Below the pieces are notes generated by a model. The model did not search any database. It was not told the origin of the DNA and worked only from the letters and a program-made list of their open reading frames with translations. A program made the position numbers and the translations under genes. DNA of 64,000 nt from Spirosoma sp. Lineage in GTDB: Bacteria > Bacteroidota > Bacteroidia > Cytophagales > Spirosomataceae. Location of the stretch: contig NZ_JAPLET010000022.1 in NCBI RefSeq assembly GCF_026391055.1, positions 711,648 to 775,647 on the forward strand. Direction: 5' to 3'. The first letter of the stretch is position 1; each line of letters opens with the position of its first letter. Shown one piece after another: positions 1 through 64,000 of the stretch.

Positions 1-358
1 TCGGGGTAAAGTAGGCACGTCCCTGAAAGCGTACCCACCGCAATCGGCCATCATCTAGGCCAATCGTGCGATAGGTTTCATCGTACATCCCATTTGATTG
101 AGGATCTATCGCCCGTTGCACGGCTGCATCGACCCGGTCAGCATCATCTGGATGAATGTGTCGAACAGCTTGTTGGTAAGCAATATCATTGGCAGCGGAG
201 ATTCCATACAGTGCTCGGCATCGCTCGTCCCAGTCAACTAGTCCTGTTTGGGGATTATATTCCCAAACGCCGAGTCCAGCAGCTTGTAAAGCGAAGTCAA
301 GATCTAGTCGCAGGGTAAGCTTAGTCGGGTTATTGGAAGGCTGTTGATGGCCGGTCAT
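1..358 (-). CDS. PAS-domain sensor protein (N-terminal part, cut by window edge)
   Basis: The reading frame starts at an ATG at 358 and runs off the left edge after about 119 residues. Residues 17-119 look like a PAS fold of the PAS_3 type: an early 'GLGVWEYNPQTG' strand, 'RCRALYGI', an 'HPDD' turn and a late 'RLRWVRFQGRAYF' strand are the usual landmarks. Such domains normally sit in front of a histidine kinase or GGDEF output, which would lie outside the window, so the output is unknown. There is no signal peptide, so a cytosolic sensor is likely. It is transcribed away from the acyltransferase gene, with a 676-base divergent gap between them. Confidence 0.7.
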   Translation of the reverse strand, partial: MTGHQQPSNNPTKLTLRLDLDFALQAAGLGVWEYNPQTGLVDWDERCRALYGISAANDIAYQQAVRHIHPDDADRVDAAVQRAIDPQSNGMYDETYRTIGLDDGRLRWVRFQGRAYFTP

Positions 359-1034
359 AAAGGACTTATACAGACTGTTACACAAATTATGGGGAATTCG
401 TTAAGTCTATAGCCCCAATGACGACAAAAAAGGGTAATTGGTTTTGATTGAGCGAACTCTATCTATCAAAAGGGCCTCACAAAATGCCCCGTTTAGGATG
501 CAGACACATGCATGTCCCTTCGTCTCATTTATGAGTATTTTCAGGAGACGGTTATTTTTAATCGCTTTCAAACAAAGTCAATAACATACGATTGCAAAGG
601 CTAATGTTTGTCGTCCAGAATTTGGCAAATTATATACCATTGATTGTCAGACCTGTACATAAACATGATTAACGTCCAGACCCAACCCAACTGCCGAAAA
701 AGTGGCTTACTAACGTAAAAAGGCATGCTTTTACGAGTAGCTTTGTCGAATATATTTTAAAATACATTCTCCGTAAGTAACTTATTCAGCGGCTTCCGCA
801 CTTAAAGCATTCGTAAAAAATACGGTCCTTCGTTTCTCTACCAATAGCTTTATCGGGCGGGTCTGTGTGAGAAGTAAGTCTGGATGTGCATGGAATAATA
901 GGTAAACTATACTTACAAACTGTGACCGAGGGCCGAAAGGTTGGCTTTTTTTGCCTATTAACCGCCTTTAAGTTAATATGGTTACTACACTCACCATCCG
1001 ATTAACGCAATCAATTTCTTACAGAAATAAACTC
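359..1034. other. Intergenic gap between divergent genes
   Basis: This AT-rich stretch separates the PAS gene from the acyltransferase gene. I see no convincing reading frame, RNA gene or strong hairpin in it. It presumably carries both promoters, but no clear Bacteroidota -33/-7 pair can be assigned by eye. Confidence 0.5.
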
Positions 1035-2132
1035 ATGAGTGATTTAAAAAAAGAAAGAAATATAGGGTATGATGCTGTTAAAACTTTCTCAATATTTCTT
1101 GTATGTATTTATCATTATCCTTTTTTTAACGCCAACTTTACGGATACCAATACGTTTGACATCTATCTAAATTATTTCTTATTGGGTGCTGCAAGTGCGG
1201 GTGTTCCGTTATTCTTTATGGTAAACGGAGCATTGCTGCTTAATAAACCATATGAATTTCGGCCTTTTCTACATAAAATAGTCAAACTTATTAGTCTATT
1301 TGTTATTTGGGATATTATTTTATTAGTGGGCTTCCAACTGCTAACCAATCACCGGGCGTCGTTAAAATCGTTTGTCCTGGATCTATTTTATTTAAAAATG
1401 GATGTCACTAATCATTTATGGTTTCTTCAGGCCTTACTATCCGTTTATTTATTCTATCCCATTATTAAAGAAGTTTATGAAGCAGCAAGGAAGGAGGTTC
1501 TGTATTGGTTGTGTTTCACCATAGTCTTGTTTTCGTTTGGCAATTTATTTCTTAACTCAGCAATAAACGTAACAGAGTTCTTATTCCATAGAAACTATCT
1601 TAAAGAGGAAGAAGTCAATTTTTTTCCCTTTATCAACCCATTTGGTAATTACTACTTTAGTTTATTTTATTTTATCCTTGGTGGACTCTTGTCAAAAAAA
1701 AGATTAACCTATTTTTATAAAGCCCCAAGCTGGGTTCTCATTGGCATTTACTTACTATCCTTATTTATTTTATTCTTATATGGTATTATAATGACGATCT
1801 CCGACCAGAAACTGTATGACACAGTTTGGTATGGCTACTATTCGGTGATGACACTTGCTATGTCAATATCAGTTTTTATTCTATTTTCTAGACTAGAATA
1901 TCGAAACAAGATAATAAATTATTGCCTTATTATTATTGGGTCTAATACACTAGGAATTTACTTAGTTCATAGGTTTATAGGCTGGTTTGTAAATCAGCTT
2001 GTTACTGGCAATAATCTTTCAGGAAACCTGGCTATCAGCTTACTATGCGCAGCAATAATAGTGGTAAGTTCACTATTAATTGTGCTGGCTATAAAAAAGG
2101 CACCCATTCTGAAAAAGTTAGTAAGTATATAA
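1035..2132 (+). CDS. Acyltransferase 3 family integral membrane protein
   Basis: A protein of about 365 residues with roughly ten hydrophobic segments. The N-terminus 'IGYDAVKTFSIFLVCIYHY' is the typical first helix of the acyltransferase 3 (OafA/YrhL) family, with the usual Asp and the His of the 'YHYPFF' region. Members O-acetylate or acylate surface polysaccharide in the inner membrane. The frame is open from 978, but the ATG at 1035 (MSDLKKERN) puts a short charged segment directly before the first helix and fits the family better. The gene is AT-richer than its neighbours, which is common for surface-modification genes gained by transfer. No glycan locus adjoins it, so the acceptor is unknown. 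Confidence 0.85.
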   Translation: MSDLKKERNIGYDAVKTFSIFLVCIYHYPFFNANFTDTNTFDIYLNYFLLGAASAGVPLFFMVNGALLLNKPYEFRPFLHKIVKLISLFVIWDIILLVGFQLLTNHRASLKSFVLDLFYLKMDVTNHLWFLQALLSVYLFYPIIKEVYEAARKEVLYWLCFTIVLFSFGNLFLNSAINVTEFLFHRNYLKEEEVNFFPFINPFGNYYFSLFYFILGGLLSKKRLTYFYKAPSWVLIGIYLLSLFILFLYGIIMTISDQKLYDTVWYGYYSVMTLAMSISVFILFSRLEYRNKIINYCLIIIGSNTLGIYLVHRFIGWFVNQLVTGNNLSGNLAISLLCAAIIVVSSLLIVLAIKKAPILKKLVSI

Positions 2133-2306
2133 AAGGACCTACTTAAAGAGCAGATACCCGCAAGTTCTTTCGTCTGACAATGGAGTCTTTTGTGAGACAT
2201 TGATTTTTTAACACCTGTCCAACACAAACAGTAGCATACGACTCAAAGAACCAGAAGTGGCCCACAGTTGATTAATCTTACTCTTACAAGCAGCATCGTT
2301 ATACAC

Positions 2307-2996
2307 TTAGAGTTTTTCAAAACGATTTACGATAATGTATTGTACTTTCTTATTCTGAAGATGAATCTCGACACCGTCAAATGATTGAGCTTGGCTACGG
2401 TAGATGAAGCGCCAAGGGGCACCGGACTTTGTTGGATCGTAGAGCGCATAACTATAGCGGCTTAACAGAACTATCCGCTCAAATTTGGGTGTGTAAGCTG
2501 CCCTCTGGCTTAGTGATTCTAGCTTCGTATAAAGAAGAGTGAGTTTGTCGCCCACTTGAATGGCTTGACTGGAAGAAACTGATTCAGGCCATTGTTCAAG
2601 CTGGCGCCGATTGTTAAGCGTTATAGCCTTGACTTGGCCTGATTCAAGCTGGATTTGTATCCCTGATTCGGTATCAAACGATTCATCTAGAACCAACCAG
2701 TCAAACTGAGCAAGTCGATCTTTCAAGTCCATTACGTTCGAGAAATAGGTATTAATAGCTCCCAAATAGGAAACCAGCTTTTGGTATCTATATTGTTCCA
2801 AAAGGGAAAAGGCCTCAGTCGTTGAGCTGCCAATGGCAATACCACGATACGAACCGTTGGCGATGCTGTCACGTCCGACTAACTTAGCGGAATATACTGG
2901 ATCAGGTCGTGGCATAATGGGGTCGATATTCGTATGGGTACAAGCTGCTAGGACTAGTAGGCAAAGTAAGCTGAGACTAGCAAGTGTTTTTCTCAT
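2307..2996 (-). CDS. Lipoprotein of unknown function
   Basis: A protein of 229 residues starting at the ATG at 2996; the frame is open further upstream, but this start gives a clean signal peptide (MRKTLASLSLLCLLVLAAC) with a lipobox ending at Cys19. The mature part has no motif I recognise. It contains several short beta-like repeats rich in aromatic residues and ends 'VQYIIVNRFEKL'. It is probably anchored in the outer or inner membrane. It stands alone, with gaps on both sides. Confidence 0.75.
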   Translation of the reverse strand: MRKTLASLSLLCLLVLAACTHTNIDPIMPRPDPVYSAKLVGRDSIANGSYRGIAIGSSTTEAFSLLEQYRYQKLVSYLGAINTYFSNVMDLKDRLAQFDWLVLDESFDTESGIQIQLESGQVKAITLNNRRQLEQWPESVSSSQAIQVGDKLTLLYTKLESLSQRAAYTPKFERIVLLSRYSYALYDPTKSGAPWRFIYRSQAQSFDGVEIHLQNKKVQYIIVNRFEKL

Positions 2997-3847
2997 GATA
3001 AATCCGAGTTTAGGGTTTATGTAACGACCTGAGTTTAGGCCGAAGCGTTGTAGACAACACCATAGGGTTAGCTGACACATTTAGGGTATAGACGCCACCA
3101 AAGAGGGATAAATAACTGTATATTAGTAACTTGACAGAAAAACGTGTACGCTTAACGTTCGTTTTAGAGAGCAATTAATTTTGCAGTTTAGGAACGTGTA
3201 AAAGCAGCCAATTTGATACTTTTAGGCCTGTAAACGACATTAAGTCCATCTTATTCCGAAATGCAGCGGTTAACATATCAAATTCACATTTATTTCGGGT
3301 ACTATATAAGTAAGCCCAGCCAAGGGGTATGTTTACCCAGACGAAAAGTAGAACAAAATTGGAGTTCTGTTCTACAGTTAAATTAGGTGCTTTCTTCTGA
3401 ATTTATCTTTTATGAAAGAAGAGTTTTACATCTGAGTGGTAGCCGACTGATTATTTGACGGTAGGCCGTCGCTACCCCCTTTTTAGGTTTATCCGCTGCT
3501 CCTAGATATGTGGCCTTGAGGGACAGTTTCTCAACACGTCCTATTTAAGAAGTATATAAAAGAAGTTCCCCCGTCTCGCTTGGGAGCGTTTTATAAGACA
3601 GTTGAATAGTCAACATTAGTGTACACTATATCCAACTACTTAGAGGCCAAAATCCATAGCAATTTATAAAAGCAACTTTTACGTTTCGTTAACATTCTTT
3701 TACAGACTATTAATAAACGAAAGGATTGATACTTTTAGCTTTACGGCCCACAGCAGTGGTGGAAATCCTTGAAAATAAAAAAGAATTCCTTAAACGGATC
3801 TGATTTATTAGGATATAAATTCATTTTAATCAAACCATTAAAAAAAA
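2997..3847. other. 850-base gap without a recognisable gene
   Basis: AT-rich DNA between divergent genes. The only structures I can point to are an 8-bp perfect inverted repeat (GTAGAACA at 3348-3355 with TGTTCTAC at 3368-3375), which could be an operator, and a weak hairpin near 3459-3472. No open frame has protein-like composition. Confidence 0.4.
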
Positions 3848-4414
3848 ATGAAAAAAATCATTTATGCGCTGATCTTACCGCTGATTGTGGTGAGCGGACT
3901 AGTATTTGCTAATCGTGAATTTAAAAATAAAGCTTCTATAAACTCAATCGCAAAACCACTCACAGCCGCTGAAAGGAAAGCTGCATTGAAAAAATGGGAA
4001 GCTACCCCAGATGGTATAAAGTATAAAAAATGGGAAGTGTCAACCGAAGGCAAAAAAGTGTATGCTGGTGAAGCTAAAATAAGGAAGCATTTGAGTGCTT
4101 TTACCAATATGGAGGCTGTTGTAACCTCTCTTTCTCTTCCGCCAGGCTCACGATTAGGTTTCGGAGTAATGGTCAGGATTAATGGTGACGATTATATTCT
4201 TAGTTTTGGGTCGGAACAGTCTGACAAGAATTTTTTAAATTTTAACAATGAATTTCAGCAATTGCATAGCCTGGAAGTTAACGACAAAATAATAATTAGA
4301 AGCCACAATGTATCGCACGCACCCAAGTATTCATATCCAATAGTATCGGGCGACTATATAGAACGTGATAGTAAAATAATTTATAAACGTGCCCCTCGTA
4401 AAGGCGGTTGCTGA
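3848..4414 (+). CDS. Exported protein of unknown function
   Basis: A 188-residue protein with an N-terminal signal or anchor (MKKIIYALILPLIVVSGLVFA). A lysine-rich stretch holds two short related segments, 'KKWEATPDGIKYKKWE' and 'VSTEGKKVYAGEAKIRKH'. The C-terminal half looks like a small beta domain ('GFGVMVRINGDDYILSFG ... NDKIIIRSHNVS') and ends 'KGGC'. I do not recognise the family. The ATG follows an A-rich leader, as is usual in this phylum. It is low in GC compared with the core genes further right. Confidence 0.7.
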   Translation: MKKIIYALILPLIVVSGLVFANREFKNKASINSIAKPLTAAERKAALKKWEATPDGIKYKKWEVSTEGKKVYAGEAKIRKHLSAFTNMEAVVTSLSLPPGSRLGFGVMVRINGDDYILSFGSEQSDKNFLNFNNEFQQLHSLEVNDKIIIRSHNVSHAPKYSYPIVSGDYIERDSKIIYKRAPRKGGC

Positions 4415-4633
4415 ATAAATCATGAAATACATATATGTTTTAGCTATTCCTCAAACCGCTCCATTTACGGCCGAAGAAACCTCATCCGTCTTCAATAGGA
4501 GGTCTTTTTGATACGAGTAACTAACCATCATACAGGTGAAATTGGATTACGTTATTTCTAGTAATGGAGTAGAAGAACGGTTTTTAGTGCTTAAAGGATT
4601 TAGTATTTTTCTAATCAACTTACTCTACTGGCT

Positions 4634-4798
4634 ATGGACATACTTGAAGTGCTTGCTAAATGGCTTTTTTGGCTCTTTGATGGAATCGGCGTCAACCTTA
4701 TTCTTAAGAAAATTGCCAAAACATTCGACAAAAAGAGTGAAGACAGCCCAAATTCTAACAGCAATTCGCTAATCAGCCCAAAGATACCACAGGTATAA
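4634..4798 (+). CDS. Possible 54-residue small protein
   Basis: A short frame reads MDILEVLAKWLFWLFDG, then a basic stretch and a Ser/Asn-rich tail ending 'ISPKIPQV'. A hydrophobic or amphipathic N-terminus followed by a charged tail is protein-like. There is no homologue I can name and no ribosome-binding site. Other frames overlap it on both strands and look less protein-like. Confidence 0.35.
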   Translation: MDILEVLAKWLFWLFDGIGVNLILKKIAKTFDKKSEDSPNSNSNSLISPKIPQV

Positions 4799-5404
4799 TT
4801 TACGTTTTGCTCAAGGTTACGCAATTACAATTTGGCTTTCGTACTATTCTTCCTTAAGTACGAAAGTCGGTACTTGTTTGACCTTCCAATCCCCTTAAAG
4901 CTTAGTAACAGTGGTTTTGGAATGGCTTTATATCCGTACTTCCTAACTACCGCAACGATGATTCCGACAAAGATCAGAAAAAGAAATTGGCAGCATAGCT
5001 TACCGACAGAAACAGAGCCGCAAACAGCAAGCCAACAAAAGTATCCCTAGCAGTTGGTTTCAAAAAAGAGGGGATCTGTCATAGGGTAACCGGGGTTATT
5101 CTGCCTACTGGTAGTCAGGGGAGGATAAGTAACGTTTTGAAGGCTGCCGAATGGCCACCATAATTTTATCGGTGGTAACCCTCCCCTTGCGTATGGAATT
5201 GTGTTAGTAAGCTACGGGATGAAATAGCAGCGCAGGTTCACTTTTAATTGCGTGCCTGAGCCACGGCCATCGCACCGATAAACCAGGCACGTATATTTTT
5301 AATAATATGATTATGTTAACCTATTTTTATAGATAACTATACTATATAAAATAGGTGTTTGATTACCGGTATAATTTTGGCTACCTATTCTATTGGTGCA
5401 TAAT
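4799..5404. other. Gap with possible remnants of a degraded gene
   Basis: About 600 bases before the BLUF gene. Near 4910-5005 two frames each give protein-like fragments: 'SNSGFGMALYPYF' in one, and 'PNYRNDDSDKDQKKKLAA' then a stop in another. Neither has a credible start. This looks like a decayed coding sequence, perhaps related to the small frame just upstream. The 3' part is AT-rich and probably holds the BLUF promoter. Confidence 0.25.
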
Positions 5405-5833
5405 ATGGAGTACTGCATTGTTTACCTTAGTTCATCACAAGGTATCTTATCTACTAACGATTTAACTCGTATTCTTGATCATAGTCAACGAAACAACCGT
5501 GCTTTAGGGATTACAGGTATTTTGCTCTACTTCAATGGCTGTATTATTCAAGTGCTGGAAGGGCCTGAAGAGCGTGTAAAAGCCTTGTACGAAGTTATTC
5601 GTCAAGACCCCCAGCATACGCAGGTCATTAAGTTGTACGGTGATTCCATTGAGCAGCGTTCCTTCTCGGACTGGTCTATGGGCTACAAAACACTATCCGC
5701 TCGCGAGTTAGACCACTTGAAGCATGAACTTTCATTCATAGACGACTTCTTCCTTCCCCCATCGAAGACAAAAGAAAGTAATCCGATTCTGGCTTTGGTA
5801 GAGGTATTCTACAAGACCAATTACCGCAATTAA
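5405..5833 (+). CDS. BLUF-domain blue-light sensor protein
   Basis: A 142-residue stand-alone BLUF protein that binds flavin and senses blue light. Using the ATG at 5405, the flavin-site residues fall where expected: Tyr7 in 'CIVYLSS', Asn30/31 before 'ALGITGILLY', Gln49 in 'IIQVLEG', and Trp90/Met92 in 'SDWSMGYK'. The remaining ~45 residues form a short helical C-terminal cap, as in PixD/BlrB-type proteins. No output domain is fused and no EAL, GGDEF or regulator gene adjoins it, so it must signal through a separate partner. A longer start at 5393 (TTG) is open but less likely. Confidence 0.9.
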   Translation: MEYCIVYLSSSQGILSTNDLTRILDHSQRNNRALGITGILLYFNGCIIQVLEGPEERVKALYEVIRQDPQHTQVIKLYGDSIEQRSFSDWSMGYKTLSARELDHLKHELSFIDDFFLPPSKTKESNPILALVEVFYKTNYRN

Positions 5834-6093
5834 AGTAGATACTAGTCGTCATCATCTCAAACCGATCAATCACCAGATTGTCAAGTAACTCGGGCTGGGA
5901 AAAGTGCGGTTAGAAGGCAACTCAAGCGATTCCGGCAGAAAGCTCATCAGTATATACAAACGGGTTGCCAATCACTGAGTTGTGTGACTTATCCGTGGAT
6001 CATAGCAGACTCGTTTGTGTTCACATAATCTGGAGGCCCACATGGGGTCAGCGAGGTAGTCCTGTCCAGACTCGCTAAGGGTATAGAAAAGGG

Positions 6094-6465
6094 CTAGGGA
6101 TGATCAATTCCCCCCGCTCCCGCTCGGCAACGGCGCAGGCGTTTCAACGTATGATAGAGTCCTTTCCTGAATCCATACTGACGCAAGGCCAGTTCAGCGT
6201 AGCGCGAACAGGAGGGTTCAAAAGCACATGGCACACTTGAACGATGCGCCCCTTTAGTACGATACCACTTGAGCGCCCGCACGCTTAAGCGCAACCACAG
6301 GGGTCTAGCAGGAACAGGGAGTTCATCAACTTGAGTATCCGTGGGAGTGGTACCAGTCAGGGACCGCAGCAGGCTGATCTGTAGCTTTTCGTCTTCGATT
6401 AGTTTAGCCCGTACGCCATTAATAGTCATGAAGCGGATTCCTTGTTGGCTCATTGTACGTATCAT
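6094..6465 (-). CDS. yidD: YidD-type membrane protein insertion efficiency factor
   Basis: The last ~45 residues carry the YidD signature: 'VPCAFEPSCSRYAELALRQYGFRKG', then 'RLRRCRAGAGGIDHP'. The three conserved cysteines and the GG-D-P end are present. YidD is a small membrane-associated amphipathic protein linked to YidC-dependent insertion. Here it is about 123 residues, longer than the usual 70-85, because of a non-conserved N-terminal extension. ATGs at 6465, 6453 and 6429 are all possible starts. It is not next to rnpA, rpmH or yidC, the classic context. Confidence 0.85.
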   Translation of the reverse strand: MIRTMSQQGIRFMTINGVRAKLIEDEKLQISLLRSLTGTTPTDTQVDELPVPARPLWLRLSVRALKWYRTKGAHRSSVPCAFEPSCSRYAELALRQYGFRKGLYHTLKRLRRCRAGAGGIDHP

Positions 6466-6739
6466 TGGTGAATTATGAGGCAAAAAGGCGATTAGTAGCG
6501 TAACCTACAGGGGTGGTAACCGGTTATTTAGCCAACGGTAGTTACTCGTATATATGAACAGTTACCGCTACCCTGCTTCACCAGAAGTTGATGAGTAGCT
6601 AGTAGCGTTATAAGCAATTCGTTTGACAAACAGGGCTTTTCTCCCCAAGTCAACGCTGCGAGCACAGGCGGCACTACGCTATATATAGTTAAGCGGGTTA
6701 TTCTACCGGCAGTAGCTAGCTGATCCAGCTGATTGATTC

Positions 6740-7429
6740 CTACAGCAGGAAGCCTGATATGATCTTAAAAATTACTTCGTGCCCTGTATCATTGGGATGA
6801 ATGCCGTCTTCGCTCAGCAGTTCGGGCTTAGTTAGATGCTGCGTGTTGGCGAGCGGGTCGAAAATGTTGACTGCCGATGAGCCATAGGTCTTCATGACCT
6901 GGTCTCGCTGAAGCAGTAAGTTGGCCGTCACCTCGGCACTGTAGTTACGCGGCAATGGCGTCGTAATAATGACATGGGCTACCCCAGCGGCTAACGCCTT
7001 ACTTCGGATGGTATTGAAATTAGCGATGATCTCCTCCACACTACAGCCAATAATCAGGTCATTGGATGATATACTAAGAATTAAGGTGGTGGGCTTCTCT
7101 TTAAGGGCCGCGTTTAGGTTACGCAGAGTATCTGGCTCGGGCCGGTTAGCCGGGTGAGTGGCGTTGGTTGGCAAAAGCTGGTAACTGGTGTAGCCGCCTT
7201 TGGCCAGGTTAACAACGCGGCTATTGGCTAGCTGCTGGGTAAGCCGTCCGGCCCATGAATATTTGTAGTCCGAAGCGCCCCATCCTGCTGCGGTTGACGA
7301 GCCGATGATGACAATTGTTGCCGTAGCGGGCTTTTGGGGATCAGTTCCGCCTATCGGAGTGTCTATTTTGGTTGGTTTACAAGCGGCTAAAAACGCAATA
7401 AAAAGTAACAGAAGTAGGTGTCGTTGCAT
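6740..7429 (-). CDS. SGNH/GDSL-type esterase lipoprotein
   Basis: A 229-residue lipoprotein (signal MQRHLLLLLFIAFLAAC, Cys17). SGNH blocks are visible: block I 'VIIGSSTAAGWG' near residues 41-51 with the nucleophilic Ser, block II Gly in 'AKGGYTS', block III 'SSND' at 121-124, and block V 'DGIHPN' at 208-213 with the Asp-His pair. It would hydrolyse acyl or acetyl esters at the cell envelope; the substrate cannot be told. The first ATG of the open frame (7453) would put extra residues before the signal, so I use 7429. It is a single gene. Confidence 0.85.
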   Translation of the reverse strand: MQRHLLLLLFIAFLAACKPTKIDTPIGGTDPQKPATATIVIIGSSTAAGWGASDYKYSWAGRLTQQLANSRVVNLAKGGYTSYQLLPTNATHPANRPEPDTLRNLNAALKEKPTTLILSISSNDLIIGCSVEEIIANFNTIRSKALAAGVAHVIITTPLPRNYSAEVTANLLLQRDQVMKTYGSSAVNIFDPLANTQHLTKPELLSEDGIHPNDTGHEVIFKIISGFLL

Positions 7430-7648
7430 ACTGGCCAAAACTGAAATATACATAGAGTTTACAAAACTAACAGAAGATGATTAATAGTTCTATCTGGTCT
7501 ACAGAAAGAGAATAGTTCAGTAGTAAACCCGTACTATTATGAATACGTCCAAACTGAGAAAGGGAGTGTAATGATCAAGCCTACTAGAGTGGATACTCGC
7601 CTTATTCCGGAATCAGCGCTTTCTTAGCTTAGTTAACAAATTTTTTTT

Positions 7649-8194
7649 GTGGCTCTACAGGGTCATACTGAATCACTTAAGCCTCTTTATTTAGACCAAC
7701 GACATCATGGCAAAACCCACCAAGTCAGCCAGTTAGTTTACATTTACAAACAAAAACATATTTTCATTTTTATCTATGTATATTTTCTTAGCCGCTTCAT
7801 AAAATCTTTATTGATATTGTTCTTCCGTCGCCTTACATCCATTGGCTCTCGCCTGCAGCGTCGGCTAACCCGTTCCTCAACGATCATCTATCAACTGGAC
7901 TATCTGGAAACAGGTGGGCTTGGTACTTCCTTTCCCTTTAAAGGATTGACGGGTAGAGTCGTTGCTACTCAGCGAGGCAATCAGCTCGTGTTAACCATCC
8001 GCGTAAAGGGGCAGGACATGATTCATCGCCCCATTACGCTTTATAGCAAGCCCCTTAGCCAGGATCTTTCCGGCTTGTATGAGTCGGCTGACTCGCGGGC
8101 CCTGATTGGGGTGATCGATTCGTCCTTGCTTCAGATTGAAGCCACCGATCCCGACGGAGTAGTACCCATCATTGTGCGGGCAAGCCGCAAGTAA
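7649..8194 (+). CDS. Hypothetical protein with an N-terminal hydrophobic segment
   Basis: The open frame has no good ATG; the annotated start is a TTG and the true start may lie further in. A hydrophobic stretch ('HIFIFIYVYFLSRFIKSLLILFF') is followed by a basic patch and a compact domain ('IIYQLDYLETGGLGTSFPFKGLTGRVVATQRGN') that looks beta-rich. I do not recognise the family. It is followed by an 800-base gap. Confidence 0.45.
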   Translation: MALQGHTESLKPLYLDQRHHGKTHQVSQLVYIYKQKHIFIFIYVYFLSRFIKSLLILFFRRLTSIGSRLQRRLTRSSTIIYQLDYLETGGLGTSFPFKGLTGRVVATQRGNQLVLTIRVKGQDMIHRPITLYSKPLSQDLSGLYESADSRALIGVIDSSLLQIEATDPDGVVPIIVRASRK

Positions 8195-8998
8195 ACACCG
8201 ATCTGCCCCTCGTTGCATTCCAATCAACAACCTTCTCCGCCCGACAAATTCTTACCAAGCGTAGAAGCCAGGCGCGTTTACGAAACGTTAACTTTTCATG
8301 GCTGTACGCTTGGCTCGCGCTGGTCCCCACAACGGCTGACTGTGCCGGGACTAGCGGCTGAACCGACCAACGCGGCTGGCTCCGTCGCATACAGAATTCA
8401 TTTTCAACCAGATCTACAAACTAAGTTGTTAAGCCAGGTACACAGTTACTAAATGAGTGTACGGAAAGCCTTGCCAAAGTAGCCCGGTAGATAATAAGTC
8501 TGGTTGTATTGATTCCTTTTGTGATAATCCGGGTCTAAACCTTAGACGACCACACAGTCACTATAAACCATAAAGGGAGAGTTCTAAAACGCCTGGTTCA
8601 CATTGACCAGGCGTTTTGCGATTAGATGCTCAGAGAAACTTTCCAATGCTTGAGCGCTTACTAAAAAAAGAACAACTGAATTCTAAGGCTGAAAAAATAA
8701 ACTATGGCTTCTTGAAGGATGAAATGCCAGTATATGGGTCAGCCTGGTGGCGCTTTGTCCACAAGTGAATGAAGCAGTTCAAAACAAAGACCCGGTTCAG
8801 CTAATAGAGGGCGATAAGTCAGGCAGTTGCCAACACGAAAGAAAGTTTATCATACTGTGTTTGTCGAAAAATTTCTTTTCAATTTAAGGAATGAACATCG
8901 GCCCTAAGTAGATTGTGTCAGGCGAACGACCAGGTGCCCTATTCACTAACTTAATGAAGCCTTATGTTCACAACAAGCTTACTCGCGTTTCAACTTGA
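8195..8998. other. Gap with one terminator-like hairpin and no supported gene
   Basis: The only clear structure is the hairpin at 8586-8617, listed separately. Short overlapping frames on both strands have arginine- and serine-rich composition typical of noncoding DNA. Confidence 0.45.
8586..8617. terminator. Bidirectional intrinsic terminator
   Basis: AAAACGCCTGGT and ACCAGGCGTTTT form a perfect 12-bp stem with an 8-base loop. The A and T tracts on either side make it a possible terminator in both directions. Confidence 0.75.
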
Positions 8999-9322
8999 AT
9001 GGTTTGCTCATTAATTAACCCAAATTACTATATCCTTTATATACGGGAAGGACAGTACTTTTTTACCGCTACTCAGAGTGTAATTGACACCTTCCATCGG
9101 ATCGAGTTTATTACGAAAACCTTAAAGCTGTTGGTAGTTGGGGTCGTTGATCGTCAAGATGATCAGTTCAAGTGGAGTCTACCCGAAGTGGAAAAGCTCG
9201 ATCATCAAGAGTCGGTAGAAACAATGCTCAAAAAGTTAAAGGCCACCAAGGTTTACCAGGCAGGCTTACGCTTGCGAGACCTAGATCCTGCGTATTTTCC
9301 TGAGCCAGTCAAGCGCTTTTGA
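8999..9322 (+). CDS. Hypothetical protein, 107 residues
   Basis: A short soluble protein starting 'MVCSLINPNYYILYIREGQ', with alternating hydrophobic strands in the first half ('KLLVVGVVDRQDDQFKW') and a charged second half ending 'PAYFPEPVKRF'. Composition is protein-like. I recognise no family, and it has no close neighbour on the same strand. Confidence 0.5.
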   Translation: MVCSLINPNYYILYIREGQYFFTATQSVIDTFHRIEFITKTLKLLVVGVVDRQDDQFKWSLPEVEKLDHQESVETMLKKLKATKVYQAGLRLRDLDPAYFPEPVKRF

Positions 9323-9554
9323 TGGATGTTCTCTTAGAGCTTTCACCACCCGTAGGCTATTCTGATTTTCCGCAGAGTCAGACAACCAAAACAACCTTAG
9401 GCGAAACACGATCAGGCTGTTAAGTGAACGAAGCTGATTGGACAGCCATCTACATACTGAACATCCTTTCGTTCGTCGAAGATTTGTCTGCTGGCTGTCA
9501 GTTTTAAAAGTTGCCTGGCACCTTCTGTAACCGGTTATTAGCTAAAATTATCCA

Positions 9555-10667
9555 TTAAGCCATCCATCGGGAAATGTCTTCACCAATCGCTTCCCAACTT
9601 CGGCTTGACAAGAACCAGTCATGTAACACAGTACGACGTAGGTTTCCCTCCTCACTGGAGAGAAGTCCCGGATTGGCCGCCACCTCGGCTGGCTGAAATA
9701 ACCCTCCCCCAGGGGGATTGACCAGCGTGGTAGGGGCGTGGCAAATCACGGCAACGCCATGAGCGGCCAAGGCGGCAAAGCTACCCGATTTATAGAGGCT
9801 ATCAGCATCCTGTTTAACCACGGCTGCTTCAACCTCAAGCAAGTGAGCAGAGACCCCTTCAGCACTCAGGGCACCCAGTTGCCGCAAAAAGCCCTTGCCA
9901 AAATGGGCCTGGGCGAAGGCCGCTTCCTGTTGGCCATAGGCGTTATCTGCAGGCCCTATCGCTTGAATGTGGTGCAAATAGCCTGTTTGGTGCAGCCTCT
10001 TGATCATCGGCAGATGAGCCTGTAGAGCCCATAAACGGGTATGTGCCAATCCAAATAAAGCCCATAGGCCAGCTTGTCTTTGGCTTCTAAAGCCAGCGTC
10101 TTTGTCAATGGGAACAATGTTAGCCCCCACTAAACCAAGACGGACCCGTGTGTGGCCCAACACCGCTTCCAGATCTTTCTTCTGCCCCGTAGTCACCACC
10201 GAAATACCATCGGCCAACTCCCCCAACTGGTGAGAGGACCATTTGGCCAGTTGATTGCGTGCAATTTGATGAAACCTCATCTGAAAACTGTTGCTCCATA
10301 ACTCATGGAAGAAGATAAACAGGCGGTTTTCACCATTGGCTTTCTTAAACCGACTCAGGGCCTTGATCAGCCGGATGGACAAGCCCGACTGGGCATAGGC
10401 AGTGGGGGTATAATGAATCAGTACGTCGGTGGGTCCACTTCTACTCGAAGCCTCTTGTAGAATCTGTTGCCAGTGACTGACTTTTAGAGCTTTAAAAGTG
10501 GCCTCATTTGACAATTTGGGCATATCCGCGACCCCAATGCCCACCGATTCATAAAATTGAGCGATTTTCTGGGTTGTCAGAAACGAGTAATCACTTACGC
10601 CACAAATGCCAGGAGGGGCCGTTGGCGAAATAACAATCAGTTGTCGACTCTTCGTTGAAGTATTCAT
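9555..10667 (-). CDS. Glycosyltransferase-like protein (GT-B type, probable)
   Basis: A 370-residue protein. The N-terminus 'LIVISPTAPPGICGVSDYSFL' resembles the first Rossmann strand and glycine-rich loop of GT4/GT1 glycosyltransferases, followed by 'DVLIHYTPTAYAQSG' and 'RLFIFFHELW', which match the donor-independent N-terminal lobe. The C-terminal half contains 'AVVKQDADSLYKSGSFAALAAHGVAVICHAP', corresponding to the region where GT4 enzymes bind nucleotide sugar, but the classic E-x7-E is not obvious. Neighbouring genes are a small membrane protein and a LytTR regulator, not a polysaccharide operon, so the substrate is unknown. Confidence 0.6.
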   Translation of the reverse strand: MNTSTKSRQLIVISPTAPPGICGVSDYSFLTTQKIAQFYESVGIGVADMPKLSNEATFKALKVSHWQQILQEASSRSGPTDVLIHYTPTAYAQSGLSIRLIKALSRFKKANGENRLFIFFHELWSNSFQMRFHQIARNQLAKWSSHQLGELADGISVVTTGQKKDLEAVLGHTRVRLGLVGANIVPIDKDAGFRSQRQAGLWALFGLAHTRLWALQAHLPMIKRLHQTGYLHHIQAIGPADNAYGQQEAAFAQAHFGKGFLRQLGALSAEGVSAHLLEVEAAVVKQDADSLYKSGSFAALAAHGVAVICHAPTTLVNPPGGGLFQPAEVAANPGLLSSEEGNLRRTVLHDWFLSSRSWEAIGEDISRWMA

Positions 10668-10742
10668 ACTACTTAGTTAGGGTGTGCTTACAAGTTGGGT
10701 GTGTTTGGCTTTCCCGGAGTGATGATGAGTAAGCGAGTCCAA

Positions 10743-11246
10743 TTAACTTGCTAGGTGATCTTCAGGTGGCCGGTTAATGTACCACTCCCAATAGAGGAGA
10801 CCGTACACCAACCCAATCAGACCAAAGCCGGGGGCAGTACACCAATTGGTGATAGTGGGCCATTTTACCCAATCCATGTTTGATGGCCCCCGCAATACCC
10901 AGTTAAGAACACCTCCCGTCAACACCCATACGCTGGTACTCAACAGGATAAAGACGAAAAAGGAGTGTTGTTTTTTGACAAAGGGGGCCATCACATAAAT
11001 CAACAGTACCGGTATGGTATAGGGTAGCCAGTAGCCAAACACCGCCAGGGATATGAAAGCCTCGTAAAGTTGCCGTATGCGTTCCATGGGGGCGAGCGGT
11101 AAGTCCGCTATTGGTTTCAGCACTGTTCCATCAGTCTGTAAGGGACTGTCGATAAGGCTCACGGTCCCGGCATGAAACAGTAAACAAATCAGGAGAGTAG
11201 CGAACGGTCTTACTCCATAGGTTAACAGGTCTTCTTGAGTGGTCAT
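10743..11246 (-). CDS. Membrane protein of unknown function, about four helices
   Basis: A 167-residue protein using the ATG at 11246; the frame is open to a TTG at 11267. Hydrophobic segments lie near 'FATLLICLLFHAG', 'YWLPYTIPVLLIYVMAPF', 'FFVFILLSTSVWVLTGG' and 'FGLIGLVYGLLYW'. I do not recognise the family. It lies 75 bases from the glycosyltransferase-like gene and 100 bases from the LytTR gene, all on the same strand, so they may form one transcript with the regulator first. Confidence 0.7.
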   Translation of the reverse strand: MTTQEDLLTYGVRPFATLLICLLFHAGTVSLIDSPLQTDGTVLKPIADLPLAPMERIRQLYEAFISLAVFGYWLPYTIPVLLIYVMAPFVKKQHSFFVFILLSTSVWVLTGGVLNWVLRGPSNMDWVKWPTITNWCTAPGFGLIGLVYGLLYWEWYINRPPEDHLAS

Positions 11247-11346
11247 CTTTAGTAGGATAGATTTCAACGTAGTCTTCAGCTGCTCGTTACTCGTCTTGCT
11301 CAGGTTGTCGCTTGAGTGGGGCTAACAGGGCTCGATAACCCGAGCG

Positions 11347-11799
11347 CTACCCGGCAGTGCCCAGATTTGACTTAACTGAAGGTCCCTTTGTCCCAGTGCT
11401 ATCTGGTCTGGTTGCCCATGGCCGGACTCGGTTAAGACCAAACTTGGGCTTCTCTTCAAAAGCGGCCAGTTTAGTGCTCACTTCCTCGATCCGACGGCGA
11501 GCCACCCGGATAAGCTCACCATCGAGCAGGGTCAAGGTCATGTTCTTGGAATTGATCAAGGTCACCGTTCGTAAATAGGCGGGATTGATCAAGGCCCCCC
11601 GGTTGGCCCGTAGAAACTCAGCAAGCAGTTGATCAAACTCTTTTAGAGTTTGGCTGACCAGTAAGGGCGTCTTCTGCCCGCTTAGATGGATACGGGTATA
11701 ATTCCCCTCTCCTTCCAGCCAGCGAATTTGGCCTACGGGTTGAGGAGTGCGATAGCCGGGAATGGCTAAATAGCCATTATCAAGTAGTATGGGTTTCAT
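11347..11799 (-). CDS. LytTR-family DNA-binding regulator
   Basis: A 150-residue protein made almost entirely of a LytTR domain: 'QIRWLEGEGNYTRIHLSGQKTPLLVSQTLKEF' followed by 'FLRANRGALINPAYLRTV' and 'LLDGELIRVARRRIEEV', the standard order of strands and the recognition helix. No receiver domain precedes it, so it is a one-domain regulator as often seen in Bacteroidota. It may control the two downstream genes. The ~45 residues after the domain are basic and probably disordered. Confidence 0.85.
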   Translation of the reverse strand: MKPILLDNGYLAIPGYRTPQPVGQIRWLEGEGNYTRIHLSGQKTPLLVSQTLKEFDQLLAEFLRANRGALINPAYLRTVTLINSKNMTLTLLDGELIRVARRRIEEVSTKLAAFEEKPKFGLNRVRPWATRPDSTGTKGPSVKSNLGTAG

Positions 11800-12979
11800 A
11801 GCGTTCGTTGAGTGCCGAGACCCGCATGGCGGGTGTGCGTTAGACCTAATTTTAAGTGTACTTCCTGTAAATTAACCACTTGTGACAAGGGGCAGACTTT
11901 CCTATTACCCTAGGCAAGCGCTTTCTGAGACAGCGGTAGCGTAAGAAATCCCGGCGCTGTCCGCTATGGCTACAAGAGGGCGTGTGTCGACTGTCTGAAG
12001 TCGGAAATCCAGATCGTTATGAGACAACAACCTACACCTGTTCAACATGCGGGCTGTACTTGTGTCAGCTCGCTTGGTTGCTGTCTTTGACCAGAAAACA
12101 TCCATAGGCGCGAATCTGACTAGGCCAGCGAGAGCTGCCAGAATTGACCAGTATTGGGAAGGTAACGGGCTCGTATGGCTCTTAACAAGGTTAAGAGTAT
12201 GACTACAGGCTGATACTGGGTCAGAGAGTGTAGGCCGTGCGAGAGAAGATTGTCTGGCAATTGAGAAGGGTGTACCGAAGGTACTGGTTTGTCAAACGGG
12301 TAATTAAGTTTAGGCAACAATTGGTAAGTGATCAGGAGTTGATCCTGGGGTTTGGTGCCGACCACCTGATACGGGAAGCCGCTTATTGGGTGAAAGTGCT
12401 GGTTATTCTGCTGGCGAAGCGTATTAAGGGTGCAATCTGTCCTTTTTAGGGTCATGTTCGTAAACAGAAAACATCTGGTGGATACCAAAGACGGCGTACT
12501 CAGGTTGCAGCAACCAGCGACGGAAGTTGGCCAAAGATGAACTTTAATTCTGTAGTAAATCTGTAGGCATTGAAGAGTATTATTGGATACGATGGCTAGA
12601 ATAGAGTTTACGTGATACCCACCTATGGCTCAGTGAAAGGTAGAGCCCGCTGTCGAGTACTGGCCAGTCATAACTATAAGCTTGCCGAATCAGGAGTAGA
12701 ATTCGCGCCTAGTTCGCGTAAGTGAGTGCTAAACAATGGAGACAGTTCTAGTCAGGCAAACTCTTACTTTATGAGACCTCATCTTATAAGATCATCTCAC
12801 GGAGAGAACTCAAAACCTCACATTTTAGCTTAGCTTGTGAGATTTATAATAATTCAATAACTACACTTTTCCAAGAACTTTAAACACGAGACAAAGTCTT
12901 GTTTTTTTGGCTATGGCCTAATAGTAAAATAGCCCCGCTAAGTTTCCTCAGCGGGGCTATCCATCTAGTTTAATCTATA
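11800..12979. other. 1.2-kb gap before dnaK, no gene I can support
   Basis: Open frames at 11905-12105 (minus) and 12120-12488 (minus, TTG start) have no recognisable motif and low protein-likeness. A palindrome centred on ATCTTATAAGAT at about 12781-12792, flanked by TGAG and CTCA, could be an operator. The dnaK terminator lies at its right end. It might be a graveyard of older genes. Confidence 0.35.
12929..12960 (-). terminator. dnaK intrinsic terminator
   Basis: ATAGCCCCGCT and AGCGGGGCTAT form a perfect 11-bp stem 20 bases after the dnaK stop codon. On the minus strand it is followed by TTTTA. Confidence 0.85.
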
Positions 12980-14914
12980 TTATTTCACTTCTTCGTAAGG
13001 CACGTCCGAAACATTATCACCGGCGGGTTGGCCCTGGCCATTGGCTGAGCCGTTGCTACCATCGCCACCGAAACCGGCACCGTCCATTGGGTTGGCACCT
13101 GCGCCGTTTGTAGCGCTGTACATTTCAGTAGAAGCCGTTGTCCAAGCTGCATTCAGTCCTTCCAGTGCTTTGTCGATAGCGGCTGCGTCGCGGGCACCAT
13201 GTGCGGTGCGGAGTTCAGCAAGAGCCGCTTCAATAGCTGACTTATTGCCTTCCGACAGTTTGTCGCCGTATTCTTTCAACTGCTTCTCGGTCTGGAAAAT
13301 CATCGAGTCGGCCGCGTTGACTTTCTCAACAGATTCCCGCTCCGCTTTGTCGGCGGCTTCGTTGGCTTTGGCTTCTTCGCGCATCCGGTTGATTTCCGCT
13401 TCGGTCAAACCGCTCGATGCTTCAATCCGGATTTTCTGCTCTTTACCCGTGCCTTTATCTTTAGCCGTTACGTGCAGGATACCGTTAGCGTCGACGTCAA
13501 AAGTCACTTCGATTTGTGGAACACCACGGGGTGCTGGCGGAATATCCGACAAGATAAACCGACCGAGTTGACGGTTCTGAGCCGCCATTGGGCGCTCACC
13601 CTGTAAGATGTTGATCTCTACGCTTGGCTGGTTATCCGAAGCAGTCGAATACACTTCAACTTTCTTGCTTGGAATTGTCGTGTTGGCATCCACCATTTTC
13701 GTGAATACGCCACCCATTGTTTCGATACCCAGCGAAAGCGGGATAACGTCGAGTAGGAGAACGTCTTTCACTTCACCCGTTAACACACCACCCTGAATGG
13801 CAGCCCCAATAGCTACGGCTTCGTCGGGGTTAACGGCTTTGGATGGCTTCCGGCCGAACAGCTTTTCAACTTCTTCCTGTACTTTCGGAATCCGGGTCGA
13901 ACCACCCACCAGAATCACTTCGTCGATCTGGCTGGCCGACAAACTCGCGTTTTTCAGAGCGCGACGGCAAGGCTCCAGACTACGCTGAATCAGTGAATCA
14001 GCTAGTTGCTCAAATTTCGCGCGGCTCAGCGTACGAACCAAGTGTTTGGGGATACCATTCACAGGCATGATGTACGGCAGATTGATTTCGGTCGAGTTCG
14101 AACTCGATAGCTCAACTTTTGCTTTTTCAGCCGCTTCTTTCAGGCGTTGCAGGGCCATTGGGTCCTGACGCAGATCAATGGCTTCATCCTTCTTGAATTC
14201 GTCGGCGAGCCAGTCGATAATTACCTGATCGAAGTCATCACCACCCAGGTGGGTATCACCATCGGTCGATTTAACTTCAAATACGCCATCACCCAATTCC
14301 AGAATCGAAATATCGAACGTACCGCCCCCGAGGTCGAATACGGCAATTTTCTGATCGTTGTTTGTTTTGTCCAGACCGTATGCCAGGGCTGCGGCTGTTG
14401 GCTCGTTGATGATTCGTTTTACGTCCAAACCGGCAATGGCACCGGCCTCTTTGGTGGCCTGACGTTCGGCATCGTTAAAGTAAGCAGGAACCGTGATAAC
14501 GGCTTCCGTTACGGTTTGGCCAAGGTAGTCTTCAGCGGTCTGCTTCATTTTTTGCAGAATAAGGGCTGAAAGCTCCTGTGGCGTATATTGACGATCACCG
14601 ATGCGAACGCGGGGCGTATTGTTCGGGCCGTTTTCAACGTCATAAGCGACGTTTTTAATTTCGTTCGTTACTTCGCCGTAACGTTTACCCATGAAACGCT
14701 TAATCGACGAGATCGTATTTTTGGGGTTGGTGATGGCCTGGCGTTTGGCAGGAGCGCCTACTTTGCGTTCGCCGTTGCCGTTGTCCATAAATGCGACTAC
14801 CGAGGGTGTAGTCCGGGCTCCTTCGGAGTTAGGAATTACGACCGGCTCGTTGCCTTCCATCACGGCCACGCACGAGTTCGTGGTGCCTAAGTCAATACCA
14901 ATAATTTTTCCCAT
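12980..14914 (-). CDS. dnaK: Molecular chaperone DnaK (Hsp70)
   Basis: A 644-residue full-length DnaK. The ATPase domain opens '[21 protein letters not shown]' and contains '[13 protein letters not shown]' and '[12 protein letters not shown]'; the substrate-binding domain shows '[21 protein letters not shown]'; the lid and Gly/Asn-rich tail end in '[12 protein letters not shown]', close to the conserved EEVK/EEV end. It refolds proteins with DnaJ and GrpE, neither of which is adjacent. The frame is open further upstream, but the ATG at 14914 is the universal start. A strong terminator follows, so it is probably monocistronic. The promoter must lie within the 260-base divergent gap. Confidence 0.98.
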
Positions 14915-15178
14915 GACTGGATTTAGTTTCTGTAAAATGCTGTGGTTGTAAACTGACAGACACAACCTATCTATCAATACAAATGCCAGCCCGAAAAATT
15001 GTTCAGTTTGCTGTCAGATTGGCAGAATAATCCAATCGACTGGGCCATCTTGACGGATAAATCTATATTCGGTTAAATTTATGGCAGTGTTTGACACCCC
15101 TAAAGCAGTAAGACCAGTGATTTTGACGCTTGCGAGCAGTCTGCTCGACTTCGCCCTGGACCCCTACCCTTTTGAGTT

Positions 15179-15514
15179 ATGCAACTAATTAAAGTTATCC
15201 ATCAATTGATCGCTTTTCTGCTTGAAATCGCCATGCTTATCTCGCTAGGCATGTGGGGATTTCACGGCGATAAATCAATCTTTGAAAAATTGTTACCCGG
15301 ACTTGGACTACCTATTTTGGCGGCCGTTCTATGGGGTATTTTAGCGGCTCCCAAATCCGGCTACCGCTTGGATTTACCATACAGGTTGCTTTTCAGCTTT
15401 GCTCTTTTTTGCCTTGCCGCATTCCTGTTATATCGACTGGGTCACACAACGCTGGCCCTTACATTCGCCGGGGTAGCGATCATAAGTACTCTGCTCGAAC
15501 TGGTTTTCGATTAG
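15179..15514 (+). CDS. YrdB/DUF2568 family small membrane protein
   Basis: A 111-residue protein with four hydrophobic segments. It has the DUF2568 pattern: 'HQLIAFLLEIAMLISLGMWGFHG' at the N-terminus, then 'LPILAAVLWGILAAPKS' with the conserved W-G-x3-A-P-K-S. The function of the family is unknown. It is divergent from dnaK, with its own short transcript. Confidence 0.8.
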   Translation: MQLIKVIHQLIAFLLEIAMLISLGMWGFHGDKSIFEKLLPGLGLPILAAVLWGILAAPKSGYRLDLPYRLLFSFALFCLAAFLLYRLGHTTLALTFAGVAIISTLLELVFD

Positions 15515-15589
15515 CTGAGTTCGGCTAGACATGCCCGACCTTGTAAATGTAATACTGGTATGGATTGTGGCACAGACCGGACATAAAAA

Positions 15590-15614
15590 AAGGCAGACCT
15601 TGCGGGACTGCCTT
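15590..15614 (-). terminator. Intrinsic terminator of the DUF937 gene
   Basis: AAGGCAG and CTGCCTT pair across an 11-base loop. On the minus strand the stem is followed by seven T. It lies just downstream of the leftward DUF937 gene. Confidence 0.7.
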
Positions 15615-15670
15615 ACTTAATTGCTAAGCTATTATTCAGCTTTCGAGCCTGTTTATACTTGAGCCAGCGT

Positions 15671-16216
15671 TTACTTACCGCCGAACAGCCCGCCCAGCAT
15701 GCCACCTAGGCCACCACCGCCACTGTTGCCGCCCTGTGCAACGCGCAACAGATCATTCATATCCAATTTACCATCAGCCATCGCCGATCCGGCCATGCCC
15801 ATCCAATCGACTCCCTGCTTGCCTGTAGCGGCACCCAGAATGGAGTTTCCATCAATGCTGGAATCGTTCGGATCGGCGGCTTTGTTCATTAACTTTCCCA
15901 ATACCATTGGGACAACGGCACTGGCTACCGACATGGCTACCTGTGGTGATATGCCTAATTTTTCCATCAGATTCTGCTCAACATGCTGTTGGACGCCCTG
16001 CGTTACGGGACTTTGCTGAACGTTACCACCACCATTGGTAACCATACCCAGAAGACTGCCTAATCCACCACCCTGCGCTTGCTGGCCAAGACCACTCATA
16101 ATGCTGCCCGCAACGGTTTGCATTACGCTATCATTCTGACTATTCGGGATGGCAGGGTTATTAATAACGGCCTGCCCCGAATGCTGCTGAACCAAATTCA
16201 TTAAAGTCTCTAACAT
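15671..16216 (-). CDS. DUF937 family protein
   Basis: A 181-residue glycine- and glutamine-rich protein. Residues 1-150 show the DUF937 pattern of short amphipathic helices ('MLETLMNLVQQHSGQAV', 'GLGSLLGMVTNGG', 'LMEKLGISPQVAMSVASAVVPMVLGKL'). The tail is nearly all Gly ('GGGGLGGMLGGLFGGK'). The role of the family is unknown; it tends to self-assemble or be low-complexity. It is a single gene with its own terminator. Confidence 0.8.
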   Translation of the reverse strand: MLETLMNLVQQHSGQAVINNPAIPNSQNDSVMQTVAGSIMSGLGQQAQGGGLGSLLGMVTNGGGNVQQSPVTQGVQQHVEQNLMEKLGISPQVAMSVASAVVPMVLGKLMNKAADPNDSSIDGNSILGAATGKQGVDWMGMAGSAMADGKLDMNDLLRVAQGGNSGGGGLGGMLGGLFGGK

Positions 16217-16342
16217 GATTTCACTCGTTTAGAAAAAAGTAAACAGGAATAGGTAATGAGGGCATCCCACCTAAAAATCATAGATCAACCAGCATACATT
16301 AAGCCAAAACGGCTAATTTTAGCTCCAATCTATTTCCCTCTT

Positions 16343-16783
16343 ATGACGAACGAAAACTCGAAAAGTAGCGGTGATGTTTCTAAAGATACACGTTTTAGTG
16401 AGTCAGTCAGTGCCTTACTAACTGATTTACTGTATCCAAGTGAATCAGATGAGACAATAGAAATTGTTACGTGTTACCTTAAGCAGGCTGAGCCACTCAG
16501 TGTTAGTCAGATTAAAGACTGGTTGATGCTGCCTCCTTCCGTAGCTGTTGAAGAGATGCTAGAGGCTGACTTATGGGAGCCTGTCATTACCGAACAGGAC
16601 TGGTACACGGCTGAAGAAAAGGACCGTACAGCCCGATTCCAAAAGCTAAAACAAGTGGTGGAAAATACATTAACGGTCCGTCAAGTGTTTCGCGTGGGAG
16701 AGGCTGAACTGGATGTGTACCTACTAGGCATTCAGGCAGACGGCGACCGGGCAGGTATCAAGACAAAAATTATACAAACGTAG
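16343..16783 (+). CDS. Nuclease A inhibitor (NuiA)-like protein
   Basis: A 146-residue acidic protein using the ATG at 16343. The C-terminal half matches the NuiA fold known from cyanobacteria, where it blocks the sugar-nonspecific nuclease NucA: 'DWYTAEEKDRTARFQKLKQV', 'LTVRQVFRVGEAELDVYLLG', then 'DGDRAGIKTKIIQT' at the end. The N-terminal part supplies 'LYPSESDETIEI'. No nuclease gene adjoins it, so it may protect against an imported or secreted nuclease, or act on another target. It is flanked downstream by an intergenic inverted repeat and then by rplT from the other strand. Confidence 0.8.
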   Translation: MTNENSKSSGDVSKDTRFSESVSALLTDLLYPSESDETIEIVTCYLKQAEPLSVSQIKDWLMLPPSVAVEEMLEADLWEPVITEQDWYTAEEKDRTARFQKLKQVVENTLTVRQVFRVGEAELDVYLLGIQADGDRAGIKTKIIQT

Positions 16784-16790
16784 AAACGGA

Positions 16791-16850
16791 AGCGGGGAGT
16801 GAGTAATCGGAGATTAATGGCATGGCCACTCCTATTACTCACTCCCCACT
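16791..16850. repeat. Intergenic inverted repeat between converging genes
   Basis: Arms of 17 bases at 16791-16807 and 16834-16850 are complementary with one mismatch (GGGGAGTGAGTAAT in both). The repeat sits between the NuiA-like gene and rplT, and could serve as a bidirectional terminator. Confidence 0.65.
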
Positions 16851-16868
16851 CCTACTACTTATTTCTGT

Positions 16869-17213
16869 TTACTTCACCTGTGCAACAACGGCAGCAAATG
16901 CTTCCGGGTGATTCATGGCCAGATCGGCCAGTACTTTGCGGTTGAGTTCGATACCCGACTTGTTGATCGCACCCATGAATGCCGAATACGACATACCATG
17001 AATACGTGCGCCAGCATTAATACGCTGAATCCAGAGAGACCGGAAATCGCGTTTTTTGGCACGACGGTCGCGGTATGAGTAACCAAGACCTTTTTCGACA
17101 GCGTTCTTAGCAACTGTCCAAACATTTTTACGCCGACCAAAATAACCTTTGGCCAACTTCATTACTTTCTTCCTGCGCGCCCGTGAGGCAACGTGATTGA
17201 CGGAACGTGGCAT
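16869..17213 (-). CDS. rplT: 50S ribosomal protein L20
   Basis: A 114-residue protein of normal L20 length: '[30 protein letters not shown]', then the conserved '[21 protein letters not shown]' and '[14 protein letters not shown]'. L20 binds 23S rRNA early in 50S assembly and in many bacteria represses its own operon. It is the last gene of the thrS-infC-rpmI-rplT block, 177 bases after rpmI. Confidence 0.98.
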
Positions 17214-17254
17214 TGTATGTTAAAAGTTTTTTGATGATCGGCGGGAGTTGAATG

Positions 17255-17330
17255 TATAGTGTATAATGAATAAAGTTTAACGATTACAACCGTTTTAACT
17301 ATTCATTTTCCATTATTCATTATTCATTCC
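17255..17330. repeat. Imperfect inverted repeat between rpmI and rplT
   Basis: An AT-rich sequence with AATGAATA...GTTTAACG on one side and CGTTTTAAC...TATTCATT on the other, plus tandem ATTATTCATT copies. It resembles the other intergenic inverted repeats of this chromosome, and might also form part of an L20 autoregulatory leader. Confidence 0.4.
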
Positions 17331-17390
17331 TCTTTAAAAGCCGGGCATCGGGTGAAACGTGAACCAGACGCAATTACGTCTTTCTTAATC

Positions 17391-17585
17391 CTAGACGTTC
17401 AGCAGCGCTTTGATACGACGCTCGTCTGGACCATCAACCAGCGCAGCATGTACTAAATTACGCTTCTGCTTGGTTGTTTTTTTAGTCAGGATATGACTGT
17501 GGAAGGCGTGCTTCCGCTTGATTTTTCCGGTGCCTGTCAGCTTGAAACGCTTTTTGGCAGCCGAGTTTGTTTTTACTTTTGGCAT
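17391..17585 (-). CDS. rpmI: 50S ribosomal protein L35
   Basis: A 64-residue basic protein, '[20 protein letters not shown]' then '[20 protein letters not shown]', which is the L35 pattern at normal length. The frame is open upstream, but the ATG at 17585 is the family start. It lies between infC and rplT as in most bacteria. Confidence 0.97.
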
Positions 17586-17812
17586 TGCAGTAACCCGCTT
17601 TGTACGGAAATTTAAGTAAACAGGCCGCAAAGATACGAAAAAGTCAGCACATCACGTAGGCTGCGCCAAGATTTGTGTAGCCTTTACAACCGACATAACA
17701 AATCCCCTGCAAAAAGCAATCTCAGAAATTGCTGTTAACAGGGGATTGATCAACACTATTAGTAGCTTATCCGGCAAAGGAATGATCTCCTTACGTCAGC
17801 AAGCACACATGA

Positions 17813-18370
17813 CTATTTTTTGGGCGTCACTACCTTAGGCGAAAGGAACATACTCATTCGTTTACCTTCCAGCTTTGGTTCAGCTTCAATCTTACCGTAA
17901 TCTTCCAGTCCTTTCGAAAAACGTTCCAGCAGTTGGAAGCCCCGATCTTTGAAGACGATGGCACGGCCAACGAACTGTACATAGGCTTTTACCTTCGCTC
18001 CTTCTTTCAGGAAGTTAATGGCGTGCTTCAGTTTGAACTCAAAGTCATGGTCATCGGTATTCGGACCGAATCGTATTTCTTTGATGACGACTTTAGTGGC
18101 ATTAGCCTTAATTTCTTTCTGCTTTTTTTTCTGCTCGTACTTGAACTTGGAGTAGTCTACAATACGGCAGACAGGCGGCACCGCGTTGGGCGACACCTCT
18201 ACGAGGTCAAGGTTCTGCGCTTTGGCCATTGCCTGCGCTTTATTGGTCTCGTAGATTCCCTGCTCTACATTTTCGCCGACTACCCGCACTTCGCGAGCCA
18301 GGATGCGCTCATTAACTTTGTAGGGTTCTTCAACCACACGACGGGGTGGTCTCCGCTGGGGTAATGCCAT
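17813..18370 (-). CDS. infC: Translation initiation factor IF-3
   Basis: A 185-residue IF-3. The N-domain holds '[22 protein letters not shown]' and '[27 protein letters not shown]'; the C-domain holds '[23 protein letters not shown]' and '[21 protein letters not shown]'. IF-3 binds the 30S subunit and polices initiator tRNA and start codon choice. The start is an ATG here, not the rare AUU codon used for autoregulation in Escherichia coli. Confidence 0.97.
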
Positions 18371-18482
18371 AAATTGTGTTTAGTGTGCTATTTTACTTCG
18401 TTTGGAAAACGTACTGTGGCTCAAAAAGTTCGGGAATCTATCGAAAATACTCGTTCGCTGCAAGTTTGTGCTTAAAAGTTGG

Positions 18483-18593
18483 TAAGTCAGTAAGCGGCTA
18501 CGCCCAAGTCAGTAAGTCGGTAAGTGGCTGGCGCCAGAAGTATTTATATGCGTGAACTACTTACTGACTTAGGCACAGCCGCTTACTGACTTA
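18483..18593. repeat. Large palindromic repeat between thrS and infC
   Basis: TAAGTCAGTAAGCGGCT at 18483-18499 is perfectly complementary to 18577-18593, and AAGTCAGTAAGT near 18506 pairs with ACTTACTGACTT near 18559. The left arm itself contains tandem units starting AAGTCAGTAAG. The whole could fold as one long hairpin in the thrS-infC transcript. Confidence 0.7.
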
Positions 18594-18604
18594 TCAACTT
18601 ATTA

Positions 18605-20548
18605 CTACACGGCTACTTCACGTTTAAACGTTTGTATGAAGTCGGCAATGGGCATGCTACCCAGATCGCCCTGCCCTTTGCGCCGAACAGACACCGCTCC
18701 TTCAGCAGCTTCTTTTTCGCCAACAATCAGCATGTACGGTACTTTGTTGACTTCCGCATCTCTAATCTTGCGGCCGATTTTCTCATCGCGTAAGTCGACA
18801 AAACCCCGAATGTCGTTTTCCTGTAAGCTGAAGAACAGGTCATTGGCGTAGTCTTCGTATTTTTCAGAAATCGGCAGGATCGCAATCTGATCGGGGGAGA
18901 GCCAAAGCGGAAAATTACCGCCCGAGTTTTCGATAAGAATGGCGATAAACCGTTCCATTGACCCGAACGGTGCCCGGTGAATCATAACTGGCCGGTGCTT
19001 CTGGTTATCGGCACCAATGTATTCCAGCTCGAACCGGTTGGGCAGGTTGTAATCAACCTGGATAGTTCCTAACTGCCATTTCCGCCCAAGGGCATCCCGC
19101 ACCATAAAATCAAGCTTCGGTCCGTAGAAAGCGGCTTCACCCAACTCCGTTACGGTTGGCAAGCCTTTTTCGGCAGCGGCTTCAATAATCGCCGATTCCG
19201 CTTTTTCCCAGAGGTCGTCCGAGCCAATGTATTTGGTTTTATTTTCGGGGTCGCGAAGGGAAATCTGGGCGCTGTAATCCGAGAAGCCTAGCGTATTGAA
19301 TACGTACAGCACCAGGTCGATTACCTTCATAAATTCTTCTTTCACCTGATCGGGGCGGCAGAAGATGTGAGCATCGTCCTGCGTAAAACCCCGTACCCGT
19401 GTCAGACCATGTAATTCGCCCGATTGCTCATACCGATACACCGTTCCGAATTCGGCTAACCGCAAGGGCAGATCGCGATACGAACGGGGTTTGGTTTTAT
19501 AGATTTCGCAGTGGTGCGGGCAGTTCATGGGTTTAAGCAAAAACTCCTCATTCGGGTCGGGGGTTCGGATGGGCTGAAACGAATCTTCCCCGTATTTCTC
19601 CCAGTGGCCCGAGGTCACGTACAACTGCTTACTACCAATATGGGGCGTCACAACGGGCGAATACCCCGCCCGGACCTGTGCTTTCCGCAAAAAATTCTCC
19701 AGCCGTTCGCGCAGCACGGTGCCTTTGGGAAGCCACAATGGCAGACCTGCGCCTACTTTTTCAGAGAAGGCGAATAGCTCCAGTTCCTTACCTAGTTTGC
19801 GGTGGTCACGTTTTTTGGCTTCTTCCAGCAAAAACAGATAGTCGTCGAGCTCTTTCTGCTTCGGATAGGTTACCGCATAGATACGGGTTAGCTGCTTGTT
19901 CTTTTCGTTGCCTCGCCAGTAGGCACCGGCCACGTTCATGAGCTTGGCCGCTTTGATGAAGCCCGTATTCGGGATGTGTGGTCCACGACAGAGATCAGTA
20001 AAATCGCCTTGGGTGTAAAACGTGATCGTTCCATCATCCAGCCCTTCCAGCAAATCGAGTTTGTAAGGGTCGCCTTTTTCGTCGAAATAGGCAATGGCGT
20101 CGGCTTTGCTTATCGGTTTACGGATGTACTGCTGTTTCTGGCGGGCCAGTTCGAGCATTTTGTCTTCAACCTTCTTAAAGTCTTCCTGCGAAAATGGCTG
20201 GCCACCCAGGTCAACATCATAATAGAATCCCGTCTCGATGGCAGGTCCGATACCGAATTTCACACCCGGATACAGCGATTCGAGGGCTTCAGCCAGTAAG
20301 TGAGCCGACGAATGCCAGAACGTTGCTTTCCCTTCGGCGTCATTCCAGGTCAAAAGCTGAACACTGGCATCTACGTCGATGGGCCTAGTGGCATCCTGAA
20401 CGACACCATTTACTTTGGCAGCCAGCACATTGCGCGCCAACCCTTCACTAATTTTTGTAGCAATATCCAACCCGGTACTACCTTTGGGATACTCCCGAAC
20501 GCTGCCGTCCGGCAACGTCACGCGGATTTGTTCGTCCTGCGCAATCAT
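18605..20548 (-). CDS. thrS: Threonyl-tRNA synthetase
   Basis: A 647-residue class II synthetase: TGS domain ('[21 protein letters not shown]', first ~60 residues), the editing/SAD region with '[13 protein letters not shown]' and '[10 protein letters not shown]', the catalytic core with '[15 protein letters not shown]' and '[16 protein letters not shown]', then the anticodon-binding domain at the end. It charges tRNA-Thr. It is first in the block leading to infC, rpmI and rplT; the palindromic repeat in the gap may uncouple it from infC. Confidence 0.98.
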
Positions 20549-20673
20549 ACGTTTACACTCATTTATTTGTGGGCACCCGCAGCCTACCTACAACTGTAGG
20601 CTACTTAATCAATATACGCTATACCTGCAATCTATGCCTGTAAGAAGGGCTATAGCATACATTATAAATGTAT

Positions 20674-21966
20674 TTATTTGTTAATTGGTTTAACGGTTCG
20701 CTGCAGCGAATCGCCGGCATTGGTTGTTACGCGTGCTTTTGGCGGAATGGTTGAAATACGTACCCGCGTGGTATCGATTTCGGTCCGGTTTCGACTCTGA
20801 CTTGATGATTTACCAGCCGTATCCGACAAAAATAAGGAGTTATATGAGTTTTGCGAATACTGCCTCCGCTGAGAACGCCACAAACCCGCAGCGGCCTGCC
20901 TGTCGGCAATGTTCAGCTGGGTTGCTTTGGTGTAGGCAGCTATGGCCAGATCATATTGACCCATCTGCTCGTGGCAGTAGCCAATGTAGGTATCAATCCG
21001 CGGGAACTGAGGCCGTAACTCCTGCACTCGCTGGTAATTGTTTAGGGCTGCGTAGTAGTTCCGAAACTTCTGATTGATCAGCCCCATCTGAAAATAGGCT
21101 TGATAATACCCCGGCTGTACCTTCATTGTTTGCTGATAATAGACAATGGCACTATCGAGCTTACCCTCCGTGTGGTAAATAAGCCCGCGACCGTAATATA
21201 AGCGGGGGTTATTCGGAAAGTAACGTAACGCCTGGCCATTATAAACCAAAGCAGAGTTGAGATCACCCGTGGTGCGGTAGATGGACGCCAGTTGGTTGTA
21301 CGTTTCCAGATATCGGGGTTTCAGGCGGAGTGAATGCTGATACAAGGCTAAAGCTTGTGTTGTATCCCCTTGCCGAGCAGCCATCAGCCCTTTGTAGAAG
21401 TAAGCTTCGCCATCGTAGGGCGCCATTTGCAGCGCTTTGGCTACGTAGAGTTTTGCTTTATCGAACTGATTCTGCCGTTGCAATAAATCGCCCTGTAATG
21501 TGTATAATTCGGGGGTGTCGACGCCCAGAATCTCGGCCCGCTGCGCATTCTGAAGTGCTTTGGCTGGCTGTTGTAAAGCCCTTAACACTTGTGCGCGGGT
21601 CAGGTAATACGTCCCCAAATTATCATTCCGGCTGATGGCCTCGTCAATGTCAGCCAATGCCTCATTCAACCTGCCCATAGCCAGCAGGATTACAGCCCGC
21701 TTGGCGTAGGCAGATGCCGGTGACGACTGGTTGATGGCTAGTGTCAGTGCCCGCAAAGCGCCTTCAATCCGGCTGCTGTCGCCCGGCTTTGGGTAGTCCG
21801 GTATGCGAGCCGACTGCCGGTCATCGCTACTGCAGGCGACTACTAAGCCTAAAACGGCCAGCGATAAAACGAAAGAGCGAACGAATGAAAGGCTGAAAGA
21901 GCGAATTCCAGCTGGGATAAAACGCTCTTTCAGTCTTTCATTCGTTCGCTCTTCACTATTTTTCAT
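20674..21966 (-). CDS. TPR-repeat lipoprotein
   Basis: A 430-residue protein with a lipobox Cys near residue 45 ('SLAVLGLVVACSSDD') and about eight TPR motifs from residue 70 to 340 (for example 'AYFYKGLMAARQGDTTQAL', 'RLYYGRGLIYHTEGKLDSAI'). The C-terminal ~60 residues are basic and Ser/Arg-rich. It probably scaffolds proteins at the cell envelope. Its ATG overlaps the stop of the upstream methyltransferase gene (ATGA), implying coupling. Residues 5-32 are encoded by a 31-bp inverted repeat, so the signal peptide seems to be built from a repeat element. Confidence 0.85.
   Translation of the reverse strand: MKNSEERTNERLKERFIPAGIRSFSLSFVRSFVLSLAVLGLVVACSSDDRQSARIPDYPKPGDSSRIEGALRALTLAINQSSPASAYAKRAVILLAMGRLNEALADIDEAISRNDNLGTYYLTRAQVLRALQQPAKALQNAQRAEILGVDTPELYTLQGDLLQRQNQFDKAKLYVAKALQMAPYDGEAYFYKGLMAARQGDTTQALALYQHSLRLKPRYLETYNQLASIYRTTGDLNSALVYNGQALRYFPNNPRLYYGRGLIYHTEGKLDSAIVYYQQTMKVQPGYYQAYFQMGLINQKFRNYYAALNNYQRVQELRPQFPRIDTYIGYCHEQMGQYDLAIAAYTKATQLNIADRQAAAGLWRSQRRQYSQNSYNSLFLSDTAGKSSSQSRNRTEIDTTRVRISTIPPKARVTTNAGDSLQRTVKPINK
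21873..21953. repeat. 31-bp inverted repeat inside the start of the TPR gene
   Basis: Arms at 21873-21903 and 21923-21953 match with one mismatch (GAGCGAACGAATGAAAG in one arm, its complement in the other) around a 19-base loop. The repeat lies wholly in the coding sequence for the signal peptide region. Confidence 0.85.
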
Positions 21967-22856
21967 GATGCAAATCGGTAAAATACGCCTAATGGAAGCC
22001 GCTTCTGGTAATTATCCTGCATGAACAGTTCCCCCCACTCCGGATTGGGTATGCTGCCAAAGACCTGATTCATCAGGTTGTCGAGGATGAGCGACGAAAA
22101 ACCCAGCGAGTACAAATTTATGATAAAGAAAAAGTCTTCCCGCTCCAGCAGATCGGCACAGGACTTAAGCAAGTCATTGAGGTGTTCTTCGAGTACCCAT
22201 TTCTCGCCATCCGGACCACGCCCATATGCGGGCGGATCAAGAATAATGCCGTTATACCGGTTTCCCCGACGAACTTCCCGACGAACAAACTTCACTGCAT
22301 CTTCAACTACCCAGCGAATGTTGTCTAACTCACTATGATCCATATTCTCACGAGCCCAGCTGATGACTGGTTTCACGGCGTCGACGTGGGTAACATCAGC
22401 ACCGGCTTGGCGGGCGGCCAGGGAAGCCCCACCCGTGTAGGCAAACAGATTCAGGAATTTAGGCCGGGCGACATTGGCCGAAATCGCTTTTATTTTGTCA
22501 TGAATGTATAACCAGTTATCGGCCTGTTCGGGAAAAAGCCCAACATGCTTAAAGGTTGTTAGAGCCAGTTTGAACTTCAGTTTTAACCCGCCCTGTTGAA
22601 AGGATACATACCAAGGGTCGTGCATGTCGGGGGCTGTTTGCCAGTCGCCCCGTTCGGGTGATTGCCGATCCCGCCGAAAAACAGCGTGTGCACGGCGTTC
22701 CCAATCAGTATCGGTCAGCGATTTATCCCAAATAGCCTGGGGTTCAGGGCGTGCCAAAACATAGGCTCCGAAGCGTTCGAGCTTCTGAAAATTACCCGAA
22801 TCGATAAGCTCGTAATCTGCCCAGGGTGAAGGAGTAATTATCCGAATGTCAGCCAT
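21963..22856 (-). CDS. Class I SAM-dependent methyltransferase (RlmI/RlmK-like)
   Basis: A 297-residue protein. Motif I is 'FLNLFAYTGGASLAARQAGADVTHVDAVKPVISWARENM', then 'WVVEDAVKFV', and the catalytic-loop motif is 'YNGIILDPPAYGRGPDGEKW', the pattern of the COG1092 23S rRNA cytosine methyltransferases. The N-terminal PUA domain of RlmI is absent and replaced by ~130 residues, as in short Bacteroidota homologues. rRNA is the probable substrate but not proven. It is translationally coupled to the TPR lipoprotein. Confidence 0.85.
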   Translation of the reverse strand: MADIRIITPSPWADYELIDSGNFQKLERFGAYVLARPEPQAIWDKSLTDTDWERRAHAVFRRDRQSPERGDWQTAPDMHDPWYVSFQQGGLKLKFKLALTTFKHVGLFPEQADNWLYIHDKIKAISANVARPKFLNLFAYTGGASLAARQAGADVTHVDAVKPVISWARENMDHSELDNIRWVVEDAVKFVRREVRRGNRYNGIILDPPAYGRGPDGEKWVLEEHLNDLLKSCADLLEREDFFFIINLYSLGFSSLILDNLMNQVFGSIPNPEWGELFMQDNYQKRLPLGVFYRFAS

Positions 22857-22906
22857 AGTTTAATAAATGAAAATGCAGCGGTATGAACGAAGATTACGCT
22901 CATTGA

Positions 22907-23350
22907 TTATGGTTCACTCGTCACCCTTACTTCTTCACGAGTTGCCTGACCCATTTTCAGAATTAACTCAAACTCGTCGGCACGAACGGGCATAACCGAC
23001 AGACGGGATTGTTTAATTAAGCTTATGCTTGCCAACATAGGCTCGGCTTTGATGTGCGCCAGCGTAACGGGCTTTTCGAAGGCCATGACCGGTTCGAGTT
23101 CAACAGCCACCCAGCGCGGATCTTCCGGCACGGTCGGATCCTGAAAGTGGCTCCGTACCACGGTAGCTAACCCAACAACGGCAGGACTGGTGACACTATG
23201 ATAAAACAATACCTGATCGCCGATCGACATGCCTTTCAGGTTGTTGCGTGCCTGGTAATTGCGAACACCATCCCAAGTAGCACGACCTTGTTCAATGAAA
23301 TGATGCCACCCGTACGTATCGGGTTCAGATTTGACGAGCCAGTAGTTCAT
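22907..23350 (-). CDS. EVE-domain protein
   Basis: A 147-residue protein that is a single EVE (PUA-like) domain: 'MNYWLVKSEPDTYGWHHFIEQG', 'TWDGVRNYQARNNLKGMSIGDQVLFYHS', 'AVVGLATVV' and 'MLASISLIKQSRLSVMPV'. EVE domains bind modified bases in DNA or RNA. The ATG at 23350 is the family start; the open frame extends upstream through a repeat-like sequence. The gene follows the DinB gene by about 100 bases on the same strand. Confidence 0.92.
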   Translation of the reverse strand: MNYWLVKSEPDTYGWHHFIEQGRATWDGVRNYQARNNLKGMSIGDQVLFYHSVTSPAVVGLATVVRSHFQDPTVPEDPRWVAVELEPVMAFEKPVTLAHIKAEPMLASISLIKQSRLSVMPVRADEFELILKMGQATREEVRVTSEP

Positions 23351-23453
23351 GTAGTGAAGTAGGTGAAAGTAGTCAAATGAGTGGAATAGAAGTGTAATCC
23401 GTTGGTTAAAACTCACTCCACAAATTCCACTTACTCCACTAGTACACTACCTG

Positions 23454-24029
23454 TCAATAATAATCGTCGTGCTCATGGCCGCTGCCGAAAGGCGAGCCAT
23501 ATTCATCGATATCGTCATCTTTGTACCGAGAACCCGCGCTTTTGTAGCTTAAGGCCTTCTGAATGATCATTATTTGTCCGGTATGGTACATATCATGGTT
23601 GATAATACCATGTAGCATATCGTAGTATGTATAATCCCGACCCGGTACGATGTCTTCCAGAAACTCATCATCATCCCGTTTATCGAGTTCGTTAATAAGT
23701 TCTTCCTGGCTTAAGCTCAGCTCCATTTCGAGAGCTTCCCATTCGAAATCGTCAATTTTATCAGGTAACGCTCCGAAGTTTTTGTCGGGGGTTATAATAT
23801 CAAATGTTTCGTCGCCCTGCATTTTTTTGACGCAGAATATCCGCCAGCTGGTCATGTGAAAAACCAGTTCAGCAATACTGTGGGTGTTTGGCGCTATCCG
23901 TCGCCCGGCCATATCTGGGGTTACACCCCGAAGGACATCAACTACCGAAGGACCATGCCAGGCTTCTTCACCTTCATATGTCGTATTCAATAAGTCGATG
24001 ATTCGGATTAATTCATCGTTAGGGATCAT
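23454..24029 (-). CDS. DinB-like four-helix metal-binding protein
   Basis: A 191-residue DinB/YfiT-type protein. The three expected His ligands appear in 'SIAELVFHMTSWR' and 'IINHDMYHTGQIMIIQKA', and the N-terminus 'LIRIIDLLNTTYEGEEAWHGPSV' is the usual first helix. Members include thiol S-transferases and many of unknown function. The last ~25 residues are acidic and His/Tyr-rich. Confidence 0.85.
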   Translation of the reverse strand: MIPNDELIRIIDLLNTTYEGEEAWHGPSVVDVLRGVTPDMAGRRIAPNTHSIAELVFHMTSWRIFCVKKMQGDETFDIITPDKNFGALPDKIDDFEWEALEMELSLSQEELINELDKRDDDEFLEDIVPGRDYTYYDMLHGIINHDMYHTGQIMIIQKALSYKSAGSRYKDDDIDEYGSPFGSGHEHDDYY

Positions 24030-24397
24030 AACAATTTTGTCATAGGGTTTGCTGACTATTCAGACAAGCGTTTTTGCCTTCATTACTCAGCAACGTCTAT
24101 CGTATAACGTCAATTTAACTATACTTTACGGAGCTCTTGTTTTGGGCAGACCGGGAGATGATCAATTTGTTCGAAAGAAAGCCCTGTCTGTTCTGGAAAA
24201 CAAACCACAAAGGTAAGGCAATATCAATGGCCTTGCGAAAAACTGCCAACACTTTTACCGAACGCATCCAGAGAAATACCCCAATTCGATACTCTACGCC
24301 GAAAAAAATGGCATGTTTTATGTAACACTTAAAGCAAATCATTCTACAAACGCATCCGTATCAACACTAATATGTCTCTTGGGAAGACAGCCCGTTT
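24030..24397. other. Divergent intergenic region
   Basis: About 370 bases between the leftward DinB gene and the rightward wzi gene. I see no gene or repeat; short frames on both strands have noncoding composition. It presumably contains both promoters. Confidence 0.5.
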
Positions 24398-25894
24398 ATG
24401 GTTTATACTCGTTTAGTTTTACTTTTTATCGGTTGTATACTGGTTTACCAGGGCTTTGGTCAGCTGAGCAAACCGGTACGGTACCGCACTGAACTTGGCA
24501 GCTATTTTGCCACATCGGGTGAAACACCGTTCTGGCTCAGGGCAAACCAGTACGGAATTGTTCCGAAAGAAGCAGCTCTAATGACCTTGCGGCAAGCTGT
24601 TTGGGTCGACTATCATGATTCCCCCAAAACAAAACTTGACAGTTTACGAGCAGCAAATCGGCAGATTGACTGGGGCTGGGGGGGCGAAGCCATCTTCAAC
24701 GCCGGGTATACCTATAAACTGCTTATACCGGAAGCGTACGTAAAGGTCAAATTTGGAAAGGCACTGGAAGCCTGGGCGGGTAGGCGACGGGAAATTATTG
24801 GCCTTGTCGACTCAACGCTTACCTCCGGTTCGTATGCCTGGTCGGGGAATACCCTGCCCATGCTCAAAGTGCAACTGGCAGTTACCGAGTACTTACCGCG
24901 CAACGCCTTAATCGGCTTTAAAGGATTCTATGCACACGGCTGGTTTGAAGAAGAACGATTCATTAACAATGTCATGCTTCATCAAAAAGCGCTCTATGGA
25001 CGGTTTGGAAAGCCTAACTGGCGGCTCAAACTATACGGGGGAATCAACCACCAAGTCATGTGGGGCGGTAATACCGAACGACTGCCGGGATCGGTTATTA
25101 AGAATAACCAGTTACCTAATCGTTTCAGCGATTACATTGATGTGATTACCGCCAGTTCTCTTGGCAACCGCAGTACTATCGACACGAATCGCGTCAGTTC
25201 GTTTGACAGGGAAAACCGTATCGGCAATCACCTCGGAACCGTAGACCTTGGCATTGAGTATGTGGCTCGTAATGTATCCATTTTCGCTTATAGACAAAAT
25301 ATTTATGAAGATGGCTCCCTTTTTTATCTGACCAATATCCGTGACGGCCTGAATGGGATACGATTCCGCAATCGGCGACCGGTTAACCGAACTGGCATAC
25401 AGCTTGAACAGGTTTTGCTGGAATATTTATATACCCAAAGTCAAGGGGGGGATTTGTTTCTGGAGAATGCAATGCAACGGGGACGAGACAATTATTTCAA
25501 TCATTCCCAATATCAGGATGGATGGTCACGCTTTGGCCTGACAATGGGGACTCCATTCATAACGCCTACGCAAGATAATCTCAGCGAATTGCCTCAGTAT
25601 GGCTTCACCAATAACAATCGGGTTGCGGTCATACACATTGGGTTGTCAGGTCAGGCTTACGACTTTTTACGCTTTCAAGCCAAAGCATCCTACAGTGAAA
25701 ATCTGGGAACGTATGTGCTGCCCTTTGCAACAAAAGTTCGACAGTTTTCGGCCGTTCTTAATCTTTCGGCGCCCTTCCAGATCCTAAATGGAATAACTGG
25801 TAGCGCTTCGATAGCTGCCGATATTGGCGATCTCTACACCAAAAACATCGGATTTTACGTAGGTATTCGAAAGGAAGGGAAAAGCCGGAAGTAG
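24398..25894 (+). CDS. Capsule assembly Wzi-family outer membrane protein
   Basis: A 498-residue protein with a signal peptide (MVYTRLVLLFIGCILVYQGFGQ). It has the Wzi family start 'VRYRTELGSYFATSGETPFWLRANQYG', followed by alternating aromatic-rich strands typical of an 18-strand barrel ('YKLLIPEAYVKVKFGKALEAWAGRRRE', 'DLGIEYVARNVSIFAYRQN'). Wzi holds capsular polysaccharide at the cell surface. No capsule genes adjoin it, which is common for Bacteroidota homologues. Confidence 0.9.
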   Translation: MVYTRLVLLFIGCILVYQGFGQLSKPVRYRTELGSYFATSGETPFWLRANQYGIVPKEAALMTLRQAVWVDYHDSPKTKLDSLRAANRQIDWGWGGEAIFNAGYTYKLLIPEAYVKVKFGKALEAWAGRRREIIGLVDSTLTSGSYAWSGNTLPMLKVQLAVTEYLPRNALIGFKGFYAHGWFEEERFINNVMLHQKALYGRFGKPNWRLKLYGGINHQVMWGGNTERLPGSVIKNNQLPNRFSDYIDVITASSLGNRSTIDTNRVSSFDRENRIGNHLGTVDLGIEYVARNVSIFAYRQNIYEDGSLFYLTNIRDGLNGIRFRNRRPVNRTGIQLEQVLLEYLYTQSQGGDLFLENAMQRGRDNYFNHSQYQDGWSRFGLTMGTPFITPTQDNLSELPQYGFTNNNRVAVIHIGLSGQAYDFLRFQAKASYSENLGTYVLPFATKVRQFSAVLNLSAPFQILNGITGSASIAADIGDLYTKNIGFYVGIRKEGKSRK

Positions 25895-25911
25895 AAAAGG
25901 GCGTTTTGCCC

Positions 25912-26616
25912 TCAGGAATTACGCTTCCGCTCCCAGTTACCTTTTTCGGGCTGGGGACGAAGCAGGTACACGTCGAGGAGTGCATAGGGCCGAGCGAGGT
26001 ACTCCCGAATCAGCGTACGGAATGAGTACCCGTCAGGTACATCCTGAGCGGCAAAGGCAATAGCTTCCATCCCCTCGTGGTTACCAATATAGAGGGCCCG
26101 TGCATTGTGGAAGTTTTGGGAAATAATCGTAATCTTTTCCTGATTAAATACATCCTTGCAGCGTACGACCGAATCGAAAGTCCGGTAACCGGCATAATCA
26201 AGCGTCATTACTGACGCCGGAATCCCCAGTTTAACCAATGCGCGCTGCATATCGACGGGTTCGTTGTAGTATTCTGAGTCATTATTACCGCTCAGAATAA
26301 GGTATTTCACTTTCCCCTCTTTCCAAAGACGGGCAGTGGCCTCCATTCGATACCGAAAGAACAGATTTTCTTTACCCGTTCGAACAAACTTGCTGGTTCC
26401 CAGTACCAGCCCCACGTCATTGGCGGGTAACTCGTGAATGTCAAAATAAATCTGGTTTCGGGTATTATAAACGACCCACCAGTTGCTAACCAGCACTACG
26501 GTCGCCCCGATAAACACCAAAGCAATTGTCAATTTAATAACACGCTTGACCGCACGGACTCCAGCCGCTTCGCGGGGCATGTCGTTACTGTAGTCCGTTG
26601 CCAAGGTCGTATTCAT
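25912..26616 (-). CDS. SanA/YdcF-like DUF218 membrane protein
   Basis: A 234-residue protein with one N-terminal membrane helix ('LTIALVFIGATVVLVSNWWVVY') and a DUF218 domain: 'DVGLVLGTSKFVRTGKENLFF', 'YLILSGNNDSEYYNEP', 'VMTLDYAGYRTFDSVVR' and 'ITIISQNFHNARALYIG'. This is closest to SanA, linked to envelope barrier function. The catalytic activity is unknown. It converges with wzi, with only 17 bases between the stops. Confidence 0.88.
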   Translation of the reverse strand: MNTTLATDYSNDMPREAAGVRAVKRVIKLTIALVFIGATVVLVSNWWVVYNTRNQIYFDIHELPANDVGLVLGTSKFVRTGKENLFFRYRMEATARLWKEGKVKYLILSGNNDSEYYNEPVDMQRALVKLGIPASVMTLDYAGYRTFDSVVRCKDVFNQEKITIISQNFHNARALYIGNHEGMEAIAFAAQDVPDGYSFRTLIREYLARPYALLDVYLLRPQPEKGNWERKRNS

Positions 26617-26663
26617 TTAAAAAGGGCTTAAATGGGTCTCCTTACCATGCCTATATCGTCTTG

Positions 26664-26691
26664 GTTGTAGGCCACAGGTGCGGCCTACAAC
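26664..26691. repeat. REP-like inverted repeat
   Basis: GTTGTAGGCC and GGCCTACAAC pair perfectly across an 8-base loop. It lies between the start of the SanA-like gene and the end of parC, and shares its core with similar elements near 20580 and 30623. Confidence 0.65.
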
Positions 26692-26707
26692 TTAAAGTTC
26701 ATCATTT

Positions 26708-29422
26708 TTAAGAGAATAAGCCCAACTGTATCGACTCTTTCTCTTCAGCCTCCGGAGCGGTTACAGGATCAGTAACTGCAACCAGTTCAGGAGAAACAGG
26801 TTCTTTAACAATCTTTGGGGCCAGCAATTTAACGTCTTTGACTTTGGCAAAAGGCAGTTTGTTGCCGAGCGCCTTCCAACCCCGAATATCAATAAAGCCT
26901 TCCGGCTCCAGCACCATCTTTTCAAGTGGTCCCCGGTCTTTCACCTGATGAGTGATCTCGATTCGGGGATATCTATCAGCGGTTACAGCCAGGTTTTTCG
27001 ATCCTTTTGCGTCACCAATGAAATTAAACTTCTTATCGATGGTCGTTGTCTCAACTTTAAAGCGCTTCACATACCAGGCCTTCTGGTTAGCTTCGTAATA
27101 CACAGATGACAATACCGTGTCGTGTTCGAACTTGACCAGAATAGCGATCTCGTTAGGCTCGTACCGATTTGTCAGGTCGAAACTCGTCAGTTCATACAGA
27201 CCGTCTTTATAAACGACCAGTATACAGTCTTTCGCATCGAAGTTGCCCAATAATCGACCGCGCTCATCCCGGTTAAGTCGCCCCAGGTGCTCATCATACC
27301 AGATATCAACACCGCCCAGGGTAGATACGCCACCCGATTTTTGGGTTATTTTCCGGACGGGGTACTTGGTTAAAATATTTCCCTGAGCCGACCGGTTTTT
27401 AATACCTACGGAAGCAAAGTCAAAATCAAATTGTTTGATCTTCGCTGTGCACTGAGCCGTCAGGTTTATCGTGATAACCTCAGCCTCTCCATTATCGTTG
27501 GCACTAAAGTAGGTTAGCTTGGATTTCGGATTACCCATTGTCAGGTCATACTCCCGATCACGCGTGACACCCGTAACCGGAAAACGCTTGGCCATGGATA
27601 TGCCGGATTTCCCATCCAGATAAACCAGGTTGTAAATTTTCCGCTCGTCGTTCTTCTTGAACACCGAAACATGTACAATATCCTTGCCGACAAATACTTT
27701 TTCCGCAATTTTAACGACCATACACTTTCCATCCCGCCGGAAAATAATAATGTCGTCGATATCGGAGCAGTCGCTGACGTATTCATCTTTTTTCAACCCA
27801 TAGCCAATAAATCCGCCTTCGCGGTCGACATACAGCTTTTGGTTGGCAGCGGCTACTACACTGGCGGCAATGGTATTGAACGCCCGGATTTCCGTTTTGC
27901 GCTCACGGCCTTTGCCGTATTTCTTTTGCAGGTCTTTATAATAGGCGATAGCAAACCGCGTGATGTTGGCCAAGTTATCCTCGGTTTCAGCTAGTTCCTG
28001 CTCCAGCCGACGCATCAGCTCTTCAGCCTTGAACCCATCGTATTTGGAAATCCGTTTAATTTTGATTTCCGTCAACCGGATGAGATCGTCCTGAGTGATG
28101 ACGCGATAAAATAGCTTTTTGTGCGGTTTAAGCGCCTTGTCGATCGCTTCGAGAACAGCTTCAAAGGTTTCGCACTCCTCAATTTTGCGATAAATTCGGT
28201 TTTCGATGAATATCTTCTCCAGCGAGCTGTACAGCAAGCGCTCCATCAACTCACTACGCCGGATCTCAAGCTCACGTTGCAGCAAATGCACCGTTTGGTG
28301 CGTGTTAACCCGTAGAATATCCGTTACACTAACAAAATGCGGTTTATCGCCGATAATGACGCAGGCATTCGGCGAAATAGACACCTCACAGTCGGTAAAG
28401 GCATATAATGCGTCGATGGTCACATCGGGCGAAACACCGGGTTGTAAATGAACCAGAATCTCGACGTCTTTAGCGGTGTTATCGACAACAGCTGCCACGT
28501 TGCGACTGGGTGCCTTGATGCGAATTTTCCCTAACTCAGCCGCTTTAACAATCGAGTCGATCAACTGTGAGGTTGTCACGCCATACGGCACATCGCGAAT
28601 GGCGAGGACTTTTTTATCGACCTCTTCAATTTTGGCCCGAACCCGGACCTTGCCACCCCGGTGCCCGTCGTTGTAGTTGCTGACGTCGATCAGGCCTCCC
28701 GTCTGAAAATCCGGGAAGAGCGATACGGGTTTGTCTTTAAGGATGTTTATAGACGCATCAATGAGCTCATTGAAGTTGTGAGGCAGTATCTTCGTCGATA
28801 GGCCTACGGCAATTCCTTCAACACCCTGCGCCAGTAACAGCGGAAATTTAACAGGAAGGGTTATTGGCTCCCGTTTGCGACCATCGTAAGACAGTTGCCA
28901 CTCCGTGGTTTTGTCGTTGTAAATGGCGTCCTGTGCAAACTTGGACAGCCGTACTTCAATATAACGCGGGGCAGCGGCACCATCGCCGGTCCGAACATCG
29001 CCCCAGCTACCCTGCGTATCAAACAACAGTTCTTTCTGACCGATGTTGACCAGCGCTTCGCCGATGGATGCATCGCCGTGGGGGTGAAACTGCATCGTTT
29101 GCCCGATAACATTGGCCACCTTGTTAAAGCGACCATCATCCATCTCTTTCAGCGCATGAAGAATCCGGCGCTGAACAGGCTTTAGTCCATCTTCTACTGC
29201 GGGTACTGCCCGTTCGAGGATGACGTACGATGCATAATCAAGAAAGTAATTTTCGTATAAGCCCGACACGACCGTCTGGTCGTGCAGCACTTCAGTTTTC
29301 GTGTTAATTGGTTGCTCTTCCGGTACAAGGTCGTCAGTCAGGTCGGTGCCTTCGGCAGATGGGTTAACCTCTGGCTGTTGATTATCGTCCTCTAGCGGTT
29401 GTTCATTTTCTTCGTTTATCAT
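26708..29422 (-). CDS. parC: Topoisomerase IV subunit A (GyrA/ParC family)
   Basis: A 904-residue type IIA topoisomerase A subunit. 'DYASYVILERAVPAVEDGLKPVQRRIL' opens the winged-helix domain, with 'HPHGDASIGEALV' at 113-125 and the catalytic Arg153-Tyr154 in 'APRYIEVRLS'. Degenerate beta-pinwheel sequence follows from ~520. A gyrase GyrA-box is not apparent and the size fits the Bacteroidota ParC group, so decatenation is the likely role. An acidic 45-residue N-terminal extension is present. The C-terminus ends 'SIQLGLFS', which resembles a sliding-clamp-binding motif. parE is not adjacent. Confidence 0.92.
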   Translation of the reverse strand: MINEENEQPLEDDNQQPEVNPSAEGTDLTDDLVPEEQPINTKTEVLHDQTVVSGLYENYFLDYASYVILERAVPAVEDGLKPVQRRILHALKEMDDGRFNKVANVIGQTMQFHPHGDASIGEALVNIGQKELLFDTQGSWGDVRTGDGAAAPRYIEVRLSKFAQDAIYNDKTTEWQLSYDGRKREPITLPVKFPLLLAQGVEGIAVGLSTKILPHNFNELIDASINILKDKPVSLFPDFQTGGLIDVSNYNDGHRGGKVRVRAKIEEVDKKVLAIRDVPYGVTTSQLIDSIVKAAELGKIRIKAPSRNVAAVVDNTAKDVEILVHLQPGVSPDVTIDALYAFTDCEVSISPNACVIIGDKPHFVSVTDILRVNTHQTVHLLQRELEIRRSELMERLLYSSLEKIFIENRIYRKIEECETFEAVLEAIDKALKPHKKLFYRVITQDDLIRLTEIKIKRISKYDGFKAEELMRRLEQELAETEDNLANITRFAIAYYKDLQKKYGKGRERKTEIRAFNTIAASVVAAANQKLYVDREGGFIGYGLKKDEYVSDCSDIDDIIIFRRDGKCMVVKIAEKVFVGKDIVHVSVFKKNDERKIYNLVYLDGKSGISMAKRFPVTGVTRDREYDLTMGNPKSKLTYFSANDNGEAEVITINLTAQCTAKIKQFDFDFASVGIKNRSAQGNILTKYPVRKITQKSGGVSTLGGVDIWYDEHLGRLNRDERGRLLGNFDAKDCILVVYKDGLYELTSFDLTNRYEPNEIAILVKFEHDTVLSSVYYEANQKAWYVKRFKVETTTIDKKFNFIGDAKGSKNLAVTADRYPRIEITHQVKDRGPLEKMVLEPEGFIDIRGWKALGNKLPFAKVKDVKLLAPKIVKEPVSPELVAVTDPVTAPEAEEKESIQLGLFS

Positions 29423-29565
29423 TGACTTGCTTCAGGAACTATTCCACTGGATAAGTACGCAGATTAGTCAAACAGTATACCACGTATTCGACTCCTTAAA
29501 TATACAAAAAAAAGTTGAAAAATGGGCATATTCAAGCCAAAAAGGGCAATTCGGCCCACTTTTGC

Positions 29566-30498
29566 TTAGTAGCCGCGTCCCAGTTCAACGGCGTCTTTCA
29601 ACGATTCACCAGCCTGAAAACGGGCCAGATTTTTGAGAAACTGAACCACTTTACCCGCGTCTTCGTCCGGCTGTCCCCCACCAGTATGCTGCGTTAGCAA
29701 CACGTTTGACATCGTCCACAATGGGCTGTCTGTTGGTAAAGGTTCCTTATCGGTTACATCCAGCACAGCCCCCCCAAGATGACCTGATTGTAAGGCCTTG
29801 ATTAAAGCTGATTCGTCGGTGGTAGTTCCCCGGCCAACGTTGGCATATAAACTACCGGGACGCATGGCCTTAATTACTTCTTCGGAGACAAATCCTTTGG
29901 CTGTTCCGGGCAGGCAGTTAATGACAATATCGGTCTGTGGCAGTTCGGCAATTAGCTCCTCGGCGGAATGTAAGTCAGCATGGGGATCGGTGCGAGCCAG
30001 CAGTTTAATGATACACGAAAAGCCGGTAAGCATTTGCCGGACCGCCTGCCCGATAGTACCGGTTCCCAGAATAACGACCCGCTTGTGCGATAACAGGTTG
30101 GTATTGGAACGAATGGGAGCCCCAACCCAGTCCGATCGCTGTTGTAAAAGCGTTAATTCAGGAATGCATCGGTAAACTGCCAGAATACCGGCCAGCATGG
30201 TTTCCGCACAGGGACGGGCAAAGTAATCGCCCATATTCGCAATAGCGGCCTGTACCTGAACATGTTTATAACCATCGAATCCGGCGGAGTCGAGCTGCCA
30301 GAATTTGAGGACAGGTAGCGGCTCGGTAAACCAGGCGGCAGGCGGATTGCCCAAGATAAAGTCGGCCGACCGAAAGGCTGCCTGCTGGTTTTCTTCCGGT
30401 AAGTCCTGTTTGAAGACAGCGGTTATACCAGTTGGTAGCTGTTGCAGTAAGCTGTCTTTAAGGGTATCGTTGAGAGCGGGGTTGACGAAGAGTTGCAT
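29566..30498 (-). CDS. D-2-hydroxyacid dehydrogenase
   Basis: A 310-residue NAD-dependent dehydrogenase. The nucleotide-binding motif 'VVILGTGTIGQAV' is at residues 141-153, followed by 'DIVINCLPGT', the substrate Arg in 'ANVGRGTTTDESAL', Glu in 'DVTDKEPLPTDSPLW' and the catalytic His in 'LLTQHTGGG'. It is shorter than phosphoglycerate dehydrogenase and resembles the glyoxylate/hydroxypyruvate reductase group. The substrate cannot be told. It stands alone, downstream of an inverted repeat. Confidence 0.88.
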   Translation of the reverse strand: MQLFVNPALNDTLKDSLLQQLPTGITAVFKQDLPEENQQAAFRSADFILGNPPAAWFTEPLPVLKFWQLDSAGFDGYKHVQVQAAIANMGDYFARPCAETMLAGILAVYRCIPELTLLQQRSDWVGAPIRSNTNLLSHKRVVILGTGTIGQAVRQMLTGFSCIIKLLARTDPHADLHSAEELIAELPQTDIVINCLPGTAKGFVSEEVIKAMRPGSLYANVGRGTTTDESALIKALQSGHLGGAVLDVTDKEPLPTDSPLWTMSNVLLTQHTGGGQPDEDAGKVVQFLKNLARFQAGESLKDAVELGRGY

Positions 30499-30622
30499 AC
30501 TATATGTACAGAAAATCGGGGTTTTTGGTTGCGTACGTTCATGGCAGGGCTAAAAAGTCACGGCCTGAAAACTATACGTCTTCAGTTTTGCATGAAATGA
30601 CCGTTTTCAACCTGCACAGTTG

Positions 30623-30697
30623 GTCTGTAGCCTGGACGTAGCCGTCGAGGTAAGATAGACCTCACTTATCCCGGACGTAGCCGTCCAGGCTACAGAC
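30623..30697. repeat. REP-like 16-bp inverted repeat
   Basis: GTCTGTAGCCTGGACG at 30623-30638 is perfectly complementary to 30682-30697, and both arms continue into 'GTAGCCGTC'-type sequence. It lies between the esterase and dehydrogenase genes. The core 'TGTAGCCTGGA' reappears at 46082 inside the prophage. Confidence 0.75.
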
Positions 30698-30705
30698 TGA
30701 CTTCG

Positions 30706-32001
30706 TTATTTCTGGCCTTTTAACTGGCCAAGCAGCCAGCTGGTCATTTTTTCGGTTTGCTCCGGATACGTCCAGTGGCCGGTATCAAGAAACAGGGTGT
30801 CAAGGTTTTTGGGGCCGGGAATGACGTTATAAGCGGCATACATGGATGTGGGTGGACAGGTCTCGTCGTTGAACCCCCAGGAATAGTAGCCCGGCACGTT
30901 TACCTGCCGTGCGAAATTGACCACATCGTAATAACCGACGGTTTTGATCCGGTCGGGTTTGTTGTTATAGGCCAGATTATCGCCAGCGAACAGATGCGGC
31001 CAGCCACCGGCGCGTCCATTGAGGTAACCGGTCACATCGCTCAGGGCAGGGTAATAGGCACCCAACCACTTGATTCTGGAATCCAGACCAGCCGTCACGA
31101 TACTAAGCGCCCCGCCCTGGCTACCGCCCGTAACCGCCATATTCTGACCGTCATACTGCGGCATACTCGCCAGGAAATCGACCGCACGTACACAACCCAG
31201 ATAAACCCGTTTGTAATAATAGCGGTCTTTATCATCCAGATTGGCAGCCTGGTAGCCATTCAGCGGGCCCCGGCTCAGGTTATCGTACACGGCGGGGTCC
31301 ATGGTTACGGGAACGCCATGAATACCCACTTCGAGTGTAATAAATCCTTTGTCGGCTTCGGCAATCATACCCCCGTAGGGACGAACACCAGCGCCCGGAA
31401 CCCGAAGTATAGCCGGGTATTTACCTTCGTTTTTCGGAATGCATAAAATCCCGTAAAAGCGCGAGTTGTTGATGTTCTGCAAGTTGAGCTGATACACGTT
31501 CGTCAGCTCAGTACACCGTTCGGGCAGCAAGGTCATGCGGGCATCTAAAGGAACTTTAGCCAGATCGGCCTTAGCCTTATCCCAGAAGGCCTTGAAGTCG
31601 GCGGGATAGGTCACCGTTGGTTTAATGGTCAGTGGCTCGAAGCCAGCCGTCGTTAGCCCCCGGTACTCCTTTCCGTCGAGTTCAACGGTGGCGATGCAAC
31701 GTAGAAAACCGGCGGTTTTCATTGTCCCGCCATCCAGCGCAAGGGTGCCCTCTTTTAGCGTGACTGTTTCCTTTTTAGTGGGCTCCATTTTTTCCGGTCC
31801 GATCTCGTACCGAAGTTTAGCGCCCCGAAGCAGTACGTTGTTCCGGTAAACGGAAATATTGAATTTGACCGGTTCGCCGGTTTTATAGAGCCAGTCGGCA
31901 TGATCAGGCGTAACGAGGACTTTAACTAGCCGTTCGACAGGCTGAGCCAGCCCAATCTGAACCCAAATGAGGAGCAGGCCGGGCAGTAGTAGTTTTTTCA
32001 T
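30706..32001 (-). CDS. Acetyl xylan esterase (AXE1)-type alpha/beta hydrolase
   Basis: A 431-residue secreted enzyme (signal MKKLLLPGLLLIWVQIGLAQ). An N-terminal Ig-like region (~25-120) precedes the AXE1 hydrolase domain: 'KYPAILRVPGAGVRPYGG', nucleophile elbow 'AVTGGSQGGALSI', Asp in 'GYYSWGFNDETCPPTS', and His in 'FLDTGHWTYPE'. It would remove acetyl groups from polysaccharide or cephalosporin-like esters in the periplasm. No polysaccharide utilisation locus is visible nearby. Confidence 0.88.
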   Translation of the reverse strand: MKKLLLPGLLLIWVQIGLAQPVERLVKVLVTPDHADWLYKTGEPVKFNISVYRNNVLLRGAKLRYEIGPEKMEPTKKETVTLKEGTLALDGGTMKTAGFLRCIATVELDGKEYRGLTTAGFEPLTIKPTVTYPADFKAFWDKAKADLAKVPLDARMTLLPERCTELTNVYQLNLQNINNSRFYGILCIPKNEGKYPAILRVPGAGVRPYGGMIAEADKGFITLEVGIHGVPVTMDPAVYDNLSRGPLNGYQAANLDDKDRYYYKRVYLGCVRAVDFLASMPQYDGQNMAVTGGSQGGALSIVTAGLDSRIKWLGAYYPALSDVTGYLNGRAGGWPHLFAGDNLAYNNKPDRIKTVGYYDVVNFARQVNVPGYYSWGFNDETCPPTSMYAAYNVIPGPKNLDTLFLDTGHWTYPEQTEKMTSWLLGQLKGQK

Positions 32002-32073
32002 GGATGATAGATTGCAGATTTATTCGTTCATCCAGACAAAGCACCTGCATCCTCAATTATAACCAGACGCCAG

Positions 32074-33276
32074 TCAGGCAACCCGCACAGGCGTTTGCCG
32101 CCCCTGGCGCACAGGCTGCATATTGACAATGCACCGAACCAGCAGCGTTAGCGGGAAAACGATATCGACGCCCCCCGGAATTTTCGACAGAAACATACTG
32201 ATCACAAGCAGCAACGCGGTGACTCCGAAGTACGTAGTCCGGCGTTTGGCGGTAGCGGTCGAACTGGTTGCCCAGTAGATCAGAGGCAAATGTAGTGGCA
32301 TCAGAAACAATAGGGTTGGATTCCAGCCGGTAACGCCATCGTCTCGAATTGCCCACAGCAGCACCAAAAACCAGCCCATAAATCCACACACGCTGAACAA
32401 AAACCGGTCGAGCCAGCGATCAACCTTCCCGTTTGTCACATACCTCCGAATCGTAAATACCGCGATGATGATGCCCAGGATAGTAAATACAACGTCGGGG
32501 TCGAAAAAGATGGGGACCTGCTGACGAAAGGTTTTCTGCGCGGCAAATAATGTTTGATCGCTTTGCACCAACGGAATCAACTGCCCGTTCGACTGACGTA
32601 TGGTAGCTTTGCTAAACTGGTCGTGTACCTGATCGGGCAGGTACATGGCCCGCCAGCCGTCGGTCTGCTCGTTGGCGGGCCAGCCAATGGCCAGATTCAT
32701 CCCCAACTGATACCAGGGTTTTTCATTAAGGTAGTCGTTCATCCAATCGCGGTACGACTTACCCGTCATCCGATCGCGGGATGGAATCATTAGGCTATCG
32801 CCACAGGCTTCGACAATCATATCGCGGGGCCGGGTAGCGCAGTTATCGTAATAAAACTTGTAGCGATACTCCCTGTTTTCAGGCAGATAGTTCTTTTGCA
32901 GAGCGTCAAAGAGCCGTTGCCGCTGGGCTGGCGACAAGTTTAGCTGCTGTTCCCGAATGCTCCGGTTTGTCTGCTGGTAGTAGTAAGCGACCTGATATAA
33001 ATTATGAACAGACACAAAATAAGGTAGTGTCCCGCGCAGAAACTTAAGAATAAAATAGTCGGCGCGGTAGTCAAACCCTCCGTAACTATAATCCTGGTCC
33101 ATGCCCAGTACCGGGTCAACAAAGCGTATTTCAGTATGACCGAACGACGATGAGATATCGTCATCCCCCGGCCCGTACGTAATCAGGCTGACCCGTGCCG
33201 AAGGGGATAACGTCTGACTGAATGATGCCTGATGGCTGCCCAATAATACGACTAGTATTATCAGCAGTTTATACAT
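32074..33276 (-). CDS. DUF4105 / Lnb N-terminal domain membrane protein
   Basis: A 400-residue protein using the ATG at 33276, which gives a signal peptide (MYKLLIILVVLLGSHQASFS). The periplasmic domain carries 'SSFGHTEIRF' (His47) and 'FYYDNCATRPRDMI' (Cys146), the putative catalytic pair of the Lnb_N/DUF4105 family, associated with lipoprotein N-acyl transfer. The C-terminal ~130 residues contain about four membrane helices. The longer open frame overlaps rsmI and is not needed. Start at 33276 leaves 43 bases to the rsmI stop, so they are probably cotranscribed. Confidence 0.82.
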   Translation of the reverse strand: MYKLLIILVVLLGSHQASFSQTLSPSARVSLITYGPGDDDISSSFGHTEIRFVDPVLGMDQDYSYGGFDYRADYFILKFLRGTLPYFVSVHNLYQVAYYYQQTNRSIREQQLNLSPAQRQRLFDALQKNYLPENREYRYKFYYDNCATRPRDMIVEACGDSLMIPSRDRMTGKSYRDWMNDYLNEKPWYQLGMNLAIGWPANEQTDGWRAMYLPDQVHDQFSKATIRQSNGQLIPLVQSDQTLFAAQKTFRQQVPIFFDPDVVFTILGIIIAVFTIRRYVTNGKVDRWLDRFLFSVCGFMGWFLVLLWAIRDDGVTGWNPTLLFLMPLHLPLIYWATSSTATAKRRTTYFGVTALLLVISMFLSKIPGGVDIVFPLTLLVRCIVNMQPVRQGRQTPVRVA

Positions 33277-33319
33277 AAGCTTTCCGCTCCCCTGCCCTAT
33301 GCCTGCAGCTACCAGCCAG

Positions 33320-34060
33320 TTATTCATCTTCATCCTCCTTTTCAGTATCATCAAGTTCAGTATCATACACTCGTTTAGCCTTGCCCCGGCTTGGTTCTTT
33401 GCCCTGCACACAAACGACTAACTCGCCTTTAATGGTTTTCTGGGCAAAATAAGCAATTAGTTCGGACAACGTCCCTCGCTGGTTTTCTTCAAACATCTTG
33501 GTAAGCTCCCGCGAAACACTAGCCGGACGGTCGGGTCCAAATACATCGGCAAACTGTTGCAGGGTTTTTAATAAACGATGTGGTGATTCATAAAAAACCA
33601 TCGTCCGCTCCTCTGCCGCCAGTTCGGCCAATCGGGTTTGCCGTCCTTTTTTGTGCGGTAAAAAGCCTTCGAACGTAAACCGGTCGTTTGGTAAGCCGGA
33701 GTTGACAAGGGCAGGAACGAAGGCGGTAGGTCCGGGGAGGCACTCGACCGTTATTTCATTCCTGATGCATTCACGAACGAGCAGAAAACCCGGATCTGAA
33801 ATACCCGGCGTACCCGCATCAGAAACCAGGGCCAGTGTTTTGCCTTCTTTCAACTGATTAATCAACCGCTGAACGGTTTGGTGTTCGTTGAAGATATGAT
33901 AGCTGTGCAGTGGTTTACTAATATTCAAATGGCGCAGCAGCACACCCGATGTACGGGTATCTTCGGCCAGAATGGAGTCGACACTTTGCAGGACTTTAAT
34001 CGCCCGGAGTGTGATGTCGTCAAGGTTACCGATGGGCGTCGGCACAAGGTACAATTTCAT
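33320..34060 (-). CDS. rsmI: 16S rRNA (cytidine-1402-2'-O)-methyltransferase
   Basis: A 246-residue tetrapyrrole-methylase-fold enzyme: 'MKLYLVPTPIGNLDDITLRAI', 'ILAEDTRTSGVLL', 'LALVSDAGTPGISDPGFLLV' and 'VECLPGPTAFVPALVNSGLP'. RsmI modifies C1402 in the decoding centre of 16S rRNA. The C-terminus is acidic and basic by turns and ends 'EKEDEDE'. The ATG at 34060 is the family start. Confidence 0.95.
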   Translation of the reverse strand: MKLYLVPTPIGNLDDITLRAIKVLQSVDSILAEDTRTSGVLLRHLNISKPLHSYHIFNEHQTVQRLINQLKEGKTLALVSDAGTPGISDPGFLLVRECIRNEITVECLPGPTAFVPALVNSGLPNDRFTFEGFLPHKKGRQTRLAELAAEERTMVFYESPHRLLKTLQQFADVFGPDRPASVSRELTKMFEENQRGTLSELIAYFAQKTIKGELVVCVQGKEPSRGKAKRVYDTELDDTEKEDEDE

Positions 34061-34143
34061 GGTGCAAGATAGTCGATAGTCGCCAGTCAACAGCCGTTTG
34101 CAGTCTTATTCACGTCTATCAACGGTCAATTATAGACTCCTGC

Positions 34144-34377
34144 CTAATGGACCAATGCATCAATGGCTCCTGCCAGTATACGATCTTTTTCAGTCACCGT
34201 ATTCCCGGCGTCGTGGGTCGACAATTTGATAGTAACCTGATTATATACGTTCGACCACCAAGGATGGTGATCCATTTTCTCGGCAATGAGTGCCACACGG
34301 GTCATAAAAGCAAAGGCTTCGCTGAAATCAGTAAACTGAAAATCACGCATGAGTTGGTTATCCTGTTCCCGCCACAT
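34144..34377 (-). CDS. 4a-hydroxytetrahydrobiopterin dehydratase (PCD/DCoH-like)
   Basis: A 77-residue protein with the pterin dehydratase pattern: 'FKF'-type start '[53 protein letters not shown]' (shown in part: HHPWW at 37-41 and KLSTHDAG at 51-58). The active-site His residues are present. It is a little shorter than the usual ~95 because the N-terminal helix is reduced. It recycles the pterin cofactor of aromatic amino acid hydroxylases, or moonlights. It is the last host gene before the prophage. Confidence 0.88.
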
Positions 34378-34820
34378 AAGGAGTAGTTTTTAAAATTTAT
34401 AACGTGCTACCAGATTACTAAACGAGGGTGTATGGGTTACGTTCCAGACACCGCAAGTGATCAGTTCTTACACTCCGGCATAGAACCAGGCCATCCGTCA
34501 GTTAATTCCAGAAGCGTTTGCCTATCCGAAAATACCCACCTGAATATGTTCCTGATAGAGTCCACACAGGCGAAACGGTTAGTAGAGAATTGAACGGGCT
34601 TCTCTTGTAATTAATTGACTAATTAACACATTAAGTTAATTAATTATATTTATATGAAAATAATTGTTACTATAAGAATATTTTTTGTTAACTTTTCAGA
34701 GCTATTTTAAATGTGTTGTTCGACTTGCTAGCCTCTTCTGATTTTCAATATTCAGTAAGTGACGCAATTTTTACAAGAAGGGAGCTAGTGGGAGAATGTG
34801 GTAGATGAGAGAGGGGTGTC

Positions 34821-34845
34821 AGAGCCAGCGTATTGCGCTGGCTCT
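34821..34845 (+). terminator. Hairpin at the prophage edge
   Basis: AGAGCCAGCG and CGCTGGCTCT form a 10-bp stem with a 5-base loop, followed by GCTTGTTTTGG. It could end transcription entering from the left. Confidence 0.5.
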
Positions 34846-34880
34846 GCTTGTTTTGGCGGTCTGACAAACAGCATAAAAAA

Positions 34881-34904
34881 AGTCCGCAAGTATACTTGCG
34901 GACT
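34881..34904 (-). terminator. Terminator of the HTH regulator gene
   Basis: A perfect 24-base palindrome (AGTCCGCAAGTA and its complement). On the minus strand it is followed by seven T, 40 bases after the stop codon of the leftward regulator gene. Confidence 0.8.
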
Positions 34905-34943
34905 TCAATGCAGAGAGGAAGAGATTCGATCCTATCTACTTAA

Positions 34944-35483
34944 TTATTTGTTAGCCAACACGTTCTCTACTTGTGAGAACCGGGTGCCACCAACTTTGCG
35001 ACCACGCTGATTCAATTTTTGAACTGGAGTTGTCATGTGCCCCAGGCTTAGTGATTTGTATTGATCCATCAAATCAAAAATTGTCAAAGCGTATTCAGAA
35101 AGTGGCTTTTCGATAGCACCCTCAGACTTTCCCACCAGAACGTCAACCGTTCGTTGTAAGCCAGCTATTTGAAGATCTTTGGCCCGCAGTTGTTCTTCAA
35201 ACATAGCCTTCATCTCATCAATATCTTTGGCCATTTTGCTTAAAATTTGCCCTCCGAAACCTGACAAATCTTCTGGCTTTTCGTTTGTAGCTCCATAAAG
35301 TTCTGAGATACTTATGTCAAAAAATTCGGCGATCTTCTCTACTCTAACTGCAGTGAATGTATTGTTTTTCATCATTGCATCGAACCCTTGCATACTCATC
35401 CCAAGATAATCATATAGACTTTTCTTGGTCCTTCGCTCTTGCTCCAGGAGCTTCTCGATTTTCTCCTTCAAACTATACTTCAT
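34944..35483 (-). CDS. HTH phage regulator (probable repressor)
   Basis: A 179-residue protein. The N-terminal 65 residues form an XRE-like helix-turn-helix ('RRTKKSLYDYLGMSMQGFDAMMKNNTFTAVRVEKIAEFFDISISELYG' in outline), followed by a coiled-coil (~75-120, 'DIDEMKAMFEEQLRAKDLQIAGLQRTVDVL') and a short basic tail. There is no peptidase S24 domain, so it is not a LexA/CI-type self-cleaving repressor. It faces the operator-like region at 35515-35601 and the early genes. A repressor role is inferred from that position. Confidence 0.75.
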   Translation of the reverse strand: MKYSLKEKIEKLLEQERRTKKSLYDYLGMSMQGFDAMMKNNTFTAVRVEKIAEFFDISISELYGATNEKPEDLSGFGGQILSKMAKDIDEMKAMFEEQLRAKDLQIAGLQRTVDVLVGKSEGAIEKPLSEYALTIFDLMDQYKSLSLGHMTTPVQKLNQRGRKVGGTRFSQVENVLANK

Positions 35484-35514
35484 TGAATTTCAGGATATAA
35501 AATGTTAACTAAAA

Positions 35515-35601
35515 AATATTTAAGATTATTATATCTTAAATATTTGGAGTTTATCTCCAATGGATTTAACATTGCATCACTAATCTTAGTAATAGCATCA
35601 C
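35515..35601. promoter_or_regulatory. Operator-like region between divergent phage genes
   Basis: In order: a perfect 12-bp inverted repeat AATATTTAAGAT (35515-35526 with 35533-35544); a 6-bp hairpin TTGGAG/CTCCAA (35544-35560); a direct repeat GCATCAC at 35574-35580 and 35595-35601, 21 bases apart (two helical turns); and ACTAA/TTAGT between them. Such spacing is typical of repressor binding sites. Confidence 0.6.
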
Positions 35602-35649
35602 AAAATACTGTTATCTCTCTAAGAAAAACAAGTTAAATGGCTGTTAACA

Positions 35650-35889
35650 ATGCGAACGGTTCAGAATTTTTCGAAAGGTAAAAACCAGTTATGGGACTTG
35701 TATGTAAATGCGGTCCCTTACAAACACGCCCAAGTTGTATTCGAACTAAAGCAGGCAGGCTTATACCGGCACTGGCAGCAGGTAGCTAGTAAAGAGGGGC
35801 ACGACTTGCGTATGGCTAAAGCGCCCCTTCGCGATATCTTCCTGAAGGTCATGCCCGAAACAGCGCCTTTTTTTGGTGTAACTATCTAA
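35650..35889 (+). CDS. Phage early protein, 79 residues, unknown function
   Basis: 'MRTVQNFSKGKNQLWDLYVN', then a helical basic protein ending 'LKVMPETAPFFGVTI'. It is the first rightward gene after the operator region, the position of a cro-like or early regulator, but no helix-turn-helix can be assigned with confidence. Confidence 0.6.
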   Translation: MRTVQNFSKGKNQLWDLYVNAVPYKHAQVVFELKQAGLYRHWQQVASKEGHDLRMAKAPLRDIFLKVMPETAPFFGVTI

Positions 35890-35937
35890 ATAGTGATTTC
35901 TTAAGGAAAGTCTGACTGGCAAGTCGATAAAAAAAAA

Positions 35938-35969
35938 CGCCTTAGCCCTGAATGGTTCAGGCCAAGGCG
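35938..35969 (-). terminator. Terminator for the leftward lipoprotein gene
   Basis: CGCCTTAG-CCTGAA and TTCAGG-AAGGCG pair with small internal mismatches. On the minus strand the stem is followed by a run of eight T. Confidence 0.7.
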
Positions 35970-35989
35970 CAAGGATGTGATTTACTTAA

Positions 35990-36205
35990 TTAGCAGTGAC
36001 AATAGCTGCGGTCAACGTAAGTCTTATTGTTATTTGAATTAATGTAATAGCAACCTCCTTTGGGGCCCAGCATTAATGAATGGCCATTGTATTTACTGCC
36101 GGAACAGTCAATATCAACGGTAGAGATCATGTCATCGCTTTTGCTGCATGAATTAGCTAGTGACATTAGGCAAAGCAGACTTAGAAAGTAGACTGTTTTT
36201 TTCAC
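35990..36205 (-). CDS. Small prophage lipoprotein
   Basis: A 71-residue protein with signal and lipobox (MKKTVYFLSLLCLMSLANSC, Cys20). The mature ~50 residues contain six more Cys/Tyr-rich positions ('KGGCYYINSNNNKTYVDRSYCHC'), so disulfides are likely. It is transcribed against the early genes and has its own terminator, as a lysogenic conversion (moron) gene would. A superinfection or surface role is possible but unsupported. Confidence 0.65.
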   Translation of the reverse strand: MKKTVYFLSLLCLMSLANSCSKSDDMISTVDIDCSGSKYNGHSLMLGPKGGCYYINSNNNKTYVDRSYCHC

Positions 36206-36408
36206 GAAGGGATGTTTTAATTATTAACAAAATTTAGTTTACAACACTAAAATTAGTGACAACTACTTGTTAACAATTTTTGAATAACATCTTTTTGCAT
36301 GCTTTTTATTATGAGGTACATGTTATTAAAAGTCATGCTTAATACGGCGTATTTTTTTGGTGTAACCTTTAATCGTAGAGGCTGATGCCAAACTGGCTTG
36401 ATAGACAA

Positions 36409-36672
36409 CTAGTCAAATTTTAGAACCTCTATAGAGTCTATGTCATCACCATACAGGCTGATTATTTCAGAACCTGCGTAATCATCCTGTCTGGCATGAG
36501 TTTCATCGGCAAATTTTATGAATAAGCAACTTGATGGATTGGGCGTAAAACCGGGAGTAGAAGGCTGCACACCGCCAATGGCGTTTACCTGGCCAATTAT
36601 AGGGTCTGCGTATTCGGAGTCCTTAAGGGTGATTTTAAGAAACTCATTTTTGTAATCATTAAAGTTGATCAT
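36409..36672 (-). CDS. Phage protein, 87 residues, unknown function
   Basis: Starting at the ATG at 36672 ('MINFNDYKNEFLKITLKDSEYADPIIG'), an acidic protein with 'SLYGDDIDSIEVLKFD' at the end. It might be a small beta-barrel immunity or regulatory protein; no family recognised. Its start codon overlaps that of the divergent gene on the other strand by two bases. Confidence 0.55.
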   Translation of the reverse strand: MINFNDYKNEFLKITLKDSEYADPIIGQVNAIGGVQPSTPGFTPNPSSCLFIKFADETHARQDDYAGSEIISLYGDDIDSIEVLKFD

Positions 36673-36934
36673 GGCTAATTTGAATTTAGATTTATTGTTT
36701 CCGCCGGGCGCTCTCAAGCAGCTGCATAAAGCAGGATCAAGCCTTGAGCAGGCACTTATAAAAGCCGCCCTGGACTACGGGCAGAAACAGGAATTGGAGA
36801 TAGATAAAGAGGCTATTAATCAAGCCTATCAGTTTGAAAAAGAGGGCTTTATTACTTTCTCAGCCAGTGGCATTACGTTTCGTATTCGATTCGGAGCAGT
36901 CGAAATAGTTGATGAACCTGATGGGCAGTTATAA
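36671..36934 (+). CDS. Phage protein, 87 residues, unknown function
   Basis: 'MANLNLDLLFPPGALKQLHKAGSSLEQALIKAALDYGQ', a helical first half, then a beta hairpin ('ITFSASGITFRIRFGAVEIVDE'). No family recognised. The start at 36671 shares the sequence CATG with the leftward gene's start. The two are mutually exclusive for a ribosome only if on the same transcript, which they are not, but promoters must overlap the other gene. Confidence 0.6.
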   Translation: MANLNLDLLFPPGALKQLHKAGSSLEQALIKAALDYGQKQELEIDKEAINQAYQFEKEGFITFSASGITFRIRFGAVEIVDEPDGQL

Positions 36935-37042
36935 GAGGTAGTCGATTCGCAGCAGCATTATAAGACATTGCGGGGAGGGGGTTAAGTAAATTTTTGACTT
37001 GAACACTCAAACTTAACTCCCCTCCGCATAAATACACACACC

Positions 37043-37123
37043 ATGAGTATCTATCAGGACACCCTACAAAACGTACAAACCAGAATGAATGAAACGGCCC
37101 TACTAGGCAATCAAGCCGCTTAA
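37043..37123 (+). CDS. Possible 26-residue peptide
   Basis: A short frame 'MSIYQDTLQNVQTRMNETAL' plus six residues lies after an A-rich leader, 44 bases before the next small gene. It could be a leader peptide or chance. No ribosome-binding site decides it. Confidence 0.25.
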   Translation: MSIYQDTLQNVQTRMNETALLGNQAA

Positions 37124-37166
37124 CTCAGCATTACCAATACTTATATAACTATCAAACTTCTGTAAT

Positions 37167-37334
37167 ATGAACGCATCAGTACCCCCCCAGCAGACCCCTG
37201 CGGTAGTCGAGCAGCTTTTCGCTCAACTTCAGCAAGATTGTGGCGCATCAGCCATGGTAACATTCAAATCGCAAGGCTACCGCCACGCCCATAACATCGA
37301 CGCATCAGTTCACCCTCAAACGGCTCTGAACTGA
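37167..37334 (+). CDS. Small phage protein, 55 residues
   Basis: A short frame 'MNASVPPQQTPAVVEQLFAQ' continuing to a TGA that overlaps the ATG of the next gene (TGATG). This coupling supports both starts. No family recognised. Confidence 0.5.
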   Translation: MNASVPPQQTPAVVEQLFAQLQQDCGASAMVTFKSQGYRHAHNIDASVHPQTALN

Positions 37335-37744
37335 TGCTTACTTTTTTTGGTAAACCTGCCCTCAAAGCGGCCCAGTCTTTGACAGAACTACGCCATGTCG
37401 AGATCGAGACACTTTACGTCGCGGTCAGTTTGCATCCAGAAGGAAAAAAGTTACTGGCTACTCAACTGGAGCGCGACATCGATGGGAAATCACGAGGCTG
37501 GAATCCAGTGCCGTTTACCCTACTTCAACTGCAAAAATTTGACCAGTTGTTAAAGCGCAAACCTGAAAGTGACCTGGTAGATGACGTATTATTCACTCAT
37601 GAGGAACGCAAAGAACTGGCTATGTACGCAGTGCGCTATTTTGTGATGGCGCGGGATAGTGAGGATGTTGATAGGGCCACGGCCTATAAACTGTTGATTT
37701 CTTCCCTGTTGGAACTGTCAACCCTGATTAGACTACCCCTATGA
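37334..37744 (+). CDS. Phage protein, 136 residues, unknown function
   Basis: A mostly helical acidic protein ('MLTFFGKPALKAAQSLTELRHVEIETLYVAV' to 'LLISSLLELSTLIRLPL'). Its ATG overlaps the stop of the 55-residue frame before it. It is followed by a terminator and the structured RNA region. No family recognised. Confidence 0.6.
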   Translation: MLTFFGKPALKAAQSLTELRHVEIETLYVAVSLHPEGKKLLATQLERDIDGKSRGWNPVPFTLLQLQKFDQLLKRKPESDLVDDVLFTHEERKELAMYAVRYFVMARDSEDVDRATAYKLLISSLLELSTLIRLPL

Positions 37745-37808
37745 GCAACCCCACAGTTGAACGGTTTGGTGCCGATGGCATGACACCCATTACACATTGA
37801 GTAAAAAA

Positions 37809-37838
37809 ACAGCCCGCATTCAGACGAGGGCGGGCTGT
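37809..37838. terminator. Terminator after the early gene group
   Basis: ACAGCCCGC and GCGGGCTGT pair across a 12-base loop. An A7 tract before the stem gives a strong T7 on the minus strand. On the plus strand it is followed by TAAGTATAT. Confidence 0.65.
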
Positions 37839-37938
37839 AAGTATATCTATCAAAGTTCTGTGGGAGACCCAGCAGAGCTAGCAAAAGTAGAGAAAAGAGC
37901 TTATTAAAGATACTGGGAACGATGAAAGTCTCTCTCAG

Positions 37939-38004
37939 TACTCCCGAAAGGGAGTATGGTGTGGATAGAAGCGGTTCTACCGGGCTGGTCTCTGGCCTGG
38001 TAGA
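37939..38004 (+). ncRNA. Structured RNA segment upstream of the tRNA-like gene
   Basis: Two strong hairpins in 66 bases: TACTCCC-GAAA-GGGAGTA (37939-37956), a 7-bp stem capped by a GNRA tetraloop, and a 10-bp stem TCTACCGGGC/GCCTGGTAGA (37976-37985 with 37995-38004). They end three bases before the tRNA-like acceptor stem and may be part of one transcript with it. I know no named RNA family that fits. Confidence 0.45.
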
Positions 38005-38007
38005 CTT

Positions 38008-38110
38008 GGGGGATTAGTTCAGTGGAAGAGCAGTGAGAGGAATCGTGTGCTTAGGTTTTCACAGGCGATGACTAACTCTCATTAACGCAGGTTCGATTCC
38101 TGTATCTCCC
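38008..38110 (+). tRNA. tRNA-like gene with a 40-nt anticodon loop
   Basis: The body is canonical: acceptor GGGGGAT (38008-38014) with ATCTCCC (38104-38110); T8-A9; D stem GTTC/GAGC around AGTGGAA; A26; anticodon stem GTGAG (38033-38037) with CTCAT (38078-38082); variable TAAC; T stem GCAGG/CCTGT around TTCGATT. The anticodon loop is 40 bases instead of 7, and inside it ATCG-TGTG pairs with CACA-GG-CGAT. No normal anticodon can be read. CCA is not encoded, as usual in this phylum. It may be an intron-bearing, degenerate or specialised phage tRNA. Confidence 0.6.
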
Positions 38111-38277
38111 GCTATACTGGAAAATCCAGTAGGTTGAAAAGAAGGGTTTTGGAATGGGACAGGCCGGTGGCGCTGCTACCGGCTTATTTAAGGCTTATTT
38201 AAACCCATTTCATTTTTTTTAACGCCTTCACGGGCACCTAAACGGCTTTAGCCATCAACTCGACGATTATGCTCCCA
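38111..38277. other. Noncoding stretch with short hairpins
   Basis: TACTGG/CCAGTA (38115-38131) and GCCGGT/ACCGGC (38164-38184) form small stems, the second followed by a tandem copy of GGCTTATTTAA. One of them probably ends the RNA transcript. No gene. Confidence 0.4.
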
Positions 38278-38460
38278 TTAATCGCTTACCCCTACTATGT
38301 GCCGCCCTAAGTAGGCCAGCCCATCATATAACCCCCGGATGCCAAAGCTGAGTTGCAAATCAGCCTTGTGAGTGCCTACGCGCATCCCGTACCTGCCATA
38401 TCGCCGAAATTTTTTCAGCCATTGACGGGGAAAATTATGTCTTAGCCGCTGGGTCGGCAT
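38278..38460 (-). CDS. Possible 60-residue basic protein
   Basis: 'MPTQRLRHNFPRQWLKKFRRYG' continuing as a basic, aromatic-rich frame preceded by an A-tract. It could bind nucleic acid, but no family is recognised and it is isolated on the minus strand. Confidence 0.3.
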   Translation of the reverse strand: MPTQRLRHNFPRQWLKKFRRYGRYGMRVGTHKADLQLSFGIRGLYDGLAYLGRHIVGVSD

Positions 38461-38550
38461 TTTTTTAAGTGCAGTTTACTGTACTGTTAAGGCACTGAAA
38501 GTGCTACTCCCTTTTTAGGGAATTTGAGAGATGTTCAATGTTCTAAAATA

Positions 38551-38581
38551 TGTACACTGTGTACACTTGTACAATTGTACA
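38551..38581. promoter_or_regulatory. Fourfold TGTACA operator-like array
   Basis: The palindromic hexamer TGTACA occurs at 38551, 38560, 38568 and 38576, spaced 9, 8 and 8 bases, some 110 bases before the next gene. The adjacent bases hold CGAAAAA twice and CGCG twice (38583-38603), and near 38639-38662 a tandem ATGC-CCTAA repeat. It looks like a control region or a replication origin. Confidence 0.55.
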
Positions 38582-38690
38582 GTGCGCGAAAAATCGAAAA
38601 ACGCGAACCCTCACTCCTTACCCCCGCATTCGCTCAGAATGCCCCTAAATGCGCCTAACAGCGCCAACAACCCCCAAATAATCTACTGCG

Positions 38691-39419
38691 ATGGAAAACA
38701 GAAATAAGTCAGCCATGACCATTGGCCAAGTTGCGCAACAGCAGTTCAATCCCAACCTTCGGGAAGACACATTTAATCTCGAAACAAGCCCACAGACCCA
38801 ACTTCCCGAGGAAGGTCGCAATGGCACATTTATCAAGAATTTTGGCCGCTTTGAGCGGGCCGGAGCAACCTACCACTGGAAGATTTTTCGAGCTGGAAGA
38901 GAAAAGCTGATTGGCTATTCGAAGCCCCTGAACATGGCCGAAAAAGCCAATAAACAGGAGTTGTTATTGGATTGCGTACGGCGGCTGGTTCGAAATGGAT
39001 ACATTAAAGAAGGCATGCGGATTGAGTTTTACCGGGCCTTCCACGAGAGTGATGACGATCAGAGTGTTAAGATTTTCACCATGTACGGCACCCGGTATAT
39101 TCCTGAGCCTGTAATACTTACTGAATCATGGCTAATCGCTTTCCTGAAAAATGTGTACAGTCCCCCGGTTAGCTATTATAATCCGAGCGCCGGACTGTTT
39201 CCAACTGGCGGCAAGAATGAACCACCAGCCAATACAGCCATCATTCCTGATCCGGCTCACCAACTGTCAGCTAAAGACCCGTTCGATTTAGGGAGAAGTT
39301 TTAAAAATGAAGACGCGCTGATGAACTACATGCAGAAACTGCTCGACAATGGCGAGCCCAGGGGCCGTGTAGAGGAATATTACCGAATCAAGATTCAAGC
39401 ATTTCACTCTAGAACTTAA
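38691..39419 (+). CDS. Phage protein, 242 residues, unknown function
   Basis: A soluble protein: a variable N-terminus, a central domain ('FERAGATYHWKIFRAGREKLIGYSKPLN') and a Pro/Asn-rich linker before a helical C-terminus. It opens the second early gene series (38.7-41.1 kb), downstream of the TGTACA array. No family recognised. Confidence 0.65.
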   Translation: MENRNKSAMTIGQVAQQQFNPNLREDTFNLETSPQTQLPEEGRNGTFIKNFGRFERAGATYHWKIFRAGREKLIGYSKPLNMAEKANKQELLLDCVRRLVRNGYIKEGMRIEFYRAFHESDDDQSVKIFTMYGTRYIPEPVILTESWLIAFLKNVYSPPVSYYNPSAGLFPTGGKNEPPANTAIIPDPAHQLSAKDPFDLGRSFKNEDALMNYMQKLLDNGEPRGRVEEYYRIKIQAFHSRT

Positions 39420-39427
39420 TATAAACA

Positions 39428-39718
39428 ATGAACAATCAGTTCATTACAATCCTAGAATACGTTGCTCCCAGTTATCAACTAACTACGCTCAGTCTGCATC
39501 ATATTGTTAGTCTGCAACACACCAATCCAGCGACAACGGTAATTACACTGACCGATGGTCGAGTCCTGGAGGCCGCTCACACCCTTCAGGAAATTCACGA
39601 GCTAATAGCCGACAGGAGTCGCGTCGTACCGTCAGCCCTGAAGATTTTTGACATGGACCGTGCTACCATATTTTCAGAGGAAGAAAAGTCCCTACCTAAA
39701 AATATCACCCGTACCTAG
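39428..39718 (+). CDS. Phage protein, 96 residues, unknown function
   Basis: The first half, 'FITILEYVAPSYQLTTLSLHHIVSLQH' then 'VITLTDGRVLEAAHTLQEIHELI', looks like a small LytTR-like or Flp-type beta domain in miniature. No family assigned. It starts 8 bases after the previous stop. Confidence 0.55.
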   Translation: MNNQFITILEYVAPSYQLTTLSLHHIVSLQHTNPATTVITLTDGRVLEAAHTLQEIHELIADRSRVVPSALKIFDMDRATIFSEEEKSLPKNITRT

Positions 39719-39768
39719 CCATGCTGAGCAACGCCAAATTTGCATCCAAACGTTAATGCCTACCTACT

Positions 39769-40005
39769 ATGACACCGGATCTGAAACAAAAACTACTAAC
39801 GTCTGAAGCTGATGCTTTGCAGCGAGTCAATGGCTTTAAAAATGGGGGTACCATTCCCTGCGAATACACCCAGTGTACCTGCGCAGAGCGATGTCGGGTT
39901 AATGTACGAACCTTCAGTCTGATTGTGAAGCCTGATGTAAGCATTGAACTCGTCTGTTTCAACGGCATGCAGCACTTTGCTAAACTCACTAACATTGATC
40001 TGTAG
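39769..40005 (+). CDS. Small phage protein with a cysteine cluster
   Basis: A 78-residue protein with Cys31, Cys36, Cys38 and Cys42 ('PCEYTQCTCAERC'), a plausible zinc site, and an otherwise beta-like C-terminus. No family recognised. It is followed after 3 bases by the next gene. Confidence 0.55.
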   Translation: MTPDLKQKLLTSEADALQRVNGFKNGGTIPCEYTQCTCAERCRVNVRTFSLIVKPDVSIELVCFNGMQHFAKLTNIDL

Positions 40006-40008
40006 ACC

Positions 40009-40362
40009 ATGCTGCGCCTGAAGATTACCCCCCATGAATTTGCGGCTATGATCCACTTCATGCGTCAGGCTACTGAAGGGTACCGCCATAGACCCTTAAA
40101 AAGCCAGTCCGTCAAGGTACTGCTCATGGCGCAGTACTTAGCTAAATTGACTAATCACAAATTGACAGGTTGGCTCATTCGTCCGCGCAAGCCATACGCT
40201 CTGTCGATTCCGTTACCACTGGCCAGGGCGCTGCATCAAGACATGCAGGAGGCTTATCTAGGGGAATGGCAACAGGTTTTCTTAAACACACTCGACCGGG
40301 CTATCACCAATTACCGCGATCCGTTTACTCAGGCCCACACCGTTGGCGAGTTGATCCACTAA
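40009..40362 (+). CDS. Phage protein, 117 residues, unknown function
   Basis: A helical basic protein ('ITPHEFAAMIHFMRQATEGYRHRPLKSQSVKVLLMAQYLAKL' in outline, then 'SIPLPLARALHQDM'). No family recognised. Close packing with its neighbours indicates one operon. Confidence 0.6.
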   Translation: MLRLKITPHEFAAMIHFMRQATEGYRHRPLKSQSVKVLLMAQYLAKLTNHKLTGWLIRPRKPYALSIPLPLARALHQDMQEAYLGEWQQVFLNTLDRAITNYRDPFTQAHTVGELIH

Positions 40363-40391
40363 CGAGGCCTTGTTTAACTTTCAGCTAACTT

Positions 40392-40661
40392 ATGTGTACC
40401 TGCATTTCTATTCTGTCAAAGCCAGAAAGCTATACCCACCCAAAGGGCAAAAAAATTGTAAACGTCGAAACGCCCACCGCTTTGCGGTGGGATCAGCAGG
40501 CCAATACCCTGTCGGCCGTAACGGTATCAGAAGCCCTGGTTACTGTCGAGGGTCGAAAATCCAAAGAGAAATTCACGCTCGACCATACTTACTGCCCGTT
40601 TTGTGGTGAGAAGTATGGAGCCGATTTAACCTCTGCAAAAGATGAAAATCCTGCTGCTTGA
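40392..40661 (+). CDS. Small zinc-ribbon-like phage protein
   Basis: An 89-residue protein with Cys2/Cys4 at the N-terminus and 'YCPFCGEKYG' (Cys68, Cys71) near the C-terminus, the layout of a treble-clef or zinc ribbon that brings both ends together. An 8-bp hairpin (CCCACCGC/GCGGTGGG, 40469-40487) lies inside the coding sequence. The 3' end overlaps the next gene by 20 bases. Confidence 0.6.
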   Translation: MCTCISILSKPESYTHPKGKKIVNVETPTALRWDQQANTLSAVTVSEALVTVEGRKSKEKFTLDHTYCPFCGEKYGADLTSAKDENPAA

Positions 40662-41082
40662 CATCGACTACACAACGTTTCACGAGTCAACCCCCAGACC
40701 CTTTTTAAAAGAGTTTCTGGAGCGGGTTACTGGGCAGTACAATGTATATTTCTTTACAGCTGCTCGCCACCAACGAATAACGGAGGTTTGTCGAATTCTA
40801 TACCATCAACTGAAGCTGTCTGATGATATCGTACAGAAAATGAACCGCTACTCCCTAAGTCGTGACAACTGTCCAATGATCAGCCACAGAACGGATTTGG
40901 GTGGATACATTGACGTTAAATGCCTGCGGAAAGCTGCGGAGGTTCTTGGGGTTGATATCAGTGAAATTTTATTAATCGATGACGCTCCTATCTATGATAA
41001 TCCCGATCGGGACTATCGAATACAGGCCCCCGGCTTTTCAGGAAACCCTGAGGATAAATACTTATTGACACTGTTATTATAA
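40642..41082 (+). CDS. HAD-superfamily phosphatase-like protein (NIF/FCP1-like)
   Basis: A 146-residue protein. HAD motif I is 'LLLDIDYTTF' (Asp7, Asp9, Thr11), motif II could be the Thr in 'VYFFTAARHQR', and the acidic motif IV is 'ILLIDDAPIYDNPD'. The short cap-less fold resembles NIF/FCP1-type phosphatases. The substrate could be a nucleotide or polynucleotide 5'/3' end, as for phage end-healing enzymes, but there is no kinase or ligase nearby. It ends the operon before a terminator. Confidence 0.75.
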   Translation: MKILLLDIDYTTFHESTPRPFLKEFLERVTGQYNVYFFTAARHQRITEVCRILYHQLKLSDDIVQKMNRYSLSRDNCPMISHRTDLGGYIDVKCLRKAAEVLGVDISEILLIDDAPIYDNPDRDYRIQAPGFSGNPEDKYLLTLLL

Positions 41083-41193
41083 CAATAAAATTAAATTAGT
41101 AACTTAGAGTTTACATTTTTATTAATACGTTAACTTAACTTCTTTGTGGCTGTCCTAACCAACTAGTTAAAATACCGGCACCTTTACCCATCA

Positions 41194-41223
41194 AAAGACC
41201 ACCCGCGCCAACGGGTGGTCTTT
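41194..41223 (+). terminator. Terminator of the second early operon
   Basis: AAAGACCACCCG and CGGGTGGTCTTT form a perfect 12-bp stem with a 6-base loop, about 110 bases after the HAD gene. Confidence 0.8.
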
Positions 41224-41294
41224 ATAAAAATACGAAAAGGGGATTTGATGAACCCTGGTGCACTAAAGATACTGAATAACACCGTAACTTACTT

Positions 41295-41768
41295 ATGTTA
41301 AAGACACGTGTACCTGTTCGTGAACCTCATGTTCGCCAGTTTGTTGTTGCCCGTTTCGGTAACAATACCACCACCATCAATCTCAGCAAAAAATCCATGC
41401 TGGGTAGTTTAACCGAATTAGCCTGCGAAAAGGTTGGTTTCCGGCACGCCTTGCCCAAAACGACAATCGACGATTCGATTGCCATCACCCTGATCTACCC
41501 CAATTCACTGAAGAATCATTTTATTCACCCCCGCAAGGTGGATGTCTTCAGTAAGCTGCTGGCCTACCTGTTTAACCAGGCATTTCTGGAAGGTATTGAA
41601 ACGGCCATATCAGTAGGCATTTCCGATTACCAGGCCGTGGACATGTTCATGGACAGGTACGGGATCACGGAAGAAATGATTTCCTCGGATACGCTCCGCA
41701 AAAAATGGCGGGATCATCAGCGGGGGATGACCAAAAAAACTGAACGAATGCTCCAGGCCGCTGCCTGA
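41295..41768 (+). CDS. Phage protein, 157 residues, unknown function
   Basis: A soluble helical protein. The C-terminal third ('FMDRYGITEEMISSDTLRKKWRDH') looks like a helix-turn-helix with a basic recognition segment, so it may bind DNA; its separate position between two terminators, just before the late genes, would suit a late-gene activator. This is inference from position only. Confidence 0.55.
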   Translation: MLKTRVPVREPHVRQFVVARFGNNTTTINLSKKSMLGSLTELACEKVGFRHALPKTTIDDSIAITLIYPNSLKNHFIHPRKVDVFSKLLAYLFNQAFLEGIETAISVGISDYQAVDMFMDRYGITEEMISSDTLRKKWRDHQRGMTKKTERMLQAAA

Positions 41769-41861
41769 ACGAAAAAATAAAGTCGGGGTACTTACTCGTG
41801 CGTTTTGGAAGGTTCTCACCGATTTTTACTAGTTACTCACTCGTTTAACGAGTTGCTCACG

Positions 41862-41902
41862 GCCAAAAACCGCCTTCCTGGCTAGGGAAGGCGGTTTTTG
41901 GC
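41862..41902 (+). terminator. Strong terminator before the late genes
   Basis: GCCAAAAACCGCCTTCC and its complement form a perfect 17-bp stem with a 7-base loop. A and T tracts within the stem make it bidirectional. A smaller hairpin ACTCG/CGAGT (41838-41852) precedes it. Confidence 0.85.
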
Positions 41903-41962
41903 GTAAAAACAGCTGATTTTACGTCCTACCAATTGGCCGGATTTCGGGAGTACTTTGCAACC

Positions 41963-42535
41963 ATGACTCCCATTGATCGGACCCCTGACATTCCTGCATT
42001 ACCGAATCATGGCGGTCAAGCGAACGTGCCCGGGCTTCGGCGGCTATGGCTGATCGAAGCCCGGCATGTTTTAGCTGTGGTCGATCCCCGCACCGTGCCT
42101 GGCATCTTGGATGTTGGCTGGCACTTGCCCTCTCAGGGACTTAACCTAACCGAAGATGCTATTATTTATGACTGGCGCTTTCGGTCGAGGCAGGGTAGTT
42201 ATGAGGAGAAAACGACGATTACCGTTCAGGGTATCGTCTATGGGCAGTCAATAAAACTGGTAGTACCTAAAGATGCCCCCGAAACGACCCTGGCCTGTTA
42301 TCGTATGGGTCGGCGCAAGTGGCTGGCCATCTATCACGATTCGAACGGGCTGGTTCGGCTGGTCGGTACTCCCAACCAGCCGCTTCGGTTTGATCAGCAA
42401 CTAACCATTGGCGCCAACGAGCGCGTATTGACCTTTACAGGCGAGAGTAAGTTACCATCCCTATACATCACTGAAGCGGATGTACTGTATTTGAGTGCCC
42501 TGCTTGGCTTTGAGTCCGATTTTTCCCTCCTATAA
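41963..42535 (+). CDS. Phage structural protein, unknown function (190 residues)
   Basis: From the ATG at 41963, 'MTPIDRTPDIPALPNHGGQ' and then a beta-rich protein ('RRLWLIEARHVLAVVDPRTVPGI', 'EKTTITVQGIVYGQSIKLVVPKDAPE'). It ends two bases before the tail fibre gene and is clearly coupled to it. Such a protein may connect the fibre to the virion or act as a small baseplate protein. A TTG at 41933 would extend it by 10 residues. Confidence 0.65.
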   Translation: MTPIDRTPDIPALPNHGGQANVPGLRRLWLIEARHVLAVVDPRTVPGILDVGWHLPSQGLNLTEDAIIYDWRFRSRQGSYEEKTTITVQGIVYGQSIKLVVPKDAPETTLACYRMGRRKWLAIYHDSNGLVRLVGTPNQPLRFDQQLTIGANERVLTFTGESKLPSLYITEADVLYLSALLGFESDFSLL

Positions 42536-42537
42536 CT

Positions 42538-45500
42538 ATGTTACCACTCTCCACGGCTTATGCCGCCTATGCCGGTATCGAACGTATCCGGCGAGATGCC
42601 TGCACGGTCGCCTTTGTTTTCTACAACGCTGACGATACCCCCTGCCCCGTTTCGGATCAGGCTTACGAGTTCCGTATGTTCGATGATGCAGGCGTGGTTG
42701 TTCTGACCAAAAGCGGTAATGCCATAGTCTGGACAACGACCAACCGACTACAGATCGAGCTGACAACAGCCGATAAGAATGCCCTGTCTCGCAAAAATTA
42801 CACCTATAGTCTATTCAATGCGACCCTGAGCCGCACGGAGGTGAACGGGACATTTGTGTGGCAACTGGGACGGAAATCGAGCGCTGGGTTACTGGCGGCA
42901 CCGGACTTTAAAGTTGTTTATAATCTGGTACCCGGTGGTGTAGCCGTTGGGGGAACCATTGTACAGGGGACACTGGGCTGGACGCCCATTCTGGCGACGG
43001 TGGCGGACGGTGAACGATTGGTGCAGCAGGTGGTTGACTGGACGGGTGGTTTTCCGACAAAGCCTTCGACGGGTCAATACGTTGGAGCAACGGGTCTGGT
43101 AGCAACCCTTGACCAAGCCGTCAATATTCGCGGTAGTCAAGGACTAAAAGGGGATCAGGGTATTCAGGGACTAAAGGGTGATATGGGTCTGAAGGGCGAT
43201 AAGGGTGATCAAGGGGCACCGGGTTTTCCAGGTTTGAACTGGCGGGGTGACTGGACGGCCAGTACCTCCTACGCGGTTGGGGACGGGGTTCAGAATGGGG
43301 GTAATAGCTACCGTCGGAAGGCCGCAGGTACATCCGGAAGCGTGTTCGATTTGACTCAGTGGGACCTGGTAGCTCAAGGCGGAGCACCGGCTGATGGCTC
43401 GGTGACGCCCGCCAAAACCTCGTTTTTGGTGGCCTCCAAAAACCTGTTCGATGTGAGCCAGGCCGTGGATGGCTCGTTTATCTCGTCGGGTTCGGGCAAC
43501 ATTTCGGCTACTGTGGGCTTTGCCCGCTCAGGCCGGATTGCTGTGCAGGCAAACACGCAGTACACACTATCGGGCATTACGGCCGCTACCACCGCACAAT
43601 TTGGCTTACGCTTTGAAACGTCAGCCAATGCGTTGATTGATTACTATTCGGTTAGCCACAACGGAGCCTTTACTTTCCCGCTGACGATTACGACCCCGGC
43701 AAACTGCGCCTACGTGATCTTCACGATTCGTCATTCGTCGTCAGTGCTGAGTATTGCTCAGGCCAGCGCATCGGTTCAGCTTGAGTTGGGGGCTTTGGCA
43801 ACCTCTTATGAGCCGTTCGGTCCCAAAACGTCGGGCATCCGGGTTGATCCGTCCACCATTACTCAGGACACCGCCAACCGGCTGGTGAGTGACGCCTTCA
43901 TTGCCAGTGTAGCGGGTAAGCTGGATGCCAGTCAGGTCGTATCGACCGTAAAAACCAGTAAGAACCTGTTCAATCCGGCGCTGGCTACCGATGGTGCGTA
44001 CCTGGAAACTAACGGCACGATAACCACCAACGCCGGATACGGCTACACCGACTACATTGCCGTAACGCCCGGTTTGAGCTATTCCGGCTGGGACGGCAGC
44101 AACGGCATGAGGAAAACGACGTTTTACAATAGCAGTAAGACGGTTGTTGCAGGTGGTTCAAGCAATGCCATCACCTCGTTTGTCATTCCCGCAGGCGTCT
44201 CGTTTGTGCGAGTAAGCTACTACATAGCCGGAAAGTCGAAATTCCAGTTTGAGCAGGCGGCAGGCGCTACACCCTTCGAGGCATACTACTCCCCCATGCT
44301 CTCACTGGTTTCGGTTAACGGGGCAATCCTGCCGGTGGTCAGCAGCGTCAGGAAAGTGACCCTGCAAACGGTGCCGCGCTTTCTGGTGTGCGGGGATTCG
44401 TACTCGGCAGGCAGCTACCAGCTTAACGGGAAGGGGCATATTTTCTCATTGTCGATGATGACCGACTGGAACGTGGAAAACTATTCCAAGAGTGGTGATC
44501 GGCTGGATATGATCCTGACCCGCATCAAAAACAACGATTTTACGTTTCATCCTTCGCTCGGCATCCGGGCTTATAAAGGGGGCGGGTATGCCATGATTAT
44601 TTCGTACAGAAATGAGTTCGGCGGCAATATCATCAACACCACCGACCAGCTCAATGTCTATCTGGCTAACCTCGATAAGGTTTGTCTGGCCGTACAGGGG
44701 ATGGGGTATAAGCCCCTCATTGCTACCGAGTATTTTATTTTTTCTGGTGCGCTGGGGTATCTGGTTCAGTCAGCGCTCTCGGAGTTCTGTACACGCCGGG
44801 GGTATTTGTTTTTTGATATTGCCCAGAAGGCCCAGACCCTGCGCGGGGCGTCCGATTACGCGCCCTGGTGGCTGGGGTCACATCCGGGCGTTCGCACGAA
44901 CTCCCTGTTCTGGGGCCCACTCGCCAAGCACATCGAAGCCCTGCCCCGGCCCTCATCGGCCATCAAAGTGTACCGCAAGCGTTCCAGCGTAGCCGTCAGC
45001 AGCGTGGCCGATCTGCTGTTTGGCAACCGGATCGAGATGAACAAACGCTTTAAGGAAATTTTGCTAAACCAGTACGGGCTGGCTTCCTCGGTGGAGAAGT
45101 ACTACGACGATCTGACAACGCTCAATTCAATGGGAGCTGTAGCCAGCACCAAAGTCTACGAATACACCTCCCTATTGAATAAAGAGAACGTCAACTTTGC
45201 TGACTACGCCCTGGTGCGCATCGTGGTCAATGCCCTGGCCGCTAACGTAAGCAGTCTGCGGCTAATCCTCTCTGACCCCACCGTGAGCGTATGGGTGCGG
45301 GATAACCTCAATGCAGCGTGGGTATCACTGGCGGCCAGTACGGCCGACGGGGTAACAGGCTTCTATCTAACCGATACCCAGACCCAGATCAATTACGATA
45401 CGGCCAGTTTCCTGCTCTACAAAGCGGGCGGTTTCACGCTCAATGATGTGTACTATGAGTGGCAGGGTACAGAAGGGAAAGATATGACCCAGAAGGCACT

Positions 45501-45990
45501 GCCTATCGATCTATCCGGCGCAGAACTCCTCACCAAAACCAATATTGATGCCACTGTATCGGGCTGGATAGCCAGCGGCAGCGTGAGCGCCCTGACGCCG
45601 GTTGACTCGGTGCCCCTGGGTGCGGTCAAAGCCACCCTGATCGACACGGCGAATTTTTTGGCCCAGACGGTGAATTTTCCGGCTGAGACCGAGCGGACCC
45701 GTAAAGTGCAGATCCGGCTCACGGGTCGCAATAATCCGCCGATCTATAGCAGTAGTAACACGTACCCGGTTGGTTCACCCATCACGGAGGACACCTATGA
45801 TCTGGCTAATCTAATCTGTGAGTTGGAGCTGAATGCCAATAACGTGATCACATTTTCACGCACCGTGGGCCTGCACTGGACCGAAACGCTGATCGAGTTC
45901 GTGCTGCCGCCCAATGTGGCCAGCCTGATCATGCGCGTGAAAGGAGAAACGGCCCTTGAATTTGTCAAGGCCAGTGTCAAGATTGAGTAG
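42538..45990 (+). CDS. Receptor-binding tail fibre with collagen-like and SGNH esterase domains
   Basis: An 1150-residue protein. Residues 1-190 are an N-terminal virion-attachment part. Residues ~198-231 are collagen-like G-x-y triplets ('GLKGDQGIQGLKGDMG'), which trimerise. A CBM5/12-like module follows ('WTASTSYAVGDGVQNGGNSY'), then two related beta modules that each begin 'KNLF' at ~301 and ~475. Residues ~612-800 form an SGNH hydrolase: 'FLVCGDSYSAGS' (Ser621), 'SYRNEFGGN' and 'GSHPG' (His782). The last 350 residues are beta-rich, possibly binding glycan. It probably recognises and de-acetylates a surface glycan. Confidence 0.85.
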   Translation: MLPLSTAYAAYAGIERIRRDACTVAFVFYNADDTPCPVSDQAYEFRMFDDAGVVVLTKSGNAIVWTTTNRLQIELTTADKNALSRKNYTYSLFNATLSRTEVNGTFVWQLGRKSSAGLLAAPDFKVVYNLVPGGVAVGGTIVQGTLGWTPILATVADGERLVQQVVDWTGGFPTKPSTGQYVGATGLVATLDQAVNIRGSQGLKGDQGIQGLKGDMGLKGDKGDQGAPGFPGLNWRGDWTASTSYAVGDGVQNGGNSYRRKAAGTSGSVFDLTQWDLVAQGGAPADGSVTPAKTSFLVASKNLFDVSQAVDGSFISSGSGNISATVGFARSGRIAVQANTQYTLSGITAATTAQFGLRFETSANALIDYYSVSHNGAFTFPLTITTPANCAYVIFTIRHSSSVLSIAQASASVQLELGALATSYEPFGPKTSGIRVDPSTITQDTANRLVSDAFIASVAGKLDASQVVSTVKTSKNLFNPALATDGAYLETNGTITTNAGYGYTDYIAVTPGLSYSGWDGSNGMRKTTFYNSSKTVVAGGSSNAITSFVIPAGVSFVRVSYYIAGKSKFQFEQAAGATPFEAYYSPMLSLVSVNGAILPVVSSVRKVTLQTVPRFLVCGDSYSAGSYQLNGKGHIFSLSMMTDWNVENYSKSGDRLDMILTRIKNNDFTFHPSLGIRAYKGGGYAMIISYRNEFGGNIINTTDQLNVYLANLDKVCLAVQGMGYKPLIATEYFIFSGALGYLVQSALSEFCTRRGYLFFDIAQKAQTLRGASDYAPWWLGSHPGVRTNSLFWGPLAKHIEALPRPSSAIKVYRKRSSVAVSSVADLLFGNRIEMNKRFKEILLNQYGLASSVEKYYDDLTTLNSMGAVASTKVYEYTSLLNKENVNFADYALVRIVVNALAANVSSLRLILSDPTVSVWVRDNLNAAWVSLAASTADGVTGFYLTDTQTQINYDTASFLLYKAGGFTLNDVYYEWQGTEGKDMTQKALPIDLSGAELLTKTNIDATVSGWIASGSVSALTPVDSVPLGAVKATLIDTANFLAQTVNFPAETERTRKVQIRLTGRNNPPIYSSSNTYPVGSPITEDTYDLANLICELELNANNVITFSRTVGLHWTETLIEFVLPPNVASLIMRVKGETALEFVKASVKIE

Positions 45991-46016
45991 GTTATGTTGG
46001 CCCGTTTAGTAGCTAA

Positions 46017-46041
46017 AGCCTGACCGCACTGCGGTCAGGCT
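46017..46041 (+). terminator. Terminator of the tail fibre gene
   Basis: AGCCTGACCGC and GCGGTCAGGCT form a perfect 11-bp stem with a 3-base loop, followed by ATTTTGTG. It isolates the fibre gene from the head genes. Confidence 0.85.
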
Positions 46042-46127
46042 ATTTTGTGAGGCACAGGTTGTGTCCTATTAACTGGCGTTTGTAGCCTGGATGTTTGCAG
46101 CGTCATATTCTCAAGACGCAGCACAGC

Positions 46128-46964
46128 ATGAATCTACTTTCGGGCGCATGGGCCATTTCTGAACTTCACGAACATACCGTCAAAGAGGCTATCCGGGGTA
46201 ATCTATTTCAGCTAAACATGCTCGGGTTCGCACATACGCTGTCCGAAAAGCAGCTTCAGGCCGCCGACTACTCCTACGAAAAAGCCTGGATCGACTACCT
46301 GTCGATGAACGGTAACGTGCCGGTGATCCCCATTCAGGGTACCATGAGCCGGGGCTATTCCTACGACAACTATTTCTCAAATACCTTTTTGATCCAACTG
46401 CTCAATAAGGTAGCCGAAGACGATTCCAAGTCGGGAGCGATCCTGCGCTATGCGTCGGGTGGCGGTACGGTCGATAGTACCGACGAGTTGGCCGCTGCGG
46501 TGGCCAACCTGTCCAGCAAAAAGCCGGTGCTATCCCACGTTTCGTTCTGCGCCAGTGCGGCTCTTTGGTCGGCGGCTCCCTCCACAGAGATCATGATGGC
46601 CACCTCCCCATTAGCCAAAATCGGCTCCATTGGTACCATTTACATTCACACCAATGTGAAAAAGGCGATGGAGCAACAGGGCTACGACATTCAGATTTTC
46701 CGCTCAACGGGTTCGGTCGATAAGGCCAAGCTGAATCCCTATGAGGATTTGGACGAAGAGACCATTGCGGAGATTTATTCTGATCTGGATGCGGCTAACA
46801 AGGCCTTCAAATCAGGCATTCGGGCTGGTCGGGGCAGCAAACTGACCTCCGACGACATATTCACCGGCAAGGTCTATGGCTACGCAAAGGCTAAATCCTA
46901 CGGCTTGGCTGACTCCCAGGGCGATCTGAATGCCGCTTACAAACGAGTTATTCAACTTTCATAA
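46128..46964 (+). CDS. S49-type prohead protease
   Basis: A 278-residue SppA-like serine peptidase: 'GNVPVIPIQGTMSRG', 'AILRYASGGGTVDSTDELAAAV', nucleophile Ser143 in 'SFCASAALWSAAPS', and the general-base Lys199 region 'STGSVDKAKLNPYEDL'. There is no signal peptide. Its place directly before the scaffold and capsid genes makes it the maturation protease that trims the prohead, like phage lambda gpC. The start is the ATG at 46128; an upstream extension to 46095 lacks support. Confidence 0.88.
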   Translation: MNLLSGAWAISELHEHTVKEAIRGNLFQLNMLGFAHTLSEKQLQAADYSYEKAWIDYLSMNGNVPVIPIQGTMSRGYSYDNYFSNTFLIQLLNKVAEDDSKSGAILRYASGGGTVDSTDELAAAVANLSSKKPVLSHVSFCASAALWSAAPSTEIMMATSPLAKIGSIGTIYIHTNVKKAMEQQGYDIQIFRSTGSVDKAKLNPYEDLDEETIAEIYSDLDAANKAFKSGIRAGRGSKLTSDDIFTGKVYGYAKAKSYGLADSQGDLNAAYKRVIQLS

Positions 46965-46969
46965 ATCCA

Positions 46970-47578
46970 ATGGCAAAAAACACCGTTTCGGGCAGCTTCC
47001 TGGCGAAGCATTTCCCTACCCTGTACAAGCATTTTTCGGAAAATGCCACCCAGGAAGAGTTCAATAAAGCGGAGCAGGAAGCCGCTGTGGTCTTCCAGCA
47101 GCGCCAATCTGCCGAAGACAAACCGGCTGATCTTGGGGCTGATCTTTCCGCCCTGTTTCCCACGAGTGGTAAACTATTGGCTGATCTACTCTCGGCCGAC
47201 CAGCTTAAAGCCCTCACCGTTGATGCGACAGAAATCCAGACTCGGCTCAGCGCGCAGGCCCAGGGCAACCAGGCCGTGGCGGATGATCTGACGAGCACCA
47301 AAGCCGAATTAATCAAAATCCAGGGCGAACTCTCCGCAGTTCAGGGCAAGCTAACCGAATTATCCCCAAAAGCGGCATCATGGGACGCTCACCAGGCGGC
47401 TCTAAAAGGCGCTAATCTGGCGGACGACTCGACCAACACCAACGGAAAAGGCAAGGTACAAGCGACCGATCTGACGGCGAAGGACCAGAAGAACCTGGAT
47501 AAAATGCAGGAACTAAAGGCGAAATACCCCACCCTGATGGCTGATATCGACGTACCATCTGCGGAAGCGGAAGCCTAA
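46970..47578 (+). CDS. Head scaffolding protein
   Basis: A 202-residue acidic protein rich in Ala, Gln and Lys, with coiled coil over residues ~75-135 ('ADDLTSTKAELIKIQGELSAVQGKL'). It lies 6 bases after the protease gene and before the capsid gene, the classic scaffold position. It would be cleaved by the protease during maturation. Confidence 0.8.
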   Translation: MAKNTVSGSFLAKHFPTLYKHFSENATQEEFNKAEQEAAVVFQQRQSAEDKPADLGADLSALFPTSGKLLADLLSADQLKALTVDATEIQTRLSAQAQGNQAVADDLTSTKAELIKIQGELSAVQGKLTELSPKAASWDAHQAALKGANLADDSTNTNGKGKVQATDLTAKDQKNLDKMQELKAKYPTLMADIDVPSAEAEA

Positions 47579-47647
47579 GCCCAGCGCACCACATCTCCAC
47601 TACGCATTCCATCATTCATTTTTTTTCACGTTTAACCGTTTACCCAA

Positions 47648-48646
47648 GTGGCAACAGGTTCACTCGACCTCAGTAAGTTAGCCGATAAGCTCAAGGAGAA
47701 TATCGCTGATTATTCCGTAATTTTTAAACTGAAGCAGTCGAATGGCTTCAAAATCAAACAGGACCGGCTGTTTACCGGCTTTAAGATTCGGGACAAAGTG
47801 CCCCTGATCCGTTCCAGCTCTGACCCGATGGTTCAGCCTGGTCGTACCGGCAGCACCAACTTCAAGGGTGGCGTGGCATTAGCCAACCGGGAAGGTGTTT
47901 TGCGTCCGTTCAAGGTGGATTTGAAACTCGACGAGAAGCAAATTTATGCCTGGAGCAAAACGTATCTGGCCCGCAAAACGGCCACCGACTCATCGGATAT
48001 CTACTCGTTTCCGGCCCTAAACTGGTACATGGGTGAAGTCAACACGCAGATTGGCAAAGACGTACAGGGAGCGATCTACAAAGGTGTCTATAACGCAGCT
48101 GGTACCAGCAATGTGGACATCACTGATGGTCTGGACATTCTGTTCGACAAAGGTATTGCGACAACCGGTACCGGTGCGGTAGGTGATATTCCAACGGCTA
48201 ACGTCGTGGTTTCGGCGGCTACCATCAACGCGGGCAACATTCTGAGCGAAATTCTGAAAGTGGCTATGGCCTTCTTCACCGGCATGGACGAGCCGCTGGA
48301 AGAAGATGCGATCCTGGTACTCGATCCGCTGTTGTACGTCTACGCTACTCAGGCTTTGGATGCTCAGCTGAGCAACAATTCCCAGATCCTATACCGCGAA
48401 GGTGGGAAGCTGAAACTCTCGATGCTACCCAACGTAACGGTTGAGCCCCGCTCGTGGTTGAAAGGCACCAGCAAAATTATGATGACGCTGGCGGGTAATC
48501 TGGCCGTAATGGGACCAGAAGATGATACCGAAGACGTGCCAAGCATCCAGGTTGAGAAAGCCGACCGCGCCATCAAAATCTTCATCGACGGTGAATTCGG
48601 TATCGACTATTGCGATGGCCGGGTGCTGTTCATGAACGATAAGTAA
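47648..48646 (+). CDS. Major capsid protein
   Basis: A 332-residue protein starting with GTG. It has the HK97-type mix of long N-terminal helix ('LKENIADYSVIFKLKQSNGFK'), a stretch resembling the E-loop and P-domain, and 'LEEDAILVLDPLLYVYATQALD' with later 'KGTSKIMMTLAGNLAVMGPEDD' strands. It follows the scaffold and is followed by its own terminator, as expected for the most expressed structural gene. Exact family is not assigned. Confidence 0.78.
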   Translation: MATGSLDLSKLADKLKENIADYSVIFKLKQSNGFKIKQDRLFTGFKIRDKVPLIRSSSDPMVQPGRTGSTNFKGGVALANREGVLRPFKVDLKLDEKQIYAWSKTYLARKTATDSSDIYSFPALNWYMGEVNTQIGKDVQGAIYKGVYNAAGTSNVDITDGLDILFDKGIATTGTGAVGDIPTANVVVSAATINAGNILSEILKVAMAFFTGMDEPLEEDAILVLDPLLYVYATQALDAQLSNNSQILYREGGKLKLSMLPNVTVEPRSWLKGTSKIMMTLAGNLAVMGPEDDTEDVPSIQVEKADRAIKIFIDGEFGIDYCDGRVLFMNDK

Positions 48647-48650
48647 AAAC

Positions 48651-48679
48651 GTGGCCAGGCACACCAGATGCCTGGCCAC
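48651..48679 (+). terminator. Hairpin after the capsid gene
   Basis: GTGGCCAGGCA and TGCCTGGCCAC form a perfect 11-bp stem with a 7-base loop just after the capsid stop. It is followed closely by the motif GCAAGGATGTTCAA (48688-48701). Confidence 0.75.
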
Positions 48680-48748
48680 CGTCTAAGGCAAGGATGTTCA
48701 ATGCGTCAATTCTCTAGTTCACTTATACACCCAGATTATTTTTTCATC

Positions 48749-49417
48749 ATGAAGAGTTTACGGATTATCGGTTCTTTTCTTTTCGCCCTCGTGCTGGCTG
48801 CCAGCGTGTTGGCTCCTGCCGAAGTAGCCGCCCTGGTGCCCCCTTCAGCGCACGATTTCTTTTTTGGCCCTGAGGGCGTAACCCTGGCCACCGTTACGTT
48901 TACGGGTATTTCTCGTAAAGCCAGGGGCCTCAGCAACCTGGGTGGTATCAAGCAGATCATTTTGTTTGCCGAAGGTGATTTTACTGCTGATTGGCCGCTG
49001 AAGGAAGACATTGTGGACGGTATTTTGTCCGAGGCTCCCCCGCTGAAAGTTGGCGTAGTCGGTGCGGTACTGAAGTTCGACAACAACACCGCGCGGGTAA
49101 AATCCAACCGGAAGGGCGAACTCGGCTATCAGAATGTGGGCGTCGATGGGGAAGGCAAATTTGCCGGCTATGAAGCCGCGCAGCTGGCTGCCATTGAGAA
49201 AACCTTTAACCAGGGCGGGGTGGCCATTGCGACCTACAAGGATGGTACGCGTTCGGTCGTTGGCACCAGCTATGAGCCATTGGTATTTGAAGACACGACT
49301 GATTCGGGTGCGAAAGCCGACGATAAATTGCAGATCGACTTCAAGTTCAAGGGTGATGGGTATGATTTCCACCCGCCGATCCTGGCCTCGTCGGTTACCA
49401 TTCCGCTACCTGCCTAG
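48749..49417 (+). CDS. Phage protein after the capsid gene, with a signal-peptide-like N-terminus
   Basis: A 222-residue protein using the ATG at 48749. The first 28 residues ('MKSLRIIGSFLFALVLAASV' then 'LAPAEVAA') are a textbook signal peptide, surprising at this position. The rest is beta-rich ('TLATVTFTGISRKARGLSNLGGIKQIILFAEGDF') and ends 'SSVTIPLPA'. In other phages this position holds a decoration or tail tube protein. If the signal is used it may be exported; if the start is further in, it is a plain structural protein. Confidence 0.6.
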   Translation: MKSLRIIGSFLFALVLAASVLAPAEVAALVPPSAHDFFFGPEGVTLATVTFTGISRKARGLSNLGGIKQIILFAEGDFTADWPLKEDIVDGILSEAPPLKVGVVGAVLKFDNNTARVKSNRKGELGYQNVGVDGEGKFAGYEAAQLAAIEKTFNQGGVAIATYKDGTRSVVGTSYEPLVFEDTTDSGAKADDKLQIDFKFKGDGYDFHPPILASSVTIPLPA

Positions 49418-49443
49418 GCAGGTAAGCAACTGATCCAAACCGG

Positions 49444-49473
49444 GCCTCTCTCGACAGGGAGAGGCTTTTTTTT
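49444..49473 (+). terminator. Intrinsic terminator
   Basis: GCCTCTC and GAGAGGC form a stem over an 8-base loop, followed by eight T. It lies directly after the previous gene. Confidence 0.88.
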
Positions 49474-49477
49474 ACTC

Positions 49478-49675
49478 ATGTCAAAACGCAAACGCAAAAT
49501 GGTCTATCAGGTAAAACCCGAATGGCTGGGCAAAATAAAGCTGCAGACGGGCAAAAGCACAATTGTGCTGGATGGTACAGCCTCCCAGGAAACGCTGGCG
49601 GAGCTGCATCAATCGTCCGTGCTGGCGGGTCTGTATATCGAACTGGTGGCTGAAAAAGCCCCACAAATTAAGTAA
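49478..49675 (+). CDS. Small phage protein, 65 residues
   Basis: A very basic start (MSKRKRKMVYQVKPEWLGKIKLQ) and a KOW-like or Sm-like beta strand pattern. No family recognised. It is 2 bases from the next gene and probably belongs to the head-completion group. Confidence 0.55.
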   Translation: MSKRKRKMVYQVKPEWLGKIKLQTGKSTIVLDGTASQETLAELHQSSVLAGLYIELVAEKAPQIK

Positions 49676-49677
49676 TC

Positions 49678-50061
49678 ATGCAAAAGCTGGATAGTAAGAA
49701 AATTGACGCGGCCCTGAAAAGCCTGGAGAATGCTGGTAAAGGTGCCCTGCGGTCGCTCAACGAGATGACCGATAACGATTTCAAGGGATCGACCATGGAA
49801 GAAGATCCACTGAACCATTTGGCTCAGATCGTTCGTATCCTGCAAAAGGGAAAGGAACAGGCAGCTCTCGACGTTAAATACGAGGGGATGGATGTCGATC
49901 AGATCACCGAAGCTCAGGAGCAGGCCCGCGCGGCAGAACTGGAGTCGATTCAGATCAAATTCAATGAAAAGCTGGCCAAACGGATGGAGAAACCAGAACC
50001 AGAGGTTTTGGAAGAAACTGAATCGGAAGGTAACCCGGATGATCAGGAGCATCAGAGTTAA
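49678..50061 (+). CDS. Phage protein, 127 residues, acidic helical
   Basis: A charged helical protein ('EDPLNHLAQIVRILQKGKEQAALDVKYEGMDVDQITEAQEQARAAELESIQ' in outline) with a long acidic tail. Resembles tail assembly chaperones or connectors in composition only. It is followed at once by a strong palindromic terminator. Confidence 0.55.
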   Translation: MQKLDSKKIDAALKSLENAGKGALRSLNEMTDNDFKGSTMEEDPLNHLAQIVRILQKGKEQAALDVKYEGMDVDQITEAQEQARAAELESIQIKFNEKLAKRMEKPEPEVLEETESEGNPDDQEHQS

Positions 50062-50069
50062 TCAAAATC

Positions 50070-50122
50070 AAACATACGAAAAAGCCCTACCTGTTGAATA
50101 GGTAGGGCTTTTTCGTATGTTT
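50070..50122. terminator. Perfect 23-bp bidirectional terminator
   Basis: Arms 50070-50092 and 50100-50122 are perfectly complementary (AAACATACGAAAAAGCCCTA in the left arm) around a 7-base loop, with A and T tracts on both sides. A similar design occurs at 56545-56585. Confidence 0.88.
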
Positions 50123-50127
50123 GTGCC

Positions 50128-50234
50128 GCTAACTTACTATTGCTTAAAGACGACCAACCGGCCCGTGCTCCAAGACACGGCCGGTTGGCACGTTGATGCG
50201 AGTTCAACACGGTCGTCTTTGGGCGTAAGTTAGC
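50128..50234. ncRNA. Branched structured RNA candidate (three-way junction)
   Basis: Nested pairings: P1 GCTAACTTAC/GTAAGTTAGC (50128-50137 with 50225-50234, 10 bp); P2 AAAGACGACC/GGTCGTCTTT (50146-50155 with 50211-50220, 10 bp); P3 CCAACCGGCC-GTG/CAC-GGCCGGTTGG (50154-50188, 13 bp with one bulge, sharing two bases with P2); P4 GTTGA/TCAAC (50192-50208). All stems are perfect or nearly so, in 107 bases between a terminator and a gene. 'GACCAACCGG' occurs again at 50237, outside P1. Confidence 0.6.
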
Positions 50235-50254
50235 AGTGACCAACCGGCTTATAT

Positions 50255-50506
50255 ATGCCCATCCCTGCGCCCCCGCGGTTTACTGACCTGAAGGTTCACC
50301 TTCACTCCGCCGGCGTCGATGCGGCCCGACTCAATTTTGTGCTGGAGCATTATCTGGATTTACCGGCTAACAAGCCCCTGGAGGCCTGGTACCTGGAACC
50401 CCACGAGGAACATCAGGCGTGGGCCTTCCGGGAAGCAATTCAGACCTTCCAGCAGATGATCGTCGATGATCCCGAAGCGGGAAACGGCGAAGTAGATCCT
50501 GATTAG
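50255..50506 (+). CDS. Phage protein, 83 residues, unknown function
   Basis: 'MPIPAPPRFTDLKVHLHSAGVDAARLNFVLEHY', an acidic helical protein ending 'GEVDPD'. No family recognised. A short GC-rich hairpin with T7 follows it. Confidence 0.55.
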   Translation: MPIPAPPRFTDLKVHLHSAGVDAARLNFVLEHYLDLPANKPLEAWYLEPHEEHQAWAFREAIQTFQQMIVDDPEAGNGEVDPD

Positions 50507-50516
50507 TCCTACCAGA

Positions 50517-50538
50517 ACCGGCCCAGCGCCGGTTTTTT
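50517..50538 (+). terminator. Intrinsic terminator
   Basis: ACCGGC and GCCGGT form a short stem over a 5-base loop, followed by seven T, 10 bases after the stop codon. Confidence 0.75.
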
Positions 50539-50544
50539 TGTGTC

Positions 50545-51198
50545 ATGAATCTTCAGACGCAGATACGCCAGCAGCAGTCGAGTGTGCAAATGCTCGAAAA
50601 ACTAGTGAAAGCCCGGCGGGCTTCACCGGAAGAGTTGGACCAGGCTAAACGGCGGCTCACTGATTTGCAGGAGCAGGAAAACTTCGTACCCCTACCGGAG
50701 CGCGCGCAGCGAGTTGATCAGCCAGCCGCCCAACCTCACAGGGAACTGCCCATTGGCCCACTATTGTCCGGGGACGAATACGCCCGCACGCAGGCTGACC
50801 TTTCCAAAGAAGCCGACAGCCTTAACCGGCAGATGGCCGAGCTGAGCAACACCCTGCATACCATTCCCCAGAACGTTGCCTGCCCTCAGGTGACCAAACA
50901 GATTCTGGCGCTGAAGGAGAAGATCGAAGCCATTTGGGACAAAAAACGCTATTTGGAGCGTAACCGTGCCCTACCGGCTGAGCCTAATCAGGAGCCGGGC
51001 TACCTGCCTGACCTGGTAAGCGATGAGGCGGGTAAGTTTGAACTGGCCCACGTTAAGCGTCGCCTGATCGATCAGCGGTCAAAGCTGAGACGAAAGCTGC
51101 GTGACCCCAAAGCCAAACCCTCGAAGCGTCAGGAGTGGGAAACAGAACTGGCACTTTGCGAACGGCAGATTCAGGAGATTGAGTTTAAACTAAGTTAG
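50545..51198 (+). CDS. Coiled-coil phage protein, 217 residues
   Basis: Mostly helical: 'LQTQIRQQQSSVQMLEKLVKARRASPEELDQAKRRLTDLQEQ' (in part) at the start, 'DEYARTQADLSKEADSLNRQMAELSNTLHTI' in the middle, and a basic third coil at the end. It may be a scaffold for the DNA-transaction genes it precedes by 19 bases, or a structural coiled coil. No family recognised. Confidence 0.6.
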   Translation: MNLQTQIRQQQSSVQMLEKLVKARRASPEELDQAKRRLTDLQEQENFVPLPERAQRVDQPAAQPHRELPIGPLLSGDEYARTQADLSKEADSLNRQMAELSNTLHTIPQNVACPQVTKQILALKEKIEAIWDKKRYLERNRALPAEPNQEPGYLPDLVSDEAGKFELAHVKRRLIDQRSKLRRKLRDPKAKPSKRQEWETELALCERQIQEIEFKLS

Positions 51199-51217
51199 CC
51201 GTGGCGACGAACGCAGT

Positions 51218-51838
51218 ATGGAACAATTAGCCTGGAGTACTCAACAACGCCGTGTTGTTGATTTAATGCCCTACGAGTACAACCCTCGTAAAATGACGGC
51301 CCAGCAGAGCCGTAAACTACGCGAATCGCTGGAGAAGTTTGGCCTGGTCGAGATACCGGTTGTTAATTTAGACGGTATTTTACTCGCCGGTCACCAGCGG
51401 TGCAAAGCTATGATCCAACTGGGACGTGGTGACGACCTGGTAGACGTGCGCGTTCCCAACCGTCAACTGACCGAAGAGGAGTTCAAGGAATACAACATTG
51501 CTTCCAATGCCATCAAGGGCGATTGGGTCGACGAGATTCTACGTGAACACTTCGATGGGGTAGACTTGAATGATTTCGGTATCAGTCTCTCCGAAATGGA
51601 AGACTTGCACGAAAAGACCACCGCCAAGGAAGAAACGCCCGAAATGCCCATCGTGGCCAAATTTTCGGAGAAGTACGATGCATTCGTGATTGTCTGTGAC
51701 AACGCCATCGACGCCAACCACCTGGCGGAGATACTAAAGGTCGATATGGCCCACAGCTACAAAAGTGAACGGGTGGGACGCACCAACGTTATCAGCGCTA
51801 AACACTTCATCGACGCATGGAAAGCTGCAAAATCGTAA
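51218..51838 (+). CDS. ParB/sulfiredoxin-like domain protein
   Basis: A 206-residue protein. The N-terminal ~115 residues are a ParB/Srx-type domain: 'LMPYEYNPRKMTAQQSRKLRESLEKFGLVEIPVVN', the phosphate-binding 'LLAGHQRCKAM' (58-61 G-H-Q-R), and 'LTEEEFKEYNIASNAIKG'. The C-terminal part ends in a helical region. Phage ParB-like domains occur next to or fused with DNA methyltransferases and base-modifying enzymes. Here the gene overlaps the following glycosyltransferase gene by 22 bases, implying coupled translation and a shared pathway. Confidence 0.85.
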   Translation: MEQLAWSTQQRRVVDLMPYEYNPRKMTAQQSRKLRESLEKFGLVEIPVVNLDGILLAGHQRCKAMIQLGRGDDLVDVRVPNRQLTEEEFKEYNIASNAIKGDWVDEILREHFDGVDLNDFGISLSEMEDLHEKTTAKEETPEMPIVAKFSEKYDAFVIVCDNAIDANHLAEILKVDMAHSYKSERVGRTNVISAKHFIDAWKAAKS

Positions 51839-52560
51839 TTCCCTCCCATAAACGAGCGACACGCGTGCGAACCTCGTCGGTGGTAGCCAACGCCATTCTA
51901 TGCGTTTCGGAGAGTCAGGCGGCCCAGTACCGGCTCTGTAATCCCTTAGAGGAGATTGTCACGCACCCGGACAACGTGGTGGGACTGGCCGCTAAACGGG
52001 ACTGGATCATTCGCCATTTCGGCAACGTGTTCATGCTCGATGACGACATTGACACCATGCAGCGGGTGTACACCGAACCAGGAGAGAAATCACAGGTTGA
52101 CCCGCTGACTGCGTACGACCTGATTCAGTCGGCCGCTGATGCTTGCCACCAGGCTGGTGCCTTTCTGTTTTCGTTTGCCCACGTGCCGGCACCGGTGCTC
52201 TACAATCCGATGATGCCAATCGATTTGGCCGGCTATCATACGGGCTGCGCCCATGGCGTGCTGGCGGGTAGTAAACTCTGGTACTCGCGGGAGATTCTTG
52301 TCAACGAGGATTATTGGATCAGCTGTTTAAATGCGTATCAGAACCGACTCAGCTGGAAGGATACGCGGTTCTACTTTCAGCAAAAAGATACATTTGTGAA
52401 TCCAGGTGGACTGTCCGAGTTTAGAAATGTAGAAGCCGAAGCGCAGGATTTTGCCACCCTTCAGCGGGTATTCGGCCAGGATGTTGTTACTTTGAAGAAG
52501 GCGAGTGAGAAGAGTAAACTCAAGCACCCGTTTCAAAAAACGCTCAAATTACCTTTTTAA
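51817..52560 (+). CDS. TET-associated-type glycosyltransferase (GT-A)
   Basis: A 247-residue protein: 'CKIVIPSHKRATRVRTSSVVANAILCVSESQAAQYRL' as the nucleotide-binding strand, 'VGLAAKRDWIIRHFGNVFMLDDDID' with the metal-binding Asp75-77, then 'HTGCAHGVLAGSKLWYSREI' as acceptor region. This is the pattern I know from the TET/JBP-associated glycosyltransferases of phages, which decorate modified bases in DNA. No TET/JBP dioxygenase is in the window, so the modified base, if any, is unknown. Overlap with the ParB-like gene supports one system. Confidence 0.75.
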   Translation: MESCKIVIPSHKRATRVRTSSVVANAILCVSESQAAQYRLCNPLEEIVTHPDNVVGLAAKRDWIIRHFGNVFMLDDDIDTMQRVYTEPGEKSQVDPLTAYDLIQSAADACHQAGAFLFSFAHVPAPVLYNPMMPIDLAGYHTGCAHGVLAGSKLWYSREILVNEDYWISCLNAYQNRLSWKDTRFYFQQKDTFVNPGGLSEFRNVEAEAQDFATLQRVFGQDVVTLKKASEKSKLKHPFQKTLKLPF

Positions 52561-52561
52561 A

Positions 52562-52843
52562 ATGGCTCTTGCAGAAAAAATCAGGCCAATAGCTGACGAG
52601 ATCGTCAAGCTTCTGACCCATTCATATCCACAGTGGAGTGTTAAGGCTAGTTTTTCGACTCCTGACCCAAACGGTGTGTTGGATCTATTAATACGAGACA
52701 TTGCTTCGGATCGAAAATACCAACACCGTTTTACTCGATTTGATGCTGAGACCATGCTCAAGTCGCCAAGAGAGACAGTTGCCGAAGTAATCGTTGAATT
52801 CATCGCTTCTGATGCTCGAAAAGCATTTGGACAAACAGTATAA
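52562..52843 (+). CDS. Phage protein, 93 residues, unknown function
   Basis: 'MALAEKIRPIADEIVKLLTHSYPQW', a helical N-terminus, then a beta pair and helix ('MLKSPRETVAEVIVEFIASDARKAF'). No family recognised. The frame is open upstream into the glycosyltransferase gene, but the ATG directly after its stop codon is the natural start. It may be an accessory of the modification pair. Confidence 0.55.
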   Translation: MALAEKIRPIADEIVKLLTHSYPQWSVKASFSTPDPNGVLDLLIRDIASDRKYQHRFTRFDAETMLKSPRETVAEVIVEFIASDARKAFGQTV

Positions 52844-52915
52844 ATCGACCCGGCTGATAACGTGGGATAGAGTCAGCCCCCACACTGATCCATGTAGTGT
52901 AGCCGCGCCACGGTG

Positions 52916-52948
52916 GCCCCTGAACGATCCGGTTCAGGGGCTTTTATT
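52916..52948 (+). terminator. Intrinsic terminator
   Basis: GCCCCTGAAC and GTTCAGGGGC form a perfect 10-bp stem with a 6-base loop, followed by TTTTATTT. It ends the modification gene group. Confidence 0.88.
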
Positions 52949-52998
52949 TGGCGTAGAAACGTATAAAAGGGATAAAAAAAATCAGGAATAACGCTTTT

Positions 52999-53027
52999 TA
53001 TATCCGTTTTGCTGGGAGAATATACAG
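52999..53027 (+). promoter_or_regulatory. Conserved 29-base upstream element, copy 1
   Basis: TATATCCGTTTTGCTGGGAG continuing AATATACAG. The same sequence, with one substitution and one inserted base, recurs at 54613-54642. Each copy lies after a terminator or stop and before a gene, as expected of a phage promoter or operator. Confidence 0.6.
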
Positions 53028-53054
53028 GGGATGTTCAAGTTTAACAATCTCCAA

Positions 53055-53735
53055 ATGGAAACGCTCACAACCCCCAAATCGCGCAATTTAGATCGCTTCA
53101 TTACCGCCACCGGCAAGACCGAAAAAGAGTATCAGCAGTGGGCTACCCAGGTAGGTAAGCAGATGCACATCAATACGCTCGACCGTATTATTTGCGCCAA
53201 ACTCGGTATCTACACCGTCGCTCACCTTCCCCAGCTGCCAACCTGCATCCCGGAACTAATGTGGGATGAACAGCAGATCGACGAGCACCTGTTGGCCAAT
53301 TCGGAAAACCCGCTTGAATTAGCCCGGCTTTGGAAAACCTATCATTCCGAAGCACGCATGTATGTCTCAGTCGAATCGGTGCTGGCGGAGTACCTGAACC
53401 CCTTTCCCAAAACGGACTTTGAGAAAAACGGCGATGCCAACTGGCTCCCCGATGTGTCGAAAAGCTGGTTCAAGAAAACAGGTATTAATCTGGATGTACA
53501 GGTTGACGAAATCAACGAGGTAGCGCCGATCCGGATCACGATGAATGATGTGATCGCCTTCGTCCGGAACTGGAAGCCAAACGCCTACAAATCGCCCATG
53601 CAGGAAATGCTCGAGCGCATTGAGGAGCGCTTCAAGGCAGTGACCACCTTCCGAATTAAAGAGTATTACGCTGAGCACCTAATGCGCTCTTCGATGCTCA
53701 TTCACTCCGCATCGACCGAAGAAGTTCCATTTTAA
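53055..53735 (+). CDS. Phage protein, 226 residues, with an SSB-like acidic tail
   Basis: Soluble, mixed alpha/beta; no domain recognised. The C-terminus 'SASTEEVPF' resembles the acidic tip of single-stranded DNA-binding proteins (D/E-rich then I/L/V-P-F), which docks replication and repair proteins. The middle part ('ISMNDVIAFVRNWKPNAYKSPMQEMLERIEERFK' in outline) is helical. An ATG at 53031 within the GGATGTTCAA motif gives 8 more residues; I prefer 53055. It is followed by a terminator. Confidence 0.55.
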   Translation: METLTTPKSRNLDRFITATGKTEKEYQQWATQVGKQMHINTLDRIICAKLGIYTVAHLPQLPTCIPELMWDEQQIDEHLLANSENPLELARLWKTYHSEARMYVSVESVLAEYLNPFPKTDFEKNGDANWLPDVSKSWFKKTGINLDVQVDEINEVAPIRITMNDVIAFVRNWKPNAYKSPMQEMLERIEERFKAVTTFRIKEYYAEHLMRSSMLIHSASTEEVPF

Positions 53736-53741
53736 ACCCAG

Positions 53742-53768
53742 GCCCCGCCATCGAGCGGGGCTTTTTTT
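53742..53768 (+). terminator. Intrinsic terminator
   Basis: GCCCCGC and GCGGGGC form a 7-bp stem with a 6-base loop, followed by seven T, just after the previous stop codon. Confidence 0.88.
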
Positions 53769-53779
53769 ATTTACTCGCC

Positions 53780-54571
53780 ATGCCGAAATCAACCGACGTG
53801 CCGCACGAGCTGCGGCCGCTTAACAAGATATTTTCCGAGCAAAATTATAAATGGGATTACAGTGACTCGTTTCGCGACTGGGTAGACTTCCTGACCGAAT
53901 CGTTCATGCCGGTGCGCCAGGGCGTTTACGAACAGCTGAAGAAAAAACATAAAGACCTGGATTGGTTCGTGCGTATGACCCATGAGTGGGTCAGACTCCA
54001 GAGCCAAATGATTGTTGGCGACAACGATTGGTACGATGCCCTAGGCACCTACTACGAGGTGCTGGCCAGCCAGGGTAAACGCCAGATCATGGGGCAGTTC
54101 TTCACGCCCCCCTGCGTGGTTGACTTCATGAGTGTCCTTCAGGGAGCCGACCAGAGTCTGACCGGGAAAGGCCAGCTGGTGAACGACCCTTGCTCAGGCA
54201 GTGGCCGCATGCTGTTGTCGTTCCACGCTAAAGCACCGGGCAACTACCAGTTTGGTGCTGATCTGGATGCCATCTGCGCGAAAATGACGGCCGTGAATAT
54301 GTGCCTGCACGGCTGCGTGGGCCAGGCTGTGTGCATGGATTCCTTGAATCCGGACGATTGGCGATTTGGCTACCACATCAACCGCCGGCTGGGGCGTGGT
54401 GGTGGTCCAACGATTGAGCCGATGACCGGGAAAGAGGAGTGTCATACCTGGAAACTATGGCAACAGGAAAAAGCCGAATGGGCCGAAAAAAAGAAAACTG
54501 AGCCGGAGCTGCCACCGCCTACGCCCCGCATGGCTAAAGCTGCCAAAATGGGTCAAATGAGCCTGTTTTGA
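53780..54571 (+). CDS. N6-adenine methyltransferase-like protein lacking the NPPY motif
   Basis: A 263-residue protein with the type I HsdM-like fold: 'RQIMGQFFTPPCVVDFM' near residue 100 and the SAM motif 'VNDPCSGSGRMLLSFHA' near 135, then 'GADLDAICAKMTAVNMCLHG' as expected. The catalytic N-P-P-Y/F motif that should follow is missing; the sequence runs into 'GGPTIEPMTGKEECHTW' and a Lys/Glu-rich helix. The last residues 'MGQMSLF' form a canonical sliding-clamp-binding motif. It may bind SAM or DNA without methylating, or use another catalytic loop. Confidence 0.72.
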   Translation: MPKSTDVPHELRPLNKIFSEQNYKWDYSDSFRDWVDFLTESFMPVRQGVYEQLKKKHKDLDWFVRMTHEWVRLQSQMIVGDNDWYDALGTYYEVLASQGKRQIMGQFFTPPCVVDFMSVLQGADQSLTGKGQLVNDPCSGSGRMLLSFHAKAPGNYQFGADLDAICAKMTAVNMCLHGCVGQAVCMDSLNPDDWRFGYHINRRLGRGGGPTIEPMTGKEECHTWKLWQQEKAEWAEKKKTEPELPPPTPRMAKAAKMGQMSLF

Positions 54572-54612
54572 GCTGAAAAAAAAACTAAAAATTTATCAGA
54601 ATTGACGAATTG

Positions 54613-54642
54613 TATATCCGTTCTGCTGGGAGAATATTACAG
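54613..54642 (+). promoter_or_regulatory. Conserved upstream element, copy 2
   Basis: TATATCCGTTCTGCTGGGAG continuing AATATTACAG. Near-identical to 52999-53027 (one substitution, one extra T). It lies 40-80 bases before the next small gene. Confidence 0.6.
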
Positions 54643-54681
54643 AGTAGTCAGCCAAATAAACCCTGATTATCAACGCAAAAA

Positions 54682-54888
54682 ATGTTCATTAAAAAGCGCC
54701 AACGATTTGAAAACCCCAAAATGACCAAGAAGAAAAACCTGCTCAAGCTGGTAATGAAAGAAGCGCACCGGCTCTGGAAAAAGGGTATCTGGCTTTTCTT
54801 CGGTGAATGTGTACGGGATGCCTGGATGAACGTCCGGACGGGCCTGCGCAAAAAGCAGATCAATGTGGCTCAGGTGAGCCTGTTTTAA
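54682..54888 (+). CDS. Small basic phage protein with a clamp-binding tail
   Basis: A 68-residue protein, very basic and helical ('MTKKKNLLKLVMKEAHRLWKKGIWLFFGE'), ending 'KKQINVAQVSLF'. The Q-V-S-L-F end matches the sliding-clamp-binding pattern and echoes the QMSLF end of the gene before it. An ATG at 54721 would shorten it to 55 residues. It could be a small replisome-targeting protein. No family recognised. Confidence 0.6.
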   Translation: MFIKKRQRFENPKMTKKKNLLKLVMKEAHRLWKKGIWLFFGECVRDAWMNVRTGLRKKQINVAQVSLF

Positions 54889-54893
54889 AAAGC

Positions 54894-54921
54894 GAAGCCC
54901 GCAGTATGACCTGCGGGCTTC
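54894..54921 (+). terminator. Hairpin after the small gene
   Basis: GAAGCCCGCAG and CTGCGGGCTTC form a perfect 11-bp stem with a 6-base loop. GCAAGGATGTTCAA follows at 54931-54944, as it does after the capsid terminator. Confidence 0.75.
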
Positions 54922-54987
54922 TAATCCAACGCAAGGATGTTCAAGCCTCAATCAGATTAAGTCAAATGTACGCTAAAAATCGAAATC

Positions 54988-55046
54988 ATGAGTAAATACG
55001 ATATAAAGACAAAAAGGGGTATGATTTTTTTGAAGTCTCCAGTGCT
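54988..55046 (+). other. Out-of-frame N-terminus of the RarA-like gene
   Basis: From the ATG at 54988 one frame reads MSKYDIKTKR; from just after the AAAAAGGGG run (55011-55019) the next frame reads GYDFFEVSSA and continues into the gene at 55047. RarA C-terminal domains begin with exactly such a 'YD-x-I-S-A-hydrophobic' segment. The join needs a -1 shift at the run, or one base missing from the sequence. Confidence 0.5.
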
Positions 55047-55559
55047 ATGCAAAAATGCATTCGTCGTGGCCATGAGGACCAAGCTATGTTCTGGGCCGTT
55101 GAACTATACGACAGTGGGTTTTCAGAATACGTTTGGAAGCGCTTACGCATTATGAGTTCGGAAGATGTGGGGTTGGCAGAGCCAATGATGCCATCTAATA
55201 TTTGGGCACTCTACCGGATGTTCCAGGAACAGGCCAAGAAAAAAGATGACAAGAACGAGCCACAGCGGTTGTTCATGACCCATGCGGTGTTGCTACTGTG
55301 CCGGGCGCGAAAGTCGCGCATGATCGACTGGAGCTTGCTGTTTCACTGGCTCACTCACCCGTTCAAGAAGTTGGCTATACCCGATTTTGCCTATGATAAG
55401 CACAATGAGCGGGGTCGGCTGTTAAAACGCTCCTGGGCGCATTTCTTCGACGAAGGTACCATCCTTCACCCCCACCATGACGTCGAAGGGGAACTGGTAA
55501 TGCGCATGCAGGCCATGAAAGCCATTAGCGATCCGAGCAGTAACGGGTTGTTTGATTGA
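55047..55559 (+). CDS. Stand-alone RarA/MgsA C-terminal domain protein
   Basis: A 170-residue protein matching the C-terminal domain of the clamp-loader-like ATPase RarA (MgsA): 'MQKCIRRGHEDQAMFWAVELYDSGFSEYVWKRLRIMSSEDVGLAEP' in outline, where RarA has '...SDPDAALYWLARLL...IASEDIGLADP'. The AAA+ ATPase part is absent. In RarA this domain makes the tetramer and contacts SSB, so the phage protein could mix into or block host RarA at forks. The homology begins ~10 residues upstream of this ATG, in a frame linked to the ATG at 54988. Confidence 0.72.
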   Translation: MQKCIRRGHEDQAMFWAVELYDSGFSEYVWKRLRIMSSEDVGLAEPMMPSNIWALYRMFQEQAKKKDDKNEPQRLFMTHAVLLLCRARKSRMIDWSLLFHWLTHPFKKLAIPDFAYDKHNERGRLLKRSWAHFFDEGTILHPHHDVEGELVMRMQAMKAISDPSSNGLFD

Positions 55560-55580
55560 GTATGAGTTAATGAAAAGCCT

Positions 55581-55612
55581 AATCGCCCGGCGTTTACACT
55601 GGGCGATTTTTT
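55581..55612 (+). terminator. Intrinsic terminator between converging genes
   Basis: AATCGCCC and GGGCGATT pair across a 12-base loop, followed by a T run. It lies between the RarA-like gene and the leftward AbiGi-like gene. Confidence 0.75.
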
Positions 55613-55613
55613 G

Positions 55614-56501
55614 TTAGAAGTCTTCTTTAATTTGATCTGAAGTTAAAATTCGACTCGTTAACAATGATATTTCCTCCGGTGTAAAACGGAGTCCGTTATT
55701 AGTATGGCTAGGTAGTAATTGGAGGTATTTTACGAGTGGTATAATTTCCTCGTCACTTTTCACTATAATATACTTTACATCCGACGCAGAAAAATCAAGC
55801 TTATATTTTCCCTCCGCTTCTATTTTTGCATTATACTGTTGCTTTTCTTCTTGACTCAGATGTTCTCCGTGCAGATTTACTTCTTCAATCTTAGGCGGCT
55901 TGTTTCTACTCTCAAAATCATATTCACGCTCAACATAGCGCCACTCTCTTTCATCATAAAAATGATAGTTAGGATAGTGTTTCCCCCCGATAACATACTC
56001 GCCTACGCGTGGCTTAAAGTAGCATTTTAAACCACTTAAAGCCCCTAATCTATCAATCACTTGCCAATATGCATCACGTTTTTCCTTGTATCCTTCCGCC
56101 TTATGATCCACTATAAGTGACTTACTCCCCCCGTCTCCGACCCATTCACCGTTAGCTGCAAGCCTATACAATTCTTGGGTTTTAATATGTCCATCAAATA
56201 TTAGTTTGAAAAAGCTCTGTATTAAAATCGATTCCTCATTGTAATATAGAACAGGATTAAGGCCTTTAGCTATTCCCCATTCTTTTGTCATACCAACACC
56301 ATATTTCCCATACTTAAACATATGGTCATCAACCATTGACAAGGGTATGTCACAAAAACAAATCATGGGTAAATAAATATCCTCTATGTTCAAAAACCGC
56401 TCTCTTGATAACCTGGGGTGAAAGCCATTCGATATAATGGCTAATAAATGTGGCAGTTCAGCAGTGAATCGAAATAAGGTGTTTGCAGTCTGTACAGGCA
56501 T
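55614..56501 (-). CDS. AbiGi-like abortive infection protein
   Basis: A 295-residue protein with the AbiGi pattern: 'LFRFTAELPHLLAIISNGFHPRLSRERF', 'IYLPMICFCDIPLSMVDDHMFKYGKYGVGMTKEWGIAKGLNPVLYY' (in part) and 'HFYDEREWRYVE'. In Lactococcus AbiGi works with AbiGii, but no AbiGii gene lies here. The gene is on the opposite strand to all its neighbours, is clearly AT-richer, and is bracketed by terminators at 55581 and 56545: the hallmarks of a moron that lets the lysogen resist other phages. Confidence 0.78.
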   Translation of the reverse strand: MPVQTANTLFRFTAELPHLLAIISNGFHPRLSRERFLNIEDIYLPMICFCDIPLSMVDDHMFKYGKYGVGMTKEWGIAKGLNPVLYYNEESILIQSFFKLIFDGHIKTQELYRLAANGEWVGDGGSKSLIVDHKAEGYKEKRDAYWQVIDRLGALSGLKCYFKPRVGEYVIGGKHYPNYHFYDEREWRYVEREYDFESRNKPPKIEEVNLHGEHLSQEEKQQYNAKIEAEGKYKLDFSASDVKYIIVKSDEEIIPLVKYLQLLPSHTNNGLRFTPEEISLLTSRILTSDQIKEDF

Positions 56502-56544
56502 GGTTGTATAGTTTACTTCAAAGCTAATTAATCTGTCCTACCCC

Positions 56545-56585
56545 TGCAAAAAGCTACCTACTAACGTTGTAGGTAGCTTTTTGCA
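56545..56585. terminator. Perfect 17-bp bidirectional terminator before terS
   Basis: TGCAAAAAGCTACCTAC and GTAGGTAGCTTTTTGCA pair perfectly around a 7-base loop, with A/T tracts in the arms. It separates the AbiGi-like gene's promoter side from the terminase operon. Confidence 0.85.
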
Positions 56586-56590
56586 TTCTC

Positions 56591-57115
56591 ATGTCTTCCA
56601 ATCTACTGCCCCAATCGTCCGACAAGACTCCCGAACAAAAACGCGCTGAAAGGCTCGACAAGTTTCGGGATCACCTGCTGTACCGCGTTCCGCTCAAGCC
56701 CTCTGAGCACGCCATGCTCGATAAATACCGTAAGTGCTTTGCCTGGCGGGGTAAGCTCTTTTCGCCCCAACAGTGCGTCAATATGCTCATGCAGGAATAC
56801 GGTGTCAAGTATTCCCAGGCGTACCAGATCATGATGGATTCGACCAAGCTGTACGGCAAAGTCGAAGACCTTGATAAAGCAGGTACTACCAAAATCCTGA
56901 TCGAAACGCTCTACGTGGCCATGAGCATTGCGGTAAAAGACCGAAACGCCGAAGCCATCATTGCGGCCACTCGTCAAATCGGTGTCCTCGCCAAACTTAA
57001 CGATGATCAGGTACCCCTGTCGGTGGACGAATTGATGCCTGCCCGTGTGGCCAGATACACGCAGAATAACATCACGGTGAACAATTTCGGCACGGAGGGC
57101 CAAGCTGGTGAGTAA
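56591..57115 (+). CDS. Terminase small subunit
   Basis: A 174-residue protein: a basic N-terminal segment, a helix-turn-helix-like part ('LFSPQQCVNMLMQEYGVKYSQAYQIMMDSTKLYG' in outline), then a helical oligomerisation part and a tail 'PARVARYTQNNITVNNFG'. Its stop overlaps the GTG start of the large subunit by 8 bases. It would bind the packaging site and feed DNA to the motor. Confidence 0.82.
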   Translation: MSSNLLPQSSDKTPEQKRAERLDKFRDHLLYRVPLKPSEHAMLDKYRKCFAWRGKLFSPQQCVNMLMQEYGVKYSQAYQIMMDSTKLYGKVEDLDKAGTTKILIETLYVAMSIAVKDRNAEAIIAATRQIGVLAKLNDDQVPLSVDELMPARVARYTQNNITVNNFGTEGQAGE

Positions 57116-58667
57116 GGAGGCCATTATTACGCTGAACCCCAAGCAGCTGCTGTTTCACCAGACTGTCACCAGCAACCAAGCTGATTTCTTCAAAGACAGT
57201 AAAGCTTATCAGGGCGGATTCCGGGCCACGTTTCAGGGTGGCCGGGGAAGTGGCAAATCCCGCACGTTAATTCATCTACTAGCTGAATCAGCCTTCCAGT
57301 TGCCACGGGCCAAAGCCGGTTTGGCCGGTTTGACCTTTCGCCAGGTGCAGGATATTATCCTGAGCCAGAGCAGCGCTGTTTTTGAAGAACACGGCCTAAC
57401 CGAATACAACTCTAAAACAGGGGTAGGTCAGTACGTGATCAACCGGCGACCGCCGGATCACTGGCGGTCGGCGCTGAACACGGTAAGGACCTACGATAAC
57501 TGCCTTGTTTTCGCGAATGGCTATACCGTGCAGTTTATTTCAGCTGACCGCCCCGAAACCATTCGCGGTGCCAATTTTGACCAATTGTACATCGACGAAT
57601 CGGCTACGATTAAAGAAGACTTTTATAACCGGGTATTACGGCCAACCGTCAGGGCTAACAAATCGATTTATAAAGACCCCCGCCCGGGCCGCAAGGGGCT
57701 AAATCACCCGCTACACTGGCTAATCGCTGATTTCACCTCGGTGCCGACTACGCCCCAAGGTAACTGGGTATTCAAAACAGAGGAGCTGCAAAAAGAGAAA
57801 CCCGAACGGTACTATTTTCAGCAGGCCACCGCTTACGATAATCTGGATTTTCTTCCTGGTTCGTTCATCGATGACCAGCGCGAATCCTGTGGCGATGAGC
57901 TGACCTTCAACATGGAGATCCTGAATCAGCGTCTAAGCAAGATCGCCAATGGATTCTACCACAGTCTGGATGCCAATCGGCACACCTACAGTCAGGGTTT
58001 CGGCTATCAATACGATGATGAAAAGCGGCTTTATGTATCCGAGCGAACCGATTACGATACGAATAAAGCCCTTGATTCCAGTTGGGATTTTAACGCTGAA
58101 TTCACCTCAATGCTGGTGGGTCAGGAGGCCCATGCTGAATATAGGTTCATTGACGTGCTGTTTGTCAAGACCGCTACCGAAACCCTTGTGGAGAAGCTGG
58201 CCACTGAATTTGTGGCCAAATACAAGGACCACAAAAAGAAGGTTCTTCACGTGTATGGCGATAATGGGGCTAATAAAAAGGACCCTGGCCGAACACGCAC
58301 CTACTTTCAAATCATTAAGGATACCCTTAAAAAGGCAGGCTGGACAATCGTTGATCAGGTTCAAACGTCTTATCCCCCCTACCCAATTCGTTACCGCATA
58401 ATTAACACCCTACTTCAAGAGACAAACAAGCGGTTGCCTGTTATTCGTATCAATGAGACAACCTGCAAAGCTTTGCTCATTGCACTTCAGTCTGCGCCTG
58501 TCGATGGCTCGACCTATGAGAAGATCAAGAAGTCGGAAAGCAACAAAAAGTTGCCTCAGGAATATGCCACTCACTTGACCGACTGCTTCGACTATCTTCT
58601 ATTTAAGAAGTTCGGCCAATACGTTACCAGCGGCCACGGGCGCTCGGGCGGCATCGTCGTTCGCTAA
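57108..58667 (+). CDS. terL: Terminase large subunit
   Basis: A 519-residue packaging motor starting at GTG. Walker A 'QGGRGSGKSRTL' at residues 43-54, adenine-binding Gln region near 70-90, Walker B 'DQLYIDESATIKE' near 158-170, and the RNase H-like nuclease with 'SSWDFNAEFTSMLVGQE' near 325 and 'HVYGDNGANKKDPGRT' near 380. Both the ATPase and nuclease acidic residues are present. It closes the terS overlap and is followed by a GC-rich gap without genes. Confidence 0.95.
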   Translation: MSKEAIITLNPKQLLFHQTVTSNQADFFKDSKAYQGGFRATFQGGRGSGKSRTLIHLLAESAFQLPRAKAGLAGLTFRQVQDIILSQSSAVFEEHGLTEYNSKTGVGQYVINRRPPDHWRSALNTVRTYDNCLVFANGYTVQFISADRPETIRGANFDQLYIDESATIKEDFYNRVLRPTVRANKSIYKDPRPGRKGLNHPLHWLIADFTSVPTTPQGNWVFKTEELQKEKPERYYFQQATAYDNLDFLPGSFIDDQRESCGDELTFNMEILNQRLSKIANGFYHSLDANRHTYSQGFGYQYDDEKRLYVSERTDYDTNKALDSSWDFNAEFTSMLVGQEAHAEYRFIDVLFVKTATETLVEKLATEFVAKYKDHKKKVLHVYGDNGANKKDPGRTRTYFQIIKDTLKKAGWTIVDQVQTSYPPYPIRYRIINTLLQETNKRLPVIRINETTCKALLIALQSAPVDGSTYEKIKKSESNKKLPQEYATHLTDCFDYLLFKKFGQYVTSGHGRSGGIVVR

Positions 58668-58995
58668 GTCAATTAGTTTCTTTGGGTTTACAAATCGGCT
58701 TCGCGCCTGGTCGGCCCGGCCACCTGCGCGGAGCCGAGCCCACGAGCGCACGCGAAAAGGCTCGGCATATATTCATTTTTTCGGATTGGCGGTCGCCAGT
58801 TTCGATAGAGCGTGGGCGATCAGCTTCGAGTCAACCGGAAAATTCGCCCCCTATTTCGGGCTTATTGGCCTGACGTTCAGCCGGTCGATTCCCATGCAGA
58901 CCGGAAAAACCCCGGAATCGACCCGGTTTAAGTTTCGTCCTACCAGCTGGGTGTCAATCTAGCGAACATTGTCCCATCAAAACGGGGCAATCTCC
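58668..58995. other. GC-rich structured gap between terL and the portal group
   Basis: About 330 bases without a credible frame. It contains perfect stems GCCGAGCC/GGCTCGGC (58733-58740 with 58759-58766) and GGTCGATTCC/GGAATCGACC (58883-58892 with 58914-58923). GC content is visibly higher than in the flanking genes over 58690-58760. It may encode a noncoding RNA or hold the packaging (cos/pac) site. Confidence 0.45.
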
Positions 58996-59286
58996 ATGAT
59001 TTATCTCTCACAAGTGCTGGCTGAATACCGAGCCAGTGGGCTATCGGGCCGCTCGCCGTACTTCGATCTGACCTACCGCAAAGCGGATGGCAGTTTCGGT
59101 AGTAAAACCAGCGTTTGTCGCCGGGCGGGACTTAATCCGGGTGGCAAAAAAGACCTCGCCAGTATCGTCCACGAAAACCGGCAGGCCGGTAAGCTGCACC
59201 TGGTCGATTCGAGTGGACACCAATTTGAGTTGCACATCCCGCTGCTGGAAAAATTCAACGGCAAAACAATCGACCACCGCTTTTAA
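58996..59286 (+). CDS. Small phage protein, 96 residues
   Basis: 'MIYLSQVLAEYRASGLSGRSPYFDLTYRKADGSFGSKTSVCRRAG', a beta-rich basic protein. It ends one base before the portal start. No family recognised; small genes just before portal can encode head completion or packaging factors. Confidence 0.6.
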   Translation: MIYLSQVLAEYRASGLSGRSPYFDLTYRKADGSFGSKTSVCRRAGLNPGGKKDLASIVHENRQAGKLHLVDSSGHQFELHIPLLEKFNGKTIDHRF

Positions 59287-59287
59287 C

Positions 59288-60628
59288 ATGAGTAAATTTA
59301 AAAATGGGCCGATGGTTCTGAGTCATGCCGGTCCATCGGCCACGGCCATCAACACGGCCGATCAACAGGATGGCAATTCTGCCAAAGGCACCATCAAACG
59401 CACCGTATCGGGCACATCGTACAAAATCTATCCCTGGGGCACCAATAACAAGCTGCCTAATGAGATGGTCGATTTATACCGCTCCAATGGCGACGTAATG
59501 AACCTGGTCCAGACGCGCGCTGACTTTTTGTTCGGGGCCGGTTGTGGTTGGTTTCGTCATCGGTACGAAGGAAAAACCCTGATCCGCGAGCCCTATACCG
59601 ATAACAAGGTCAAAGATTTTGAAATAGCCAACGACGTGCAGGAACTGGTCAACACGCAGCTGACGTACCTGGTCGAAACGGGTAATGCGTTCGTCAACCA
59701 GAGCCGGGAGAAAGGAAAATCCGGTCAGTTGGTGCTGTCGATGCGGGATTCGCTGACGGTGCGGGCCGTGGTGGCTACCAAAGGGTACGTCGATACATGG
59801 CTGTTGGCCCCTGACTGGAGCCAGCCAAAGGCGGGCAACATTGTGGCCGTGCCCAGTTTAACGCTCGACACGAGAGATGATGCCCCCGAAACGCTCTACC
59901 AGATCAAGCGCAAGCAGTCCGGGCAGTTCTACTACGGTTTTGCTATCTGGTGGGCGGCTGCCGAGTGGATTCGCCTGGCCAACCGGGTGCCGGCATTCCA
60001 CAACACGGGCCTCGATACCGAGTATAACGCCAGCCGAATCTGCCGGGTGGCCGAAGACTACATCAACAAGTTTGGGGGAGACACGGACGAAACGCGTGAT
60101 GCCTTCCGGGAGAAGTTTTACCAAAGCGTAGATGGCCTGCTGTTTGGTGGGGAAGGTACACGACGGGTGATCTTCGATGAATGCGCGATTGGCCCCGAAG
60201 GCAAAATGGTGCCCTACATCGAGTTCGAGGACATCAAAACGCAGCTCACCGGCAAGGAATACACCGAACTCTACCAGATGGCTGTGACCGCATTCGCCAA
60301 TGCGTCAGGCATTCTGAGTGGCCTGGCTGGCGTGAGTGATGGTAAAACGCTCGGTGGTTCAGGCTCTGAACTGCGCGTATCTGCCGAATACCAGCAGTTT
60401 TACCGTACTCCCCGTGACCGTCAGGCGGTCGAAAGCTACTGGAATCGCCAGATCAAACCGCAGATCGGCTTGCCCGATGATGTGTATTTCGGCTTCAACA
60501 ACATTTTACTGGAAACGCTCGACAAAGAGAAATCCGGCTCCTCACAGAAATCAACCGGCTCGGGTGGCGCAGCCAGCGACACCAAAGAAACGGGCAAAGA
60601 GACCACCACTGAAACGAAAAAGAAATGA
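59288..60628 (+). CDS. Portal protein
   Basis: A 446-residue protein using the ATG at 59288. 'YPWGTNNKLPNEMVDLYRSNGDVMNLVQTRADFLFGAG' is typical of the portal wing/stem start, 'ANDVQELVNTQLTYLVETGNAFVNQ' is the clip region helix, and the C-terminus is Lys/Thr/Ser-rich and disordered. It forms the dodecameric DNA entry ring. The open frame begins at 59087 but overlaps the previous gene in another frame, so that extension is rejected. Its stop overlaps the next ATG (ATGA). Confidence 0.82.
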   Translation: MSKFKNGPMVLSHAGPSATAINTADQQDGNSAKGTIKRTVSGTSYKIYPWGTNNKLPNEMVDLYRSNGDVMNLVQTRADFLFGAGCGWFRHRYEGKTLIREPYTDNKVKDFEIANDVQELVNTQLTYLVETGNAFVNQSREKGKSGQLVLSMRDSLTVRAVVATKGYVDTWLLAPDWSQPKAGNIVAVPSLTLDTRDDAPETLYQIKRKQSGQFYYGFAIWWAAAEWIRLANRVPAFHNTGLDTEYNASRICRVAEDYINKFGGDTDETRDAFREKFYQSVDGLLFGGEGTRRVIFDECAIGPEGKMVPYIEFEDIKTQLTGKEYTELYQMAVTAFANASGILSGLAGVSDGKTLGGSGSELRVSAEYQQFYRTPRDRQAVESYWNRQIKPQIGLPDDVYFGFNNILLETLDKEKSGSSQKSTGSGGAASDTKETGKETTTETKKK

Positions 60629-61626
60629 TCATTTCTACGATTGATCAATTAAGAGTCCATCTGGGCAGGGCAATCAACAGTGCCTCGACGCTGGAATTCA
60701 TAGTGCCTTACATTCAGCTGGCGCAGGATGAATTCATTCTGACGGCTATCGGGCCACAGATGCTGGCCGAACTCGACAGCCAGGCCAACAGCACTGATCC
60801 GGATGCGCTTACGCCTGTTAACCGGGGACTGCTGCAGCTGGTGCAGCGCGCGCTGGCCTTCTACACCTACCAGAAGTATTTGCCTTATAGCCTGGGCAAT
60901 GATGGCGATAAGGGCTTGCAGGAGCAGGGTACCGACAATTCCAAGCCGGTGCGCATGGGCGTTTTGGATGTGCGCCGTCGGGAAACGGCTGAGAATGCCG
61001 CTAAAGCGCTGGAATCGGTTCTACTGCACCTGTTTTCCTTTCCCGACAAATACCCCACCTGGAGCAATTCACCGGCCTACAAATCCACCCGTGGTCTGTT
61101 TATCACCTCAGGAACAGAGCTAACCCAGTACGTGCCTCAGGCCGCAGGCAGCTACCGGTTGTTTGTCTCGCTCAAACCCTTTTTGAGTAAAGTCGAACGA
61201 ACGGATCTGTTGCCCCTGCTGGGTAAGGACCAGTACGATGCGCTCAAGCAATCGCTGATCAGTAGTGACCAGCCCAGTGGCGCCACGCTGTACCTGCTGG
61301 AGAAAGCCCGTCAGGCCGTGGCCAGCGTGGCCTACGCCCACGCCCTGTATCACCTGAACGTAGTACAAACCCCCGGTGGACAGTTGCGCGTGCTGTCGGA
61401 CTTTGACGGCATCTACAACCAGAAAGCGGTCACGGGTCACGACCTATCGGAGGCTCAGCGCCTGGCTGATGGCGAAGCCGCTGCCAGTCTGAACACGCTC
61501 AAATCGTTTCTCAACGCCCACGCCGACGATTATCCCCTGTACAAAAACAGTGATCGCTACCAGGCGAAGGGCCCCAACGAATTCCCCGATAATTCAGCTT
61601 ACCGAAGCGTCTTCCGGATGCGTTAA
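60625..61626 (+). CDS. Head-tail connector-type protein (DUF6712-like)
   Basis: A 333-residue protein: 'MIISTIDQLRVHLGRAINSASTLEFIVPYIQLAQDEFILTAIGPQML' (in part), then a duplicate of the same fold near 175 ('YRLFVSLKPFLSKVERTDLLPLLGKDQYDALK'). Two copies of a DUF6712-like helical repeat are visible. Its position after portal, and overlap with the portal stop, support a connector or adaptor role. Confidence 0.72.
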   Translation: MIISTIDQLRVHLGRAINSASTLEFIVPYIQLAQDEFILTAIGPQMLAELDSQANSTDPDALTPVNRGLLQLVQRALAFYTYQKYLPYSLGNDGDKGLQEQGTDNSKPVRMGVLDVRRRETAENAAKALESVLLHLFSFPDKYPTWSNSPAYKSTRGLFITSGTELTQYVPQAAGSYRLFVSLKPFLSKVERTDLLPLLGKDQYDALKQSLISSDQPSGATLYLLEKARQAVASVAYAHALYHLNVVQTPGGQLRVLSDFDGIYNQKAVTGHDLSEAQRLADGEAAASLNTLKSFLNAHADDYPLYKNSDRYQAKGPNEFPDNSAYRSVFRMR

Positions 61627-61638
61627 TCCTGATTTTTT

Positions 61639-62445
61639 ATGAAACCTACCGATAAAACGAACATGACCGTACGACAAGAACAGCCCCGTAACTCCTTCCG
61701 GGAAGTCCATCTCAACGATGCTTCACAGCCCCAGGGGCCTGATGCCAACACGTTGGCGCAGGAAGTAGATGCCGAAGAAACCGAAGTGAATGCTGTACAG
61801 GAGGCCCTGGAGCTACGTAAACAGGAGATTGCCACCAAGAAGGCAAACCTCGCTGAGACCCTCCGCAACCAAAAGCTGGAGAAACGCACCGCTAGGCTCG
61901 CTGATGCGGCCGACTACCGGGAAATTGCCCGGACCAGCACCGATCCGGAGCGGGCGAAAGAGTTCCTGCGGCAGGCCAAAGCCGCTGAACTGGAGGCTAC
62001 CCAGCTGGGGGCTGAACTGAATCTGAACGAGCCAGCCCCTGTGGAAACACAAGAACGTAAACCACTCCGGGTGCTGTCCACCAACAAAGCCATTGGCTGG
62101 ATGGTGGGTCTGTTCGTCTTCTTCGTGCTGCTCTCCTATATTTTCGGTGCCCCCCTGAGTGCCGATCCGATGAATGCCATAGGCCAGTCGATGATTAAAA
62201 ATGCGCCGGTGCGCGCCCTGCTGAGCTTCACGCTCACCTTCCTGACGGTCCTGGTAGCCGTCTTCCTGATCCGCGTTTGTTTTCCCCAAATTTATCGAAT
62301 ATGGCACAATCAAATCGACTCCGAGCGAACGCTGGAGCAGTTACTTCAAGAAGCGCCCGCCTGGGCTGTATTGGGCTCCTTATTGGCCTTATTCTACATG
62401 TTCATGCAGCTTTTTGCCAGTTTCTACCAGGCTCTGTACGCGTAG
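61639..62445 (+). CDS. Coiled-coil membrane protein in the lysis region
   Basis: A 268-residue protein: a long charged coiled coil (residues ~35-130, 'EALELRKQEIATKKANLAETLRNQKLEKRTARLADAADY' in outline) and then three membrane segments ('AIGWMVGLFVFFVLLSYIFG', 'LLSFTLTFLTVLVAVFLI', 'WAVLGSLLALFYMFMQLFAS'). Three helices next to a peptidoglycan hydrolase suggest a holin, but the large coiled N-terminus is unusual. Its last 145 bases overlap the hydrolase gene in another frame. Confidence 0.65.
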   Translation: MKPTDKTNMTVRQEQPRNSFREVHLNDASQPQGPDANTLAQEVDAEETEVNAVQEALELRKQEIATKKANLAETLRNQKLEKRTARLADAADYREIARTSTDPERAKEFLRQAKAAELEATQLGAELNLNEPAPVETQERKPLRVLSTNKAIGWMVGLFVFFVLLSYIFGAPLSADPMNAIGQSMIKNAPVRALLSFTLTFLTVLVAVFLIRVCFPQIYRIWHNQIDSERTLEQLLQEAPAWAVLGSLLALFYMFMQLFASFYQALYA

Positions 62446-62948
62446 CGACGCCCGGCCTAGATTCCCTGAACCGAAAGCGGGTCTGTCTGCTGGAAACTGC
62501 CGCCAGTCAGGCCCATGTCAAGGAAAAAAGTAACCGGAATGATCATCCGCAGATCGATGCCTATTTCCGGGCCATCGGCTGGGCGCATCCGGAGCGGCTT
62601 GGCGCGGGTGCCAAGCCCTGGTGCGGGGCCTTCGTGGGTTGGGTGTTGAAACAATGCGGGGTACCCACACCCAAGGGTGCCAACCTGGCTGCGGTGGCCA
62701 GCTACAACGCCATGAAGAAACTACGGCTGCCAGCGGGTTCCCACGCAATTCCGGGCGACGTGGTGACCTACCGGACCTGGAGCCACGTCGAATTTGTCAA
62801 CTCGTGGCCACTCGACCCGCGCATCCGGATTTTTTACGCCAGTGGCGGCAACACCACGGCGGGTAACAATGTGCAAGGGGTGTATATCAATATTCCCCGG
62901 CCCAAACAATACGTGCGCAACATTGTGCGCTTTGTCCCCGAAACATGA
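62301..62948 (+). CDS. Peptidoglycan hydrolase (CHAP/NlpC-like) with a signal sequence
   Basis: A 215-residue protein using the ATG at 62301. A signal or signal-arrest segment ('LGCIGLLIGLILHVHAAFCQ') is followed by a cysteine-peptidase/amidase domain: 'GAKPWCGAFVGWVLKQCG' (Cys108), 'AIPGDVVTYRTWSHVEFV' (His162). This is the phage endolysin, exported by the Sec pathway. The first 145 bases lie inside the upstream membrane-protein gene, and the stop overlaps the following ATG. Confidence 0.8.
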   Translation: MAQSNRLRANAGAVTSRSARLGCIGLLIGLILHVHAAFCQFLPGSVRVATPGLDSLNRKRVCLLETAASQAHVKEKSNRNDHPQIDAYFRAIGWAHPERLGAGAKPWCGAFVGWVLKQCGVPTPKGANLAAVASYNAMKKLRLPAGSHAIPGDVVTYRTWSHVEFVNSWPLDPRIRIFYASGGNTTAGNNVQGVYINIPRPKQYVRNIVRFVPET

Positions 62949-63940
62949 TGAAAAGAACGTTTAATCTACCCGCCTGGCTGTTTGGGCTGGCCGTTTTAGC
63001 CCAGCTGCTGCTGGCGGGTCTGTGTACCAAAGTGCTCTGGTCGAATCACCAGCCCAAAGGCTGGAGCCTGGATTCGGCCACCTTTTACAAAACCCAATTT
63101 GAACAGGGTAAACTCAATCTTAATCTGTATATCCAGCAACAAAGTCATGAGGAACGTTTACGTAAACTGGATAAAAAACGGCTCACCCGCTTTCGCCAGA
63201 TTGATACTATGTCTGTGCCTGCTCTCCAGTCTGAATTCGACCGCCTGTACAATCGACTCCCTGAAGATCCTCGATCCCAAGCCGATTCGACTCACCGCAA
63301 ACGGAGCCCGTCAGGTGTTAAAAGACAAAGCCAGCCTGATCATGCTCCAGGGCGTAGTAGCAAGCCAGGACACGCTGTTGAGCCAACTCCAGAAGGCGGT
63401 GAGCAGTCAGCAAAAAACGGTGAAGACACTGAACGAATCCCGTCAGGCCGTCATCGACTCAGCCAGGCAGCTGCAAACCAATCTGGACAAAAAATCGCGC
63501 AAACTGCGAGCCGCCCGGCTGGAGAACTGGCTGGTTCGGGGGGCAGCCGCACTTTATCTGGCGCTCAAACTAATCTAACCTACTGGCGACTGATCCGGGG
63601 CATGGGCTATACTTATCCTGATATTGCCTTCGCCATTTCGGCGGTTGAAACCGGCTACTGGTGGACGCAACCGCCTGGTTTCAACCTGTTCGGCATGAAA
63701 AAAAATCCGCGCGGGTTCTACGCCAGCCTTTCAAAGGATGGGTACTGTCGGTATACATCTGAATCGGCCTCACTGGCTGATTACGGAGCGTATGAACGGC
63801 AGGTGATCGCCAAATACAACCTGGTCTCCAGAGCCGCTTATCTGGGCCATATCCACCGCAGGTTTTGTCCTACTGCCAGCTACCGGGTCAAACTAGCTTT
63901 GGCTTTTCAAACGCTGGCTACCATTCGGTCACTCACCTAA
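62945..63940 (+). CDS. Membrane-anchored protein fused to a glucosaminidase-like domain
   Basis: A 331-residue open frame. Residues 1-33 are a membrane anchor (MMKRTFNLPAWLFGLAVLAQ then LLLAGLC); residues ~45-105 are a coiled segment like an inner spanin; residues ~105-200 are low-complexity (Ser, Pro, Gly, Arg); from ~210 a glucosaminidase/lysozyme-like domain appears with 'IAFAISAVETGYWW' (catalytic Glu) and 'FNLFGMKKNPRGFY'. The low-complexity linker is exactly where another frame encodes a second protein, so this may be two genes joined, with a second start near 63602. Confidence 0.65.
   Translation: MMKRTFNLPAWLFGLAVLAQLLLAGLCTKVLWSNHQPKGWSLDSATFYKTQFEQGKLNLNLYIQQQSHEERLRKLDKKRLTRFRQIDTMSVPALQSEFDRLYNRLPEDPRSQADSTHRKRSPSGVKRQSQPDHAPGRSSKPGHAVEPTPEGGEQSAKNGEDTERIPSGRHRLSQAAANQSGQKIAQTASRPAGELAGSGGSRTLSGAQTNLTYWRLIRGMGYTYPDIAFAISAVETGYWWTQPPGFNLFGMKKNPRGFYASLSKDGYCRYTSESASLADYGAYERQVIAKYNLVSRAAYLGHIHRRFCPTASYRVKLALAFQTLATIRSLT
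63147..63578 (+). CDS. Nested coiled-coil protein in the lysis cassette
   Basis: A 143-residue frame wholly inside the previous gene, one frame over. It has a signal-like start ('LILCLCLLSSLNSTAC'), a coiled coil ('MLQGVVASQDTLLSQLQKAV', 'ESRQAVIDSARQLQTNLDKK') and a C-terminal hydrophobic helix 'WLVRGAAALYLALKLI'. In the overlapping region this frame is much more protein-like than the outer frame's Ser/Pro/Gly linker. The layout recalls Rz/Rz1 spanin pairs, where one gene lies inside the other, but a lipobox is weak. Confidence 0.68.
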   Translation: MRNVYVNWIKNGSPAFARLILCLCLLSSLNSTACTIDSLKILDPKPIRLTANGARQVLKDKASLIMLQGVVASQDTLLSQLQKAVSSQQKTVKTLNESRQAVIDSARQLQTNLDKKSRKLRAARLENWLVRGAAALYLALKLI

Positions 63941-63952
63941 AATCTTTTTGTT

Positions 63953-64000
63953 ATGTTCAGTTTTGCGATCGCGGTTGAAGCCGTCAAACAAGGTAAACGA
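63953..64000 (+). CDS. Start of a DUF2829/Tad2-like protein (cut by window edge)
   Basis: Only 16 residues are present: MFSFAIAVEAVKQGKR. This matches the N-terminus of DUF2829 proteins (F-x-x-A-hydrophobic-E-A-hydrophobic-K-x-G-K-R), some of which (Tad2) counter the Thoeris defence by sequestering its signal molecule. With so little sequence the call is tentative. It follows the lysis genes on the same strand. Confidence 0.4.
   Translation, partial: MFSFAIAVEAVKQGKR

Follow-up and report, generated by a model that had tools for sequence, protein, structure and literature searches.

The locus and its setting

The stretch of DNA analysed here, referred to as the window, is 64,000 nucleotides long and comes from an 8.0 Mb Spirosoma genome (G000, contig C22, 711648-775647). 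From ca 34.9 kb rightward it carries a prophage, in which a tRNA-like gene lies after an ORF that ends at 37744 and ahead of one that starts at 38691 (Table 1). Its match to the Rfam tRNA family, with 43.8 bits and an E value of 5.1e-6, is the only one in the 64 kb above the gathering score, which is 29 for tRNA. ARAGORN run without introns finds nothing at 38008-38111, and with introns allowed it reports 38008-38112 with a doubtful, unconvincing anticodon. No tmRNA was detected at this position, either by ARAGORN or above the Rfam cut-off. The gene does not encode CCA, as the discriminator G is followed directly by CTATAC. Among tRNAs, the body is matched best by tRNA-Ala, which is a candidate parent only.

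Table 1. Features of the tRNA-like gene and of the prophage around it, in window positions.
Feature	Position	Strand	Basis
Cro/C1-type HTH protein	34944-35483		prophage gene
Small upstream hairpin, ACTCCCGAAAGGGAGT	37940-37955	+	fold
Motif, TGGTGTGGATAGAAGC	37957-37972	+	sequence comparison
Strong hairpin between motif and tRNA-like gene	37973-38006	+	fold
tRNA-like RNA gene, 104 nt including discriminator G	38008-38111	+	Rfam RF00005
Acceptor 5' strand GGGGGAT, partner 38104-38110	38008-38014	+	7/7 pairs, one G-U
D arm, stem GTTC/GAGC, loop AGTGGAA keeping GG	38017-38031	+	4/4 pairs
Remodelled anticodon arm, stem 38033-38037/38078-38082, 40-nt loop folding further	38033-38082	+	folds
Inner helices of the remodelled arm	38043-38046/38068-38071, 38048-38052/38063-38067	+	fold
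T arm, GCAGG-TTCGATT-CCTGT	38087-38103	+	5/5 pairs
Acceptor 3' strand ATCTCCC and discriminator G	38104-38111	+	sequence
Second conserved element, GGATGC...GAGTTGCAAATC...GCGCATCC, apparently structured, downstream	38323-38409	+	DNA matches in relatives
Head maturation protease	46095-46964		PHROG, E 3.6e-38
Terminase	57108-58667		PHROG, E 1.1e-16

A preliminary description of this DNA had proposed a tRNA-like gene with a 40-base anticodon loop, 33 bases of which are extra and contain a hairpin of their own. The covariance score agrees with the gene assignment, the GTGAG/CTCAT stem indeed encloses exactly 40 bases, 33 above the usual number, and the nested hairpin is recovered in the fold. The T loop TTCGATT and the canonical T and D arms, whose stems pair completely, were also described correctly. 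The acceptor, called perfect, has all seven pairs, but one of them is G-U, such that the word applies only if G-U is counted.

In the fold, the stem of the arm gains one pair on the outside and two on the inside, which brings it to eight (38032-38039 with 38076-38083), and it is followed by the internal loop GAA/CTAA and then by the nested 4+5-bp hairpin. Neither the fold nor a scan of the arm gives a seven-nucleotide loop with U33 on a five-pair stem, that is, there is no canonical arm. The fold energy is moderately better than that of shuffled sequences (z −2.3, with 5 of 200 shuffles equally good), and the case rests therefore on the covariance score and on the relatives. The insert in the arm of the window gene has no close relative, and the nested hairpin is thus predicted from the fold of one sequence. 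What holds for the window gene is that it specifies an RNA of tRNA fold without a canonical anticodon arm.

The core of the upstream motif, GGTGTGGATA, is found within 150 nt upstream of 10 of the 27 related genes described below, nine times at 50-70 nt and once at 137 nt. When the leader and the tRNA-like gene are folded together, z is −4.7. No T run comes after the strong hairpin, unlike many chromosomal copies of the motif. Copies of TGGTGTGGATAGAAGC with at most one mismatch are spread widely through Spirosoma, occurring in 35 of 36 genomes, while the reversed control gives 0 or 1 per strand and genome. At least five consecutive T within 75 nt follow 59 of the 132 distinct exact places in the examined loci, unrelated bacteria included, and among the places where [GA][GA]A comes next the T run is present in 56 of 69; the copies ahead of the phage tRNA-like genes are without it. 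TGGTGTGGATAGAAGC looks like a hairpin-motif-terminator element.

The core pattern of the downstream element occurs in 5 of 222 genomes, the window's included, and in two viral contigs. In relatives, GTTAAC-rich repeats can be seen by eye after the counterpart of this element, possibly a replication origin.

Related genes

When 99 genomes were searched at the DNA level, 6 had matches, the window's own among them. These gave 13 loci, some overlapping, of which 12 have an Rfam tRNA match and one (L006) does not. For a wider search, homologues of the product of window 40009-40362 were used as an anchor. The anchor is present at 21 places in 13 of 36 genomes of the genus, and at 48 places in 35 of 222 genomes of the family. 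We examined 20 regions consisting of the other genus places and genome G052, and then 20 of the 26 remaining family places; several of these regions stop at a contig end. tRNA-like genes with the same orientation as the anchor were found in 11 of the 20 regions of the former set and in 6 of the 20 of the latter. Two phage contigs (L166 and L168) contributed three more genes, while a third one repeats the G052 gene, and L269 was added by a covariance-model search of the 222 genomes.

Loci holding the same gene were counted once (L001/window; L007/L192/L266; L003/L010/L190; L004/L009/L012/L086/L191; L011/L013/L194; L005/L193; L008/L208; L002/L160/L167/L209; L015/L168; L022/L166; L267/L214; L268/L217). 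We dropped L202, an ordinary tRNA-Ser on the opposite strand, L227, which is called by ARAGORN only and has an odd D arm, and, in L009/L012/L191, a second ARAGORN prediction of 93 nt that stays below the Rfam cut-off. This leaves 27 genes, the window's included, from Spirosoma-family genomes and phage contigs, 22 of them above the Rfam gathering score; L168a, L195c, L214b, L219 and L269 were found only by ARAGORN with introns or by a model. Judging from the anchor gene, each relative probably lies in a prophage.

Searching phage and plasmid collections with a 741-bp region gave short matches only, covering at most 6% of the query among the matches listed, and some of these fall in tRNA genes. 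The L168a gene had no match in the phage collection or in an E. coli collection, and the viral contigs gave no confirmed relative when searched with the products of window 37334-37744 and 38691-39419. An alignment of homologues of the 40009-40362 product did give confirmed relatives.

The body of the tRNA is well preserved. In 25 genes, 381 of 400 body stem cells (95%) are paired compared to a shuffled mean of 68%, with the D-stem register picked for best pairing and with shuffles that ignore relatedness; L214b, whose acceptor register is uncertain, and L231, which was recognised later, are left out of this count. Of the 16 body pairs, 14 have changed on both sides, and none of 500 shuffles equals these figures. 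The preliminary description had named loss of acceptor and T-arm complementarity in relatives as a refutation, and the pairing turns out to be kept, with 163 of 175 cells in the acceptor and 124 of 125 in the T stem; the D stem has 94 of 100. Defective acceptors with 5 of 7 pairs are present in L190, L194 and L219, as evaluated by script, and L213b has a D stem with one of four pairs and a CCA loop. On visual inspection, the 3' acceptor strand of both L190 and L194 contains an additional, bulged base.

Diversity of the anticodon arms

According to our reading of the folds and to the scan, the canonical anticodon arm is absent in 19 of the 27 genes. The arm is extended or enlarged in the window gene, L192, L207, L208, L213a, L214b, L219 and L231, as well as in L195c (loop of ca 70 nt) and L168b (27-nt loop). 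In L195b and L222 it is capped, by GAGA on four pairs and by TATC on six pairs, respectively. A short stem with the common loop ATGTRTTCCG is found in L193 (2920-2990) and L195a (L195, 5501-5571), and the 3-bp stems under this loop differ by eye (TCG/CGA and TGG/CCA). Finally, in L166, L168a, L214a, L217 and L269 a CAU loop is interrupted at nucleotide 32 by an inserted hairpin.

Canonical arms are present in 6 of the 27 genes, with anticodon UUA in L190, L191a and L194, CAU in L191b and L197, and UUG in L203. The UUA genes (L190 7095-7168, L191 2011-2081, L194 1810-1882) share the loop CUUUAAA and would read the stop codon UAA. Ochre suppression by these forms was considered and is unsupported, as UAA stops are not avoided nearby. 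L209 (5260-5348) has a normal CAU arm and, in the D stem, a 16-nt hairpin that by eye resembles the module of the CAU loops; L197 appears similar to L209, with the D-stem insert absent.

As a control, we considered the ordinary tRNA genes of G000, where 40 Rfam tRNA matches correspond to 38 ordinary genes, the window gene and L192. ARAGORN without introns finds all 38, but it also reports L192, as tRNA-Ile, which means that detection by ARAGORN alone proves nothing about the arm. With a criterion of a seven-nucleotide loop with U33 and at least four of five stem pairs, the arm scan passes 36 of the 38 ordinary genes. For tRNA-Gly(GCC) and one tRNA-Met, which do not pass, the scan used a false register, and ARAGORN draws normal loops for both; the 38 ordinary tRNA genes of G000 have normal arms. 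Among 26 phage genes (L231 not included) only 8 pass, and two of these, L193 and L209, do so in a false register.

The five genes with a hairpin in the CAU loop form a class of their own. The phage copy L168a is identical to the G000 tRNA(CAU) L252 at 71 of 74 aligned bases, and its anticodon loop is altered relative to this candidate parent: base 32 is replaced by a 17-nt module, a 4-bp hairpin plus a 5-nt linker, which is also present in the four other genes. A comparison of backbones, covering L166, L168a, L214a and L217, shows that the first two fit best to L252 and the last two to another tRNA-Met of G000, L246, which by its sequence features is probably the initiator. The sequence U-CAU-AA is kept in all five genes. 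Over the class, 97.6% of cells are paired, two-sided changes are seen at 14 of 25 pairs, and none of 500 shuffles does as well. In the 4-bp helix of the module, 20 of 20 cells pair, with two compensating pairs and the other two invariant; 5 of 500 shuffles reach this pairing and 74 reach the two-sided changes, so with five sequences the evidence for the helix is thin. An alternative module helix (alignment columns 36-41 with 46-51) has 25 of 30 cells paired, which is no better than shuffles, and was rejected. We also searched the 222 genomes with a model of the class built from four sequences, in which the pairs of the module were left out. Among the matches listed there are three full-length copies, two being the model's own sequences (108.9 and 105.8 bits) and the third the new L269 (92.7 bits); the other matches listed are tRNAs of 73-74 nt with at most 74.3 bits. 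The class shows how a remodelled gene can arise.

Possible roles of the genes

Intron-containing tRNA genes of archaea and eukaryotes have extra bases in the anticodon loop, and the preliminary description had raised a small intron as one explanation. The insert of the window gene is nested in the anticodon loop, the usual place of tRNA introns, an RtcB ligase is present in the genome, and by inspection a normal loop results when the CAU-class insert is removed. However, in contrast to the archaeal and eukaryotic cases there is no host splicing endonuclease, as no PF01974 was found in the genome by a search that was positive in four archaeal controls. By eye, a strict bulge-helix-bulge splice motif was not apparent in the fold of the window gene, which has the internal loop GAA/CTAA, then a 4-bp helix and a 1-nt bulge. 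With 33 nt, the insert is well below the size of a group I intron, no Rfam family except tRNA exceeds the cut-off in the window, and the tetraloop-capped L195b has nothing to remove. An insert that is spliced out is thus unsupported and the least probable of the explanations considered here. Decay of captured host tRNA genes into relics would account for the defective acceptors and for the D stem of L213b. The pairing of the body and the many compensatory changes, which no shuffle matches, argue against it, as does the covariation of the five-member CAU class over its whole fold, and we regard relics as improbable. Hardly different in probability is the proposal that the tRNA shape is a processing signal, where the 5' cut of RNase P would set the 3' end of a structured RNA upstream. 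It is consistent with the folded leader, with its conserved motif and hairpin ahead of the gene, but the motif core is close upstream of only 10 of the 27 genes.

Another option is that the genes are decoding tRNAs changed to resist anticodon nucleases, some of which still translate. Phage tRNAs with mutated loops have been proposed to act in this way (PMC10264068), six of the 27 genes have standard U33 loops, and the CAU class retains its anticodon. On the other hand, the folds of the window gene, L192, L195b, L195c, L207, L208, L213a and L219 are without a canonical arm, and no other stop is more frequent than UAA near the UUA genes (5/12, 5/11 and 5/8 of mechanically picked ORFs), so that this role appears unlikely, although less so than relics. 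More plausible, but still doubtful, is a natural tRNA scaffold, in which the body would only mature and protect a displayed functional hairpin that binds a protein or pairs with an RNA. The same architecture is seen in the engineered tRNA scaffold, in which an RNA of interest takes the place of the anticodon stem-loop (PMC3753655). A body carrying a foreign hairpin is common to both, the difference being that one is a man-made tool and the other natural, diverse and phage-borne. On bodies that are still paired, the arm can be anything between a tetraloop and a loop of ca 70 nt. The module is carried by at least two distinct CAU backbones, and by eye the D stem of L209 has a hairpin resembling it. 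For the arm of L208 (gene at 2376-2455), a complement of 11 nt is present elsewhere in the 9-kb region around the gene, while 22 controls reach at most 9. One may then speculate that phages of the Spirosoma family evolved a scaffold system, with carrier bodies and a fast-changing hairpin engaging tRNA-binding defence proteins or other ligands. It might, equally tentatively, include the module as a transferable part on CAU-tRNA backbones and the similar D-stem hairpin. Against this, 11 of 12 arms, compared with nearby sequence only (the surrounding 4-14 kb), show no complementarity exceeding that of the controls, and U-CAU-AA, kept in all five CAU-class genes, would be needless for a mere scaffold.

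With an intron and decay both disfavoured, and decoding by the remodelled forms not expected, what remains is a mimic. The differently rebuilt arms in related prophages suggest mimics rather than working tRNAs, and we propose, with a probability of roughly 40%, that the product is a non-decoding tRNA mimic, most likely a decoy for tRNA-targeting defence. The preliminary description had offered an intron, an anticodon-nuclease decoy, or another role such as priming or capping an RNA; of these, the decoy is the one we prefer, as yet unproven, while no observation hints at priming or capping. After transcription from the phage, RNase P and 3' nucleases would trim the RNA, CCA would be added, and the product would take an L shape whose long arm is altered. 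From its structure, the remodelled RNA should fail on the ribosome, as there is no normal anticodon loop to place, while proteins that recognise the tRNA body could still bind it. During infection it may occupy or divert tRNA-targeting defence enzymes of the host and escape inactivation itself, the cut site in the anticodon loop being hidden or gone, and the varied arms would be consistent with a conflict whose target is not the same in every host. Counted against the mimic are the ordinary seven-nucleotide loops of six of the 27 genes and the defective stems of L190, L194, L219 and L213b. The PrrC-like family PF13166, the only nuclease family searched, has no match in the window's genome. In the genus, 9 of 36 genomes match it, 4 over the cut-off; 3 of the 9 belong to the 13 anchor-bearing genomes, which is about chance, and the family was rejected as tracking these prophages.

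Septu reportedly cuts tRNA-Tyr, Cas13a is said to cut anticodons, and Cas12a3 to cut tRNA tails. The CI RNA of phage P4 is an example of an immunity RNA. Among the matches listed in a search of open-licence literature, with subscription papers outside the scope, no title deals with an enlarged or rebuilt anticodon arm in phage tRNAs. Phage tRNAs are reported to counter tRNA-cutting defence, as in the evasion of retron-Eco7 (PMC11555353), and nuclease-insensitive phage tRNA loops with anticodon-loop mutations have been predicted (PMC10264068); in the passages considered, phage tRNAs act as replacements, and a decoy action as such is not mentioned. These evading tRNAs share with the present genes that they are phage tRNA genes with an anticodon loop changed relative to that of a bacterial tRNA, which is evident here for one member that clearly derives from a Spirosoma-type tRNA. 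They differ in being point mutants or replacements that still translate, whereas here the arm is rebuilt and most genes look unable to decode. In tRNA-dependent lysogeny, an intact phage tRNA replaces one destroyed by integration (PMC10865867). Both cases involve temperate phages with their own tRNA genes, but this model does not fit, since the arm here looks unable to decode.

Implications

The presence of tRNA genes in phages has long called for an explanation. It is important to note that standard annotation hides genes of the present kind, as ARAGORN reports relatives as tRNA-Stop or as a tRNA-Ile of 87 nt that looks ordinary. Genes in which the body is kept and the decoding arm is discarded separate translation from other roles, and would thereby allow a direct test of the decoy idea.
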